In this document: positions 1-64,000 of the stretch, piece by piece
Layout: each line of letters starts with the position of its first letter
Position numbering within the stretch: position 1 is the first letter of the stretch
Origin: Tipula vernalis
Taxonomy: Eukaryota > Arthropoda > Insecta > Diptera > Tipulidae
Length of the DNA: 64,000 nucleotides
Reading direction: 5' to 3'
Assembly (NCBI GenBank): GCA_958295665.1
Contig: OY282560.1
Span: 261,998,641 to 262,062,640, forward strand
Notes under the pieces: generated by a model
What the model saw: only the letters and a program-made list of their open reading frames with translations
Told to the model about the DNA's origin: nothing
The model's database searches: none
Translations under genes and position numbers: made by a program

Positions 1-2200
1 GATATTATTTTCTATTACTAAACCTTTGTACTATCATTTGAAATAAAAATTTAGATACTTATTTAAAATTTAAAAATTCACCTCAAATGGGATCACACTT
101 TACATGGTCGAAAAACAATGCAATACCCATTATTTCTTAATACTTCTCTGTGACTCTCGCCAGTGGTTTTAAAATTGCAATTAAATAAAATATGATAATA
201 ATGAATTTTATCGCAAAGTTTTTTATTGTCGCCCCACTTTAAATTTCATAGTTTTTTTAATATCCCTTATGTTTAATCCAGAGAAACATAAAAAATTATT
301 TTAAAATTTTTTTGCAATGTTTCTATTTTTGTGTCAGAGCTTTATCTTGCAATTAGTCGATGATCGACTAATTTAACAGAAACTGGAATGTTACACAATA
401 AATCAAAATTGGGCTATTTGTCTTATTGCAATCCGCTAATAACTTCTGCGGAATAAATTACATTTTTCCGGCTGAAATATTGAATGAAATAACAGGGTTG
501 GTGATTAATCAATAGGCCTAATATTTGCTTTCCTGCGCACTACTCCCGTTAGTCTACTACTAGAATCATTGTAATTAAATTTCAATTTCATGACAATGAT
601 TGATATACATTAATTAAACGTTAATTAAAAAAAAACACGATTTAATGGATTTAGAAAGATCGAAAATTTAAAATGGGACTGAGAAATCAATTTAGTTCAA
701 AGCAATTTTATAGGTTACTAGGAGGTGCCAAATATAACAATTTATTTAAAATTAAATATTTTCAATAATTATCATTTGTTTAATTGTTAAAGATATTTAT
801 CTTACGTTGCACTGAAAATTCAGTTTGAACAAACAATTTTGAATAGATGATAATATATAAAAACAAATCTCTATTTTGATTTTTGTGAAAATGTACAGTA
901 ATTAAAAAAATGTTTAAAAACAACAATAATTTATATTAATTTGGCCTTATACTAAAATATAAATGAACATACTATATTCTACCTTCCTATAGATCTGAAG
1001 TAATTATAGATGGGCCATCTCGTTAAATATTTTGTCCGTTTCTCGTTTTTTGTAAGAAGCAATTGTAGTAAATTTTGTTTGTAATAATAAAGTTATTTAT
1101 TTATAATGTAATAATAAATTAATAATTTGAAAATTCGATAAATCATAATTAAACGTTTATCATAATCTCAGATCATACAGCATTAAACAAAAACAATAAA
1201 CCCTTATCTAATATTAAAAACGTTGAAAGGCCAATCGGCTTAATATTCCACAAAAATCGTAAATTGATTTTCATAACATAAATTATATTTGTAACAGTCA
1301 ATTAATCAATTATTCAATTTATTACCTGTTCGACCCAAAAAAACAAACAAAGTTTACCGAAAAAAGCTACATTCCCAATTATTCATTCGACCCCATGTAA
1401 TTTCGAAACCGAGACAAGCACACGCATAATCTCACATCGAATAAATAAACAATTCGAACACAAATTATTCAATTTAAAAAAGTAAAACCAAACCAAATGA
1501 ATAAAATATGTATTATTATGTTCCCATATATGGGGTAAATAAACGAACAAACCGAATAACAAAATATGTACTAAAGTAACTTATCATGTTTATCACTTTA
1601 ATCATAATCACACCTTTCGAAATAGAAATTAAGAACAATTTTTTTTGTAGTTGTTGCTTTTATGTTATACATATTTTTATGGCTCTCCGATGCTTATGGT
1701 AAATACTAGAAATTTATATCATGCGTTGTATATTCATCATTAAATTGTCATAGAAAAGGTAAAACTCGTGCGCGTATGTATTACATTATGTAGTTAGTTG
1801 CAAATAGAACGAGTTTGTCGACAGTAATTTATTGGTCTATCGGGAAATTCTTTCATTTGAATAATGCTTTTGACATATTATTTTTGATTTGATTATGTAC
1901 TTTTAATTATGTACCTTTTCCACTAAAAAAAATTATAATCGTGTTGTCGTCAGAGATTAATGGCCGTATGACACTCACTTTTTTCAAGTGAAATGGAGTG
2001 CAGAAAAAACAAAAAGAGAAAGGAAGCTTAGTAAAAATTATTTAGTTTTGTTATTCGAAATGTCAAACCGTTGAAAAAATTATTTTTGTGGAATGGTACA
2101 ATTGTAAAAGGTTTTGTTTTAGGACAATGAAGGGCCATGTAACTCGAATATAAATAAAATGTATCCATTTCAGTATGGTTCTAGAAGTTGTTACGACCTG
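1..2200. other. AT-rich stretch without recognisable genes
   Basis: The sequence is strongly AT-rich with short homopolymer runs. No open frame resembling a protein family, no inverted repeat of note and no RNA gene was recognised on either strand. It may be intergenic or intronic DNA of a gene outside the window. Confidence 0.5.
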
Positions 2201-3610
2201 GTAATCATAATAACCATGAAGTTAGGGACAATTTGATTACCCAGTCAACAGTGTACGCAACCAAGTATTATGGGAATGGATAGTTCGAGGATCGGACACA
2301 TGGGGATATAACGCGCGACGATTACGATTTTGGAAAAAAAGAAGTGGGTGACGGATTATCTTTGGCAAGACAAGGTGAAACTCGATGAAAAAAAAGGAAT
2401 AAACGAACTAAAAAGAACAAAATAAATAATTGGGGAATTCGTGGTTTGTCGAATTGTCGATGCTGTCGATTAGGATTACATAAAGATAGGTGTAACTTAG
2501 TTGGAATAAATATATTTCAGTAAAAGTAAAGAAAAAAAATACAAAAATATATAAAATAAAAAATACTCGCCATTTTGTGAAATCGCGTACATCACCATTC
2601 TCATCGAATAAGTCCACGATTATCGGTAACAATTATAGAATCGCAGGCGTGAGCAATAACAGTGGTCAATCCCAGGTTACAAGATAAACACAGATACTAA
2701 TACGTATTTTGGGGTGAACGTGTTTGGCCTGAAGAAACAAACGAGAGCGGACCATCGAATAATCCACGATACCAACACGTGGTGGAATCCGAATCGCCAG
2801 AGGAGGAAAAAAAAGTACCGGTAATTCCGTCGTAAGAGGGCAACGGTAGCGAGGACAACAGGGACGCAGGTGTGGTCGTTCGCTCAAAGTAAATATTTTT
2901 TTTGTTATAATTTCTTTATGGTATTTGTTACAACCGTCTTTAATATTGTTCGTTTGTGTTAATAGTTTTTTTTGTTTGTAAATTAAAATCAACTTAAATG
3001 AATTGACTAAGTCATATAAATATATATATAAATTCGTTCAGCTTCTGTCGGTAGACGAGCGGGTTTTTATTTTTTCTCATTTTTTTTATTTTTGAATAGT
3101 TAGGTTGGTGTAACGCAGAGCTCTGGGTGGCCCGCTTTCCATCTAACTAAGGACCGCAATTGTGGGCGGATTAGCCTACTGTATCGATAGACGCCGTCCA
3201 TCGACATTTAAATAATTATATAAATATTTAGTAACCACTTTGTTGGTTTTTTTTTCTTTATATAACGTAATTTCATTAATTTTTCTTTTGTATTTTAAAT
3301 TATTCGGTAAATTGTTAAAAATAAAACAAGTGTAAATGGTTGTAGCCACGATGAAAATTATGAATTATTATTATGGCTAAGTGAATCCACACGATTCGGG
3401 GGATGAGCATCGGAGTGAGTGGGTGTGTATCGCGGTAAGGCAGAAAACCTGTAAGTTTAAACTGATTTCGCAGCTATCTTGATCCGGGAAGGGCACTACC
3501 ACAAACCCACCCCCCAGACTGAGTGTAAGCTCGACAAATGCTGCAGGTGGTGACTTCCGGATGTCTGTTAACGACGTGATCGTCCAGGTCGCGCTGTTAC
3601 AAACTGTCTG
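2201..3610. other. GC-richer block with unidentified coding-like fragments
   Basis: This block is visibly richer in G and C than its surroundings, notably at about 2640-2900, 3100-3200 and 3380-3600. A short + frame near 2710-2830 reads as an acidic, proline-containing peptide (WGERVWPEETNES...), but it ends in a stop and I do not recognise it. Base composition unlike the flanks suggests remnants of a retroelement, untranslated parts included. No terminal repeats could be assigned. Confidence 0.25.
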
Positions 3611-3617
3611 TTTTTAG

Positions 3618-3997
3618 TTATTTTTTGATTAAAAACACAGCTTTTTATAGACAGTGGTCAATTTATTAATGTGTCTATTAATAAAATGTTGTTAAAACAT
3701 AGCTGGAAAAAATAGAAATAATTCTTTTCCAAAATATAAAGTAGGTAATAGAATAGGTTGTTGTTCATAACTTCATATTGTCAAGATTGCGTAGTTTCAA
3801 AAATTTTTTTTTTGCTTTTCTGTTACAAATTTTTTAAATTTTTTATATTTTGGAAAATAATTATTTTTATTTTCTCTAACTATGTTTTAACAACATTTTC
3901 TTAGATATTAAGATGACTAACAAGTCAAAACGTCTGTAGTATCAATTAATAAATTAACCACTGTCTATAAAAATCTGTGTTTTTAATCAAAAAATAA
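3618..3997. mobile_element. Foldback MITE, about 380 bp
   Basis: The outer 23 bases (3618-3640) are the exact reverse complement of 3975-3997. Complementarity continues inward with mismatches for roughly 130 bp per arm; for example the block around 3690-3740 pairs with 3845-3900. The short central part is noncoding. This is the structure of a non-autonomous inverted-repeat element. Superfamily is unknown and no clean target-site duplication was seen. It lies just outside the Harbinger element that starts at about 4031. Confidence 0.7.
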
Positions 3998-4260
3998 AAT
4001 GTATCCACTTTTGTATTATAATGGTGGAAACAGATGGGCAGAATTCTGCAAGCAGAAAAATTAGAATACACACGTTTATACGGCATGAAATACATGAATT
4101 CTGCTTTCCGAGCAGAATTCTGCTTTGTGTCTATATTTCTAATTTTTCTGCCGCAGAACAGGCTGACACTACATAAAAAAAAAAAAAATAAGAATCGTAA
4201 CTGTGTTCATGCTATTATTTTCTTTTTTTTTTGCTTTTTTTTTTGTTATTTCAAAATATT

Positions 4261-5224
4261 ATGACATTTCTCAAAATGGAAGAAAAACTTATTGAGTTTG
4301 TGCGAAAACAAAAATTTTTATACGACAAAAAAGACGCTAAATATAAAAATGTATATTTACGCGATAAATTGTTTAATGAACTGGCTGTAGAACTAAAAAT
4401 TCCACGTAAGTAGTTTTAATATTTTTGACAAACAAATATATTTAATACCAAATTCGATTTGCCAAAAAGTGGCAAAAAACAATAATACCATGTTATTTTT
4501 TGATTTAATCAACTTTTATTGCTGTTTTCTGGTAAATCTAATTTGGCATAAGTAACCAAATCCTTATAAATACTTATTATGTATAAATACAATTTTTATT
4601 TTTAGTTGAAAAGGTGAAACAACGCTGGAAAACATTGCGGGACAAATTTCAACGAGAAATTAAAAAGGAAAATCTAAGTTTGGGAAGTAAAGCAACCAGC
4701 CCCAAAAAAGAGTGGAAGTGGCTGAAACCGTTAATGTTTTTAAAGGTTGTGGATAGTGCAAATGAAAGGTAAAATCTAAACAATTTTATTCCAAAATCTT
4801 TTATTTATCTTTTTATCCTTCATTGTATATTTGTAGAACCGCGGGAAAATATACAAAGGTGGACGATGAAGAAGAAGTTTTTATGGAAGACGTCGAATTT
4901 TTAAATTTCGGGGACAATTCTAATAACGATACCCAAGCTAGCGAATGTTCGTCAGTAGGAACGTCCACGTCAAGAACGCCAAATTCAAATAAAATGAATA
5001 AAGTGGATTCTGCGTTAGAATCGGCAACTAAAGAAATGGTTGAAATTATTTCTTTAGCCAAAACCACGTTTGCAGTTCCACAGCCGCCGGAATCCCCAGC
5101 CCAAATTTTTTTTAAAGGAATCGCTGCCCAAGTAGACCAGGCAAATATGTCTCCAATGAGATTTGCACAGCTGCAAATGGACGTCCTTAGTGTATTGACA
5201 CAAAATTTATATCATGATAAATAA
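4261..5224 (+). CDS. Harbinger-associated MADF/Myb-like DNA-binding protein, three exons
   Basis: Exons 4261-4405, 4606-4768 and 4837-5224 join in frame. Donors are GTAAGT and GTAAAA, acceptors TTTTTAG and TTTGTAG, with phases 1 and 2. The N-terminal 100 or so residues form a MADF-type helix-turn-helix: a FVRKQKFLYDKKDAKYKN segment, then VKQRWKTLRDKFQRE and EWKWLKPLMFL, each with the spaced tryptophans of the fold. The C-terminal half is acidic and serine-rich, then ends in a helix-forming stretch (SPMRFAQLQMDVLSVLTQ) like BESS-type interaction tails. In the Harbinger family such a protein binds the element ends and brings in the nuclease, which is encoded convergently 40 bp downstream here. 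Start at 4261 or 4276; both ATGs are in frame. Confidence 0.78.
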
Positions 5225-5267
5225 ATTAATTAATTAAACTGTTTTTGTTTTAAAAAAAATGTTTTAT

Positions 5268-6614
5268 TTACATATTTTCTGAATTACGTACATTATTAAG
5301 ATAATCCTTTAAATGATCTCTTATTGAAAATGCATCCCTTGTTGAATTAAATCGCGTCGCAAATTTATATTGTGGCAAAGGGTTGACTTCTTGTCGCCAA
5401 CTGCCTTCTATTAGATCTCCTTCATTATTAAAATGGTCGACAAAGTTATTAGAAATATAGTTCGAGGAATCGTGTAGTTTGATAAAATTATGGAGCACTA
5501 CTGTTGCTCGAACAATTTTTTCGGCGTTCTCTGGAAACACGTTTAGCGAATTTGTAAGTACTCGACATTTTTCAGTCAAAATGCCAAACGTATTTTCTAT
5601 TTTAACCCTAGCTGAGGATAATTTTTTGTTATAGACTTCTTTGTCCTTTGGAAGAAGCCGCCCAGGATAAGGTCGCATCAAATTTTTTCGTAATGGGAAA
5701 GCTGCATCCCCGATGAAATAACACGGGAATTCCTCATTTGTATTTGGCAATATCATTGCTTTTGGAATGTTGATAGTGCCCTTTAAAATTTGTTCGCCAA
5801 ATGCACTTTTTTCCAGAATTCCACCATCACTTTGGCTGCCATATGCTCCGATATCAACAGCCGAAAACAAATAATTGCTGTCGCATACAGCCATTAGCAC
5901 GATACTGTTGTATTTTTTGTAATTGTAATACAACGAGCCACCGTGTGGTGGGCATTTGATAGCAATATGTTTGCCGTCGATTGCTCCAACTACATTTGGC
6001 ATTTTGGTGTTTTTATAAAAATCTTTAGCTGTTTTCTGCCACTCCTGCTCTGTAGGAGCCGACAAGTAAATGTCGCGCAATTGGCCCCAAATTACCTCAC
6101 AGACTTCTAATATAATTTCCCGGATAGTTGACACACCTATTCTGAAAGACCACGCCAACACCTGCCAGGCTGCACCATGTGCCAAATATCTGAAATTAAA
6201 TACACATATTTATAATTGACTTCACAATGTTTTACATAACTAAATGTTTATTTTAAAAATATATACTTACACTAATGTTATAACCAATCGGCATTCTGGA
6301 TCAATCGAATTTCGAACAACATTTTCTTTTTTCAGGTATGGGCTTAACAAATTATTTAAAATTTCAAACTGTGGTATGCCCATACGGGTCGCTTTTCTAA
6401 ATTGCTCCTCATCTTTTTCTTTAACCACAAGAAAAATTTGAGAAAAAAAGCCGTGCAGCTCCCTTTCATTCTCCGTAAAAATTGGCCGAGTCCACATTCG
6501 CCTATTTTTCGTTTTATGCTTCTCGCACAACTTTACAACTTTTAAGAATGAACAATAGCACAAATAAATCATTAGCATTTTATTAAAATAATCAAATTTA
6601 ATTAATGAATTCAT
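5268..6614 (-). CDS. Harbinger DDE transposase (HARBI1-like nuclease), two exons
   Basis: Exon 1 runs 6614-6271 and exon 2 6189-5268 on the minus strand. The intron (6270-6190) has a GTAAGT donor and a TTTCAG acceptor. Joining gives an uninterrupted protein of about 421 residues, normal for the family, and restores the conserved run TLVYLAHGAAWQVLAWSF across the junction. Catalytic signatures are complete: D186 in VGAIDGKHIA, D276 in YFIGDAAFPL and E313 in ARVKIENTFGIL. The N-terminal part matches the usual region before the nuclease (MGIPQFEILNNLLSPYL). Reading the second exon alone would start at a TTG, so the spliced model is preferred. Intact coding and convergent placement with the MADF gene suggest a recently active copy. 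Confidence 0.85.
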
Positions 6615-6996
6615 TTAAAAAAAAAAAAATCGCTCATAAAACACATCCAAACACTTTGACAAATCAAAATAGAAATAAAAAAAAAATCTGCTTGTCAAAA
6701 AAAGACGCTCATGTATTTCACCTGAAATTCTGCCGGCAGCGCTGCTAGCAGAAATTCTGCTCATCTGTTTTCAGCATAATATTAACGAAATGTTGCGTAG
6801 TCATTGGAAAATTATTTGTAGCCAATGAGTGTATTTACACTTGGTCTCAGGAATCCGGATTCTTTCTTCGTATTTCCCTCCTTTACCTACAAAACCGGTT
6901 TTATTGCCGCCATTTTTAAACCAAAATTTTTTGTATTTCTCGGGTTTCATCGCACTAACACAAACATAAAAAATATAAAAATTCTCGAGGACATAT

Positions 6997-7161
6997 GTGC
7001 TGGAAAAAAAAAATGAGCAAACATATTTTATTACAAATTTGAGTCTTTTTTGTATTTAAAATGGAACAATAAGCCAATTGCTTTCAAAAGTTTTGTAATT
7101 TTAGCAAAAAAAGACTCCAATTTGTAATAAAATATGTTTGCCAAATTTTTTTTCCCAGCAC
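6997..7161. mobile_element. 165-bp palindromic MITE
   Basis: The element starts GTGCTGG and ends CCAGCAC. Arms of 50-60 bp are near-perfect complements; each includes the tract ACATATTTTATTACAAATT and the motif AGTCTTTTTT. A half copy of the same family occurs at 10676-10790. The flanks show no certain target duplication. Confidence 0.7.
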
Positions 7162-7267
7162 TTTATATTTTTTTTTCGTATTCTTGATTAGTTTGAGTTT
7201 GTCTTTTAGAGTGTCAGTAATAAAAAAAAATAAATAATAAATAAAAACATTTTAAAAATAAAAATTA

Positions 7268-8280
7268 TGGAAAATCAAGCTTTAGAAGGTTGGACTCGTG
7301 AACAGACTTTACATTTAATTCCCGAGTTAAAGAAATTCCCTTGCCTATTAATTTCGTCAATAAAGTTAACCGGAGCGAAAAGTTTAACTTAATTAACAAT
7401 CAGTTAAAACTAATTAAACCATGTGTGACAATCAGTGAGATAAACAAAAAATTAAAACATTAAAGACTCAGCTGTGGAAGGAAAAACAAAAGGTGACAAA
7501 TTCCAAAAGAAGCGACTCGGGAATTGATGAAATTTATGAACCAAAACTTTGGTTTGGTGTGGATTTTGTAATTAATTTTTAAACGTTCTGATTTTTATGA
7601 ATATAACTTTTTTTATTTTATATATAATTACAGAAAAGAAAAAGGAAGACCAACCCTCTAGAAGCATATGGTATGTGGGTCATTGAATTTATGAAAAATT
7701 ATTTCGAATCGCGGCCAGCAAAACAGGCACTTGAAAAAGAGGAAGAGTTCTGCAGATATTTATGCAGCCTCTTGAAAAATATTAAATTAGATGAAATAAT
7801 CGTGCTGGTGAAAAAAACCACTATGGAAGAGAGGAAGCAATTTCAATGGGAAAATTATTTCTCTCCAATAAATAATTCCCAATCCTATACATTCCCATCT
7901 TACTTAAAGTTCCACACCACATTCCTTAACGGCTACTTCATCATCCAGAAATTGCACAGCTGCATCCTCACCCTTACCACATATCTCAGTTAATTTATTT
8001 CCGCAGTCACAAAATATAGGACCTGCATACAAATTCCAACTTCAACCATTCAATTCTACCACATCATTCAGAAATCCGTTTAACATACATCACCAACACA
8101 ACTCAACACACTCATTCATTGAAATTTCCAACCCAATCAAAATCCAAAATACAAAAGAGTCACAAAACTACAAACCAAAAATATTAGAAAATATTTTACT
8201 AGTTCCTGGAAAACAATCAATCAAAAAGAAAAATGTACTAGAATTAGCGATGGATAATGTATTTGAAGACTTTATTATAG
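7268..8280 (+). pseudogene. Decayed Myb/SANT-type partner gene of a second Harbinger element
   Basis: The frame from 7268 begins MENQALEGWTREQTLHLIPE, a Myb/SANT-like start, then breaks within 30 codons. At about 7460-7550 the family motif reappears in another frame (DSGIDEIYEPKLWF). After an intron-like gap, 7650-7860 gives AYGMWVIEFMKNYFES followed by a charged helical stretch. A last piece at 8230-8280 (LAMDNVFEDFIIG) resembles the tail of these proteins. Stops and frameshifts separate the parts, so no protein can be made. The matching transposase remnant lies convergently at 8590-9330, the same arrangement as in the intact element at 4031-6767 but a different lineage. Confidence 0.6.
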
Positions 8281-8589
8281 GGTACTCAGAAATTATATTA
8301 TATTTTTTTGTTTAATAAAAATATAATTAATATTAAAAATAAGTGTTTGATTTAAATTAACGCTTCAATCTTTGTTTATAGTCTAACCATAGTGTATTTT
8401 AAATTTGTTTTTCAGAAAGAAAAGGCATTTATGATTTCCATTTTTCTTAAGCGCACCGTGAATCTGCTCGATCAAAAAGGAAATCAGTAGAAACGGATAT
8501 AGAAAAAAGGAATAGATAGATGACGTCGAAGGAAGTGAACATTTAAAAAGAAAAACGCACAATTTAATTTATACAATTTTTATTTTTAT

Positions 8590-9330
8590 TCATTTGAATA
8601 TTTTTTATTGTTTTATCGACCCTTCGTTGTTAAAATATTCAGTCAATAGTTGCCTGACAGATTGACCAAATTTTGATTTATTTAAACGGACATTTGCCGT
8701 CTGTTGCGAGGTATCTTCTTGCGTTGTTGTATGACTGGCTTCTGGTACATAAGAAATTGTGTAATACACAACAACACTGGACAATTGTTGTTACCTTGTC
8801 TTGGTGTAGATTAATAGGTTTTTGAAAAATTTGAAAGCTATTGCTAAATATTCCAAAGGCCCTTTCTGTATTTTGCCGTGCACGACTTAACCTTCGATTA
8901 AATATTTTTTTCGTTTCAAAGGTTGTTGTAAAAGAATATGGTATGATCATATTTTCCGATAACGGAAAGGCACTATCACTAATAAACATATGCGGTAACA
9001 TTCTTGAACTTACGATATTTTTTTTGGTGGTAAATATTTATCGGGTTGTTGTAGTATACCAATACATTTATAAAATCCGATCGTTGCAAAACGGCGGCAC
9101 CAAACGTCAATGAAAATACATTTCCATATACTTCTGCAAGACCAAGTAACACAACACTGTGAAACCCTTTGTAGTTATAAAATAATGGTGCATTTTTTTT
9201 CGATGGCCTGAAAGCAATATGTTTGCCATCGAGTGCACCTAAACAGTTTGGAAACTGCCATTTTAAGCTGTAGTCATCTAAAATTTTTGACCAATCTTCT
9301 TTGAAAGTTGGAAACTGAAATGATATTTTA
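8590..9330 (-). pseudogene. Decayed Harbinger DDE transposase
   Basis: Reading leftward, 9270-9200 gives WQFPNCLGALDGKHIAFRPS, the first catalytic motif with its Asp. After a frameshift, 9001-8678 gives FISDSAFPLSENMIIPY (second Asp) and RRLSRARQNTERAFGIF (the Glu), then the usual VLHNFL motif. The N-terminal half is missing or unrecognisable. This is a second, diverged Harbinger family; with the Myb remnant upstream it marks an old inactive copy. Confidence 0.7.
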
Positions 9331-9544
9331 TTTATTAATTTTTTTTGATAATTTATTATGTTTTCAAATTTTTAATTTACCTTTAAAAATTGATTTTTTA
9401 AATGTTTGTAAATAGCTTTACAAACACTTAAAATTGCTGTGGTCAGGAATCATTTAGACAATTTGGAGTATATAGCTCCATGTAGTTTTCTCCTATATCC
9501 AGAAACCTCAAAATATTTAAGTAAAGAAAACTTTTAAATGTTTG

Positions 9545-9885
9545 AAAAAGAATTTTTTTTAAAAATAAAGGAGTATAATTTTATCTTTTAGTGAATATTT
9601 TATTTTTATTTTACAGTACTAACGACTATAGTTTCGAGCGTTCGCTCTTTATCAAGTTTTGACTTATTCTAATTTGAAATGTTAAAATGTACTTAATATA
9701 TACTGGTAGATGTTATTTTGCGGCATCCTGTCATACAATAAAAATATGTTGTCTCTGTATTTGTATATTTCTAATTCTTCCATTCTATCTAGGTTTTCAC
9801 CTTTTTTGGTTTTATGTATTACATTTAAATTCACGTCTGATTTTACGACCACGAACACAACCACATATTCAATAATTCTAATAAA
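9545..9885 (-). mobile_element. 3' end of a Penelope-like element with hammerhead motif
   Basis: On the minus strand 9820-9682 reads KKGENLDRMEELEIYKYRDN, the C-terminal signature that follows the GIY-YIG domain in Penelope-like elements, and ends at a stop. About 20 bp downstream in the same sense comes a hammerhead-like fold (9663-9616), and then an AT-rich tail. Penelope-like elements are known to carry hammerhead ribozymes in their terminal repeat regions, so position and sense both agree. The fragment abuts a plus-strand Penelope piece at about 9900, giving a head-to-head pair. Confidence 0.6.
9616..9663 (-). ncRNA. Hammerhead-like ribozyme motif
   Basis: On the minus strand the order is stem I strand GTCAAAAC, core TTGATAA plus one A, stem II GAGC-GAAC-GCTC (perfect, tetraloop), GAAAC, loop TATA, GTC cleavage triplet, then stem I return strand GTTAGTAC. 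Stem III is the 2-bp AC/GT typical of minimal Penelope hammerheads, and stem I pairs 3 bp + internal loop + 2 bp. The core differs from CTGATGA at positions 3 and 8 (C to T, G to A), which keeps the 3-8 pair. The extra A before stem II is unusual. Activity is uncertain. Confidence 0.5.
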
Positions 9886-9902
9886 TACAAAAATAACATT
9901 GG

Positions 9903-10672
9903 TTTCGATATGTTGATGACATTTTAATGTTATTCAATGGAACACACCGTCAACTTAAAAGTTTGCACAGTTACATCAACAGCATTCATTCAAACTTAAA
10001 ATTCACAATAGAAGAAGAGTACAACAATCACATCAATTTTCTAGACATTAATATAAAAAACGCAAATAACCAAAACATTTTTAAAATACATAGAAAGCCG
10101 ACATAGACAGATCAAACAATTCACCACACATCCAGCCATCCACCACAACATAAAATGTCTGCATACTTCCATATGATAACTCGTGCCAATCGTATACCGA
10201 TGAGAAATAGTGATTATATTGAAGAGATAAATACAATAAAACACATCGCTAGAAAGAATGGATTCAATACCAACTTGATAGAAAACATGAACAGGAAATT
10301 CAAACACAAAGAAGAATTAAGATCACTCACCACGTTACAACCACAACAACAAAAAACCGTGAAACACATAACGATTGAGTTTAACAAAACAGTAGCAAAA
10401 ATAATAAACAAGGTTTTCGAAGAATACCAATACAACATCGCGTATAGAACGAGTAACAAAATCGATAGTCGCACAAAAACCATAAAACCAAATGAAATAG
10501 AAACAGGGGTGTACAAACTAAAATGCAACGATTGTCAAGCATTGTACATAGGCCAAACGGGGAGAAATTTTAAAATCAGGTTCAAAGAACATGTAAAAGA
10601 AATTGGAAAACAAAATATAAAATCAAATTACGCCGCAAATTTAACCCGCGATCAACACACATATACCAGCTA
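9903..10672 (+). pseudogene. Penelope-like element: RT palm to GIY-YIG endonuclease
   Basis: One frame from 9903 starts in the RT palm at FRYVDDILMLFNGT with the catalytic YVDD. It continues through EEYNNHINFLDINI, has a single stop (TAG near 10102), and then reads on from 10155 through the linker to the GIY-YIG nuclease: ETGVYKLKCNDCQALYIGQT followed by GRNFKIRFKEHV. These are hallmarks of Penelope-like retroelements, which use RT plus this nuclease to insert. The 5' RT fingers are absent and the 3' end is cut off at 10676 by another repeat. One stop in about 250 codons suggests moderate age. Confidence 0.82.
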
Positions 10673-10675
10673 CAG

Positions 10676-10790
10676 TGCTGGTAAAAAAAAATTGGGCAAA
10701 CAAATTTATTGCAAATTGGAGTCTTTTTTTGCTAAAATTACAAAACTTTTGAAAGCAATTGGTTTATTGTTTGATTTTAAATACATGTAT
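10676..10790. repeat. Half copy of the GTGCTGG MITE family
   Basis: The block starts GTGCTGG and carries the ATTGGAGTCTTTTTTT and GCTAAAATTACAAAACTTTT motifs in the same order as the reverse complement of 7161-7056. Only one arm is present. It truncates the Penelope GIY-YIG frame, so it arrived after that fragment or marks a deletion junction. Confidence 0.6.
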
Positions 10791-10965
10791 GACGTAATTT
10801 TTTGAAAAAAAAAATTGACCTGCAGTTTAGGGGCAAAACACCGAAAAATGCCAAAATATTCAAAATACGTTTGATTGGAGTTAAAGTAATGTAATAAATT
10901 AAACACTTATTTTTTTTTTTTTTGTTTTTGTTTTTTATTGATTTATAGAAGTTCAATCTTTAATA

Positions 10966-11630
10966 TTAATATTTTGTTGGACCGCCTTTTGCTTTTATTA
11001 CAGCGATACACCTCCGATTAATTGAATTTGATAAATTTTTCAAAGTCGCAGGAGATATGGATTCCCAAATCATCATAAACAAACTTTTTAAAGCTTCAAT
11101 CGATTCTGGGCGCTTCCTTGCTACTTCTAGCTTCATTATAGACCAAATATTTTCAATTGGATTTAAGTCTGGACTATACGGGGGCCAGCTCAACACATCG
11201 ATACTTTTTTCTTCGAAGTACTTTTTTACCTTTAAATGAAGAGATAAGAAAAAAAAACAAGTTTTTAACAAATTATTTATGTTTATCTGAAAGCCAATTT
11301 GTCTATCTACAATTCAAAATTAATAACTCACAATTTTGGCGGTATGGCACGGAGCGTTGTCCTGTTGAAAAATAAATTTGCAAATCTCGCCAAAAAGCTT
11401 TAACGCAGAAGGCTCAAATTCGTTCTGAAGGACCTGCAGATAAACAGCTGGTGTAACGCTGGAACTAAGGAAGCACAATCGACCGGTTTCATTTCCAGAA
11501 ATGCATCCCCAGAGCATAACTCCTTCTTTTTTCGGTGGAAGTCTTAAAAGACATTCGTTGCTAAGTCTCTCGCCAGGATTTCTCCTTATGAGAATTCTTC
11601 CATCTCCAACATATCGGTAAAATCGGAAAA
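10966..11630 (-). pseudogene. 5'-truncated Tc1-type transposase with an intron
   Basis: On the minus strand 11630-11332 encodes GDGRILIRRNPGERL, GVMLWGCIS and FIFQQDNAPCHTA with the second catalytic Asp. A 102-bp intron (11331-11230, donor GTGAGT, acceptor TTTAAAG) then separates it from 11229-10966, which begins VKKYFEEKSIDVLSW and contains SPDLNPIENIW with the catalytic Glu. After splicing exactly 34 residues lie between Asp and Glu, as in DD34E Tc1 enzymes. The helix-turn-helix half and first Asp are missing: the reading stops at a T-run (11631-11654). The remaining frame is open. Confidence 0.75.
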
Positions 11631-11834
11631 TTTTTTTTTTTTTTTTTTTTTTTCTGTGAAAATAATTTAATTTAATTTTAATTTTTGTGACATTTTTGCG
11701 AATATTATTTGAATCCGGTTCGTGAAATTCTGTGCTGTTCGGTGTGTGTTATTCTGTGCTGAGTGTTAGTCATATAGTGATCGTAATAACTGTGTGGTGT
11801 AATCCTTTGTGATTGTGAGCGATTGTGATTTCTA

Positions 11835-12128
11835 ATGGAGAAGAAGTGCCATGATTGCGGTTCGACTACAAAAGAACTTTACTTTTGTTGTGTTGTTTGT
11901 GATAAAGCAATTGATTTTAAGTGTCTTGGCATTAAAAGCAAGACAACTTTTGAGTTGATTGTTCAATTAAAAAATATTTGCTACGTTTGTGATGATTGTG
12001 GCGACCTGCTGAAATTCCAAACTGGATTACTTACAAATTTATCTGAATCAGTGGATATAATTAAAAACAGCATGAATAAGCTACAGGAAGAGGTAAATAC
12101 TATATTCTCCAGTTTAAATAAAAATTGA
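11835..12128 (+). CDS. LINE ORF1-like zinc-finger protein fragment
   Basis: The 97-residue frame starts at an ATG and contains CHDCG, CCVVC, a C-L-G spacer and CYVCDDCG, a PHD/treble-clef-like cysteine pattern. A coiled-coil-prone tail follows (SESVDIIKNSMNKLQEEV). Such PHD-plus-coiled-coil proteins are common as the first ORF of CR1/jockey-group LINEs. The preceding 11655-11834 looks like the 5' leader. No RT follows in phase, so this is a 5' fragment joined at about 12130 to hAT sequence. It could instead belong to the CR1-group LINE family at 34.9-37.1 kb. Confidence 0.45.
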   Translation: MEKKCHDCGSTTKELYFCCVVCDKAIDFKCLGIKSKTTFELIVQLKNICYVCDDCGDLLKFQTGLLTNLSESVDIIKNSMNKLQEEVNTIFSSLNKN

Positions 12129-12144
12129 AGGCAGATTTCTAATG

Positions 12145-12370
12145 CACCACAAATTCACTTCTTTGATTGGATTTTGGAAACTGCAGAATCAAAATATCCA
12201 CGATTAAAGAAAGCTGCTTGACGTCTAATTTTAATTTCTGGTACAACATATTGCTGTGAATTTTTGAAATCCACAATGAAGTACGTAAAGTCGAAATATT
12301 TAACAAATCAACATCTCACAGGATTGCGACGAACGGTTTTTTCAAATTTTACACCAAATTTCAAAGATTT
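12145..12370 (+). pseudogene. hAT transposase C-terminal remnant
   Basis: The + frame reads IHFFDWILETAESKYPRLKK, one stop, then CEFLKSTMKYVKSKYLTNQH and SNFTPNFKDL. This matches the C-terminal dimerisation segment of ZBED5-like hAT transposases. It is a short fragment without terminal repeats, oriented opposite to the better preserved hAT copy at 12943-14747. Confidence 0.6.
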
Positions 12371-12479
12371 GACCAAAGTCTTTAAATATTATAATTTTTT
12401 ATAATGCATGGTTTTTATATTTCATTTTTATTATTAAGATTTGGAAGTAAATATTTTCTTTCTCTTAATTATATGTTTG

Positions 12480-12775
12480 TGTTCTTATACATGTACAGTG
12501 GATCGCACTCGTATTCGTATTTAATCATTTTTAAGTACAATCTTACACGCCAATTCTCATAGTCGTATCACGTCATTTTTCATGACTATAGTCACATCAC
12601 ATCAATTTTTCGATTCTCTTACTCGTTTGTTACGACTAGAGTCACTTTATACGATGGATGTCACTTGAGTTTTGCAAGTGACAAGCGAATACCACAAAAT
12701 GGAAAGATGCAATTATTTTATTTTATATACTTTAAAATATTGTTTTTTGAATAATTTTGTTCACTGTATTTAAGA
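12480..12775. repeat. Left arm of an inverted-repeat element (CCAATTCTCATAGTCG family)
   Basis: The arm contains CCAATTCTCATAGTCGTATC, then TGACTATAGTCACATCACAT, and later GTCACTTGAGTTTTGCAAG. The same motifs occur in inverted order at 16745-16860, and again at 17175-17202 (-) and 17321-17530 (+). The jockey LINE sits between this arm and 16745, so the host element was split by it. Superfamily is unknown. Confidence 0.6.
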
Positions 12776-12942
12776 TTTTTGTCATAATTTTTATTTTTTT
12801 ATTTTTTACTTTATTTAATATTACAACTGATTTACAAATCATTTACTAATTTATCTTTCTTAAATGAAGATTCTCATTTGACGGGCAGTAACCCAATGGT
12901 TACTCCCGTTTGAATTTACATAGTAATTATTTTTCTCTATCC

Positions 12943-14747
12943 CAGTGGTTCCCAAACTATTTTGGTCGTGGAACCCCCAAATTGTTTGCCAATGATCGCG
13001 GAACCCTGAATATTTTTTAACAACGACTTTTCAAAATTTAACGAGATATTAAATGAAACAAGTATTATTTTGGTACTTCAGATTTTATTGAATTAAATAA
13101 AACTTAAAAAAAATCAATTCATCATAGAAATAATTAATAAAAATACAAAACATAAATTAATATAAATAAAAAAAACTTTAATGTGAAGAATGCACCTGCT
13201 TCTATGATTCCACGATTCTCTTAAAATTGGGCGTTATGTTTGATAACTCAACTCGCATATCTGGTGCAGTATCAAGTTTGTTACGATATTTTGTTTTTGT
13301 CGCAACATATTTTGAAAACCCAGCTTCACACAAATAAGTGGTTGCAAATGGCAATAGAATTCGAATAGCCTGTTTTGTTAAATTTGGATATTCATCGAAT
13401 ATATCTGACCAGAATATTGTTAACGGAACTGTTCTAAATTTAGCTTCTAATTGTGTATCCGAACCTAATTCAACCAAATTTTCATAATCCAAGGACCGAA
13501 ATCCTTTTGGTTTTGCTTTTATTTTGAAAGGATTTTGTACCCAGTAATTATCTTGGTTCTCTAGGTTTGGAAAGTATTCACTGAGTGATTCCTGTAAACT
13601 GGACAAATGTGTTTTTATGCCATCACGGATTTCCATATCCAAATCCACTTCAGATTCTTCGAGAAAATCATTAAGCGTCTGGAAATAGTCAAAGTTATTT
13701 TGCTCCACAGCTGAAATCCAATATTGTATTTTCCTTGAAAAGGCAACCAATTTATCTTTTATTTGCAATATGTTGATTTGTTTTCCTTGCAGAGCCAAAT
13801 ATGATTCGTTCAATTTTCCAAATATATCAGCAAGATATGCAATTGTAGATAGCCAAGTCATATTATTTAATCTGTCTGATAATTCAAATTTATAACCAAT
13901 AAAATACGCCAAAAGTTCCTTTCGCAATTCAAATATTCGCACAAGAATAATACCACGCGATAACCATCTAACTTCCGTATGAAGAAGTAAAGTGGTGTGA
14001 AGACTACCCGTATCTTTACACAAGGCTTTGAAAATACGTGATTGCAATGGTCAACTTTTAATAAAATTGATAATCTTCACTGCTTCGTCCAGAACAGATT
14101 TGAATGTAACTGAAATCCTTTTTGTTACGAATGCATATCTGTGAAGAATGCAATGAGTACTGTTACAGTTGTGTGCAACATTTTTAATCCGTGCTACAGC
14201 ACCACTCACTTTTCCTGTCATTGCTTTTGCTCCATTGCTGCATACGTATCTGTCATATAAAAAGAGAATTAGGTGATAATGAATAAATTATAATAACTAT
14301 TTATAGTCCTACCTGACTTATGTTCACTTGAAAAAATAATTATGTTAGATTTAAAGTTCTAACTCGCAAATAACATTTTAGTTCGCGTCCGTTTATAATT
14401 TAAAATATACTACCTACCCAGCTATAAATGTTCCTTAACTGACATACTGGTTGCAACGACAGTTACTGTTAATAAGTCGAGGGCACAATAGCATTGGCGC
14501 ATATTGCACAAAAAAATTACATACATTTTGGTGAAGTACGAATTGCTACCGATGCTTATGTTTTCAGCCGCCTTATTTAAAAATTTTAAATTTAATTTGG
14601 CGGTCGATTGTAAACTTTCCGAGGAAAATGTGAATATATTAAACACCATTCTTATTTTTTTTTAACGAAATAAAATTTGTCACGCGGAACTCCTAAATTT
14701 TTTCGTGGAACCCCAGGGTTCCGCGGAACACACTTTGGGAACCGCGG
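12943..14747. mobile_element. hAT transposon with 8-bp target-site duplication
   Basis: The left end is CAGTGGTTCCCAAACT; the right end, reverse-complemented, is CCGCGGTTCCCAAAGTG. Both ends are directly flanked by CTCTATCC (12935-12942 and 14748-14755), an exact 8-bp duplication as hAT enzymes make. Subterminal GTGGAACCCC/GCGGAACCCT motifs recur in both arms. The 1.8-kb element encodes only the C-terminal part of a transposase (see 13202-14240) and is inserted into the 3' UTR of the jockey LINE. Confidence 0.9.
13202..14240 (-). pseudogene. ZBED5-like hAT transposase, partial, one stop
   Basis: Reading leftward from 14240: YVCSNGAKAMTGKVSGAVAR and THCILHRYAFVTKRISVTFK. A TGA follows near 14050, then an open 281-codon frame with LHTEVRWLSRGIILVRIFEL, an acidic middle and the C-terminal dimerisation block IRILLPFATTYLCEAGFS. 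The order and motifs match hAT transposases of the ZBED5/SCAND3-related group. The BED zinc finger and the first catalytic region are not recognisable upstream, so an internal deletion is likely. With one in-frame stop and missing N-terminus, this copy is not autonomous. Confidence 0.8.
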
Positions 14748-14758
14748 CTCTATCCTAA

Positions 14759-16735
14759 TTAAATACAACTGCCCAATTCCAAAGGTTTCTGCCTTTGAAG
14801 TCTTCTTACTGCATCGGTGGTATCCAACAAACTTCGTATGTCTGCATTTTGGTGCCGAGATATCCGCTGAATGTGTTTCTTCGCATGATTTTGTATTTCT
14901 TCACTTACATATTCCATGTTTAAGTCCCTATGGAGGTTATCATTTCTAATGTACCATGGTGCGTTTACAATGCCACGCAGCACTTTGTTTTGAAAACATT
15001 GAATCATTTGTACATTTGTCTTCTTGGTACAACCCGAAAGTTGAATGCCGTAGGTCCATACTGGTTTAAGTATTTGCTGATATAATAGCAATTTGTTATG
15101 AATTGTAAGCTCAGAGTTTCTACCTATTAGCCAATACATTTTCCTATATTTGATGTTCAATTCTTCTTTTTTCTTTTTAACATGCTCTTTCCATCTAAGC
15201 TTGCAATCGAGGGTCATGCCGAGGTATTTGGCTGTATTTGGATTTGGAACCGGCCTTGAATTAAGTTCCACTGAAATCCAGTTAACTTTCTGATTTGTGA
15301 AGTTTACGTGGACCGATTTTGCTTCGTTTAGGCTAATGCGCCATTTCTTTGTCAAACTACTCACTGTGTCGGTTGCTTTTTGAAGTTTGGTCGTTGCTTC
15401 TGATATACACTTCCCAGTCGCCAGAATAGCTGTATCGTCTGCAAATGATGGTATGGTGGCCCCTTCTGTATTTGGCATATTTTTGGTATACAGGATGTTC
15501 AATATAGGACCCAGTACACTACCCTGTGGTATGCCTGCTGATATTCTCTTTAGTTCAGAGTACTCTCGGTTATATTTTACACGGAAATGTCGGTCTGCGA
15601 TATAAGATTTAAGAATTTGATAGAACTGTTTAGGTAGATCTCTTTGTAGAAACTATGGTAGAAACTTTGTCGAAAGCTTGTGCTACATCTAAGAAAATGC
15701 TGGAGCATATCTTCTTATTCTCAAGTGCGTCTTGGATTATATCCGTTATTCTGTGAACTTGTTCTATCGTAGAGTGATTTTCTCTAAATCCAAATTCGTG
15801 TGGTGGAATCAAATTTCTCTCCTCTATTATTGGCTTGAGTCTCTTGAGCAGTAATTTTTCAAATAATTTTGAAATTACAGGAAGTAGTGAAATCGACGGT
15901 ACGACTTTTTATCGTTCGCTGGTCTGTCTGGTTTGGGGATCATAATTACTTCAGCAACCTTCCATTGTCGTGGGACATATTTTAGTCTGAAGACAGCATT
16001 GATAATGTGAACCAATTTTCGTAGTCCCTTCTCGAGAATGGCTTTTACGACTTGTCCAGTAATTAAATTATATCCTGGAGCTTTTTTTGCGTTCAAATTA
16101 CACTTGATCTCATTTTTCAATTCCTGTAATATTACACATCGAATATTATATTCATCAATTTTGCTAACTGTTATTATGTTTTCATCTGCTGTTTGCCTAG
16201 GTAACGGTTGAAAGGTGTCTTCCAAGTGAGCCGCAAATAAAATAGCTTTTTGCTTGTCGCTTTGGGCCCAGGTTCCTTCCCCATTTTTAATAGGCGGTAC
16301 ATGCATTTTGGTTCTTTTTAATCCCTTTGTTACTTTCCAAAGAGAGTAATCAGTATCTTTATGTTCGGTGAGACCATTTAACTACTTGTTAATAGTTTCG
16401 TTCTTAATTTATTTTATAAGTTGTTTTAGTTTATTGCATAGAAAATTGAGGATTGTTTTGTTTTCCGGGGCGCGTGTCCTTTGCCAGGTCTTTCTTGCCT
16501 TCCGTTTCTCTCTAACTAACTCCCTGACCTCAATAGGATAATTTTGATTCCTACGGGATTCGGTGTGACTAGAAGGAGAACTTTCCCATGCTGCTCGTTG
16601 AATAGTACTGTTAAATACCTCTAGTTCGTCTTCCAACTGTACCGGTGTTTTAATCGGCACTCGTTAATTTATTTGCATTTCAATTAGTTCTTGGAATAAG
16701 TCCCAGTTAGTTCTATTATTTGTTAATTTGCCTAA
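14759..16735 (-). pseudogene. Jockey-type ORF2 (reverse transcriptase), broken
   Basis: Pieces in order on the minus strand: linker after the endonuclease (VREKRKARKTWQRTRAPENK, 16660-16409), RT start (KKAPGYNLITGQVVKAIL and VPRQWKVAEVIMIPKPD, 16306-15875), HEFGFRENHSTIEQVHRITD (about 15800), IFLDVAQAFDKV, the catalytic loop SFADDTAIL (FADD at 15445-15434), then KYLGMTLDCKLRWKEHV, the thumb and the usual C-terminal region, ending GSCI at 14759. Several frameshifts and stops (near 15650, 15870, 16400, 16665) break it. The endonuclease domain is lost by 5' truncation. Confidence 0.85.
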
Positions 16736-16744
16736 AATATTTTA

Positions 16745-16883
16745 AGTTACAGTCGTATCACTTGGTTCGTCTTCAAGAATAGCAATTTTCAAGTGACGTG
16801 ATACGACTATAGTCACATCACATGAAATGACACGACTATGGGAATCGGGGTGCGAGTGACTTGAGGCGTAACACACGACTTGG
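16745..16883. repeat. Right arm of the CCAATTCTCATAGTCG inverted-repeat element
   Basis: The block contains GACGTGATACGACTATAGTC, CACATCACATGAAATGACAC and GACTATGGGAATCGGGGTG, the reverse complement of the arm at 12545-12620 with mismatches. It closes the outermost element of the nest that encloses the LINE and hAT. Confidence 0.55.
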
Positions 16884-16894
16884 ACAATAGGAAT

Positions 16895-17128
16895 TTAACA
16901 TATTTGTTGTTTACTCGTGGACTAATATCACCAACAAAAAGATTTTATATTATAAAACACAATATTTCGGTTTTGTCACTTTCCTTAACGTGATATTTAT
17001 TTTATTTGTAAATGAAATTACGATCGTTTCGGATGCTACTCCTTTATCAAATTTCTAACAAACATTATGTTTTAAAGAAAGTGACAAAACCGAAATATTG
17101 TGTTTTATTATATAAAATCTTTTTAAAA
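16895..17128. mobile_element. 234-bp hammerhead-bearing insertion with 11-bp target duplication
   Basis: The segment is bordered on both sides by ACAATAGGAAT (16884-16894 and 17129-17139). Two 50-bp arms, 16937-16986 and 17074-17124, are near-perfect inverted repeats. Between them, on the minus strand, lies a hammerhead-like motif (17055-17014). It codes for nothing. Size, hammerhead, terminal repeats and duplication together suggest a non-autonomous Penelope-derived or retrozyme-like element. Confidence 0.6.
17014..17055 (-). ncRNA. Second hammerhead-like ribozyme motif
   Basis: Minus-strand order: GAAAT, core TTGATAA plus A, stem II GGAG-TAGC-ATCC (three pairs and one mismatch), GAAAC, loop GATC, GTA cleavage triplet, ATTTC. 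GAAAT and ATTTC form a perfect 5-bp stem I, and AC/GT a 2-bp stem III. It has the same core variant and the same extra A as the motif at 9616-9663, although stem and loop sequences differ, which argues for shared structure rather than chance. Confidence 0.5.
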
Positions 17129-17139
17129 ACAATAGGAAT

Positions 17140-17530
17140 ATTGAGGCGACGTGACTTTAGTCAACTAAAGTAACGTGACACGACTTCGGTAATTGGGGTG
17201 GAAAACGCAATTATTTTATTTTATATATTTTAAAACGTTGTTTTTTGATAATTTTGTTCACTGTTTTAAATATGTTGATTTTTAAAATAATAATATTGTT
17301 GTTTTAAAACGATTTTATCACCCCAATTCCCATGGTCGTATCACGTCATTTTTCATGACTATAGCCACGTCACATTAATTTTCCTATTATCTTTGTCGTT
17401 TGTTACGCCTAAAGTCACTTTATACGACAGATGTCACTTGAATTTTGTAAGTGACAGGCGACTACAGCAAAATGGAAGGGCGAAATTTTAGTCGAAATAT
17501 TTTTTTTAAATGTTTTTAATTGCGTAATTT
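17140..17530. repeat. Further CACCCCAATTCCCATGGTCG repeat ends
   Basis: 17175-17202 ends in AATTGGGGTG (minus orientation), and 17321 starts CACCCCAATTCCCATGGTCG (plus orientation), followed by motifs seen at 12600-12690 such as GTCACTTGAATTTTGTAAG. Between them lies a near copy of the block at 12700-12770. These look like adjacent members of the same inverted-repeat family. Confidence 0.5.
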
Positions 17531-18686
17531 TATTCACTTGCTTTATGGGGCGTAGGCTCTTTGGCCTTATGTCTTTACACTTCTAATGCCGGCTGTATCA
17601 TATTACATGTATCAAGTAAATTATTTATTTAATAACCTTCTGTCTGTATCCTTTCTACAATCGAACTGAAACTTCATATCTAAGCTTTTTTTTTCATAAA
17701 TTAGGAGGTCCAGTGTATTTTAGTGAAACCCGAATTCTTATATAAAATAAAAGAATTACCGAAAAACTGTTAATAACAATAACATTTTTTTTTTTAAATT
17801 TTAAACTTGTAAGAAATTTCCATAATAAGTTTTTCTAAATTCCCTGTTCGTAAAAGAAAGCCATTGGCCACACCCCAATTTATTTTCATGTTTACCCAAA
17901 CAACCGATAAAGAAATATGAGTACTACGGACCGAATATAAATAAGTTAAAATCGGACTTGAACTGAATGGAGGAAGTATCGTTGCTATTGGGAATTCCTC
18001 AGAGAAAGACATATTCAACATCACAGACATATTGATCTAAATTGAGCAAAATGACACAGTAGAAACATTTCGGATCAACTGTTGCTTAATCTGTACTTGT
18101 AGAACATAGAATGGTCATCTTCAACATCATAAGATATTTAGGATGTTTTCGACAAGGTAGACAAAGACAAAGGTACAGCGTCACTTACAGAGTTCAACAA
18201 ACGTTTTGTGAGGATTATCAAAACTTATTGTACGATATTAATAAATAAAATGTGAAGGTTAAAGCAATAATCGTGATAAGCTTTTTGAGATTAAAAACTG
18301 AAGCTCCAACAATGGAATCTCCCTTGGTTAGATATGGTAGAAGCAGTGTCTTTGTGTAGCCGCCAATAATCTTGGCCCATATGATATGACTTTAATCTCA
18401 GTTAACGTTGATTTTAACAATATGATGGATTCCTCTCAAATTTTCCTATGAATTATTTTTATTGATAAAGATTAAATTACTTTGAACTTAAAATTTCTTA
18501 AATTGTTTGTTGCGATACAGGGTTAAAACACAAAACAAATTAATTAAAGTAAATGTAATCAACAAACACATACAACGTTATTTGTTATTATCAAGCTGAT
18601 TACAATTTTTGCATAAATATCATTTTTATTCATTTAGTCAAAGTGACAAACCACTGGCTGAATACATCGTAGATAGTGCTAACATA
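17531..18686. other. Region upstream of the Toll-like gene, no gene recognised
   Basis: No protein family, RNA gene or terminal repeat was recognised. A 78-codon minus-strand frame (18030-17794) has no recognisable domain and is not called. The last few hundred bases should contain the promoter of the gene starting at 18687, but no element can be named with confidence. An open frame extends upstream of the start ATG only from a TTG. Confidence 0.4.
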
Positions 18687-21109
18687 ATGTTATTGAAATA
18701 CGCGCTTGTAAAATTTGTAGTTATTGCCAGTTTTTTTCTAGATGTAAATTCTTTGTGTGATAATGTAAAATCCGTGTGTGACTGTCAACAAACTGCGAGT
18801 AATAATCGCACTAACTTACAGTGTCCTAAAATGAACGTGAGTGGTCGATATACCCATTACATAGAAATTATTGATCAACATCACATTAATATCAATTGTG
18901 TAACATTCAATCCACTGAATAAAATACCAAAATTGTATTTTGGACGAGCTAATATTACACGCGTTGATTTCTTAAATTGTTTCAATAATGATACACGACA
19001 TACAAATTATCAATTTGATTTCAAACAATTTGTGAGCAAAACATTAGAGGCTTATGACACAGAGTGGAATTCAATTGACGTTTGGTTTCATGATTCGGGT
19101 AAAGTTAATGAGACATTATTTTTTAGTCGATGGCCGCTGATAAAGTCGAATGTGATAATAACAAATATATATATGCAAACATCAGATTCACTACCACGTT
19201 TACGTGGTGCTGAATATTTATACCTGATAAACACTAATTTAGTTGATTTTAATAAGTTTATTGGTAATGACGATACTATGCAAATTCTTGAGATCCTCAA
19301 TACTAAAACTATTACAAATTTAAATAAGCATAATTTGAGCAAATTTAAAAATTTAGTTCATTTAACTATCGAGAATAGCGCAATCGAAGATTATTTTGGC
19401 CAGATATTTCAGCAAGGCAGCATTTTTAAAGAAAATCCAGGTATCGAACAAATTTCATTGATATCGACTTTTAAAGATTACCCGGATAAAATCACGTTAA
19501 ATGCTACAATTTTCTATTACTTAAACAGGCTAATTTCACTAAAATTAATAGATTTAAAATTAGAAGAGTTACCACTAAAGATTTTTGATGATCTGGAGAA
19601 ACTGAGTCATCTTGTTTTGCGACATAATCAATTAAGTAGATTGAGCAAAAATATTTTTGTAAATTGCCAAAAATTAGTGAAGATTGATCTAGCATTCAAT
19701 AATTTTATTCGGATCGAGTAAGTAAATAATTGAAACATTTAAATAGTTTTTATAATTTGGTTTTTCTTATTTATTTAAGCACCACCATGTTTTCTGCACT
19801 TGTTACGCTCGCTATTTTAAATTTAAGTCACAACAACTTGAGATCATTTGTGTACGATGCCAGCAACCAAACAAGCTTCAAAGGAATTTATTTGGATCAT
19901 AACCATATACAAATGGACTCTTTTACTTGTCCGATAATTAACATTCAACATTCTGCAAGTGTTATTGATTACTCACACAATCAGATTTCAAATAGTGAAC
20001 CGATTTTAGATTGCATCGTAAAAAATCCCGAGGTACAAGATTTGAAACTGAAGCATAATCAAATTCGTTCACTGCGATTTTTAAAAATGCTATCAAATCA
20101 AACGCTAAATAAAAGTTATATCACACTCCACTTGGACAATAATTTGATCGATTTTATTGATTTATTAGAGTATCAGGATACAGGAGCTAATGAAGATGAG
20201 CGAACAAATATCGTTTTACATCTAGATTCAAATCCAATTTTCTGTGATAATTGTCAATATAGCAACACATTATTTGTAAATGATACAGGCGTCATTTTGG
20301 TAAATCACGATACCGTGTTTCAAATACCTCAACCGGAGTTTTGTATAAAATCGATTTTTTGCTCAATGAATTATTTTGTAAACAACTATTCTTGTCCATA
20401 TCCGTGTTATTGTACGTTCAACAAGCATTTCAATAGTCTTGCGATTAACTGTGAAAATGCAACCCTAAAAGAAATTCCATTCCTTAATGATGAATTATTG
20501 TACAGGATTAATGTTAAAGAAATATATTTAAATTTACAAAACAACAACATATCAAACATATCGTTTGATAATACAAAAAATGGTAAACAAACGTCATTCG
20601 ATGTAATAAGAAGAATAACAAAAATTAATTTGGAGCACAATTCAATTGATTTGCTAAAATTTCATGACAATCATTTTCCAATTGCCCTGAAAACGTTACT
20701 ACTAGCATGGAATAAAATTTCAAACATTGATGAAACGACCCTAGTGTTACTGAATACGCGTGAATCACTTTTAGCGTTAAGTCTTGGGAATAATACGGTC
20801 ACCAGGAATCATCAATTGTACGATCGTTACATCAATCGAATTAAATTTCTAATTATTGATCAAGAGGCAATCGACGAGGAGTTCAATCATCTAAAATTAG
20901 AGGCTCACATACGGGATGGTGAAAGTAGTATAGTATCAATTGTGGTGGTGATAGTGGTGTTCATTTTGATGATGATTGGACTAAGCTATATTAGTTACGT
21001 GTTCCAAAGGAGTCATACAAAAGTGTTGGTACAAAAAAACGAAATTGAACAATCACAAACAGATCTGGTATCGGAACAATTAGACGAGACGTGTAACGAA
21101 ATACTCTGA
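18687..21109 (+). CDS. Toll-like leucine-rich-repeat membrane protein lacking a TIR domain, two exons
   Basis: Exon 1 is 18687-19717 and exon 2 19780-21109. The 62-bp intron has a GTAAGT donor and a TTTAAG acceptor, and joining restores LAFNNFIRIDTTMFSALV, an LRR. The predicted protein has 786 residues. Residues 1-22 are a signal peptide (MLLKYALVKFVVIASFFLDV), followed by a Cys-rich N-flank with CDNVKSVCDC. Imperfect LRRs run to about 495; then FCDNC (498-502), FCIKSIFC, and CPYPCYC (549-555) with INCENATLKEIP, which begins a second N-flank and LRR block. The TM helix is about 728-751, and the tail is 35 residues without a TIR. This order of flanks and LRR blocks is that of Toll-1 type receptors; the last C-flank has lost its CxC. 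A soluble-signalling or decoy role is only inference. Many NxS/T sites occur. Confidence 0.8.
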
Positions 21110-21231
21110 AAAGCCGCAGAAATTCGTTTCTTCCAATTATTGGTGCGGTGGTAATGATTAGTATCGACTCAATCCTTGAACTATAGAGCTATTATTTTTA
21201 TTAAAATGTCGCCTCGTGCTTCTAATTTTTT

Positions 21232-21237
21232 AATAAA
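21232..21237 (+). promoter_or_regulatory. Likely polyadenylation signal of the Toll-like gene
   Basis: AATAAA lies about 123 bp after the stop codon at 21107-21109, a normal 3' UTR length for a compact insect gene. Confidence 0.45.
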
Positions 21238-21497
21238 CATTGTTTTATTTATAAATGATTATCTGTGAAGATGTAATCGAATTGAGTGCTGAAAATCAAT
21301 ATCAATGTTAATCAATTTTGAAGACAGAAGGAGGAGGAAAATATGAGGAGAATAACGTTGTAACTTAATTAATTAAAATTAGCTTTTGTTGAAAACTTTA
21401 GCTTAATCTGGATGGAGAAAATTAAAACATGTCAACGTTAGAGATACATTTTTGATTAATTAGTTTTGAAAAAGTGGTAAATTGTTAATGTTATATA

Positions 21498-21624
21498 CCC
21501 TAGACAGACTGTGGCTTAATAAATCCTTAATATAAAGATATTAGATAAAATCGAGGTTGGCACACTACGACTAATCTCGAAAAAATCACTAAATCGGTTC
21601 TATTAAATCGCAGTGTGTCTAGGG
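21498..21624. mobile_element. Short MITE with CCCTAGACA termini
   Basis: The left end is CCCTAGACAGACTG; the right end, reverse-complemented, is CCCTAGACACACTGCG. Inner bases also pair (GGCTTAATA with TATTAAATCG). The termini recall piggyBac ends, but the flanks are not TTAA, so the superfamily is open. Confidence 0.5.
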
Positions 21625-21651
21625 TGTTACTCTGACCTAGAAAAATTCCAT

Positions 21652-21956
21652 GCATTGCCACAGCTATTTTCGGCGCGATTTTTTTCTATTTTCAAATTTT
21701 ACCAGAATTAAAACAAATTTGATTGTAAATGTTTGAAGAAACTATCAAATTCAATTTCAATCTATTACATCTTTTATTAATTTTTATTCCCGCGACAAAA
21801 TTTAAAATGTATAAATTATCAATAAAAATTATTAATTTACAATTACATAATTTGATAGTTTCTTAAATCATTTAGAATCAAATTTGTTTTAATTCCAGTA
21901 AAATTTGAAAATAGAAAAAAAAAATCGCGTCGCGCGAAAAATAGCTGTGGCAATGC
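21652..21956. mobile_element. 305-bp foldback MITE with GCATTGCCACAG termini
   Basis: The arms are about 110 bp: GCATTGCCACAGCTATTTT at the left matches the complement of AAAATAGCTGTGGCAATGC at the right. Complementarity continues through the ATTTTCAAATTTTACC and AATTAAAACAAATTTGATT blocks. The centre is AT-rich and noncoding. Confidence 0.8.
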
Positions 21957-21979
21957 CTTAAGGCTGACTATGGTATTTT

Positions 21980-22052
21980 CAATAGAGCGTCGATTATTCG
22001 AACTAACTGGGACCGTGGGTTGTTCGGTTAACCAAAAATTCGGATAATCAAA
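21980..22052. repeat. Fragment resembling a pogo/Tigger terminal repeat
   Basis: GTCGATTATTCGAACTAACT, then GGGACCGTGGGTTGTTCGG and TCGGATAATCAAAC resemble the terminal motif GATTATCCGGG...GGGACC of the MITE at 53589-53890. Only a short paired fragment remains. Confidence 0.4.
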
Positions 22053-22350
22053 CATATAAGTAAAACTACTAAATATTAAGTAAGAAACGTGTGCCCTGGT
22101 TTATTTATAAACATTACATTACGGCTAATGTACAAAATAGGAGAATGTACACATTTACCGGCAAATGTACACATTCATTCCCCAAAGTGAGTGGTAAATG
22201 TGCGTATAAATTGAACAAAATACTCATATTTCGTACATTTTCCGGACAATGTGGACATTTCCGATAGCTCATTGGTGAATGTAATTTTCCTCTAGATATG
22301 AAAATTTGTACACTAAATTTATGCTAGTGTACGTTTTGTAATTAAGAAAC

Positions 22351-22763
22351 AATTAAGGTGGAACTTCGCTGTTTCTTGACGGATTATGATGAAATTTGAT
22401 ATGGGTGACGGAAATGGGATTCTAAAATGATTTTTGGATAAAGTTCTGGACTATGGCCAATTAAGATGGAACTTTGCTGTTTCTTGACCGATTATGATGA
22501 AATTTGACATGAGCAGTGGGAATGGGATTCCAAAATGATTTTTGGATAAAGTTCTGAAATGTGGCCAATTAAGGTGGAACTTCGCTATTTCTTGACCGAT
22601 TATGATGAAATTTGACTTGAGCGGTGGAAATGGGATTCTAAAATGATTTTTGGGTAAACTTCTGAAATGTGGCCAATTAAGGTGGAACTTGGCTATTTCT
22701 TGACCGATTATGATGAAATTTGACAAGGGTGATGGAAATGGGATTCTAAAATGATTTGTATGT
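22351..22763. repeat. 108-bp tandem satellite, about 3.8 copies
   Basis: Copies begin AATTAAGGTGGAACTT at 22351, 22459, 22567 and 22675, exactly 108 bp apart, with few differences. Each carries CGATTATGATGAAATTTGA, GGAAATGGGATTCTAAAATG and a run GATAAAGTTCTGG. Because 108 is a multiple of three, the minus strand stays open over several copies and mimics a 36-residue protein repeat. The same family occurs at 52685-53330 and as a degraded copy at 26430-26545. Confidence 0.88.
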
Positions 22764-22925
22764 AGTGATAGGAAATCATAAGGGCTCGTCACGACCATTT
22801 TCGCATTTAAGAAATAGAGCAAGCAATTTTTGGAGATAAATAAACAAACAAAATACAAAAAATTCTATAAATCATATTTTATTTAAGAAAAAAAAGCAAT
22901 GTACTACATTCTATTATGGCGAGTT

Positions 22926-24113
22926 TTAGTCGGTTACCAATTTTACAATCATTTCAAAAAAATTATCGCTCGTCTCCGTAAATTTAATTAATTCTGATGG
23001 TCCAGTGACGATAAAATTAACGTTAGGTTTTCGACAAAAAAAAACATAATTCTCTGCATCTCTGTATTTGATTTCGACCGTGTAGTCTACATTTGGTTTT
23101 AATTTTAAGGTTTCGCCCAGGCTGATTATATTCGAACATCTTTGCGAATCTCCGAAATTAAAGATTAAACCTCTTTTAGCAGTGTTTGTTAATAGATTTT
23201 TTTCTAAAATTTGCATTTCAAAAGCACTAAAGCCTGATACAATGCACCTGCATGTACACCTGTGCATAATTTAATTGGCCAAAACCGTAAATTTTGATAT
23301 CCATTTCTGATTTGGTGCTGGTTTTTCACGTTCCCATGTTTTATCATATTAGGAACGAGGTTGTGCTATTCAGCTTGGATTTGTACACTGGCCTTTCAGC
23401 ACAATTTGTGTGCAGATTGTTGAAATTTCATCACTTAATAATAAATCTGGATGATTTTTTACAGAAAGGCTAAGTTCATCATTGGACAATAATGGAAAAC
23501 GGATTAGTCGTAATAATTGGTCGAATTGTATTCGTTGTTGTCATATTGGAGTTCCGAATAATTCGCATGACTTGTTCATCCACCTTACCAAGCTGTTCAA
23601 GAGTGCGGTTTCTGTCATTTCAGAAGGCATATGATCAGATTTTAAAATTTCCTCCAAAACATTTGATTTGATGGTTAAAATTTTGTCAGTTTCTATTACA
23701 CCACTCAGACTACCAATTGTCCTATGGAAGGCATAATTCAAGTATAATTCATATTTATTCTCCACACTGAATTCAAGCAGCGTCAAGTCGGTACCGGGGG
23801 TTGTAAGCAAATTAAACACAATATTTTCCAATTTTATATCTCACAGCTAATTTTAACATGTCAAGGCGCATTGGCTCCTTAATGTCGCAATTATCTATGT
23901 AATAAACCGCAGAAATTGATAAAACACTTCATGCGAAGTATCATCAATTATTATTAACTTGTTATCTCCTGATGTCTCTCTAAATTGTTAACGAAAATCC
24001 ATACTATGCTTCATGAGCTCCCAAGAATGGGCAAACATTGTCTTTCCCTCGACAAGAAACTGAATGTCGGATATGAATTCGTTGTTGAAAAGTTGTTTGG
24101 TTATATCTTCCAT
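22926..24113 (-). pseudogene. Decayed BTB/BACK-domain gene
   Basis: From the ATG at 24113 the minus strand reads MEDITKQLFNNEFISDIQFL and EGKTMFAHSWELMKHSMDF, a BTB domain start, then a stop. It recovers with LIIIDDTSHEVFYQFLRF and, shifted, MRLDMLKLAVRYKIGKYC, the end of the BTB fold. 23831-23541 continues as a BACK domain (FHRTIGSLSGVIETDKI and ALLNSLVRWMNKS). About 23500-23380 gives RLIRFPLLSNDELSLSV, typical of BACK. 23267-22926 holds LGETLKLKPNVDYTVEIKY, which resembles a PHR-type C-terminal domain. At least three stops and two frameshifts are present and no introns are needed, so it is either a processed copy or a dead intron-poor gene. Confidence 0.7.
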
Positions 24114-25030
24114 ATCTGACAGTTCTTGGCAATGGCATTTTAGACAGTCATTCGTTTGCAACATGAAGGTGAAAAATGTCTTAGTTGTGCAGAAACGAAA
24201 CGTCTGCTGTATTGCTTTGGTAAATTTTCAACTACAATAAATTGAATACTAGACAACTTCATTGTAATTTTTTGTGTTAAGGAAAACAAATCAAACGTCA
24301 AAATATTGTTCATATCATTTGTATGAAGTGGTACAGATGCAAGTTTTATTTTAATTATTACATACATTTTTCAAATATTTTATTATAAAAATGTAATTGA
24401 AATGTTTTCATTGCAACTTGTTTTAAGCTAAGCCGGTATTTGCTTTGTGAAAATTAAGCCCAAAATAAAAACATAAAGAGAAGGCAATTTCGTAATCTTT
24501 AAAAATCTTCTTCGTAAAATCACTGGTAATCACAGAAAATAATTTAATAAATCCAGCAATAACCATAAGCTCAAGAATTTACGAAAATATGTAGCCTGTG
24601 AGGGTATTTATTTTTGACATTTCTTGCTTATTTAGGGGAAATAATTTAGACCAAGTAGAAGAGACGTAAAATTTACGAAATTACGAAAATTTTTACACAT
24701 GCGACATTTTAAAAATTTTGAAGTTTATATTATATAATGCCATGACTTTTAGAAATAAATGCCGATTTTCACAATGTTAATTTCAAAAAAATAACTGCAA
24801 ATTCCATGATAATATTTAGATAAGTTATGCAGGCACTACAAAAAAAGTCGAATGCTATTTTTGCGAATTGGTAATATACCATAATACCCTGTCAGATAAA
24901 TTTACAATGTTAAGGTGCTATTCCACTTGACTGAATTGACTGATAGTAAAATTAAAGAAAGACAAAAATACATTTGCTGGATGGGCGAATGAAACAAAAA
25001 TCCTTCTCAGTCAAGGAATATTTGTCTCTG
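24114..25030. other. AT-rich stretch, no gene recognised
   Basis: A 75-codon minus frame at 24367-24140 lies directly upstream of the BTB start but shows no family signature. The remainder has no coding or repeat signal I can name. Confidence 0.4.
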
Positions 25031-25300
25031 TATTAGTGTGACCGCAGTAGTCAGACCCTTACTCTTGTATGGGGTAATAGTCTGGTGGACTGCTCTAGAC
25101 AAAACTGTCAACCAAAAGCTGTTGATAAAAGTTTAGAGAACAATCTCTCTGTGGATCAGTGGGGCACTGAGGAGCATTCAGGCACTAGAGACTCTGCTAT
25201 TTTTGACTCCTCTAGATTTCTTGGGGAAAGAGTTGGCAGCTTGTACTGCCATACGGCTGAAATCCATCTTAATATGGACCTGCAACAATACAGGACACTC
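25030..25300 (+). pseudogene. LINE RT thumb fragment (LOA-like)
   Basis: The + strand reads VVRPLLLYGVIVWWTALDKT, a stop, then ALRSIQALETLLFLTPLDFL and GKELAACTAIRL. This is the region after the RT palm in LOA/R1-group LINEs and parallels the fragment at 41810-42695. Frameshifts and stops are present. Confidence 0.6.
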
Positions 25301-25800
25301 ATCTATTTTGTACAACAAACAAATTCCCAAGACCACCGACTATACTGTCCCGTCACTATCTTTTGTTATAAAACGTACAAACAAATGATTTTTATTTTAT
25401 TATTATTTTTTGTATACAAATTTTATTTTAATTGTGCTAGGTGTTGATGCCGTGATGATGAGAAACGAAAAAATGAACGATCGAAAAGACTGATTATATT
25501 TTCTACTCGAGCACAAAAGCCCCTTTTAAATACAGATCAAATGTCATAATTGAAATGTTGCGTCGATCACAACTCCGAACAAGTTGTACTAAATATTGAA
25601 TTCGCCTAGGTTGACATTTCTAACTAAAATGATGTACAAGTGTCAACAAATTAATACAAACATTTTGGGATATAAGATAAGTTATACACTGAGATTAATT
25701 AACCAGTTGATTAAATATTCTATTTTAATTTCAGATAAACTAAATGGGTAAATAGAGCCAATTTGATGACAAAGGGAAGTATATCGATACAAGGGTGGTT

Positions 25801-26067
25801 TTAAATTTTAGGATATTCCGTTTGTGCTGAACATAAGGCATCCCAAGCTTGAATAAGAGCATTTTTCAAAGCTATTTGTAATGTTATGCTGTGTTCTTTG
25901 ATTTTACGCTTTAATATGCCCAAAAGATGCTCGATCGGACTAAGATCTGGGGACTGTGCTGGCCAATCAAATGTTACTGTTTTTAAACCAGTGCATCGTA
26001 GTGGCTGATTTATGACAAGGAGCATTCTATTGTTGGATTTTGACGCCACGTAAATTGGTGTCACCAA
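25801..26067 (-). pseudogene. Tc1/mariner transposase C-terminal fragment
   Basis: The minus frame contains FDWPAQSPDLSPIEHLLGIL, the motif that bears the catalytic Glu in DD34E transposases, followed by LKRKIKEHSITLQIALKNAL. The catalytic Asp regions are missing. It is a different lineage from the intron-bearing copy at 10966-11630. Confidence 0.7.
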
Positions 26068-26149
26068 AAATGCACGTTAACGAAGACATCAGCACAGTTT
26101 TATTAAGATGTTTTATGTTTTAGTCAATAAACTAATAAATTTTTGTCTT

Positions 26150-26390
26150 AGGTTAGAGGGTAGCACTAGCGAAGAATGGAACAAGAACTGCACCGAAAAA
26201 CTAATCGAGCATTACGAGCACTATCAAAATTTATATGATACCAAACATTTCTCGTATCATAACAAACATACGCGAGAGGATTCACTGTTGAAAATTACAG
26301 AAGTGGGAATAAAGAAAAAATTTATAAGTTTGCGCATCACTTTAAATCGGGCGGAAACAGCAAAAAAAATGGTATGGATTTACGAGCTAA
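26150..26390 (+). pseudogene. MADF-domain fragment
   Basis: After an acceptor-like TTTGTCTTAG the frame reads EEWNKNCTEKLIEHYEHYQN and LYDTKHFSYHNKHTREDSLL, the first half of a MADF domain (the usual LIelYkeypnLYd...Y.Nr..R pattern). The expected third-helix part (W..LR..Y.RE) is garbled, and no further exon is visible. It is probably a remnant of a Harbinger partner gene or of a MADF host gene. Confidence 0.55.
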
Positions 26391-26429
26391 GCTGGACTTC
26401 TCAAGACATCGGTTAATGAAACGTTCAAA

Positions 26430-26545
26430 TGGTTTTGGATGAAGTCTTGAAAAAACGCTAAGTAGGGCGAATCCATTTAGAATGGAAATGCGAGTCTTAA
26501 ACGATTGAATGAAGTTCTGCAATATGACAAACAGGGATGGAACTA
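26430..26545. repeat. Degenerate copy of the 108-bp satellite
   Basis: GGTTTTGGATGAAGTC, CATTTAGAATGGAAATGC, TTGAATGAAGTTCTG and GGGATGGAAC follow the order of landmarks in the 108-bp unit with many changes. Confidence 0.4.
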
Positions 26546-27485
26546 AGGTAGAAATAATAGAGCGTGGAAGTTACATAAATAAAACATACAATATTATAAT
26601 TTATTTGTACTATTTTTATTTATTTTGGTATAATATATTATGTGTACATATTTAGTAAATTTAAAAATTAAACTTTTCGATTGCTTTGTCTTGCCAGAGA
26701 ACTGAGCCAGGATCACTAAAGTAACGCAAAAATTAATTTAATTACACATAATGCATCCATCTTTGGTTTTGCATTTATGGTTCAAGATTTGTCATTTGGA
26801 CGTTCGTATAAAAATTACCATCTTTCAATTCTACTGTAGTTCTATTTTAATGGTAAATGTTCGACCTTCGCAAAATAAAATTATGGAGAGCACAATATGC
26901 AATGGTAATTTGTTGTTTTTTCTGAACATTAAGTCTCATCTCTCGTTGAAGAAACTGAAACCTTAAACGAGAAATTATAGTTTCCTTTCTAGTAGTTAAA
27001 GCAAAAATTTACCTAAATCTGTTCGCTAAATTTCGCTGATTCGCCACTCAATTTTTTGTAACGACCCATTTGAGTCGATTACATGTCTGTCTGAAGATAG
27101 CGTACACCAACAATTCAAACTTCGACTGTTATTATTTTTTTTTTTTTTTCATAAATCCTTTTATTGACTAGCGGAAAATGCTTTACGCGCGAAATAGTAT
27201 ATAATGCAAAAATATACATATCATAAAACAATAAAAAATAAAAATTATATACCCAATTTGGTAAAAGGTGGAATGTTGCGGGTTTTTTTGATTGGATTTT
27301 TTTTAGTAAGTCGGAAAACGCTCGAGAAGCTTACTAGTGATTTTTTTTGTTTGTTGGCCAGTTAAATCGGCTGTAAAATTTAAAACGACATAAAAGTTTA
27401 GCGCATTTGTTAAAATTAATAGTTTAAAGTGCTAATTATAAAAAAAATTAAAAAGAAAAAATTTAGTTAAGTTAATAATGCTGCT
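26546..27485. other. AT-rich stretch, no gene recognised
   Basis: No family signature or inverted repeat was recognised on either strand. A homopolymer T-run lies near 27131-27150. Confidence 0.4.
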
Positions 27486-27493
27486 ATATGTAT

Positions 27494-27584
27494 AAAACGT
27501 CTTGTACTGAAAATCACTCTTGTAAACGTATAAACGTATATACCATATACGTTTACAAGAGTGATTTTCAGTACAAGACGTTTT
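27494..27584. repeat. Perfect 39-bp inverted repeat (hairpin)
   Basis: 27494-27532 is the exact reverse complement of 27546-27584, with a 13-base spacer. The arm begins AAAACGTCTTGTACTGAAAA. A perfect palindrome of this length is either very recent or a functional hairpin. It is too short for the MITE families seen elsewhere here. Confidence 0.8.
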
Positions 27585-27984
27585 TATCATATTATATACA
27601 GTTGTAAAAAAAAAAACATAAAATATTTAATAAAGACTAAAAATTATTTAACTATAAAACAGCGTCAGAATATAATTACCTTGATTGTAATTTTATGTTG
27701 AATTAATAAAAATAAATCAAAATTAAAATTGATCAAAATAAAAGCTATCACAGTGTTTTGATTAGTGGTGAATTCTGGTTATCTATTTGCCATCAAAATC
27801 GCCCCTTATGAAGAAGGAATCGTGATTTGTTATATTAATTCTATTTGTTTATTTTTTTTTTATTTAAACATGCGTTAAATATTAGATCAGTTAAATACGT
27901 ATGTTCGTTAGGAACCTGGAGAATATCCCACCCCAATACCGTGAGTCATTAGCCGGCAAAACTGTGCCCAGAATAATCCTAGCG

Positions 27985-28357
27985 AATGATTTTTTTGTGC
28001 GGTCACTTAGATGGTCGTTACACTTTAGTTGTGAGTCTTTTTTTTTCTTTATTGGAACGTTTTCCAATAGGTTTCATCATCCTTGTGACAAAGGAAGATT
28101 TAAGTAATATCTTTAGTTGGTCGGTCTCTAATAGGCTCGTTTTAAATGTAAATAAATCAAAGTCGACTATAATTTATAAAAAATCGGTAAATACCTCGTC
28201 CTTTCTTGGTATTTGTCCGCAGGGTTCGCTAATTAAATATTCCAATACTGTTAGGGATTTAGGCTTAGTTATTAATAAAACTCTTACTTGGGGTAACCAT
28301 TTAGTTAGTATTAGTAAGAGAGTGTTTGGCATGGCCCCTTTGTCTCTCTTTAACTGA
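27985..28357 (+). pseudogene. LINE reverse transcriptase fragment
   Basis: The + frame from about 28090 reads SNIFSWSVSNRLVLNVNKSK, then KYSNTVRDLGLVINKTLTWG and NHLVSISKRVFGMAPLSLF, the post-palm segment of jockey/CR1-group RTs. The palm with the catalytic motif is not recognisable upstream and the thumb is cut off after 28357. Confidence 0.6.
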
Positions 28358-28849
28358 TTTTATTTGAGGGCAGTTTGCGTTAAAACTTCTTTTTGAAGTG
28401 AACATTTTGTAGGTATGGTATGATCAGAGCCTTCTAGATTATAGGGCCATAATCATCATGACGTATTTTTTAGAAGCTTTTTTAGTGTTGTTGTTCGCCA
28501 TAGTAAAAATGTTTGTTTTTTAGCTTCAAGTTTTTTAACGAAAAAAGCTTAAATATTATAAAACGTTTTATGTTTAACCACAATATACAAGAAGGCTATA
28601 TTGGTATTAAATAAATATTAATTGGAGAAATATTAAAATTAAATTATCTCTAAAATATACTTTTCGAACTTTCATTTTGAAAAATACATCAAAGTTGGCT
28701 CTGACGAAGTAAAATAGTACTTGTTAAATTTATCTTTAATTTTACTTATGTACGTCAGATGCCTAAGATGTTTACAGAAAAATACACAAGTACACGGTTT
28801 ACAATTTGGTGAATTTGATTTGCTTTACCTACAATTTTTGAACTTGAAA

Positions 28850-30840
28850 ATTCCCCAGGGTAGCGATTTTGGTCGCAATTTGAGGATTGAGTTGAGAATT
28901 ACCGGAAGGCAATAGTATTGGTAAATTGTATTGGTGTCCAAAGAATAGAGAAAAGCAGAGAATAAACATTTGAAAAATAAAAAAAACAATTCAGTGTTAT
29001 CTTATGCGTACGAAAGAAATGTTGTACATATTTTTATTTCCAGTAATTTTCTGTAAAATTTAAAACTAATAAAATGGTAAATTGAATTATGATTTAAAGA
29101 TAAATAAAAATTAGCTAAAAATGGAAATTAAGTCAAAAAAATATTTATAAACTATAATTTTATTAATAATTTTAAATGATGAAAAGACATATGACGTACA
29201 TCCTGCTTGCCCATGCCACAATCACTAATTTACTTGTATTTTTCACATTATCCTATCCCTCTTATTCGATGTTAAACAAAAAACTAAAAAATTGATGGGC
29301 GTTTTTTTTTTGTTTTTTGCTTAACATGATGCAAATAAGAGAGATAAAATGATACGAAAAAGAGGGATATAAAATATAATGTGGAAAATATAAGACGTAA
29401 ATTAGTTATTTTGGCTTAGTGTTAATTCAAACGCAGGAGAGGACGGATGTACGTCGTGTGTCTTTTCATCATTTAAAATTATTAATAAAATTATAGTTTA
29501 TAAATATTTTTCTGACTTATTTTCCATTTTTAGCTAATTTTTGTTTATCTTTAAATCATAATTCAATTTACCATTTTATTAGTTTTAAATTTTACAGAAA
29601 ATTACTGGAAATAAAAATATGTACAACATTCCTTTCGTACGCATGATGTTCAGGATCAGAAGCCGAAAAGAAAATTACTTATTAATGTATTTTGTATATA
29701 AACACAATTAATTATAATGTTACTTATCCTTTTCTTGAATTATCTAGTAATGAATTCCATGAACTATGAAGATATATTTTCCTAAATTTCCATATATTTT
29801 CCTAAAATAATCAAAATTGTAAATTAGTTATAAGTTAGTATAAATCAATGTAAATTTAAATTACCAAAAATTTTTGAATGACAGCTGATGAGTGATGACA
29901 TTTATTTTGGCACTGATGATAACATAGCAATTTGTCTTATCGACTTCATATTTTAACATCTATGTTGTCATTGCGCCATCTATATTCAAATACTATCAGA
30001 TAATAATTTGTAGCTCAAATATATTTTTATTATTCGCCGTGGTTTTTAATTTTTTATATGTTGGCAAGATCAAGCTAATAAAATTTATATCTCGTTCACT
30101 TCCATTTTGATCGCAGAGCAAGTTATACAACTATCAATAAAATCAAGTTTTTTTAATAAATAAAATTTATAACGAAATCAATTAAAACAACATAGAAGTT
30201 GGTTTTCCTTTTATTTTTATTTTTTTCCAATTTTATTATTGGCATCGATACACGTCCGTACACATGAGATAACACTGAATTGTTTTTTTTTATTTTTCAA
30301 ATGTTTATTCTCACATAACTCAAACAAAAAAAAAAAAAAAAAAAGTTAAAAATATTATGAATATGGCCGACGAAGAATGTATAGATTAAAAACCATTTAT
30401 TTATGCTGCTTTTTGGTTTTTATATTGAAGACCACGAGCAATTTTTTTGATTGCGAATATTGTTTTGGATTTTTGTTAACGAAGTAAAATGAATGTCTCG
30501 TTTACAACAACAATAGATAGAAAAACATGAATTCCTCATGTTAAAAGATAGGGAAAAATAACTCAAGGCGAGCGGAAGCAACAAAAAGTTGAACCGATTT
30601 CACCCGCTTAGCTTATTTTTGATACTTATCATCATGAGGAAACACACTAATACAATAAAAATATTTGACGGCACACAATAGCAAAATGTATATTATACGC
30701 CGTGTACATATACAAAATTCTCAATCCTCATCCTCATTTTGCGACCAAAATCAATACCCAGGTGATAGTTTTTGGTAGGATTTTACCAAACTTTTGCTGC
30801 TATCACTGCCATCTATGTAATGTCAAACCATTCTTAAATA
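28850..30840. mobile_element. Large foldback element with an internal insertion
   Basis: The arm at 28940-29255 is inverted at 29360-29645: TTATGCGTACGAAAGAAATG pairs with CATTCCTTTCGTACGCAT, and the block ATCATTTAAAATTATTAATA is in both. The right arm resumes at about 30257 (ATGAGATAACACTGAATTG, the complement of CAATTCAGTGTTATC at 28990), so roughly 610 bp (29645-30256) interrupt it. Further out, GATTTTGGTCGCAA near 28866 pairs with TTGCGACCAAAATC near 30740. The right end carries AATATACAAGCCAT at 30818, also found at the ends of the element at 60910-61481. Confidence 0.65.
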
Positions 30841-32074
30841 TACAAGCCATCAGGTTCACACCAATTTTAAAAGAAGCTTAATTTAAGGGGGATACATTTT
30901 ACGATTACCCGTAAGAACTCATGTAAAATTGAACATTTTTAATTAAGATTTTATGAATGAAAAATATTCGTAATAGAAAATATTTTTAGGTTTATATTTA
31001 AGTCAAACCTTTGAGTATAACATATTTTAAAACCAATAATTAAATTTAGTATGGCTTTGTATGGCTATGTGAAAAATACAGCATAAGATTATAAAAACGA
31101 AATCAATGACGAAAGATCTTACTTACTATTCATCAAAGATTTTATAATACAATAGGCCAGAAATAAAGAAAACACGCACAACCACTCTTTAACAACAATA
31201 AAAACTAAATGGTTTTTTAACATGTAAGAAAAAAAAATTTGTTTCTCCTCTTTAGTTTAACCCTTATGTTTATGCATCTTTTTTCTTATGTTAATCAATT
31301 AAGGGTTACCCAGTAATCTTATCAGATTTAATCGAATGTCGCTTAAAAATGTAACTGTTACAATTAAATGATTTTGCCATTCCTAGGCCCTAAGCCAAAA
31401 TTCCATTAATAAACTAGACATTTTATCAATTAAAGCCGGAAAGGTTACCCGGGTAACCCAAAATAGACATAAGGATTAAACTGTCTGCTATTTATCAACA
31501 TTTTTTTGTTTTAAAAAAAACATGAACGAAAGGTGTGAAGTCATAAGGTGTAAGGATGTGTTTGTAAATAAAGAGGTTTTAGTAAAACATTAATTAAATT
31601 CTATAAACAAGATTTTATTAATTGATTTTCAAATCATATATTTATCATTTATTCTTCTTGATAACGTAGAAATCAAAATTCATTTTTGTAAGATTTTTCA
31701 TTTAAGAAAACCGATATCAAAAAACCATAACTTTTCATATGATTTGCATGAAAAATCAATTTTTTTTTTAGTCCGAAATTCCGAATTTTATGCTGACTTG
31801 TATATCTAAAATGCTTTGGTAATGTATATTGGCTTAGTAAACATACGATTTGTAGTAAGCGTTTTTTCAATTTGGCCAGAATGCTTTTGTTATGAATTTT
31901 TTTTTTAATTTTGGTTCAAATAAATCAATTATTCCAAGAAAATGACAACGATTTACTTAAACGACATTCATATATGTAGAAATTCAAATATTTATGAAAA
32001 TATTTCAGAAATCATATATAAAAATTTGTAACGTTTTCATTTAAAAATTTGTCTTAAGAAAAAAGTGTGTTTTA
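30841..32074. other. AT-rich stretch, no gene recognised
   Basis: No coding signature or paired repeat was recognised. A short minus frame at 31870-31673 is not supported by any motif. Confidence 0.4.
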
Positions 32075-33138
32075 CCAGAACCATCTTGATATGAATAGAG
32101 CCGGCATGTCAAAAATGAACTTAAAATAAAGGACATAGAAACACTAAAAAATAATTTATTTTCATAGAGTTTGTATGAAAAAATGCGATTTCGATTGACG
32201 AAAAAATATGAATTAAAAATTAAACCTAGATAAATAATTTTTTCTGAAATCACTAATAAACAACTCAACGTTTCTCAAGCTTCCCCATTTTCTACGTATA
32301 ATCAAAAGAAAATAAGGGAATTAAATTAAAAAACGTTCTACAACAACAACAATATGTATTAAAAAGAGAATATTCTATTTAATGACGTCATCACTTATTC
32401 ACAACTAAAATCAATGGTAAAAAAAAGTCAATACGTTGAACAGCCAAAATTAAAATAAATCAAAGAGAGTCAAAGAGAAAAAATTATAATAATATGCATT
32501 GAGCGCGAAGAAATCAAAAAAATCAAATCAACCCAGATTGTTATGCATCACAAATAAACGACATAACCAACAAACATTAACTGTAATATAAATGCCTTAT
32601 TTATTTCTGAAGTATTAAAAATATTATTGTATTTAAATTAAGACACAGCTGAAAATAAACACAACATGATTAATATTTGGCATCGATTTTTATTCCCAAA
32701 AATTAATGACCCATTCAAAATAAGTTTTTGTTTAGAATATTTGAATTGTCATAACATTTGAGAGCGGTGTATAAAATAAAATAGCTCTTACTTATTATTC
32801 CCATTCCTAGATGTCACTTAACACACAATTAAAAACAACAGGGATTCGGGCTGATGAAACGATTTGAAAGAAAACTTTTTACGTAAAATTACCATAATTT
32901 CTTTCATAGCAATGGTTTAATTTTAGTAAATTTATAAAAAAATTATATTAAATTAATTATCATTACAATTTAGTTATTAGTTTATTACTATAGACAAAAA
33001 CCACCAATAATATGGTTAGCCGAATCAAAAATCAGCCCGATTTTAGAATCCGACCGGTTCGATCACCTATTTGATTCTTTTTATAAGTTTTTCATTGTAC
33101 ATATGCGACATCTATGGCTTAAACAAAATGTCGTTAAT

Positions 33139-33200
33139 AAAGCATTGCCACATGATATGAATCTGTATTCGGGCAGATTTTTGTCATGTGGCAATGCTTT
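33139..33200. repeat. Small hairpin with MITE-like ends
   Basis: AAAGCATTGCCACATGA (33139-33155) is the exact reverse complement of 33184-33200, with a 28-base loop. The terminal GCATTGCCACA matches the ends of the 305-bp MITE at 21652-21956, so this may be an internally deleted relative. Confidence 0.6.
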
Positions 33201-33247
33201 TAGAAGAAGACTAAAAAGAGATAGTTATAATTGTTTATAAATTTTAT

Positions 33248-33467
33248 GTTATGACGTATTTTACAACAACAACATTCCATAAAAGTTTAGCAATAGTTTA
33301 TATTCCAAGAGGATTTTCACAAAGAAATAAACTCTTTCATGATTCGATTTTTCAATCGTTATGACGTATTTTACAACAACAACATTCCATAAAAGTTTAG
33401 CAATAGTTTATATTCCAAGAGGATTTTCACAAAGAAATAAACTCTTTCATGATTCGATTTTTCAATC
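33248..33467. repeat. 110-bp perfect tandem duplication
   Basis: 33248-33357 and 33358-33467 are identical base for base, beginning GTTATGACGTATTTTACAAC and ending TTTTTCAATC. The duplication lies in the left arm of the large inverted repeat; the right arm has a single related copy, so it arose after the palindrome. Confidence 0.9.
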
Positions 33468-34640
33468 AAATAAAATTACATGTTTTATGAACATTTTCGT
33501 ATAAAAATAATGTAAAAGCTCATAATTCTTATAGACTAATGAAAACAATCGTTTTCCCATATAGTTTCATAGTAAAGAAAAAAATTTTTGTACTTTATTT
33601 TAAGCTTAGTAAAAAATACAGTCAATGTGGAGGCTTATTTATAGAGTAGGCTCTGGTTTTACTATGAAAAGTTTGGTTTTTTTCTAGTTCCCTTATAAAA
33701 GCGTCGTTTTTCAGAGCCTACTGTATAAATAAGAGCCTACAATATCGACTATATCTTTTACTAAGCTTAAAATAAGGTACATACAATTTTTTCTTTACTA
33801 TGAAACTATATGGGAAAACGATTATTTTCATTTACAATTTTAGTTTATTAGAATTATGAGCTTTTGTTTTGTTTTTATATGAAAATGTTCATGAAACATT
33901 TAATTTTATTTGATTGAAAAATCAAGTCAAGAAAATGTTTATTTCTTAGTGAAAATCGTCTTTAATATTTAATTTTAATATATTTAATTTTTGAACTTTA
34001 AAATGTTGTGGTTTTTGTAATATCCGTCTTAAACTCATAACTCGAAATTTATAAACAAAACAATAATCATCTCTTTCATTGCCTCTATTCAAATTTGAAT
34101 TCGAATTGCTTTCTATTGTTATTTTGAATTTGTGAAGCATGCTAGCTAGATGGTTTTAATTTTTTGTTTTCTTCATGCTCATTGCATTGATTTAATTTTT
34201 TATGTTTGGCTCGTTTTGATTTATTTTAATTTCGATTGTTGAGCGGAGACGTGTTACCTTTTTTAACCATTTTCTTACATTTTAGATGTGAATAAATCAT
34301 GATGTCATTAAATTGAATTTTCTCTTTTTAATACATATTGTTATTGTAGTAGAATGTTTTTTAATGTAATTTCCCTTATTTTCTTTTGATTATTGCCGGA
34401 AAATAGGGAAATTTGAGAACCTGTCTTTTAAATGAGTAAGACATTGGGTTGTTTTTTAGCGATTTGAAACAAAATTATTTAACTGGGTTAAATTTTTTAT
34501 TCATGTTAAATCGTCAATCGAAATCAGGTTTTTTCATACAAACTCTATGAAAATAAATTATTATTGAGTGTTTCTATGTCCCTTATTTTAAGAACATTTT
34601 ATACATGCCGGCTCTATTTACATCTAGATGGTTCTAGTAT

Positions 34641-34872
34641 AATAATTCTAGGTTGCTCTGTTGTGATTCGAAAAAAACCTAAAGACTATTGAAACGAAAT
34701 TCTGTGAAGGTCGTGTGACATAAATTTTTATATTCAGAAAATAAATCGTGTAACGAAAACAAATCAACAGATATTTTTCACAACAACAATTTTATTCCAG
34801 GAACAGTCGCATCAATGCCTCCTAGGCTTGTGGCACAATAAGGTACCTATAGGTTGCCATGTACAAGTAAAT
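34641..34872. other. Spacer between the large inverted repeat and the CR1-group LINE
   Basis: Noncoding AT-rich sequence with short CAACAACAA stretches; nothing else was recognised. Confidence 0.4.
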
Positions 34873-37085
34873 TATACATTATTTTATTTATTATATTATT
34901 TATTTATTTTTTATTCATCCAACCATTAATTACATAACATTAAATTACAAAAAAAATCAGTACACTATTTATAAAAACTAAAATATATTATACAATAGTA
35001 AATTAATAATTAATTTAATATATAAAAGTCAGAAATTATTGACAAAATAACTTAAAAAGTACTAATAATGTTAAAATAAAATGGATGGAGTTAGGTAGCC
35101 TCCGTGATCATAAACAATCAGTATTGGAAACGCCCTATCGTAAGCTTAGATAATAGTTGATGTTTGTTGTTGGGTACAACAAATAAACGAAGGGAAAAAA
35201 TAAAAAATAAATTTACAAAATAGCTAGCATATTCAATTTATCGTCATTCATCAAACTAAAACTGTAAACAAAGATTCAATGTCAGTAATATTAAACAACC
35301 AATTCTGCATTTCATTTAAAAATTTGGACGTAACGGTAATTTCTTTGATGTTTAGAGGCAACTTATTAAAAATAACTGGTGCTGCAGATATATAAAATTT
35401 TCTGAAATGTTCTTTCTTGAGAATGGGATATTCACAATTATTCAAAGTCCTTAAGTTATATCTCGTAATTTTTACTCTACGATTACCACTACGAAGAAAG
35501 AACATTTTTAATACCTTAAAAACGTATAAATATCTTAACGGTAAAATATTTAGTGATTTAAATAAAGGCAAAGCAGATGTTAAGCGCGGTTTCTTTAAAA
35601 TTATACGAATGGATGCGTTTTGCACAACTAGCAGCGGTTGAAGAATAAACACCACCCCAAATAATTATACCATATTGTAGCTTGGACTGAATTAGGCTGT
35701 AGTTAAATTGTAGTAGAACTGACGCGGAACAAAGCATGCGAAGAATATATAATTTTCTATTACAAGCGTAAATGTAATGTTGAAGATTTTCAATATGTTT
35801 TTTAAAACCAAGTCTTGTATCTAACGTAACTCCTAAATATTTAAAGTTTTCGACAATTTCAATGTTACTACATTCATTAGAGCAACTGGATAATTCAGCT
35901 GAGACATTGTTAGTTTTATAGTTCATACATTTAGTAGAATGGTAAACAATTTCAAAATTTATCTCTATAGGACCATATAATTTAAAAAAACATTACTTTT
36001 GATTTTGTGCTTAGAACCATAAAATGCAAATCCAACCATTTTCTTTAAATTAAAAGGTCGTAATTGATTTGATGGGCAATTAAATGGTTTGATGCTCCTC
36101 TATAAGTAAGTGCAATGTCATCGGCAAAACCAATCATATATCCTTTTAAGTCTAAAAAAAATAAGGAATTAATATACACTAAAAATAATATGGGGCCAAG
36201 AACTGAACCCTGAGGAACGCTGCAGTGGATCATTCTAAAACTGCTATATTTTCCGCCAATTTTTATAGTTTGCTTTCTGTTCATAAGATAAGACCGGAAC
36301 CAATCATTAGCTACGCCTCGAATACCAGCACAATTTAACTTATACAATAAAAGCTCGATCAACCGTGTCGAAAGCTTTTGTCAAATCAATAAAGTTAGCC
36401 GCCGAACTAAGGTTATCATTTAGTGAATCAATTGTAGTACTCAGAAAATCATTTAAGGCAGTTTCAGTGCTACGTCCTTCTCTAAATCCATATTGTTTAT
36501 TTGAGAAAAATGATCTCTCGTTTAGAAAAATTAGTAGTCTTGTTTTAATACATTTTTCAAAGAAAAAACTGAGAGTAGTGATATGGGCCTATAATTAGTT
36601 AACTCTGATTTATTACCACTTTTGAACAACGGTACCACTGAAGCAATTTTTAAGCAATCTGGAAAATTGATACGATCAAGGCTGAGGAGATTGAAGATAT
36701 GGGCCAACATATAAGCAATAGATGGTGCAATTTGTTTGATTAAAGAATTACTTAAACTATCTATGCCAGATGATTTGGAATTATCCAAACTATTGATATA
36801 TTTCAAAATTTCAGACGGGGATATTGGTGAAAAGAAAAATGTCTTAGAGTCAAAATTATGTTTTAGCAAGTTGCCATCTCTGTTGGGTACATATGAAGTA
36901 CTAGAGATTTTTGATTTGAGGTCATACTTAAGTACAAAAAAGTGTGTTTGTAAATAATTTGCTTGTCCTATGTATGTCTTTTTCGTTATTTCTCGCTTAA
37001 TATTTCTACACAAATATTTCAAATTTAAGTTTTGGGTACTATTTAGATATAGGCTGTTATTATGTAACTTATTGTAAAAGTACAA
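34873..37085 (-). mobile_element. CR1-group LINE, 5'-truncated and broken
   Basis: RT pieces in order on the minus strand: SKSSGIDSLSNSLIKQIAPS and FKSGNKSELTNYRPISLLSV (37085-36531), then VPQGSVLGPILFLVYINSL and FADDIAL (FADD at 36128-36117; 36362-36045), then ENFKYLGVTLDTRLGFKKHI (35926-35558), and ALPLFKSLNILPLRYLYVFK with the C-terminal end at 35251. The long tail after the thumb and the AT-rich terminal repeats (AATAAATAAATAA in the minus sense near 34900) fit the CR1/Kiri group. Frameshifts lie near 36540, 36050 and 35600. The endonuclease is missing. Confidence 0.75.
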
Positions 37086-37619
37086 TAAACAGTAATCTTA
37101 ACTGAACAATCCAAAAAGTATAAAACCATTACGTGTGACAAAAATGAACTTCAAGATTTAAATTTGTGTAGTTTTTAAAGGATCCAGCAATGAGAGTTGA
37201 CAAATTAAGATTAAATTTATTACTTTTAAACTGAAAACAAAATTTTTTTCTTGTTTTCTGGCAATTAAAAAATTAAACAATTAGTGTATCCTGGCTATAT
37301 GAGATACGGATATTATATTCTGCAATTGTTCTGAATGACATGGGAAAACTGCACCTATGAATTAATCTCTGGTGGTATAAATTTAGGTAAATTATTTAGT
37401 GTTGTGAATTTCGCTTGAAGAAAATGTTCGTCTTCAAAATTGACTTTAAAATATAAACCTAATAACCCACGATCACAATTTCGCTTTCCTGCTCAAGCTG
37501 AAGTGTTGTTTTAATATCAATATTTATCGTCTTTCTATAATAGCTAGATTTTGTATCGATCCAGTTTTGAAAAGATCATGTAGTGACAGATTAAACTAAC
37601 TAGATAAAGTAGAAAAATA
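37086..37619. other. Stretch without recognised content
   Basis: Lies between the CR1-group LINE and the BEL/Pao remnant. It could hold the 3' LTR of the latter, but no matching LTR partner was found. Confidence 0.3.
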
Positions 37620-37779
37620 ACTAGATAATGTAGAAGGTGCGATTATCTAGTTTGTGCGTGTCTACTCTGCCCTTTTAAAGGATCAATTGATCAATGATAA
37701 GGATCAATTGAACTTTTCTTCAAAGCTTGCTGCGGTAAAGCCGCACATTTTATTGTATATGCCAGTCGGATAATCGCTT

Positions 37780-37975
37780 AGCCAATCCAACAATATGGTG
37801 GAGTCGGTCCATGCAATTATGTCATCTTTGTTAATTCGTAATACTGCGGATGGCGTTTAATTAGTAATTTCGCTAACAAATGAGCAGCACATAATTCGAG
37901 CCTTGCGATCGATAATTATTTGATTGGACCTCGCCTTGATTTTGCAGTAACCAGCTTGCAATCAGGGTCTTTATT
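37780..37975 (-). pseudogene. BEL/Pao RNase H fragment
   Basis: The minus strand reads LVTAKSRRGPIK, a stop, then LSIARLELCAAHLLAKLLIK and, shifted, AWTDSTILLDWLS-like sequence. This is the characteristic RNase H segment after the BEL/Pao RT (ARLELCAA, WTDSxxxLxWL). Stops and frameshifts are present. Confidence 0.55.
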
Positions 37976-38069
37976 TTTTGTTTAATATAACAGAAAGATT
38001 GTTATGTATACTTATCCATGTCTCCTTTATATCAGGCGGCAGCTCATCGTCCCAATTCGTTGATGTTGT

Positions 38070-39126
38070 CTAAATATTTTGAAATAGACCTTTTACTTTC
38101 AGTGTGACGGGCGTTAAGTAGCCTAACTTATTAAAAATCTTACTGCTCTCTGATATCATTCCTCGTTTTGAATAGTTTGGCTTCCCCAGTTTTACTTTAT
38201 AAGAGAAGACATTCTTCTCTAATTCCCAATGTAGACCTAATAACTTTATAGTGGTTACTTCAACCATTCCGAAATTAACTTCACGATCATCGACTGGAAT
38301 GGTTTCTAAAAATTCTTTTGAGTTAAAAACCCAGTTGGGTAGTTTCATTCCGGAACTAGATAGTACTGTTGTCAATTCATCTTTCAAACTGATTACCTTT
38401 GACACCGTGTCTGCTCCAGCCATTACATTATTAACATATGTATTCGCCATTAATACCTGAGAAACCAACGGATAGTTAGATACTGATACGTGCTATCTGC
38501 TGTTCCTTATGTGATGGTATATAGTTGAAAATAATTGCTCGTTATCCCTCCACACAATACATTAAAATTTTCCGTCTTCTTCTGTCACCAAAATTATCGC
38601 TTACTAAAGCCACTCAAAACTGTGGGAACCGGAGCAAAAATTCTTGTAGACTAGGTTGCACCCGCGTACCTACCAAGAGCGTATCATTCAGTGATAAACC
38701 CGAGGATGTCTTTAACGAAGCATCACACATAATTCTCATTTTGGTGCTACTGCTGTCCATTTTGAATACTCTGTGATATGGAATGAATACAGTACTATTT
38801 TGAATAGATTCCTTATTTATCCTTGTCATATAGGTTAATGCTTTATACTCATTCATAAAGTCCTTATAAGCTCCGCTGAATATTCTGTTGCCATTAAACT
38901 TCCTTTCTACCGACACTTGCCTTTTTTTCGCCATTCAAAATGATTGACTTAACAGGTCCTTTTTATTGTTGAATGGTAATTTCACCACAAATCGTTCATC
39001 CTTGTTGCGTGTTCTCGTTGATTCAAATAATCGTTCACATTGTTCCTCATCAGCCGTTAGTAATTGTGTTCGTGGCAGCTCCTCAACCTCCCAAAACTGG
39101 CGTAATGTGGTATCAATGTCCAACAT
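38070..39126 (-). pseudogene. BEL/Pao reverse transcriptase, catalytic motif lost
   Basis: 39126-38935 encodes LDIDTTLRQFWEVEELP, the link between protease and RT. 38934-38614 carries VFIPYHRVFKMDSSSTKMRI followed by CDASLKTSSGLSLNDTLLVG, a family signature. 38468-38070 carries TYVNNVMAGADT, where BEL/Pao enzymes have YVDD; both catalytic aspartates are Asn (38438-38427). Then LLGLHWELEKNVFSYKV and KRGMISESSKIFNKLGYLTP lead into RNase H. A gap and a frameshift lie at 38470-38613. The double Asp to Asn change shows that this copy cannot copy itself. Confidence 0.8.
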
Positions 39127-39200
39127 TACTGGTTCGGTGACACTTGTAAAATTGTGCGATGTGTCGTTGAACTTTAAAATAACTGCACCACATATAATCC

Positions 39201-40233
<1,033 letters not shown>

Positions 40234-40239
40234 TAATCC

Positions 40240-40893
40240 ATCCGAATCCACTCTCAATACATAGCTATTGTTTGCCCATTTTGCTGTAAACGGCCGTCAC
40301 GAATAAGGTTCAATACGTGTTCAACTACTAACAATAAGCCAATCTGGTCAGGTACTTTGAACTTAGAATCTGCCAAAAATATTTTTGGAAGCGATGAAAA
40401 ATCAATATCGATGGATTGAATATGTGATTCATCACTTATTTGAGAAAGGATCGTTGCTTCGACATGTACCGTCATATAGTTATATTTTGATTTAATTCAC
40501 AAATTTACTAAACCCGACACCGGATATTATTGTTCGACAGGGTCTACGTTTAAGTTTTAATTTATTAAAAAAATGTTCGCTGTAGGTATCTATTACATCG
40601 ACTTCGGCAATTGGTAATACAACACGGTGTGTACTAGTAATATGTGCACATAGTTTGCACCATTGATCTTGGTTGATATCGGTTTTCTCAACTGTCTCCT
40701 TTTCACCAATGGAATCCACGGGATGTAATAATGTGTGATGTTTCTTTTAAACTCCATGATTTAAATTGAAGCAGTTAAAACATCTACCATCGCCCTTTAT
40801 ACACTGTCTACGTTCATTGATTGCCATTGCTTTAAATTTAGGACATTCGATTAACAAATGGCTTGGTTTACAGGCAGGACACGCTGTATTTGA
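40240..40893 (-). pseudogene. BEL/Pao zinc knuckle and protease region
   Basis: 40893-40735 on the minus strand gives ACPACKPSHLLIECPKFKAM (a C-x2-C-x3-H-x4-C knuckle) and ERRQCIKGDGRCFNCFNLNH, typical of BEL/Pao gag ends. 40719-40254 follows with VVLPIAEVDVIDTYSEHFF and KIFLADSKFKVPDQIGLLL, the aspartic protease C-terminal region. Frames are broken by stops near 40490 and 40255; the remainder is beyond the insertion at about 39126-39194. Confidence 0.65.
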
Positions 40894-41172
40894 AGTTTCT
40901 TCATTCGTGCTCACAAAATTTCAGGATGATTTCGATCGCGCTCGATACATGTTAACTGATTCCAATGCATCAACTTTATTTAATAAACATTTAGAAAATT
41001 TTTGGAAAGTATATGTACCGTTGCTTGATTCGCGTGCCCATAAATGCCGGGTTTCCTGTTCTGGCTTTTCACCCAAAATATACAGCTGCCACGGGCCTCG
41101 AGAAATTTGGACCATCTGGACCTAGAGCGGCCGGCAAGTCATCTTATAACTTCGTCGAATGTATCCAATAAT

Positions 41173-41809
41173 CTACGAATGCTTGATGACGTTGGATTTT
41201 GCAACACAAGTCTGGTCAATGAATGTTCGTATAAATGGCTTAATTGTTTGTGATTTCCGATCATACCTCTCAACTAACTTTTTGGAGGCTTCAAAATAAT
41301 TGGTTTCGGTGGTATTAAAATGTTTTACCAAGTTAGCTGCCTCACCCTTTAGAAGGCCCTTCAGATACTGGAATTTTTGTACGGCTCCTAAGGATTTGTT
41401 GTCATGGATAGTTTTCAAATACAGTTCATAAAATGATTGCCATTCTGTGTAGTTCTTTGAGAAAGGTTCGATATGTATTTTAGTCAACTTGACATCAGTC
41501 CTTGCGTTCATTGAGTTGTTCATTGACATTTTCATTGTTCTACCTTCTTCTATGTTATGTGAGTCATTGTATTCACGAATGAATTGATTCAACGTTGCTT
41601 CCGCCACAAAATATTGCTCGGTAAACTCAACTATCCCTGACTCCTGCTCCGAGTCGACCTCGAATATGTCCTCTTCAATTTTCTCAAACGACCTCAGTTA
41701 CCCGTTTGTGCGATTCAACCAGCTGTTAAAAGCATCTATCAGTTCTCCATCAGTAATTGCTTGCACCCAAGACATCAATTTCGTCATCTGCCCCTTAAAT
41801 GTAGCACGA
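41173..41809 (-). pseudogene. BEL/Pao gag core
   Basis: 41607-41173 contains KIHIEPFSKNYTEWQSFYEL, IHDNKSLGAVQKFQYLKGLL and KGEAANLVKHFNTTETNYFE, the conserved gag signature of BEL/Pao elements. Upstream, 41809-41640 reads FKGQMTKLMSWVQAITDGEL with one stop before it joins. The frame before that resumes beyond the LINE fragment, near 42700, with LKVLLKTRAT. Confidence 0.75.
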
Positions 41810-42695
41810 TTATTGAATGTTCAAAATAGAGCCACCAAGGCTTTCTGGGCCTGTCAAAGACTCTATGGGCGTACTTGGGGACTACAACCAAAAATGATCT
41901 ACTATGGTCATCTCAACGCATCGGTTGTATGGTGGCCTAAAACTGAGCAGAAGGCAACGCAATCCTTATTGAATCAGGTTCAGCGTATAGCCTGCATCGG
42001 TGTTACGGGCCAAATGAAAACATATTCAACCGTTGCGATGGAGTCACTTCTAGGACTGACACCGTTACACCTGCATGTTAAAAATGATGCTGCAATTATG
42101 GCCCTGAAAATGCAGGCGGAAGGAAATATCTAGCCAGGAAATATGGTGGGTCCCCTGGAAATCCTTAAGGAATTTCAGACATACCCTACCATAGGAATGC
42201 CTTCCGACTGTATGCCAGCTAAACTGGACTTTCACAAACCATTCTGTGCTAGATTACCTGACCGGGATGTGTGGAGTACATGCTATAGAACTTTGCGCTA
42301 GGATAGGCATAGCAAAAAACCTAAACGATGCAAAGATTTATATTGTATCAGGCAGCAAATCGGCCTTAAAGGCTCGTAGGTCTTATATCGTTGAGTCAAG
42401 GCTGGTACGGGATTGTCTGAAGGTTATTCAACAGATGGATGTCGCTTCTGCGATCTGGAAGCGGAATCAGCGGAACATGTTCTGTGCCAAGACTGCAACA
42501 TCTAGGAAGGAGAACAATGAGCCCAGATAGTATGTATCTTGTACCGGCCAGTAATATTATCAGATTCATTAAGAAACTGAATATTGACTGGACGGATAAT
42601 TAAGTAGGGTCCAGCACAATAGATCTCTTAGGTCGCAGTGCGAGGTGGCGTATCGCCCACATATGGCCCTTCAATCAATAATAATAATAATAAGG
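41810..42695 (+). mobile_element. 5'-truncated LINE fragment (RT thumb + RNase H) with 9-bp target duplication
   Basis: GTAGCACGA flanks both sides (41801-41809 and 42696-42704). The insert begins in the RT thumb (NRATKAFWACQRLYGRTWGL, LNASVVWWPKTEQKATQSLL, GQMKTYSTVAMESLLGLTPL), continues after frame breaks with an RNase H remnant (NLNDAKIYIVSGSKSALKAR, 42246-42530), and ends in an AATAATAATAA tail. Full-length RNase H-bearing LINEs of the LOA/I groups end this way. It is inserted in the BEL/Pao gag on the opposite strand. Confidence 0.82.
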
Positions 42696-42830
42696 GTAGC
42701 ACGAGTCTTCAAAAGTACCTTCAACTTTGGATCCATTCTCTTCCTTCATAGGCCTGCTACAATTGGTTCGAATATATCTATAGTTCACTAAATTTTCACT
42801 GCATACACGGTAAATTCAAAAATCCGTAAT

Positions 42831-43680
42831 TGCTTATAGTTTTTCTTTATAAATTCAATGCAAAAATAACACGATTTCTTCACTATTTCATGAAAATTAG
42901 ATGAACGTTTTCAAATTCAAAATGGTACTTATCTTGCTACAACAGGTTTCCCGCACGTGTTTTGTTAATGGATGCCAAGATGGTTTCTGGTTATTCTGCA
43001 ACAGGTTTAAGCTATCCGGCTCGAAGGATCATAAAGCTTTACTGGAATCTACTGTGTTCTATTCCAGAACTAGCAACTTAAAATACACATCATATGTACG
43101 AAAAAAATTCACGTGAAAAAAAATGAACAGAAAACTGAATCAGGTGTACCTGTGTTGTACTTCAAGTGGTATTTTATTTATTTATAATTTTAATGTGTAG
43201 GCAAAAACTAATTTTCTACTACTGATCACATATATTTTAAGTAATTTATCAAATTAAGTTTAACGAAACCCGCTTAACGGAACATAGTAAACTTTACATA
43301 CTGAACTCAAAAAACCCAAACCTCATTTTATTTAGTACATCCAATTTTCAAAATTACATTGCTTCTTGTGGTACAAATTTAAACAGTGTACATGAATAAT
43401 TTCATTGTATGCAACCAATATTTGTATACATGAAAGTTAAGTTTAACTCTAATAAGCAATTATTTTAATAAAAATTCAATTTTAGAAATCTTATTAGATG
43501 AACAACAATATCTAACAGATGGACAGATTACGAGTTAAGAGTCTACTAAAAGTCTGCTAAAAGTAGAGTTTTGGTCTACAAGAGTCTGACAAATATTTTA
43601 TGCTAATTTGATTATTATGGGCAGAACCGTTCAAGATCTACCTGACCAACGGACTCACCAAGGCCTAAATATTGGAATGC
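42831..43680. other. Stretch without recognised content
   Basis: Possible 5' leader or LTR of the BEL/Pao element at its left part, but no matching 3' copy was found. Nothing else was recognised. Confidence 0.3.
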
Positions 43681-43689
43681 TTTTAAAAA

Positions 43690-44090
43690 ATATGTTTGTC
43701 TATAAACAAAGCCGAAAAAATAATATTGTTAAAAACAGGCAAACTTATCAGCCATTTGTTACCGATTAGTTGTACTAAATATTCTGGTAACGAAGTTGCT
43801 ATACATTCAAAATGCAAACTACTCATAAAATTTAGCAAGAGTAGCTGCGTGCAGTCAGAAGTACTTGTGTGTACTTTGCCATGTTAAATGGAACCCAGCA
43901 AGTAAGGTTTTCTGAGCCAAGACTCAATCCAAAAGGTAGTTTACCCTTAATTCCGCTTTTTAAAAAATGGCGTTTTCAAATGGTATGCTTTACTGAAGGT
44001 GTTCCAAAATTTGAAATTTTGAAGAAATTAGGAAAAGAACTTGAAGATTCAGGTAAAATAAAATATTGGGTTATTTACATATTTATGTAA
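43690..44090 (+). other. Coding-like remnant of unknown family
   Basis: Two overlapping + frames (43696-43887 and 43869-44090) have coding-like composition, e.g. RFSEPRLNPKGSLPLIPLFK and VPKFEILKKLGKELEDSG. An intron-donor-like GTAAAAT follows near 44055. I do not recognise the family; frame changes suggest a broken gene or element. Confidence 0.25.
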
Positions 44091-44198
44091 TAATAACATT
44101 TTTTTAGATGAATCGTGGACGTTAGGGTGAAAAATCTTGAGTTTACTTGTAAACGCGTTTTTCACATTTTAAAACCTTTGAGTTACGTCGAGTATAGC

Positions 44199-44490
44199 CG
44201 TGTTTTCCGTGAGAACTGCACTATAACTGGATAATCTTTAAATTCCTTTTATTCTATGTAAACCGAAAAAAAAAATCATAAAGCGCCAATATGTAGTGTA
44301 CTTGACATAAATACATTTTTTAAGTCTAAAAATTTTCTCCTTCAGTTATTTCATCCAAATTTTCTTATTTCTTGCTGACGTCATTACATGCAGCTACACT
44401 TGATAAATTCCTGGGTTTGTCAAGTGTAACTAAAAAATAAGCTCTAATTGTAATTATTTATTGCTGTAATAACTTAAAATGTGTGTCGAT
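44199..44490. repeat. Rearranged copy of the CGTGTTTTCC MITE
   Basis: 44199-44330 matches the left part of the MITE at 47386-47793 (CGTGTTTTCCGTGAGAACTG, then AAATTCCTTTTATTCTATG). The following part (TGACGTCATTACATGCAGC, then GTAACTAAAAAATA) matches the middle of that MITE but inverted. The right terminus is missing. Confidence 0.65.
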
Positions 44491-45655
44491 TCGTTTTGTG
44501 GACTGATATCATTCATGTAATTCTTAAATTTCATACTATACAAATAAATAAAATTTTCTCCTATCTTCTTTGTTAAAACGACGCAGTTATTCCGTTTTGT
44601 TTGTTGCAATATCGACAAAACAGTATGTTTCGCTTACAAACTGTCTGGAACTAGAATTCCCCATTGCCGTTATATATTAAACAGGTAAAATCAGGTTGAA
44701 CAGATTAATAGATAAGTTAATTAGTTACGGTAAAATGGTACCCAAATTTTAATAATTATTCCTTCATTGATTTTATATTTTGCGTTACTATTTCGGCTCC
44801 ACTTCATTATTAAATTAAAATACTATACATTTTTAATTAAATAAATGCGATAATCTTTTGAACTCAATTGTTATTATTATAATATTTTAGATAGTGTACT
44901 CGCTAAAAACTTTTAATGTGTTGTTTTGTGATCTGTGGTGATAATTAAAATATATCAACCCTATAAAACTAATGAATATTTTCATTACTAGAAAGAGCTT
45001 CACATGTCTAACGAACACTCGAGCACAACTCGACTCGGTAGCTTTAATCTCGATTTGTGTATTTTGTTGAGCTAATTCAGTGAGAAGAGAAATCAACAAA
45101 TCTGGAATTATATTCATTCTTTTTCATGATTTATGTGAAAAGTTCGACGAATTTAATTTCACTGTTTTCAAATTTAATTCATGTGACTTTAATTCGAAAA
45201 ATCAACAAACAAATAGTACAATAGTATATCGTGCTGCAGATAATTAATCATCAATTCCCTAAATTATAACTGTATTGGAAGGAGATATTAGAAATTTTAT
45301 GATTTATATTTATTTCTTGTATATCCGTCACAATTTTTATAATTCTCAGTTAATTTAATTTTTTTTTTATTCAATAAGCAAGCCCACGATTTTCCATATA
45401 AATTCTTATTATTTTAACCTTCTTGCCATAGACCTACAACAGAGATATTTACTAAAGTTGTGTTTCATATCGCTTCACGTTTGATCAGATCATGTCTTGA
45501 ATCCGCCTTTTCAATCATTCCATACATCATATTCTTTGTCGCTTCTTTCCTCTACAATAATGAGAAAAGAATATGATGAATAAAATACTCGTGTGTACGG
45601 ACAGAATGAGCGCGGTATTTAGTTTTGTTGTTTATTTCACTACTACCAGGCGGTT
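44491..45655. other. Stretch without recognised content
   Basis: AT-rich, with one 76-codon minus frame (45117-44887) that shows no domain and is not called. Confidence 0.4.
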
Positions 45656-46019
45656 AGATGTGAAGTGCTTGGGCTATTCAAGTTGTCACTTGTTGTCAGC
45701 TCCGTAACTTGCAGCTTCCGCAAGTCCTCGTGTTACTTCCACGTGGTAACTGCTGGTAGATTAATTATTTATTGACTTCTAGGCCAAAACACGGTGCTAA
45801 GGGAGTCAACCTTAAACAAATCGCTGGGCTGGGATAAGGTCTTATTCGTACTCTCCCGAGGATCGATCAGACTGGGGGCCCAATTAAAAAACAAGCTGAG
45901 TCGCTAACGGTGGATCCGGATACCTGGATCCCTCCGAATTAAGTAGCCTTAACTGTGTACTGCGGATCTCTGCACAGACGGACATATTTTCTCTGTTACT
46001 AATGGAACTTAAAAATGAA

Positions 46020-46880
46020 TCTTTAAAGTAATAAACAACAACAAAAAGTCCGGCTTTCTAAAAACTCCGGAAAATGTGGACAAGGAGACTCGGGGATCTA
46101 GGCCTGACTCTAAGGCTACAACGAAACAGCGGGACATAAGCTCAAGCGGGGCTGGTTCCTCCATTGGGGTCACCAAACCTAAACATACTAATGCAAAGCG
46201 GAACAAAACCACGAATGAAGCTGGTTCCTCAAGACCAAACTACAACATTAGGAGGAAGGCCTGGAAGCCCCTGGATAAGATGAACAATATCTCACCAGAA
46301 GACAGGACGGATAAAGAAAAGTCACCGAATAAAAGGCAGAAAAGGTCACCGAACAAAATTCGGAAGGCCCTTTAGCTGGCTAACAGCTTAAAAGAATTAG
46401 CTCTTAGGAAGAAAATCCTAAGATCGATAAGAGATCGAAGCTCCATTCTACCGCTATGAGGCCTTTTAACGAGGTTCTGAAGGATCAGGTGGTTGTGGCA
46501 GTTATTGACCAGTCCCAAGAGGATGGTAGTATTACACCCGCCAATTGGAGGAAGGTGCGAGGGGCCCTAGCCACCACCTACCTTAAACTCCTGTCAGAAA
46601 ACCCAGGACCTGCTCCGACTTGTCGGGATGGGAGCTGGCACAAAAACCACGTGAAACGGACTACATGTGCAGATCAGAGATCTCTGCTGCTTTAAAAGAA
46701 ATGGTTTCAGTGCAGACACACTCATGATTTATAGAAAGGTCACGGACAAAAGCCGAAGTCTGGGAAGCTGGATGAAGCGGACAGCCATGCGGAAACTCTA
46801 TCCAGAGACACGGAGATACAATGTCCTTGGAGTCATTGAAGAAGCTCTCAGGGGACTTCACATCAGAGGAGGACCCTGAT
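46020..46880 (+). pseudogene. LOA-like ORF1 (gag-like), broken
   Basis: 46076-46375 is lysine/serine-rich (nucleic-acid-binding type; ends PNKRQKRSPNKIRKAL). 46456-46695 carries EVLKDQVVVAVIDQSQEDGS and ITPANWRKVRGALATTYLKL, then CRDGSWHKNHVKRTTCADQ, a set of motifs I associate with ORF1 of LOA/Bilbo-type LINEs. Stops separate the parts. Confidence 0.6.
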
Positions 46881-46989
46881 GAGGCTACTGCGGTGGGTGG
46901 GGAGGTGTAGAAGTGTTAACATTTTCACAAATACACCTACACCACTCAAATGCAGCATTAGCTGCTCTCTAACCTTGGGTCACTGAAGG

Positions 46990-48010
46990 CCAGGTACTTG
47001 GACTCAAGACTTCCTGTTATAGATTAATACAAAGGAAAATATCAGGTAGGGTTCGACCGTTAATTCTCGTTAAAAGTAATATAAATTGTTTTCTGCTATC
47101 TAATTTCAGCAATGCAGTTGCAGTAGCGATTATCATTTAGATCGGGAAACGAAACCTTTGACTGATATTAATTAGCTTTCCTAGCATACTATGAAGTGAA
47201 CCAGTCACAAGTTAAGTTACCAGTCAATCTAGATAAGCTAATTAGCGAGGCTCAGAAGCGCAAGGCTGAAGTTATCCTGGGTAGTGATGCAAATTCTCAT
47301 CACACAGTCTGGGAAGGTACGGACACAAATGAACGAGGTGAGTTACTCCTTGATTACATTATAAGTACCAACCTTCATATATAGTCGTGTTTTCCATGAG
47401 AACTGCACTAGAACTCGATAAATTTTAAATTCCATTTATTTTAAGTAAACAGAAAAAAACATAAATTCATAAAGTGATAATGTGTAGTGCATTTCACATA
47501 AATACACATTTTAAGTTGTTACAGCAATAAATCATGACAATTATAGGTTATTTTTTAGTTACACTGGATAAACCCATGAATTTATCGAGTGTAGTTGCGT
47601 GTAATGACGTCAGCAAGAAATAAGAAAATATTGATGAAATAACTGAAGGGGGAAATTTTTAAACTTAAAATATGTAATTATATCAAATAAACTACACATT
47701 CGCGCTTTATAAATTCATTTTTTTTTCGTTTTACATAGAATAAAAGGAATTTAAAGTTTATCGAGTTCTAGTGCAGTTCTCATGGAAAACACGGCTTATG
47801 TAACATAGGCAATAAGCCGACTTTTATAACTAAAAATAGACAGGGAAATACTCCCTGTCAGATATCACACTTATCTCTGACTTTTTGATGAAATGCCTAT
47901 TAAATTATAAAGTGTTGGAAGACCATTCCTTTTCTGATCATTGCTATCTTCAGTTCGAAATGAACATGAGATTTCCTAAAAGCCCAATTTACAGGAATAG
48001 GAGGAAAACC
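46990..48010 (+). pseudogene. LOA-like apurinic endonuclease, interrupted by a MITE
   Basis: 47196-47384 reads KRKAEVILGSDANSHHTVWE and TNERGELLLDYIISTNLHI, the core of the LINE endonuclease. After the MITE, 47806 onward continues CNIGNKPTFITKNRQGN and, shifted, VLEDHSFSDHCYLQFEM and RNRRKTDWDTF. The SDH motif holds the catalytic His. The interruption falls exactly between HI and CNIG. Confidence 0.75.
47386..47793. mobile_element. 408-bp MITE with CGTGTTTTCCATGAG termini
   Basis: The left end CGTGTTTTCCATGAGAACTG (47386) is the complement of the right end CAGTTCTCATGGAAAACACG (ending 47793). Pairing continues over ACTAGAACTCGATAAA and the AAATTCCATTTATT region. The insertion splits a LINE endonuclease frame. 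A rearranged relative lies at 44199-44490. Confidence 0.85.
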
Positions 48011-48179
48011 GACTGGGATACCTTTAGAACTATTCTAGGTAATATAATTCACTACTAGTTCCGGTGCCAAAACCACCAAAAACCTCGCAAGAACTTATCG
48101 CAAGCGATACTGGGCTCTAGTCCTCTTAGAAGGCCTAGTGGGAAATCTGGGCCACCCTGGTGGTCCAAGTAGATAAAAA

Positions 48180-48960
48180 ATACGTCAAAAATACAGGAGA
48201 CTCTTTAAAAAAGGACATGTAACAAGAGCCGCTGTATACTGGGACTCCTATAAGGAAGTCCTCAAAACTTACAAATATCAATTGAGAACTGCCAAGAACA
48301 GATCTTGGATACTATACTATGGCAAAATACAGGAGTCTTCGGAGTTATGTTGAACGGCCGGATGGGATATGAACCACTAATAGTTCAATCGTTGGAACTT
48401 CCGTTGGAGACTCACTTTCCGGGTTGTTTCGAATATGTGCCTACTATGTTAGTAGGAAATAGGGCAAGTAGCCTCGTAGGTCAAATTATTCGCAGAAGAA
48501 AGATCCTGTGGGATATTCAACAGACTACGGACCAAACCATGTCCTGGTTAGAGGTAATGTTTAAAGGCACCCTAGAACTATATTACATTCCAAGCTAATG
48601 GACGGAAGTAAAAGTTGTATTCGTACCTAAGGTGGGAAAACGCTCACACTGCAGTCCCAAAGACTTTAGACCGATTAGCGTATCTTCCTTCTTCTTTAAA
48701 ATACTGGAAAGCCAAATAGAAACCAATATTAGAAGCGCGATTGTGCCGGAAAAACTGTTAAAATCTCAACATGCTTTTTGCAACAGGAGATCTGTGGAGA
48801 CTGCTTTTTATTGTCTTATATGTTTCATTGAAAAATCTTTCGAGTTTAGAGAATACGCAATGGTAACCATTTTAAATATTGAGGAGCATTTAATTAAATA
48901 TTTCCGAAAGCTATGACTCGGGAACTTTCGAATCTGGGTGTGGATGAATTACTCAGCGAC
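48180..48960 (+). pseudogene. LOA-like reverse transcriptase N-terminal part, broken
   Basis: 48200-48330 gives RRLFKKGHVTRAAVYWDSYK and YQLRTAKNRSWILYY, the linker before the RT. 48600-48916 gives KVVFVPKVGKRSHCSPKDFR, PISVSSFFFKILESQIE and KSQHAFCNRRSVETAFYCL, the RT fingers. The catalytic palm that should follow is absent; similarity ends near 48950. Confidence 0.7.
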
Positions 48961-49470
48961 TCACATATGTAAGTATATTCTACCGTTAACATTCCTACGA
49001 AAGTAAATAGATTTCTCTGCGTGTCTACCATTCACATTATACTTAAGTTTTAGTTAAAATATTAGACCATAGCTGTTTTTGCTTCAATAATGTAAAATTC
49101 ATTTGATAAAAAATAGCAACACTTCCTTCTCGTTCGACAGCTCGGAGCATCAAGTGCTTTTCGACAAGATAAACAAGAACACAATTTTAAAAAAACAATC
49201 ATAATTTTTTATCACATTAAAAATCAATTTTAAAAAAACAATCATAATTTTTTATCACATTAATAAATCAAACGAATAAAGGACACCAAGAGTTACACCA
49301 AGGGTCGGGGGCGGGCATCAAATTTAAATACACGTTTTTTTTGCTTCTTTAGTGATAGAAAATCTTAGTTTGTGCAAAAATATAAACTAGCGATGAACGG
49401 CGATTTTTTTTTACCGCTGGGTTCCGCCGCGGCGAAAATATAAAGTTTGCAAACAGTTTTATAAATAAAC
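48961..49470. other. Stretch without recognised content
   Basis: Contains a local near-duplicate of AAAAAAACAATCATAATTTT at about 49190 and 49230; otherwise nothing was recognised. Confidence 0.4.
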
Positions 49471-49479
49471 ATTTTATTT

Positions 49480-49800
49480 TTGTTCAAGCTATGATTTTCT
49501 ATCACAACATAAGCATGGTGTGATAGGCCCTTAAATCGCCTACAAATAATTTGATGTCGGAAGGATGCAAATTTTTGTTGATTGGTCCCTTCAATAATCC
49601 GTATTATGTTTTCATAATGACGATCTGAACCACTTTGTCTTGTCCCGAATGAAGTTGATGATTTTTCCAAGTTTCCATGCTGTAGAGTGTAGATCATATC
49701 ATATATTATCTTTGATTAAAACAATGTCATCTTCTTTAACGTTAGCCCTTAATTTTATGCCATTTGGCTCGTTGTTGCAATGATGTCAAGTACTATACAT
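49480..49800 (-). pseudogene. LTR-retrotransposon integrase C-terminal fragment
   Basis: The minus strand from 49790 reads RANVKEDDIVLIKDNI, then TAWKLGKIINFIRDK and, in another frame, IIRIIEGTNQQKFASFR. The pattern V-x-x-D-x-V-L-I-K...W-x-L-G-x-I is that of the C-terminal domain after LTR-element integrases (BEL/Pao or Gypsy). Frames are broken. It could be a far-displaced part of a different BEL/Pao copy. Confidence 0.45.
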
Positions 49801-50102
49801 TCGTTCGTTTATGAAACTGCTGTTCGAGCTAGTAAACGGTAAACAACAGAAAAAATGTAATCAGTTTTCTTCACTTTTCGTTGCGCTTTTTTATAACATT
49901 GTCAGTCAGCAAAAATATTGAAACGTTGTTTTGATCGAATAAATAAACTACAAAATTTTCCAAACCTGCATATACGAGTACATATATGTATATTGTTTTA
50001 TTTAAGAACTTACACCCTACTTACCTGTAACAAAACTGCGCTTTCTCCTGTAACAAAAATGCTCAAATCATTATGACCGAATACAATTTATTTAAAATAA
50101 AA

Positions 50103-51531
50103 CTATTTATCTGCATTCGCCGAATTGTTTTTATCACCTAACAAATTTTCATTCATCTCCATATTGCCTGTTCGGTTCGAAAATCGGAATTTGTCAAAAA
50201 GGCGCCATTTCCTAACGTAATTGTAATACAAATAAATAAATGCGATGATGATTACGGCAATTGTTGTCACAATGAGTAGTACTTTCAAGTGCAGTACATT
50301 CTCGATAAAATAATTCGTTCCACGCCTATTGTCGTAGTACACAGTTGTTTGTTTCATTACCGGGTAAAATGTTTCGTCCGATGGTTTCGATTCCGTAGGT
50401 GTTGTAAGCACTATCGATTTTAGTACATAATGACTTTGGTAATAAGCACAACTATCGAGTAGGTCACGCAGATTAAATTCGTAATGAACAGATGCAAATG
50501 AGTTACACAGAGCTCGGTTTGGGTTTGAGATCGTCACATTGAGCTTATGACCTACCAAATTCAACAAATTTATCGTATTTTCATTAATTTTAACCAATGT
50601 TGGATTATTGCTCAAGTCCAAATTGTTTAATTGTACCGGGAATCTTTGTTTTAAATCAATTTCCTCTAGCGAATTATTTGCCAAATTAATTTTCGTGATT
50701 TTCGAAATAATATTCATATTTTGTCGATAGTTGAAATATAGTTTTTTAATGGAATTATTTTGAAAGTTTAACTCGACCGCATTAAAATCAATTATGCCGT
50801 AATATTTGATAATGGGAATTTCGGTCAGATTTTTACTCTCACAATTTATAACCAATTTCTTTGTAAACATATTATGCATGTACTGACACATTCGAAATTC
50901 AATGATGTCCGCACCCCCATAATACTCCATGGCATCACAGTATACTGATTTTCGACAATAATTTGGAAAATTCAATTTAACTTCAATACCGAAATCGTAG
51001 AAAAAGCTCGAAAAATACGTGTGGGTCCTTTGATTAAGGCAATTCTCACAATAAATCGGGCTATCGTTAAAATCTATGATCAAATTGAAAAAGTATGGAT
51101 TATGATAGCTGAGGTAATTCTCTTCCTCCATTGTATCGTGCAGGATATCCGACTTGGTTATATTATTACCATCTAATATCAACGCCATATTATGTTTGTG
51201 ACGTAGTAAATTACTTTTGATTATCGTACTAAATCGTATTTCAGTTATTTTATTATTAGTTAAATTTAGTTTAACGATACCAGGATTGTTGATTAGACAT
51301 GAAACTGATTCAAGATTTTCAATTAGATTCGTTTGTAAGTCCACCGATATACTGTTGGACAGGATACTTTTAATTGGACATCCCGAAATGTTAGCGAACG
51401 TCAATGAGTTATTTTTAATGTTAATCAAACGCAGCTGCGGCTGAGTTAATGCGTTGTACTGAAATTGAGTTAATCGATTCCTTTCGAGATGAAGCTGACC
51501 GAGATGGGTGAGTGCCTCGAACATCGCGGTG
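50103..51531 (-). CDS. Paralogous Toll-like LRR membrane protein, second exon only
   Basis: An open 476-codon exon ends at a stop at 50103. Its 5' edge is an acceptor (TTATTTCAG at 51540-51532) followed by CACCGCGATGTTCGAGGC, aligned with CACCACCATGTTTTCTGC at the start of exon 2 of the gene at 18687-21109, with the same splice phase. Landmarks correspond: LRRs, YCENC for FCDNC, CRKSVYC for CIKSIFC, VINCESKNLTEIP for INCENATLKEIP, and a second LRR block. The TM is at about residues 414-436 counted from the ATG at 51524, with a short tail without TIR. The CPYPCYC flank is reduced to one Cys. No exon 1 is seen on the minus strand up to 64000, so it is lost, outside, or too diverged. An open frame of this length argues for selection. 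Confidence 0.7.
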
Positions 51532-51540
51532 CTGAAATAA

Positions 51541-52684
51541 AAATTAAATCTCGTTCATTTTAAAATTCATTATCATTTAAATTAAAATAATCTGTTAGTT
51601 AGTTTAAATCAAACTATAAAAAAAAGTTACGTTCTTCCCCAAATATCAGACCATTCTGATTATATTATTGGCGACTACTGAAAAACTCAATATGACAGGA
51701 AATTTCCATTACATTGATTTGTACATTTTCCAAATGCACACCCAGGTGTGTCGTGTTGACAAAAAGGTTAACCAAAGAACTAGAAATAGTCGCACGATAG
51801 AAATAGAATTCATAGAACTGAATAAAACTTTTAGGAACTCACAGGAAAATTTTGCATTTTTAAATGAAGTTGACTAACAATATTTGCTGTACATTAATTT
51901 TCTAAACCCGTAACTTAAAATTATAAAGATTTATGTTTAACCCTTAAAATGTGTTTAATTTTTTGTAACATAAACCGTGGTTAGATATCGAATGGATCAA
52001 GGATTTTTCCTGGAAAATGATTAATAAAAAACCAAAATTAAAATGATCAAGTATTTTGATTTCATTATAAACTTTATATTCATCGATTAAAGAATATTGC
52101 ATTTCAAAGTAGATTTGGAATATTTTTTGCACACATGTTTTCCGCAAATGTTACATTGTCATTTTAAAATTTATCGAATCGATACACCACACGTTTTAAG
52201 GGTTAAATGGTTTTTATTTTAATTTATTGAATTATTTCTATGTTGTGTGTTTTTTCGTTAATTAGTTGAATGAATTTAGCTAAAAAATGTTGATCTACAT
52301 ATTTTAAAATTTTTTTAAATAATAATTAATTTTGTTCGTTTGTTGTGTTCAATTTGACCCCACATGCTAAATGAATTCACACAAATATAAATACAATAAA
52401 AAAAATTAATTTTTTTGTATTGAAGTGAAACTTCTTTAGCGACATACTCGTATCTGTTTGCAATTTTTCAAATGAAAAGTGCAACGAAAATCGCATTTTC
52501 CAATCGTAGCATTTAGTACATTTACTGCTTGCTTAAACCATATTATTATAGAAAACCAGTAAAACACTATAGTGTATTATAAAATGCACACATACTGCGT
52601 CTTGAGTTTGTATCGTAATTGGCCTACTGTTTGAAAATTTTGGTTACACGAAAGGGTAAATAAGAGACAAGCCTTAAGTGCGAG
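51541..52684. other. Upstream of the LRR exon: no first exon recognised
   Basis: If the gene has an intron here it contains no LRR-coding frame on the minus strand. The short + frame 51668-51877 and minus frame 52147-51944 show no family features. Confidence 0.45.
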
Positions 52685-53330
52685 AAATGAATGCGCAACG
52701 TATGAGCTAAACTTTATTTCTATGTGTCTTAACCGATTTTGATAAAATTCAGCATGCACGATAGAAATGGAATTATAAAATGGTTTTTAGATAAAGTTCT
52801 GGAATATGGCCAACTAGGAAGGAACTTGGTCATTTCTTATCCGATTTTGATGAAATTCTACAAGCACGACGGAAATGGGATTCTAAAATGATTTGTTGGT
52901 AAAGTTCTGGATTATGGTAAATCAGGAAGGAATTTAGCCATTTCTTATCCGATTTTGTAAATTGGATTCTAAACTGATTTGCAGATGTGGTTTTGGAATA
53001 TGGTCAATTACAAAGGAACTGGCGCATTTCTTATCAGATTTTTATAAAATTCAGCATGCACGATAGAAATAGAATTCCGGAAAGATTTTTAGATAAAGTT
53101 CTGGAATATAGTAAATTAGAAAGGAACTTGGATATTTCTTATTCGATTTTGATGAAATTCAGCATGCACGATGGAAATGGAATTCTAAAATGATTTTTAG
53201 ATAAAGTTTTGTAATATGGCCAATTAGGAAGGAACTTCATGATTTCTCATCCGATTTTGGTGAAATTTGACGTGCACGATGGAAACGGATTTCTAAAATG
53301 ATTTTGGCCATTTCTTATCCGATTTTGATT
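52685..53330. repeat. 108-bp satellite array, diverged, about six units
   Basis: Units with CATTTCTTATCCGATTTTGA, GAAATTCAGCATGCACGA, GGAAATGGAATTCTAAAATG and AGATAAAGTTCTGGAATATG recur about every 108 bp, with one unit shortened near 52960. It is the same family as 22351-22763, but units differ more from one another. It lies 5' of the orphan LRR exon. Confidence 0.82.
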
Positions 53331-53588
53331 AAATAAGAAAAAATACTGTGTCTTGTATTTGTATCGTAATTCGCCTACATTTTGATACTATCGTGCAAGT
53401 ATTTTTCAAAGTAATTGTTTATGTACTGAAAATGTAATGAACGGTTAGTAAAATTTATATTGTCATCATTCATTCATTGTTGGTTAAATAATATATTATA
53501 ATCTCGATGTTAATATTTCGACACGTGTATGTTTATGTGATAAGATTTTATATTATTTAAGAGTTTTGCGTTTAGATATTTTTAAATA

Positions 53589-53890
53589 CAGTCGAAACTC
53601 GATTATCCGGGATACTCGGGACCGAACGTTTCCCGGATAATCAAAGATCCCGGTTGATCGAATTTTTCAGTTTTATAAAAAAATATACAATATACATATG
53701 TGGAAATATGCTTAACACAGAAACAACACTGTTGGCAAAATTTAACGAAAAAAATAAAAATGAAAAATACCGGTTAATTAATTCAAAATCTGGATAAACA
53801 AGTGACTCAAAAAAATCGAATTTGTAAAAAAAAATCACGGATAATAGAGGTATACGGATAATCGGATCCCGGAAAATCGAGTTTCGACTG
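53589..53890. mobile_element. 302-bp pogo/Tigger-type MITE
   Basis: The ends are CAGTCGAAACTCGATTATCC and the complement of CGGAAAATCGAGTTTCGACTG, flanked by TA on both sides. Terminal CAGT and GATTATCCGGGA...GGACC are typical of Tc1/mariner-superfamily pogo/Tigger ends, which duplicate TA. The interior is noncoding. Confidence 0.85.
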
Positions 53891-54019
53891 TATATACTAA
53901 ATATGTTATTTTGTTAAAAATAATTTAATAATATTGTGAACTGTCAATTCATACTCATTTGAAAATAAAGAATTATATGAATGAGTACCTCTATGTCTAT
54001 TAAAATAAATGTTAATAAC

Positions 54020-55125
54020 TTATTGATTGATTGATCGATTGTGAGTGTACGGCCAAGCATTAAAGCAAGTTTCCCGGACTCCCGGGCACACACCGTACAC
54101 CCGTTTACACACAACAAAACCGAAGGATAGGATAGGATTATTGGTTGGGACAGACTCCACCCGGTTACAGACACCAATGCGATCGATAGTTAGTAAATTA
54201 ACGGCACAAAAGACAACACAATCTAACTACATTTTTAGATGAGCATCTCTCTGGAATCCAGGGCCGGATACTCAGGTCTCCCTAAACCTAAATTAAAAAT
54301 TATTAATGTTGTAATTTCCCCCTGTTCGCCTTTCATTAATTTACCTGATAAAATATTTAAGAAAATCTAAAATTATTAAGCTAAAAAAAATTATAATTAT
54401 AATTACAGTAGAATTCGCTTATAGCGAACACTCAAGGGACATAATTTTGTTCACTATAGCCGGCTGTTCATTTTAATCAAATATTTGTTTACGTTTATAA
54501 ACGTAGTTCTTTGTTTGTAGTGTATAAGAAAAAATAAGTGTTCGTGCAAATTTAAGGCACACAACTATATGACAAAACTATATGATCATTATAAGCGTTT
54601 GTTCGTTACATACATAGTTTGGTATAAACGGATTCTACTGTATTATAAAAAACATCATTAAAACAAAATAAAGACAAAATTAAATAAAATAAAGTTGAAA
54701 TTAAACTTTAAATATAATAATAATATAAAAATAGTTATAAGTATAAATGTTGACCTTCACTAAGTATTCAAATATAAAATTTATTGATTATGATTGATTA
54801 AGAGTGTACGACCAAGCATTATAGCCGTACACCCGCACACATATAACAAAACCGAAGGATTGGATAGGATTATTAGTTGGGACAGGCTCGACCCGGTTAC
54901 AGACACCAATGCGATTGATAGTTAGTAAATTATAGGTTAGCATAAGACAGCACAATCTAACTACATTATTAGATGATCATTTCTCTGGAATCCAGGGCCG
55001 GATACTCAGGACTCCATAAATCCTAAATCTAAAACGGGGCTTAAAAAATTATTAATGCTGTAATTTCACCCTTGTCCGGCTTTTATTAATTTACCTGATA
55101 AAATAATTAATAAAAATTTAAAATA
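54020..55125. repeat. Two head-to-tail copies of a ~350-bp repeat
   Basis: 54030-54385 and 54795-55125 share GAGTGTACGGCCAAGCATTA, ACAAAACCGAAGGAT, CCCGGTTACAGACACCAATG and TGGAATCCAGGGCCGGATAC in the same order and orientation. They could be LTRs of a small element, but no coding remains between them; the pogo-type MITE at 54406-54640 lies there instead. A third, partial copy appears near 55985. Confidence 0.65.
54406..54640. mobile_element. 235-bp pogo/Tigger-type MITE
   Basis: The left end CAGTAGAATTCGCTTATAGC and the right end (complement CAGTAGAATCCGTTTATACC) are flanked by TA on both sides. The interior is noncoding. It lies between the two 350-bp direct repeats. Confidence 0.82.
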
Positions 55126-56380
55126 ACAGCGCTTATTTCCTTATTAATGGTCCTTTTATATCCAATTAAAAATTATTACTTACTGCAACAAGAATTAACA
55201 TAAACATTAAACCGTTTAAACATAAAATTTTACTTAAAACGAATCATCAATTTCCTACCGATCAAGAAAAAGAAAATAAATAATTAAAAATTCAATTATT
55301 TTATAAAATTTATAATAAATAATTTACAAATGATAATGTTACAGCACCACAACAGCCTAAAATCATCAATAATTCAGTTAGGTACTTACTATAAGTATAT
55401 CAAGAACCAACAAATAAGATCAATATATAATTTCCCAGGCAACTCTGAAAACTAATTTTAATTAATAAATCACCATAATATCAAAGTCAAATCTAATTCT
55501 AAAATTCAGGGTTAATTTAATCCCCATATTAAAGACCGATTCTGGAACCATGCCACGTTCTGAAAATTGAACTATCCATTAGCAAATTAAGGAAGAGAAA
55601 TCTTCAAATATTTCTAAACCAAATTAATTAATATATATTAATGAGCAAAACACAATACTATATATTACATACAAATATTACAAAAATTAACATTTTATGA
55701 GATTGCCTATGTAAACTCTCCCACTTCTAAGCTAAAATTCTAAAAGAATGTTTAAAAATTTTAAATTGTTAAGTTATAATTTAAATTCACAGCACTTGTT
55801 CCATTAGTTACCATTCTCCTGTAAATAGTTAATTAATTGTTTACCTACTGCAACTAGATTTAAAAATAAAAAGTTGAAAATATATATTTAACCATACTAT
55901 TAAATTTAAACTAATCGGCAATTTCCTACAAATCTAGAAAAAAGGAAATTAATAATGCTGAAATTAATTATTTATTTATAAAAGTATATAATATAATTTA
56001 AATGCCAGAACTCAGGATTTTATAAATCTAAATTAGGACATCAAAAAATTATTATTATTATTGATGTTTTAATTTACTAATTTAGGTGACATAATTAAAA
56101 TAAAACAAAAATCAAAAACTACGAAATTTATTATTTATATAAGAAATAGATTTTGTTTATTTTTATCTATAAAATAAATATGAAAATATCTATAAAACTT
56201 TTACTCCGTTTATGGACATATTACCCTGCAAAATAAAGCCTGCAAAGTAAGTAAAATAATAAATCCATGAAATAAAATTGAAACATTATTCTCCTTGTAA
56301 CATTTTAGCAATGTTCCAGGCCAACTAAATATCTACTAATATATAATTCACAGTGTGCGGTGGTAACGCTTTTCTTATAT
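55126..56380. repeat. AT-rich region with diverged internal duplication
   Basis: 55128-55320 and 55790-55995 share an order of motifs (CAGCGCTT/CAGCACTT, ACTGCAACAAGAATT/ACTGCAACTAGATTT, CAATTTCCTAC, GAAAAA) and a similar AT-rich spacing, suggesting an old duplication of about 660-bp period that continues the repeat cluster starting at 54020. No coding potential was seen. Confidence 0.4.
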
Positions 56381-56394
56381 TTCAATTTAGATGC

Positions 56395-56575
56395 TTGAAT
56401 TTTATAACTGAGTAGTCCGAGTGATATAGGTGGTGACTTTTTAACAAGGAACTTCAAATAGAAAATGTTTCGGGTTCGATGCTCATCGAAGTACTTATTA
56501 ATTTTAATATTTTTTTTTTGCCTATAACGGTATTTCATTTTTTCAATACGAATTGAAAAACATAAAATTTTATAT
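56395..56575 (+). repeat. tRNA-related SINE-like copy 1
   Basis: Contains an A-box-like TAGTCCGAGTGATA and the B-box-like CGGGTTCGATGCTC, followed by T-runs and the 3' motif TATAACGGTATTTCATT with ACGAATTGAAAA. The 3' half matches the copy at 56640-56790. Confidence 0.4.
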
Positions 56576-56639
56576 TGTAAGACAATGATTATAATGTAAT
56601 ATGTAATAATACATTTTTTAAAACTGTAATGTACATTTA

Positions 56640-56790
56640 GGCTGGTACCGAAAATTATTTTTCGATATTCAATTTTTTCCAATAAGCTTTCGGGTTCGAT
56701 CCTCACCATGAACGTTTTGCATTATTTTTTTTTTTTTCATTTTATAACGGCATTTCATTACAACATAACGAATTGAAAACTATATCCTCT
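56640..56790 (+). repeat. tRNA-related SINE-like copy 2
   Basis: B-box-like CGGGTTCGATCCTCACC at about 56690 is followed by T-runs, TATAACGGCATTTCATT and AACGAATTGAAAAC. It has the same orientation and 3' structure as copy 1. The 5' part differs and its A-box is weak. Confidence 0.4.
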
Positions 56791-56799
56791 TTATTTATT

Positions 56800-57370
56800 A
56801 TTAAATAATATACCCAGTGTGGGGCGAGACGCTATATGTATAATTATACACCCCACACACTAACACTACTACAAACTAAATGCACCAACACCTCATTGTA
56901 TCAATATTTCGCGTATAATACGGCCCGCTGTAAATTTCAGCTAAGTGAGCCTTTTTTAATTCGTGGAGCCCTTTCGATGCAATCATGACCATAGGAACCA
57001 TTGTAAAATTAGTTTCAAATACTCATATATGTATCAGGTGTGTTTATAAAAATAAGAAACTGAAGTTTATTTTATTTCTTCAATTGTTTTGTTTAGTTCT
57101 TATGTTTTACGTGTGAATAAAGTGTTAAAATTGTGTCATTTTATTGAATTTAAAGATAGTTTTTTATTATTGCACTAACGTGTGAAAAATTAGAGCGAAA
57201 CTTTCGCTCAATTTTTAACGAATTTACACAGACGTTGTGTAAATAGAATTGTTATATAGACCTTAATAAATGTAAGCAATATTAAAACTTTTGAAATGTC
57301 AATGTTCCCGAAAAAGATTAAATTATTTAAATTTTACTTTACATGAGAAATCAAAATTTTAAACTTTTTA
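56800..57370. other. Probable 5' part of the Helitron derivative; end not found
   Basis: Noncoding. A small hairpin (GTGTGGGG...CCCCACAC, 56818-56859) is visible. The Helitron 5' terminus (TC after an A) cannot be pinned down by eye. Confidence 0.3.
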
Positions 57371-57376
57371 ACTAGA

Positions 57377-58126
57377 ATGGAACGAGAAACTCCGGAAGGA
57401 CGGAAATTGCGTTTGAATTGTGAACGACAACTAAGGTGGAGAAATCGACAGTCGCAAGAAGGTCGTCAACGCAATAAAGAGCAAAAACGCCAACGACTTT
57501 TAAATAAAATGCCGGGAGACGGCATAATTCGCAGAGCTCAAAATGCAAATTGGATGCGAAGATCGAGAGCCGCTGGGAATTCATCGATTTTTGATCATGA
57601 AACCTTCCGAGACAATGAAATTAATGCTCACAGTTGTGGGGTGATGAATGTTGAATGTCGACATTGCCATTCTCTCAATTTTAGTGCTGAAAAATCGTCG
57701 GATGGAAACTTCAAATTTTGTTGCCACAAAGGAACTGTATTGCTTGAAACTAGCTGCCAGCAAATGCGACAATTTCCGTTTCTTCTTCATGAGCTTCTCA
57801 GTAATCCTCATCACCCACATTTTCGAGCCTTTCATGATAACATTCGATCGTACAACTCTATGCTTGCATTTGCTTCAATGGGTGCGCAAATTCATCAGTT
57901 TCAAGGACGAGGCCCTTATGTTTTTCGCGTTCACGGTCAGATCTATCATCGTACTAGCCACATGCATCCAGCTGAAGGTGAGCAACGACAATATGCTCAG
58001 CTATATGTTATCGACTCAGCTATGGCGAATCAAGATCGCATGAATCATCCTGCTAATTCGCGATTTAACGCAACTATTGTCAGCGCAAACGCAACTATTG
58101 TAATTGCAAAATTCACTTTCACGTGA
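57377..58126 (+). CDS. Helitron protein N-terminal domain only
   Basis: The 249-residue frame has a basic, Arg/Gln-rich start (about 1-75) and then the Helitron-like N-terminal domain: NVECRHCHSLNFSAEKSSDG, FCCHKGTV, FPFLLHELLSNP, FHDNIRSYNSMLAFASMGAQ, RGPYVFRVHGQIYHRTSHM and QYAQLYVIDSA. In full proteins this precedes a HUH Rep nuclease and a helicase of over 1,000 further residues. Here the frame ends soon after PANS and runs directly into the 3' terminus. No stop or frameshift breaks the retained part. It cannot carry out rolling-circle transposition by itself. Confidence 0.8.
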   Translation: MERETPEGRKLRLNCERQLRWRNRQSQEGRQRNKEQKRQRLLNKMPGDGIIRRAQNANWMRRSRAAGNSSIFDHETFRDNEINAHSCGVMNVECRHCHSLNFSAEKSSDGNFKFCCHKGTVLLETSCQQMRQFPFLLHELLSNPHHPHFRAFHDNIRSYNSMLAFASMGAQIHQFQGRGPYVFRVHGQIYHRTSHMHPAEGEQRQYAQLYVIDSAMANQDRMNHPANSRFNATIVSANATIVIAKFTFT

Positions 58127-58276
58127 TTAAAATAATTTAAAAATGTGAATACTTTTATGTTACGCCTGGGAGAGGGAGGGGTTTTGAAATTGTTACGATC
58201 TTTTAGGAAGGGGAAGTAAGGGGTATAAAAAGCAAATAAATATGTGAACTACTATATATTGAGTTTTCAGAAACTT

Positions 58277-58303
58277 CCGTCAGTTTTGACGGGTAATTAC
58301 TAG
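58277..58303 (+). mobile_element. Helitron 3' terminus: hairpin and CTAG
   Basis: CCGTCA-GTTT-TGACGG (58277-58292) is a perfect 6-bp stem, followed 7 bases later by CTAG (58300-58303) and then T. A short GC hairpin just before CTAG at the host T is the standard Helitron 3' end. Confidence 0.78.
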
Positions 58304-60905
58304 TATTAAATATATTGCTTTGTCCATTCTCGTTGATTTTTCGTCTGAGATGTAAAATATTACAAGTTATGTTATCGTGAAGGAATACACTCTAAACAAT
58401 TATTAATGTTTTCGGTTGTGACAATGCGTACATTACCTTAAGTTGTAGGTAAAAACCAAATGAATTAATTAATGGTATAATTGACTGATTCATCTAGGTG
58501 ATAATAGATTGGATGAACATTGATTTTTGCTACCTTCTTCATTTGTTGTTTTGTTCTATTCTGTTTTCACCAACAACAACAAAATAAATTAAAATAAATT
58601 AAAATTGCAATATACCTAATTCCACCTTGATACGTTATCATAAAAATAACAAAAAAAAAAAAAAAAAAAGGTAAAATAGTCTACAATTAAACTGTTGCAG
58701 TGGACCAGAGTGTGTGTGAACGAAATTTCTTACCAGTTGCTATATCGTGCGTATTAAAAACGGTGTGTAAATAAAATATAATACGGGCATTGATATAATA
58801 CGGTAATAAACCTGTCAAGCGTGGTTTTTTAATTCTTGGTGGTTGGTTGACCTAAGAAAAATAAAAAAAAAACAAAATAAACCAAGCAGCAACAACTTTA
58901 ATAATTGCTAAGCTTAAGTTGTCGCGGAAACCAGATTTCGTTTCTGCGACATATTTTTTTTCATTCGATCCCCATAATTCAGTGTGGATCAAACGGTAAA
59001 AAGAAAAAAAAAAAGAAACAAAACAAAGAAGAAGAAAACCGTCGAGAAACTCCTACTTCACGTGAAATGAGCGGTCAATATTAAAAATGAACTAGGCCAC
59101 CAAAAATTAATGTGATGACGCCATGATACAGTAGTCAGCTAAGTGGAACAATTATAAATTGGACACAATTGTTCTTATTTATTTATTATTTTTATTATAT
59201 TATATTTGATTTATTTATCTTTTTTTAACACTATATTTATGAAACTTTATATATTTATTATATTTATTCTACTTTTTTGAACATACATATATTACATATT
59301 ACATTTCATTTAACTATATACATACATACTAACGTATTTGTTATTAAACATTTAACCTATTTGGGATCGCGGATCCATTAAGAATATTTTTTGTAAACCT
59401 AGACCAGTGTAAAGTGAATTAGATCAATAATTAATCAACTTATACCTGTAAATCCATTGTGTTTTCTATGTTTGAGATTTTCTTTGCGACATCGCTACAA
59501 TCACGTTATTTCACGGTACATATACCTTACCTTTGTTTCACGATATATTCAGTTGGTTATTGAATACTTTAATGTATGAATGATCTCAGTAAGTTATAGG
59601 TGATCAAGTAGGATGGGCTAATACTTGACAAAACAGGGGCATACTAAATATCCATGCATGGTATTGCCAATGGGAGGAAGGAAAGCATCTGGTTCAACAT
59701 CTAGGCCACAATAAAAGGAAATATTGCTGTAACAATGACGTCATTTTTTTTCTCCATTTAGTTTTCCTTACATTTACATTTCTTTATTTACTCTATTGCT
59801 TGCTAAATTCCGTTAACTTGTTTAGATTACCTAATTTATGTAATTTATTTAGTTAATTTGGTTAAATTATTTAGTTTATTTAATTTATTGAAATGCAGTC
59901 CAAAGTGAATCAGTGATAGTGTATAACACATATAGTTTTAATATCGTTCCGTATTTGTGTTTCCTTTAATTGGCACTATGGGTAAAGCAGCACATCTTGA
60001 TCTCTATGGTAAGTGACAAGAACCTGCCCACCTTCTGTAACTAGCCGGCAAAAGTGCTGCGGTCACTAATATATAGGACCATAGAGATATTCTGATAACG
60101 GAGCGAAAATTCAACTCTGAATCGTCCCGTTACAACCTACAAAACTAATCGGTGTGCTATACAAGCAAGATTGACGTTTACGTGTGAAAAACTGCAACCT
60201 AAAACTTCAATCATATTCTATTAAGTTAATAATTAAGTTCAATACATTTAGCCTTTCGAAAATGTTTTCACATAATTCCACCTCGTTCATCATCTTTTAA
60301 TCGAAATTTGGCATGCATAAATGAATACGTCATTATGTGATGCAAACCAAAATCACAACTCAATTCAAATCAACACTTCCAAGTTAGCATTTTATTTATA
60401 TGGTTTAGTTAATTTATAGCCTTTTTACATTAATTAAATAAATTTAATAATTTAATGCATTTTATAATACCCTGTAAAAAAATAAAATAACTCATATCTA
60501 AAATAAATCCATCCTATATCAATTATAAGGCGGATTCCAATTGGACTCAAAACTTATTCGATTATACAAAAATATAAGAAACCTATTTGAGTCGAATACC
60601 CTAATATTTCGTTGTGTTTGTACAGTTCATGTTTTATTAAGAACATTATAGTTGTAACATGAATTCAAAAAAAAAAAAGAGGGGAAATAACAAAATAAAA
60701 TAAAAACAACAGATTCTTATATACTAAACCACCAACACACATTAAAAGCAAAAATCTCTACAATCTTCCATGTGCGTAGCAGAAGACTTATCATGTTTTC
60801 ATTATTTTATATACAACTAATACCATTACAGCGCACATACAAAACAATCCTGATCTATATATGTATATATATATATCAAGATATAGAAAAATATTGGGAA
60901 CAACT
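58304..60905. other. AT-rich stretch without recognised genes
   Basis: Contains A-runs (58651-58669) and short TA tracts (60850-60880). No coding frame with recognisable motifs or inverted-repeat element was found. Confidence 0.45.
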
Positions 60906-60909
60906 ATAC

Positions 60910-61481
60910 TAGCACCAATGCCGTCTAGAATATACAAGCCATACTGCTAAAAGCAAAAATTATTATTTTTTATTTCATCGACATAACCTAGATGGCAATT
61001 AACATTCGAAAAATGAAAGAGTTGAGAGAAACAGAGAATAAAATATTTCAAAAATAAAAAAATTATTTAGTATTATCTCATGCGTACGAAAGGAAGGTTG
61101 TACATATTTTTATCTCTGTTAATTTTCTGCATAATTTAAAACTAATAAAATTATTAATAAACTAATGATTTAAATATAAATAAATATTAACTAGAAATGT
61201 AACATGAGTTGGAAAAATTTATATGAACTATTTTTTATTAATAATTTTAAATTATGAAAAAACACACGACGTACAACCTCTCTTTCTTGCGCTTGGATTC
61301 ATACTAATTTATTAATTTTATTTTTGACATGTTTTAAATTTTTAATCTCTTCGTTTTCAAGTTTTGTTCTCTTTCATTTTTCTAGCATTAATGCCATATG
61401 CAGAAGATTAATGGAACTGTCGACATAAATTGAGTGACGTAGACAGTAGTATGGCTTGTATATTCTAGACGGCATTGCTAG
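60910..61481. mobile_element. 572-bp MITE with AATATACAAGCCAT ends
   Basis: The left end CAATGCCGTCTAGAATATAC, then AAGCCATACTG, is complementary to the right end CAGTAGTATGGCTTGTATAT, then TCTAGACGGCATTG. The interior (61020-61320) matches the arm of the foldback at 28940-29255, including CATGCGTACGAAAGG and TTAATAATTTTAAATTATGA. It is thus a second member of that family. Confidence 0.75.
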
Positions 61482-63340
61482 CACCCACAAAAAAGTCTCT
61501 CTGTTTTTGTTGTTATTGCTTAACTAATACATAGCAAAAACCAATAATAAATAGTACATTTTCCTAATAGGATTCGCGTAAAGAGCGAACGAGGCGGCCC
61601 GTACAAATATTTCGTTGGCTTTGTCATGTATCAATTTTCAAGAATGTATTTCTTCCTATTATACTTTGTACATAACATAAAAACCAAGAACCAAACCATA
61701 CCGAAACCCACAAAAATGTTTTTACGTATGTATGTATAAACACCTTTGTTTGGCTTGCAAGAACGCATTCAATTATGCGTAAATATAAAATCGAATATGA
61801 AATTAACTACGAAGTATGTTAATTTACGCTAAAAACTATTTTGATACGATCCAATTATTAGGTTTTAGTAATAAAATCCATGCACAATCACACACACGTT
61901 AAAAACATGCACACAATAGAAAACAATAATTTTGATTTATTTATCTATAAATATAAAACATTGCCTGATAAATGCATCCCGGTTAATTGCATTTTCCAAA
62001 ATTACACTTTAAATTATTTCACTTCCACTTTAATTATTATTTCACTAAAAACTGAATTAAATATAATTAAAATTATAATTAAACTTTATATTCTATATGT
62101 ATATAGAGTATATACATAGCACTACATAAACTACATAAATAAAACAAAATAAAAATTAAATTAAATTAAATTTTTGAAGAGGATAGAAAAAACACGTCTA
62201 TCCTCTTTGACGAACATTCGCTCACTTTCATTAAAATAAATGTTAATAACTTATTAACGAAATATTTATAAAATATATTTTCAATATCTTTTATAGACCG
62301 AATTGAGCATATATAAGTACCTGAATAGTTGGCCCAGTAATCATCGTTGGACCATCTTATATCAATTATTCATCGCCCCGGTAAACCACAAGTCCGAAAA
62401 TATTAGGAATGTTAGTATTATGTCTATTTGTTAGCGGCTGATGTATTTGTTTACGAAAACTCACAACATAATTTAATAAAATAAATAAAACACAATGATA
62501 TTATCTTAAATTGATCCGACACAAATTGTGTCCGACCCCGACACAAATTGTATTTTCTTAAATTGATCCGATCAGTATGAGCCCAGTGGACTGTTTATAA
62601 ATTTTCCAACTTAAGTACTAACAAATTCATTTCGTAGTAACATTTGTAAAGTACTAACAAATTCGTTTTGTTTTAACTTTGTATTAGAATAACATAGAAA
62701 ACAATTGTTGCCAACTTCTTTGTTTACAATGGACTTTGACGTTTACCATAAATAATTGTATCATAATCTAGCTATCTATCAATGTTGCGACAGCCTAAAC
62801 CACGTGTTATTTAATATTTACTTTGATACCTGTTATATTACTCAGCTTGAAGTCAATTACAGAAAACTGACTTTTACGTCTGTTACTAGATGACCGTAAA
62901 CCCTGGATGTAAAAGTTTGACTTTTAAGTCAGTAATTTGATGGCCATTAAAGTCAAATACCGACAATGGACTCGTGTGCCAGTTATTTGTAAGCAAGTAA
63001 GTAGCTTCATTGTTAACAAATGATAGTGAATCAGAGTTTAGTGGTTTGCAGTTTATGTTCCGTTTGAGCGCGAGATATCAGGTATACAGGTATGAAGTTT
63101 ATATTTTATTTTACGTTAAAAACTCGTGCTTTTATGTATAGAGAAAATAGAGTAAAAAATAAAAAAGTAATATTTCGCTAAAATAATAAGTGTACAAATA
63201 AAGCTACATACGATATAAATTTAAAAAAAATAAATAAGGAACAATTAACTAATATTTTATTTTACAATGAAAACAATAAAATATCAAATGTAAATAAATA
63301 CAAGTGCACCAGATAACTATTTTACAGAAACAAGTAATGC
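61482..63340. other. AT-rich stretch without recognised genes
   Basis: ATTAAAATAAATGTTAATAACTTATT at about 62232 repeats the sequence at about 53999. 62840-62960 holds short related blocks (GACTTTTACGTC, GACTTTTAAGTC). An unsupported 79-codon frame at 61880-62119 is not called. Confidence 0.4.
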
Positions 63341-63862
63341 AAATTGTTCAAGATCTGTAATTATTGATTTAAATAAACATAATATTTGTGCACGGCCAAA
63401 GGAATCGCTAGTGTTATCAGATATAAGTGGAAGTTATAATAGTTTAAAAATGAATCAAACAATGAAAATTGGTCTAATTCTTCTTCTACTGACGGTTTAA
63501 GTTAGGGTTGCCAGTTGTACTTCTTTAGGGAGTACAGTGCTTCCGCTCTGGCTCTGACCCTGCAATGTATCTACTTTCTGTAAGTTGTAAAAAAGTTGTA
63601 TACTTCTACACAAATTACAGAAAACAAGAACACAGCAAAATTGGAACCAGGAAAGAAGCACAGTACTCCCCAAAGAAGTCCAACTGGCAACCCTAGTTTA
63701 AGTGGACATGTTGTTTATGCGGAATCATATAATTCTCAATTAAAAAACACTCAAAATTTAGGTGTCACTAATTTCATTCAGTCATATGCCAACCAAAAAA
63801 TTAACGCTTACGTAAAGTTGCTTTTACAAAAATGGTCAATAGTAGTATTAATAAGAATTTAA
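63340..63862 (+). pseudogene. Coding-like sequence of unknown family, split by a MITE
   Basis: Left of the MITE the + strand reads NCSRSVIIDLNKHNICARPK and, after a one-base shift, NENWSNSSSTDGL; right of it SGHVVYAESYNSQLKNTQNL and GVTNFIQSYANQKINAYVK. Removing the MITE and one duplication copy joins STDGL to SGHVV in frame. I do not recognise the family. The one-base shift suggests a dead copy or an unseen splice. Confidence 0.35.
63503..63695. mobile_element. 193-bp hAT-type MITE with 8-bp target duplication
   Basis: The ends TAGGGTTGCCAGTTGTACTT and the complement of AAGTCCAACTGGCAACCCTA form about 41-bp arms. GTTTAAGT flanks both sides (63495-63502 and 63696-63703), an 8-bp duplication as in hAT elements. 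The interior is noncoding. Confidence 0.88.
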
Positions 63863-64000
63863 TAATTTGGCAGGCTTATTGAGGCAGCTGAGATCATTAG
63901 AATATCTGCCAGTTTTTAAAGAAAGTGAACTGAGAAATTTTTTACTATTTTATGGACCATTTATGTAAATTAAAAAATTCTTTGCCAAATCATTTGCAAA

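Follow-up and report, generated by a model that had tools for sequence, protein, structure and literature searches.

What is the 234-nt segment that interrupts an older repeat in this part of the Tipula vernalis genome, and by what route could it have arrived there? The segment lies in a window of 64,000 nt, by which we mean the whole stretch of DNA that was analyzed, and it was originally predicted from its letters to be a noncoding insertion with an 11-bp target duplication, inverted arms, and a hammerhead motif. The 234 nt are enclosed by two exact copies of ACAATAGGAAT, which occurs at these two flanking places and nowhere else in the 64-kb window on either strand. Two paralogous empty sites within the window, one near 17380 on the minus strand, where the second arm of the host repeat lies, and one in the copy at 12529–12757, each contain a single target motif and lack the insert when aligned by eye. 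Given the exact duplication and the single-motif empty sites, we conclude that 16895–17128 was inserted here and that its target site duplication (TSD) measures 11 bp, and no frame of at least 120 aa was found inside it; the predicted insertion, its duplication, and its lack of coding content are all upheld. The sense strand of the inserted element is the minus strand, with the 3′ end of the element at 16895. Features are listed in table 1, and below we use a query numbering in which query n equals window position 16894 + n. The insertion sits within an older inverted repeat (16740–17500 and 12529–12757) with GTGATACGAC-like motifs. The window has other strong inverted repeats (39267–40205 and 29004–29644, arms up to 200 nt at 97%), a 108-bp tandem repeat in two related arrays 30 kb apart (22196–22819 and 52657–53366), and two sets of frames resembling leucine-rich repeat (LRR) receptors (18600–21109 and 50103–51554), with Pfam LRR_8 in the first piece only. 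A search with an LRR-like frame gave no match, and among the best 120 of 1824 matches to a Harbinger-like frame the named ones are mostly from Diptera, which makes an insect host likely.

Table 1. Features of the insertion and its flanks (window coordinates).
Feature	Position	Strand	Basis
TSD, left copy (ACAATAGGAAT)	16884..16894	.	Exact match to 17129–17139; single in two empty sites
Whole short Penelope-like insertion	16895..17128	-	Copies share end 16895; longer copies carry or adjoin Penelope-like frames
41-nt Penelope-like "tail" (query 1–41), one side only	16895..16935	-	Outer end of inverted arm at query 37–52 in 26/26 armed copies
Arm 1 (query 42–94)	16936..16988	-	53 nt, 96% complementary to arm 2
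Hammerhead with outer helix I	17003..17064	-	Constrained fold; helix 17064–17058/17009–17003, 7 bp, across a 2 × 4 internal loop
Hammerhead stem I, perfect 5 bp	17055–17051/17018–17014	-	Descriptor scan, fold
Hammerhead core UUGAUAA; extra A	17050–17044; 17043	-	Descriptor scan, fold
Hammerhead stem II; GAAA	17042–17040/17033–17031; 17030–17027	-	Descriptor scan, fold
Hammerhead helix III C(GAUC)G; U16.1; A17	17026–17021; 17020; 17019	-	Descriptor scan, fold
Predicted cleavage site, between 17019 and 17018 (query 125)	17018..17019	-	Position after H17 in the predicted fold
Putative 5′ end of template RNA (query 172)	17066..17066	-	14/18 second-arm ends at query 170–172; untemplated C in 13/18; window copy has A
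Junction of two cDNAs	17067..17071	.	Corresponds to variable linker in 17 other short copies
Arm 2, inverted query 94–42; read as second cDNA, ended early at query 94	17072..17124	+	Arm comparison
TSD, right copy	17129..17139	.	Exact match to left copy; empty sites

The inverted arms, predicted at about 50 bp, measure 53 nt and are 96% complementary. Folded as RNA, the insert scores better than 200 of 200 shuffles from either strand, and no direct repeat was found within it. Matches of the insert to microRNA families fall far below the cut-offs and reflect the long hairpin. Long inverted arms together with an 11-bp TSD bring to mind a foldback or Mutator-like miniature inverted-repeat element moved by a DNA transposase, in which the hammerhead would be a product of chance. 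We regard this origin as extremely improbable, given that the arms are asymmetric and not terminal (the left arm is 41 nt and the right arm 4 nt away from the nearest end of the insert), that TSD length varies, that interiors vary and reach 2.8 kb, that relatives carry or adjoin frames of Penelope-like elements (PLEs), and that other PLE families have the hammerhead motif too, with covarying stems, as described below.

When the insert is scanned with a descriptor, a type I hammerhead-like fold appears at 17055–17014, confined to the minus strand, and the perfect 5-bp stem I of the original prediction is part of it. The successive parts are GAAAU, UUGAUAA, A, GGA(GUAGCA)UCC, GAAA, C(GAUC)G, UA, and AUUUC. 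Set against the consensus CUGANGA ... GAAA ... UH, the insert has all three helices and the other core letters, and it departs at C3/G8, replaced by U3/A8 with the pair kept, and in an extra A after A9. Each departure is on record separately for natural hammerheads with variant cores: U3–A8 covariation is described for several (PMC3088659) and an unpaired A after A9 for the plus strand of chrysanthemum chlorotic mottle viroid (PMC3705267). The insert is unlike those variant cores in that both departures occur together, and do so in PLE hammerheads with a palindromic helix III. The descriptor scan detected no hammerhead on the plus strand, and joining two inserts into a dimer created no new one across them. 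In computed stability, the hammerhead fold falls 8.7 kcal/mol short of the minimum-energy fold predicted for the minus strand.

If core variants documented in the literature are permitted, the descriptor matches once in 10 Mb of simulated window-like sequence, not at all in 5 Mb of simulated insert-like sequence, and nowhere else in the window. A looser score is attained by 5 of 4000 dinucleotide shuffles, by 11 of 4000 random imperfect palindromes, and, when the middle part is shuffled, by none of 4000; a scan at the loosest setting (up to two core mismatches, stem I of 4) yields two further matches elsewhere in the window. All descriptors used in these chance tests were written after the candidate was known, and the chance figures alone therefore do not settle the identity of the motif. 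The Rfam hammerhead models return nothing at gathering score in the window and nothing at E ≤ 10 on the insert, and RF00163 has no match at E ≤ 1 among the 73 of 138538 genome candidates that were scored.

The relatives of the insert place it in a family. When the best 40 of 1546 candidates are scored, the genome (1.27 Gb in 340 contigs) contains at least 113 match pieces to the insert, and we examined 40 copies, namely the window copy and 39 fetched places that are the best matches to it. The further copies that the original prediction implied are thus present, with the hammerhead core and with duplications, rather than absent or devoid of both. None was found in viral contigs and no match in plasmids; the single exact 20-mer in prokaryote contigs, from an alphaproteobacterial bin, has no further similarity around it and was taken as chance. 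The copies have a common end, at exactly query 1 in 32 of 40 and at query 2–6 in the other eight, the copies having been partly chosen for that end. An inverted arm lies within the fetched stretch in 26 of the 40, with its outer end at query 37–52 in every case; the two arms are separated by 0–17 nt in the 18 copies that we call short, and by 173 nt to 2.8 kb in the eight others. TSDs of at least 6 nt flank 19 of the 26 armed copies (three of these have 6 nt; 16 copies have 8–13 nt and 15 have 9–13 nt), and our script found no TSD of this length in the remaining seven.

Longer relatives connect this family to PLEs. Locus L027 has a 623-aa frame (5025–6893) matching the reverse transcriptase (RT) model RVT_1 of Pfam (E = 1.5e-11), which adjoins a copy of the 3′ region of the insert, and two longer copies with the same 3′ region, L011 and L029, have GIY-YIG-type frames, although Pfam calls no GIY-YIG in either. 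Places inside L025, L027, L088, L096, and L100 match the PLE frame at 10107–10805 of the window with 47–49% identity. This window frame belongs to a second, different PLE (PF01541, E = 8.3e-05, just over the cut-off), and its end falls in an inverted pair (7026–7165 and 10671–10810, 84%). A 52-nt match between L027 and L102, the latter upstream of another PLE frame, starts 12 nt before query 1 and extends 40 nt past it, and query 1 can thus lie inside the element. Five PLE features are found in all (an RT frame, a GIY-YIG domain, a one-sided tail with an inverted pseudo-LTR [pLTR], a TSD, and a hammerhead with palindromic helix III), three of them in relatives and not in the 234 nt alone; the RT frame is absent from the insert. 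Judged by its sequence, the insert is a noncoding, extremely short PLE copy that carries the PLE's own hammerhead motif. The minimal Penelope-derived element of the original prediction is confirmed in that its 3′ region, tail, duplication, and hammerhead are common to copies with, or beside, PLE RT and GIY-YIG-type frames. The accompanying statement that this class is scarcely described in insects went too far, since Drosophila virilis is the species in which Penelope was first investigated (PMC3846280), and reports of small repeats with type I hammerheads include insects (PMC7229834). PLE copies are very many in this genome (at least 150 matches with 150 of 7706 candidates scored), and several have open frames of 846–848 aa (e.g., C2:180258696, C1:253712845, and C2:194348912), which suggests that PLEs may have been active recently.

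Within the insert family, the hammerhead motif is found on the sense strand in 19 of the 20 first-fetched loci, and the exception, L020, has a substitution in stem II. A scan of L030–L041 with a minimum of 4 bp for stem I gives no hammerhead match; three of these loci do have the motif once 3 bp suffice for stem I. Beyond the family, we considered 569–579-nt stretches downstream of 40 PLE frame matches, hand-picked for spread from 150 listed. An expression based on sequence letters, in which pairing is not required, matches 30 of the 40 in sense orientation and none in antisense, and the helix III stretch is palindromic in all 30. In elements of this kind, dimeric hammerheads are reported to require a palindromic loop in helix III (PMC6466107). 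Among 16 matches with distinct stems, 51 of 64 possible pairs form in stem I and 43 of 48 in stem II, and none of 20000 re-dealings of the stem partners attains the observed pairing of either stem, a control that is lenient because the sequences are related. A pairing-based finder matches 17 of 40 sense stretches, 0 of 40 antisense stretches, and 1 of 800 shuffles; permitted zero or one extra base, it selects one in each of its 17 sense matches, always A or U, and an expression that permits any extra base or none finds 24 A and 6 T among 30. In PLE hammerheads, the bases at core positions 3 and 8 are C–G, U–A, U–G, or C–A. By these comparisons of nucleotide sequence, the hammerhead is conserved across PLE families and its stems covary. 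The core variants of the PLE hammerheads of this genome (U3 with A8 or G8, and the extra A or U) are missed by the Rfam models that we used.

The original prediction also described the insert as retrozyme-like. A metazoan non-LTR retrozyme would arise from tandem transcripts that are cut by the hammerhead and circularized before reverse transcription, and the insert resembles such elements, as they are characterized in PMC7229834, in its size, low G+C content, TSD of more than 4 bp, lack of an ORF, and type I hammerhead with a weak helix III that is short and palindromic. It differs in that second arms are inverted, head to head and not head to tail, in all 26 armed copies; two adjacent same-strand hammerhead motifs occur in none of 20 loci; and the cDNA ends upstream of the ribozyme motif, at the predicted cleavage site in none of 18 short copies, with the same ends occurring in coding PLE copies. 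A retrozyme origin is on these grounds very improbable, and this part of the original prediction is not retained.

How, then, might a PLE give rise to so short an insertion? In a PLE from Anolis, both target strands are reported to be cut and extended, with reverse transcription starting at two internal sites and the optional "tail" being the stretch between them (Frangieh et al. 2024, PMC11167929). In a rotifer Penelope, the inverted pLTR is described as 37 bp shorter, with a 31-bp tail and a 9-bp TSD (PMC3846280). The fit with both structures leads us to read query 1–41 as a tail. As described in these sources, Penelope/Poseidon-type PLEs with GIY-YIG (Anolis PAc, PMC11167929; Adineta Pen, PMC3846280) have in common with the insert and its family a pLTR with a hammerhead, a one-sided tail of 30–40 nt, an inverted pLTR that is about one tail length shorter, a TSD near 10 bp, and RT and GIY-YIG-type frames, which are here in longer copies. 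Unlike those elements, the window copy is limited to about 172 nt of the element, without a frame, and its hammerhead core has U3–A8 and the extra A.

We posit, with considerable confidence, that the insert is a non-autonomous short PLE copy that originated from an RNA start 2 nt before the hammerhead, two-strand priming, and head-to-head joining of cDNAs. The element RNA would start in the pLTR, 2 nt upstream of the type I hammerhead (17066, minus strand, query 172), and a PLE protein, acting in trans, would nick the two strands of the target at points about 11 bp from each other. Reverse transcription would use two internal start sites on the RNA about 41 nt apart (16895 and 16936), with one cDNA per target strand, and would begin at the sites near the 5′ end of the mRNA and not at those after the ORF, so that the cDNA would soon meet the RNA 5′ end and extend for only about 172 nt. 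Two cDNAs of about 172 and 131 nt would be joined head to head, which would produce the one-sided tail, the inverted arms, and a duplication of mostly 9–13 bp. The 53-nt arms of the window copy are probably due to early termination of its second cDNA, at query 94.

The inner ends of the second arms are independent of the query selection; first-arm ends are selected by the query and, the copies having been chosen by best match to it, are biased. In 14 of the 18 short copies, the second arm ends at query 170–172, and in the remaining four it ends at query 70, 94 (the window copy), 97, and 99; none of the 18 ends lies within 4 nt of the predicted cleavage site. Three of these four cluster at query 94–99 (window 16988–16993; the window copy, L010, and L022), perhaps owing to a pause or to microhomology around AACGTT. 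Linkers differ among most short copies (L013 and L086 have the same one), and most joins therefore look independent. Next to the query-172 end stands a C in 13 of the 18, an A in two (the window copy and L010, where the script read another place), a T in one, and no base in two. Longer copies have A, not C, at the place of this untemplated C. The facing arm starts with GAATG in 10 of 10 scoreable short copies (eight were not scored).

These same ends bear on a variant in which the PLE origin is kept and the arms are explained by self-priming, the 3′ end of a cDNA folding back and copying itself, as opposed to two separately primed cDNAs. The arms mirror each other at query 170–172 in the 14 copies, the C at one end faces a G, and a mirrored G opposite the untemplated C would also follow from self-priming, which has been inferred for rotifer Penelopes from palindromes at inverted junctions (PMC3846280). 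A copy-back product should, however, reach the end of the cDNA, and in all 26 armed copies the second arm stops at query 37–52, which is where the second RT start published for the Anolis element (PMC11167929) would be; moreover, the four exceptional second arms begin far inside. We therefore consider self-priming unlikely, although it retains an appreciable share of probability, and favor two separately primed cDNAs.

The start of the RNA that was copied can apparently be read from the short sister copies. Query 172 is 2 nt upstream of outer helix I. The untemplated C is compatible with copying of an RNA cap, and causes other than a cap are possible. That most cDNA ends of the 18 short copies are located 2 nt before the hammerhead, usually followed by an untemplated C, and none at the predicted cleavage site, suggests that the template RNA was capped and uncut. 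If template RNAs are not cut by the hammerhead, its conservation would reflect service in another step, for example, the processing of tandem transcripts. We are cautious in extending this argument, and tentatively hypothesize, at somewhat below even chances, that short PLE copies preserve in the genome the 5′ ends of template RNAs that were capped, started 2 nt before the hammerhead, and remained uncut, that the hammerhead serves another step, and that the short copies are by-products of RT starts near the mRNA 5′ end.

Penelope was already known in insects; the points particular to the present case are the short form, the apparent record of RNA ends, and the hammerhead core variant. We found no description of 172-nt head-to-head PLE insertions in listings from a collection of open-access papers. 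A 2020 review (PMC7761336) describes the role of the hammerhead in PLEs as a mystery. Given many short insertions with ends that apparently mark the RNA 5′ end, this question becomes approachable from genome data, which could address whether the templates of PLE reverse transcription are cut or uncut, whether they are capped, and whether an insertion is built from one cDNA or two.
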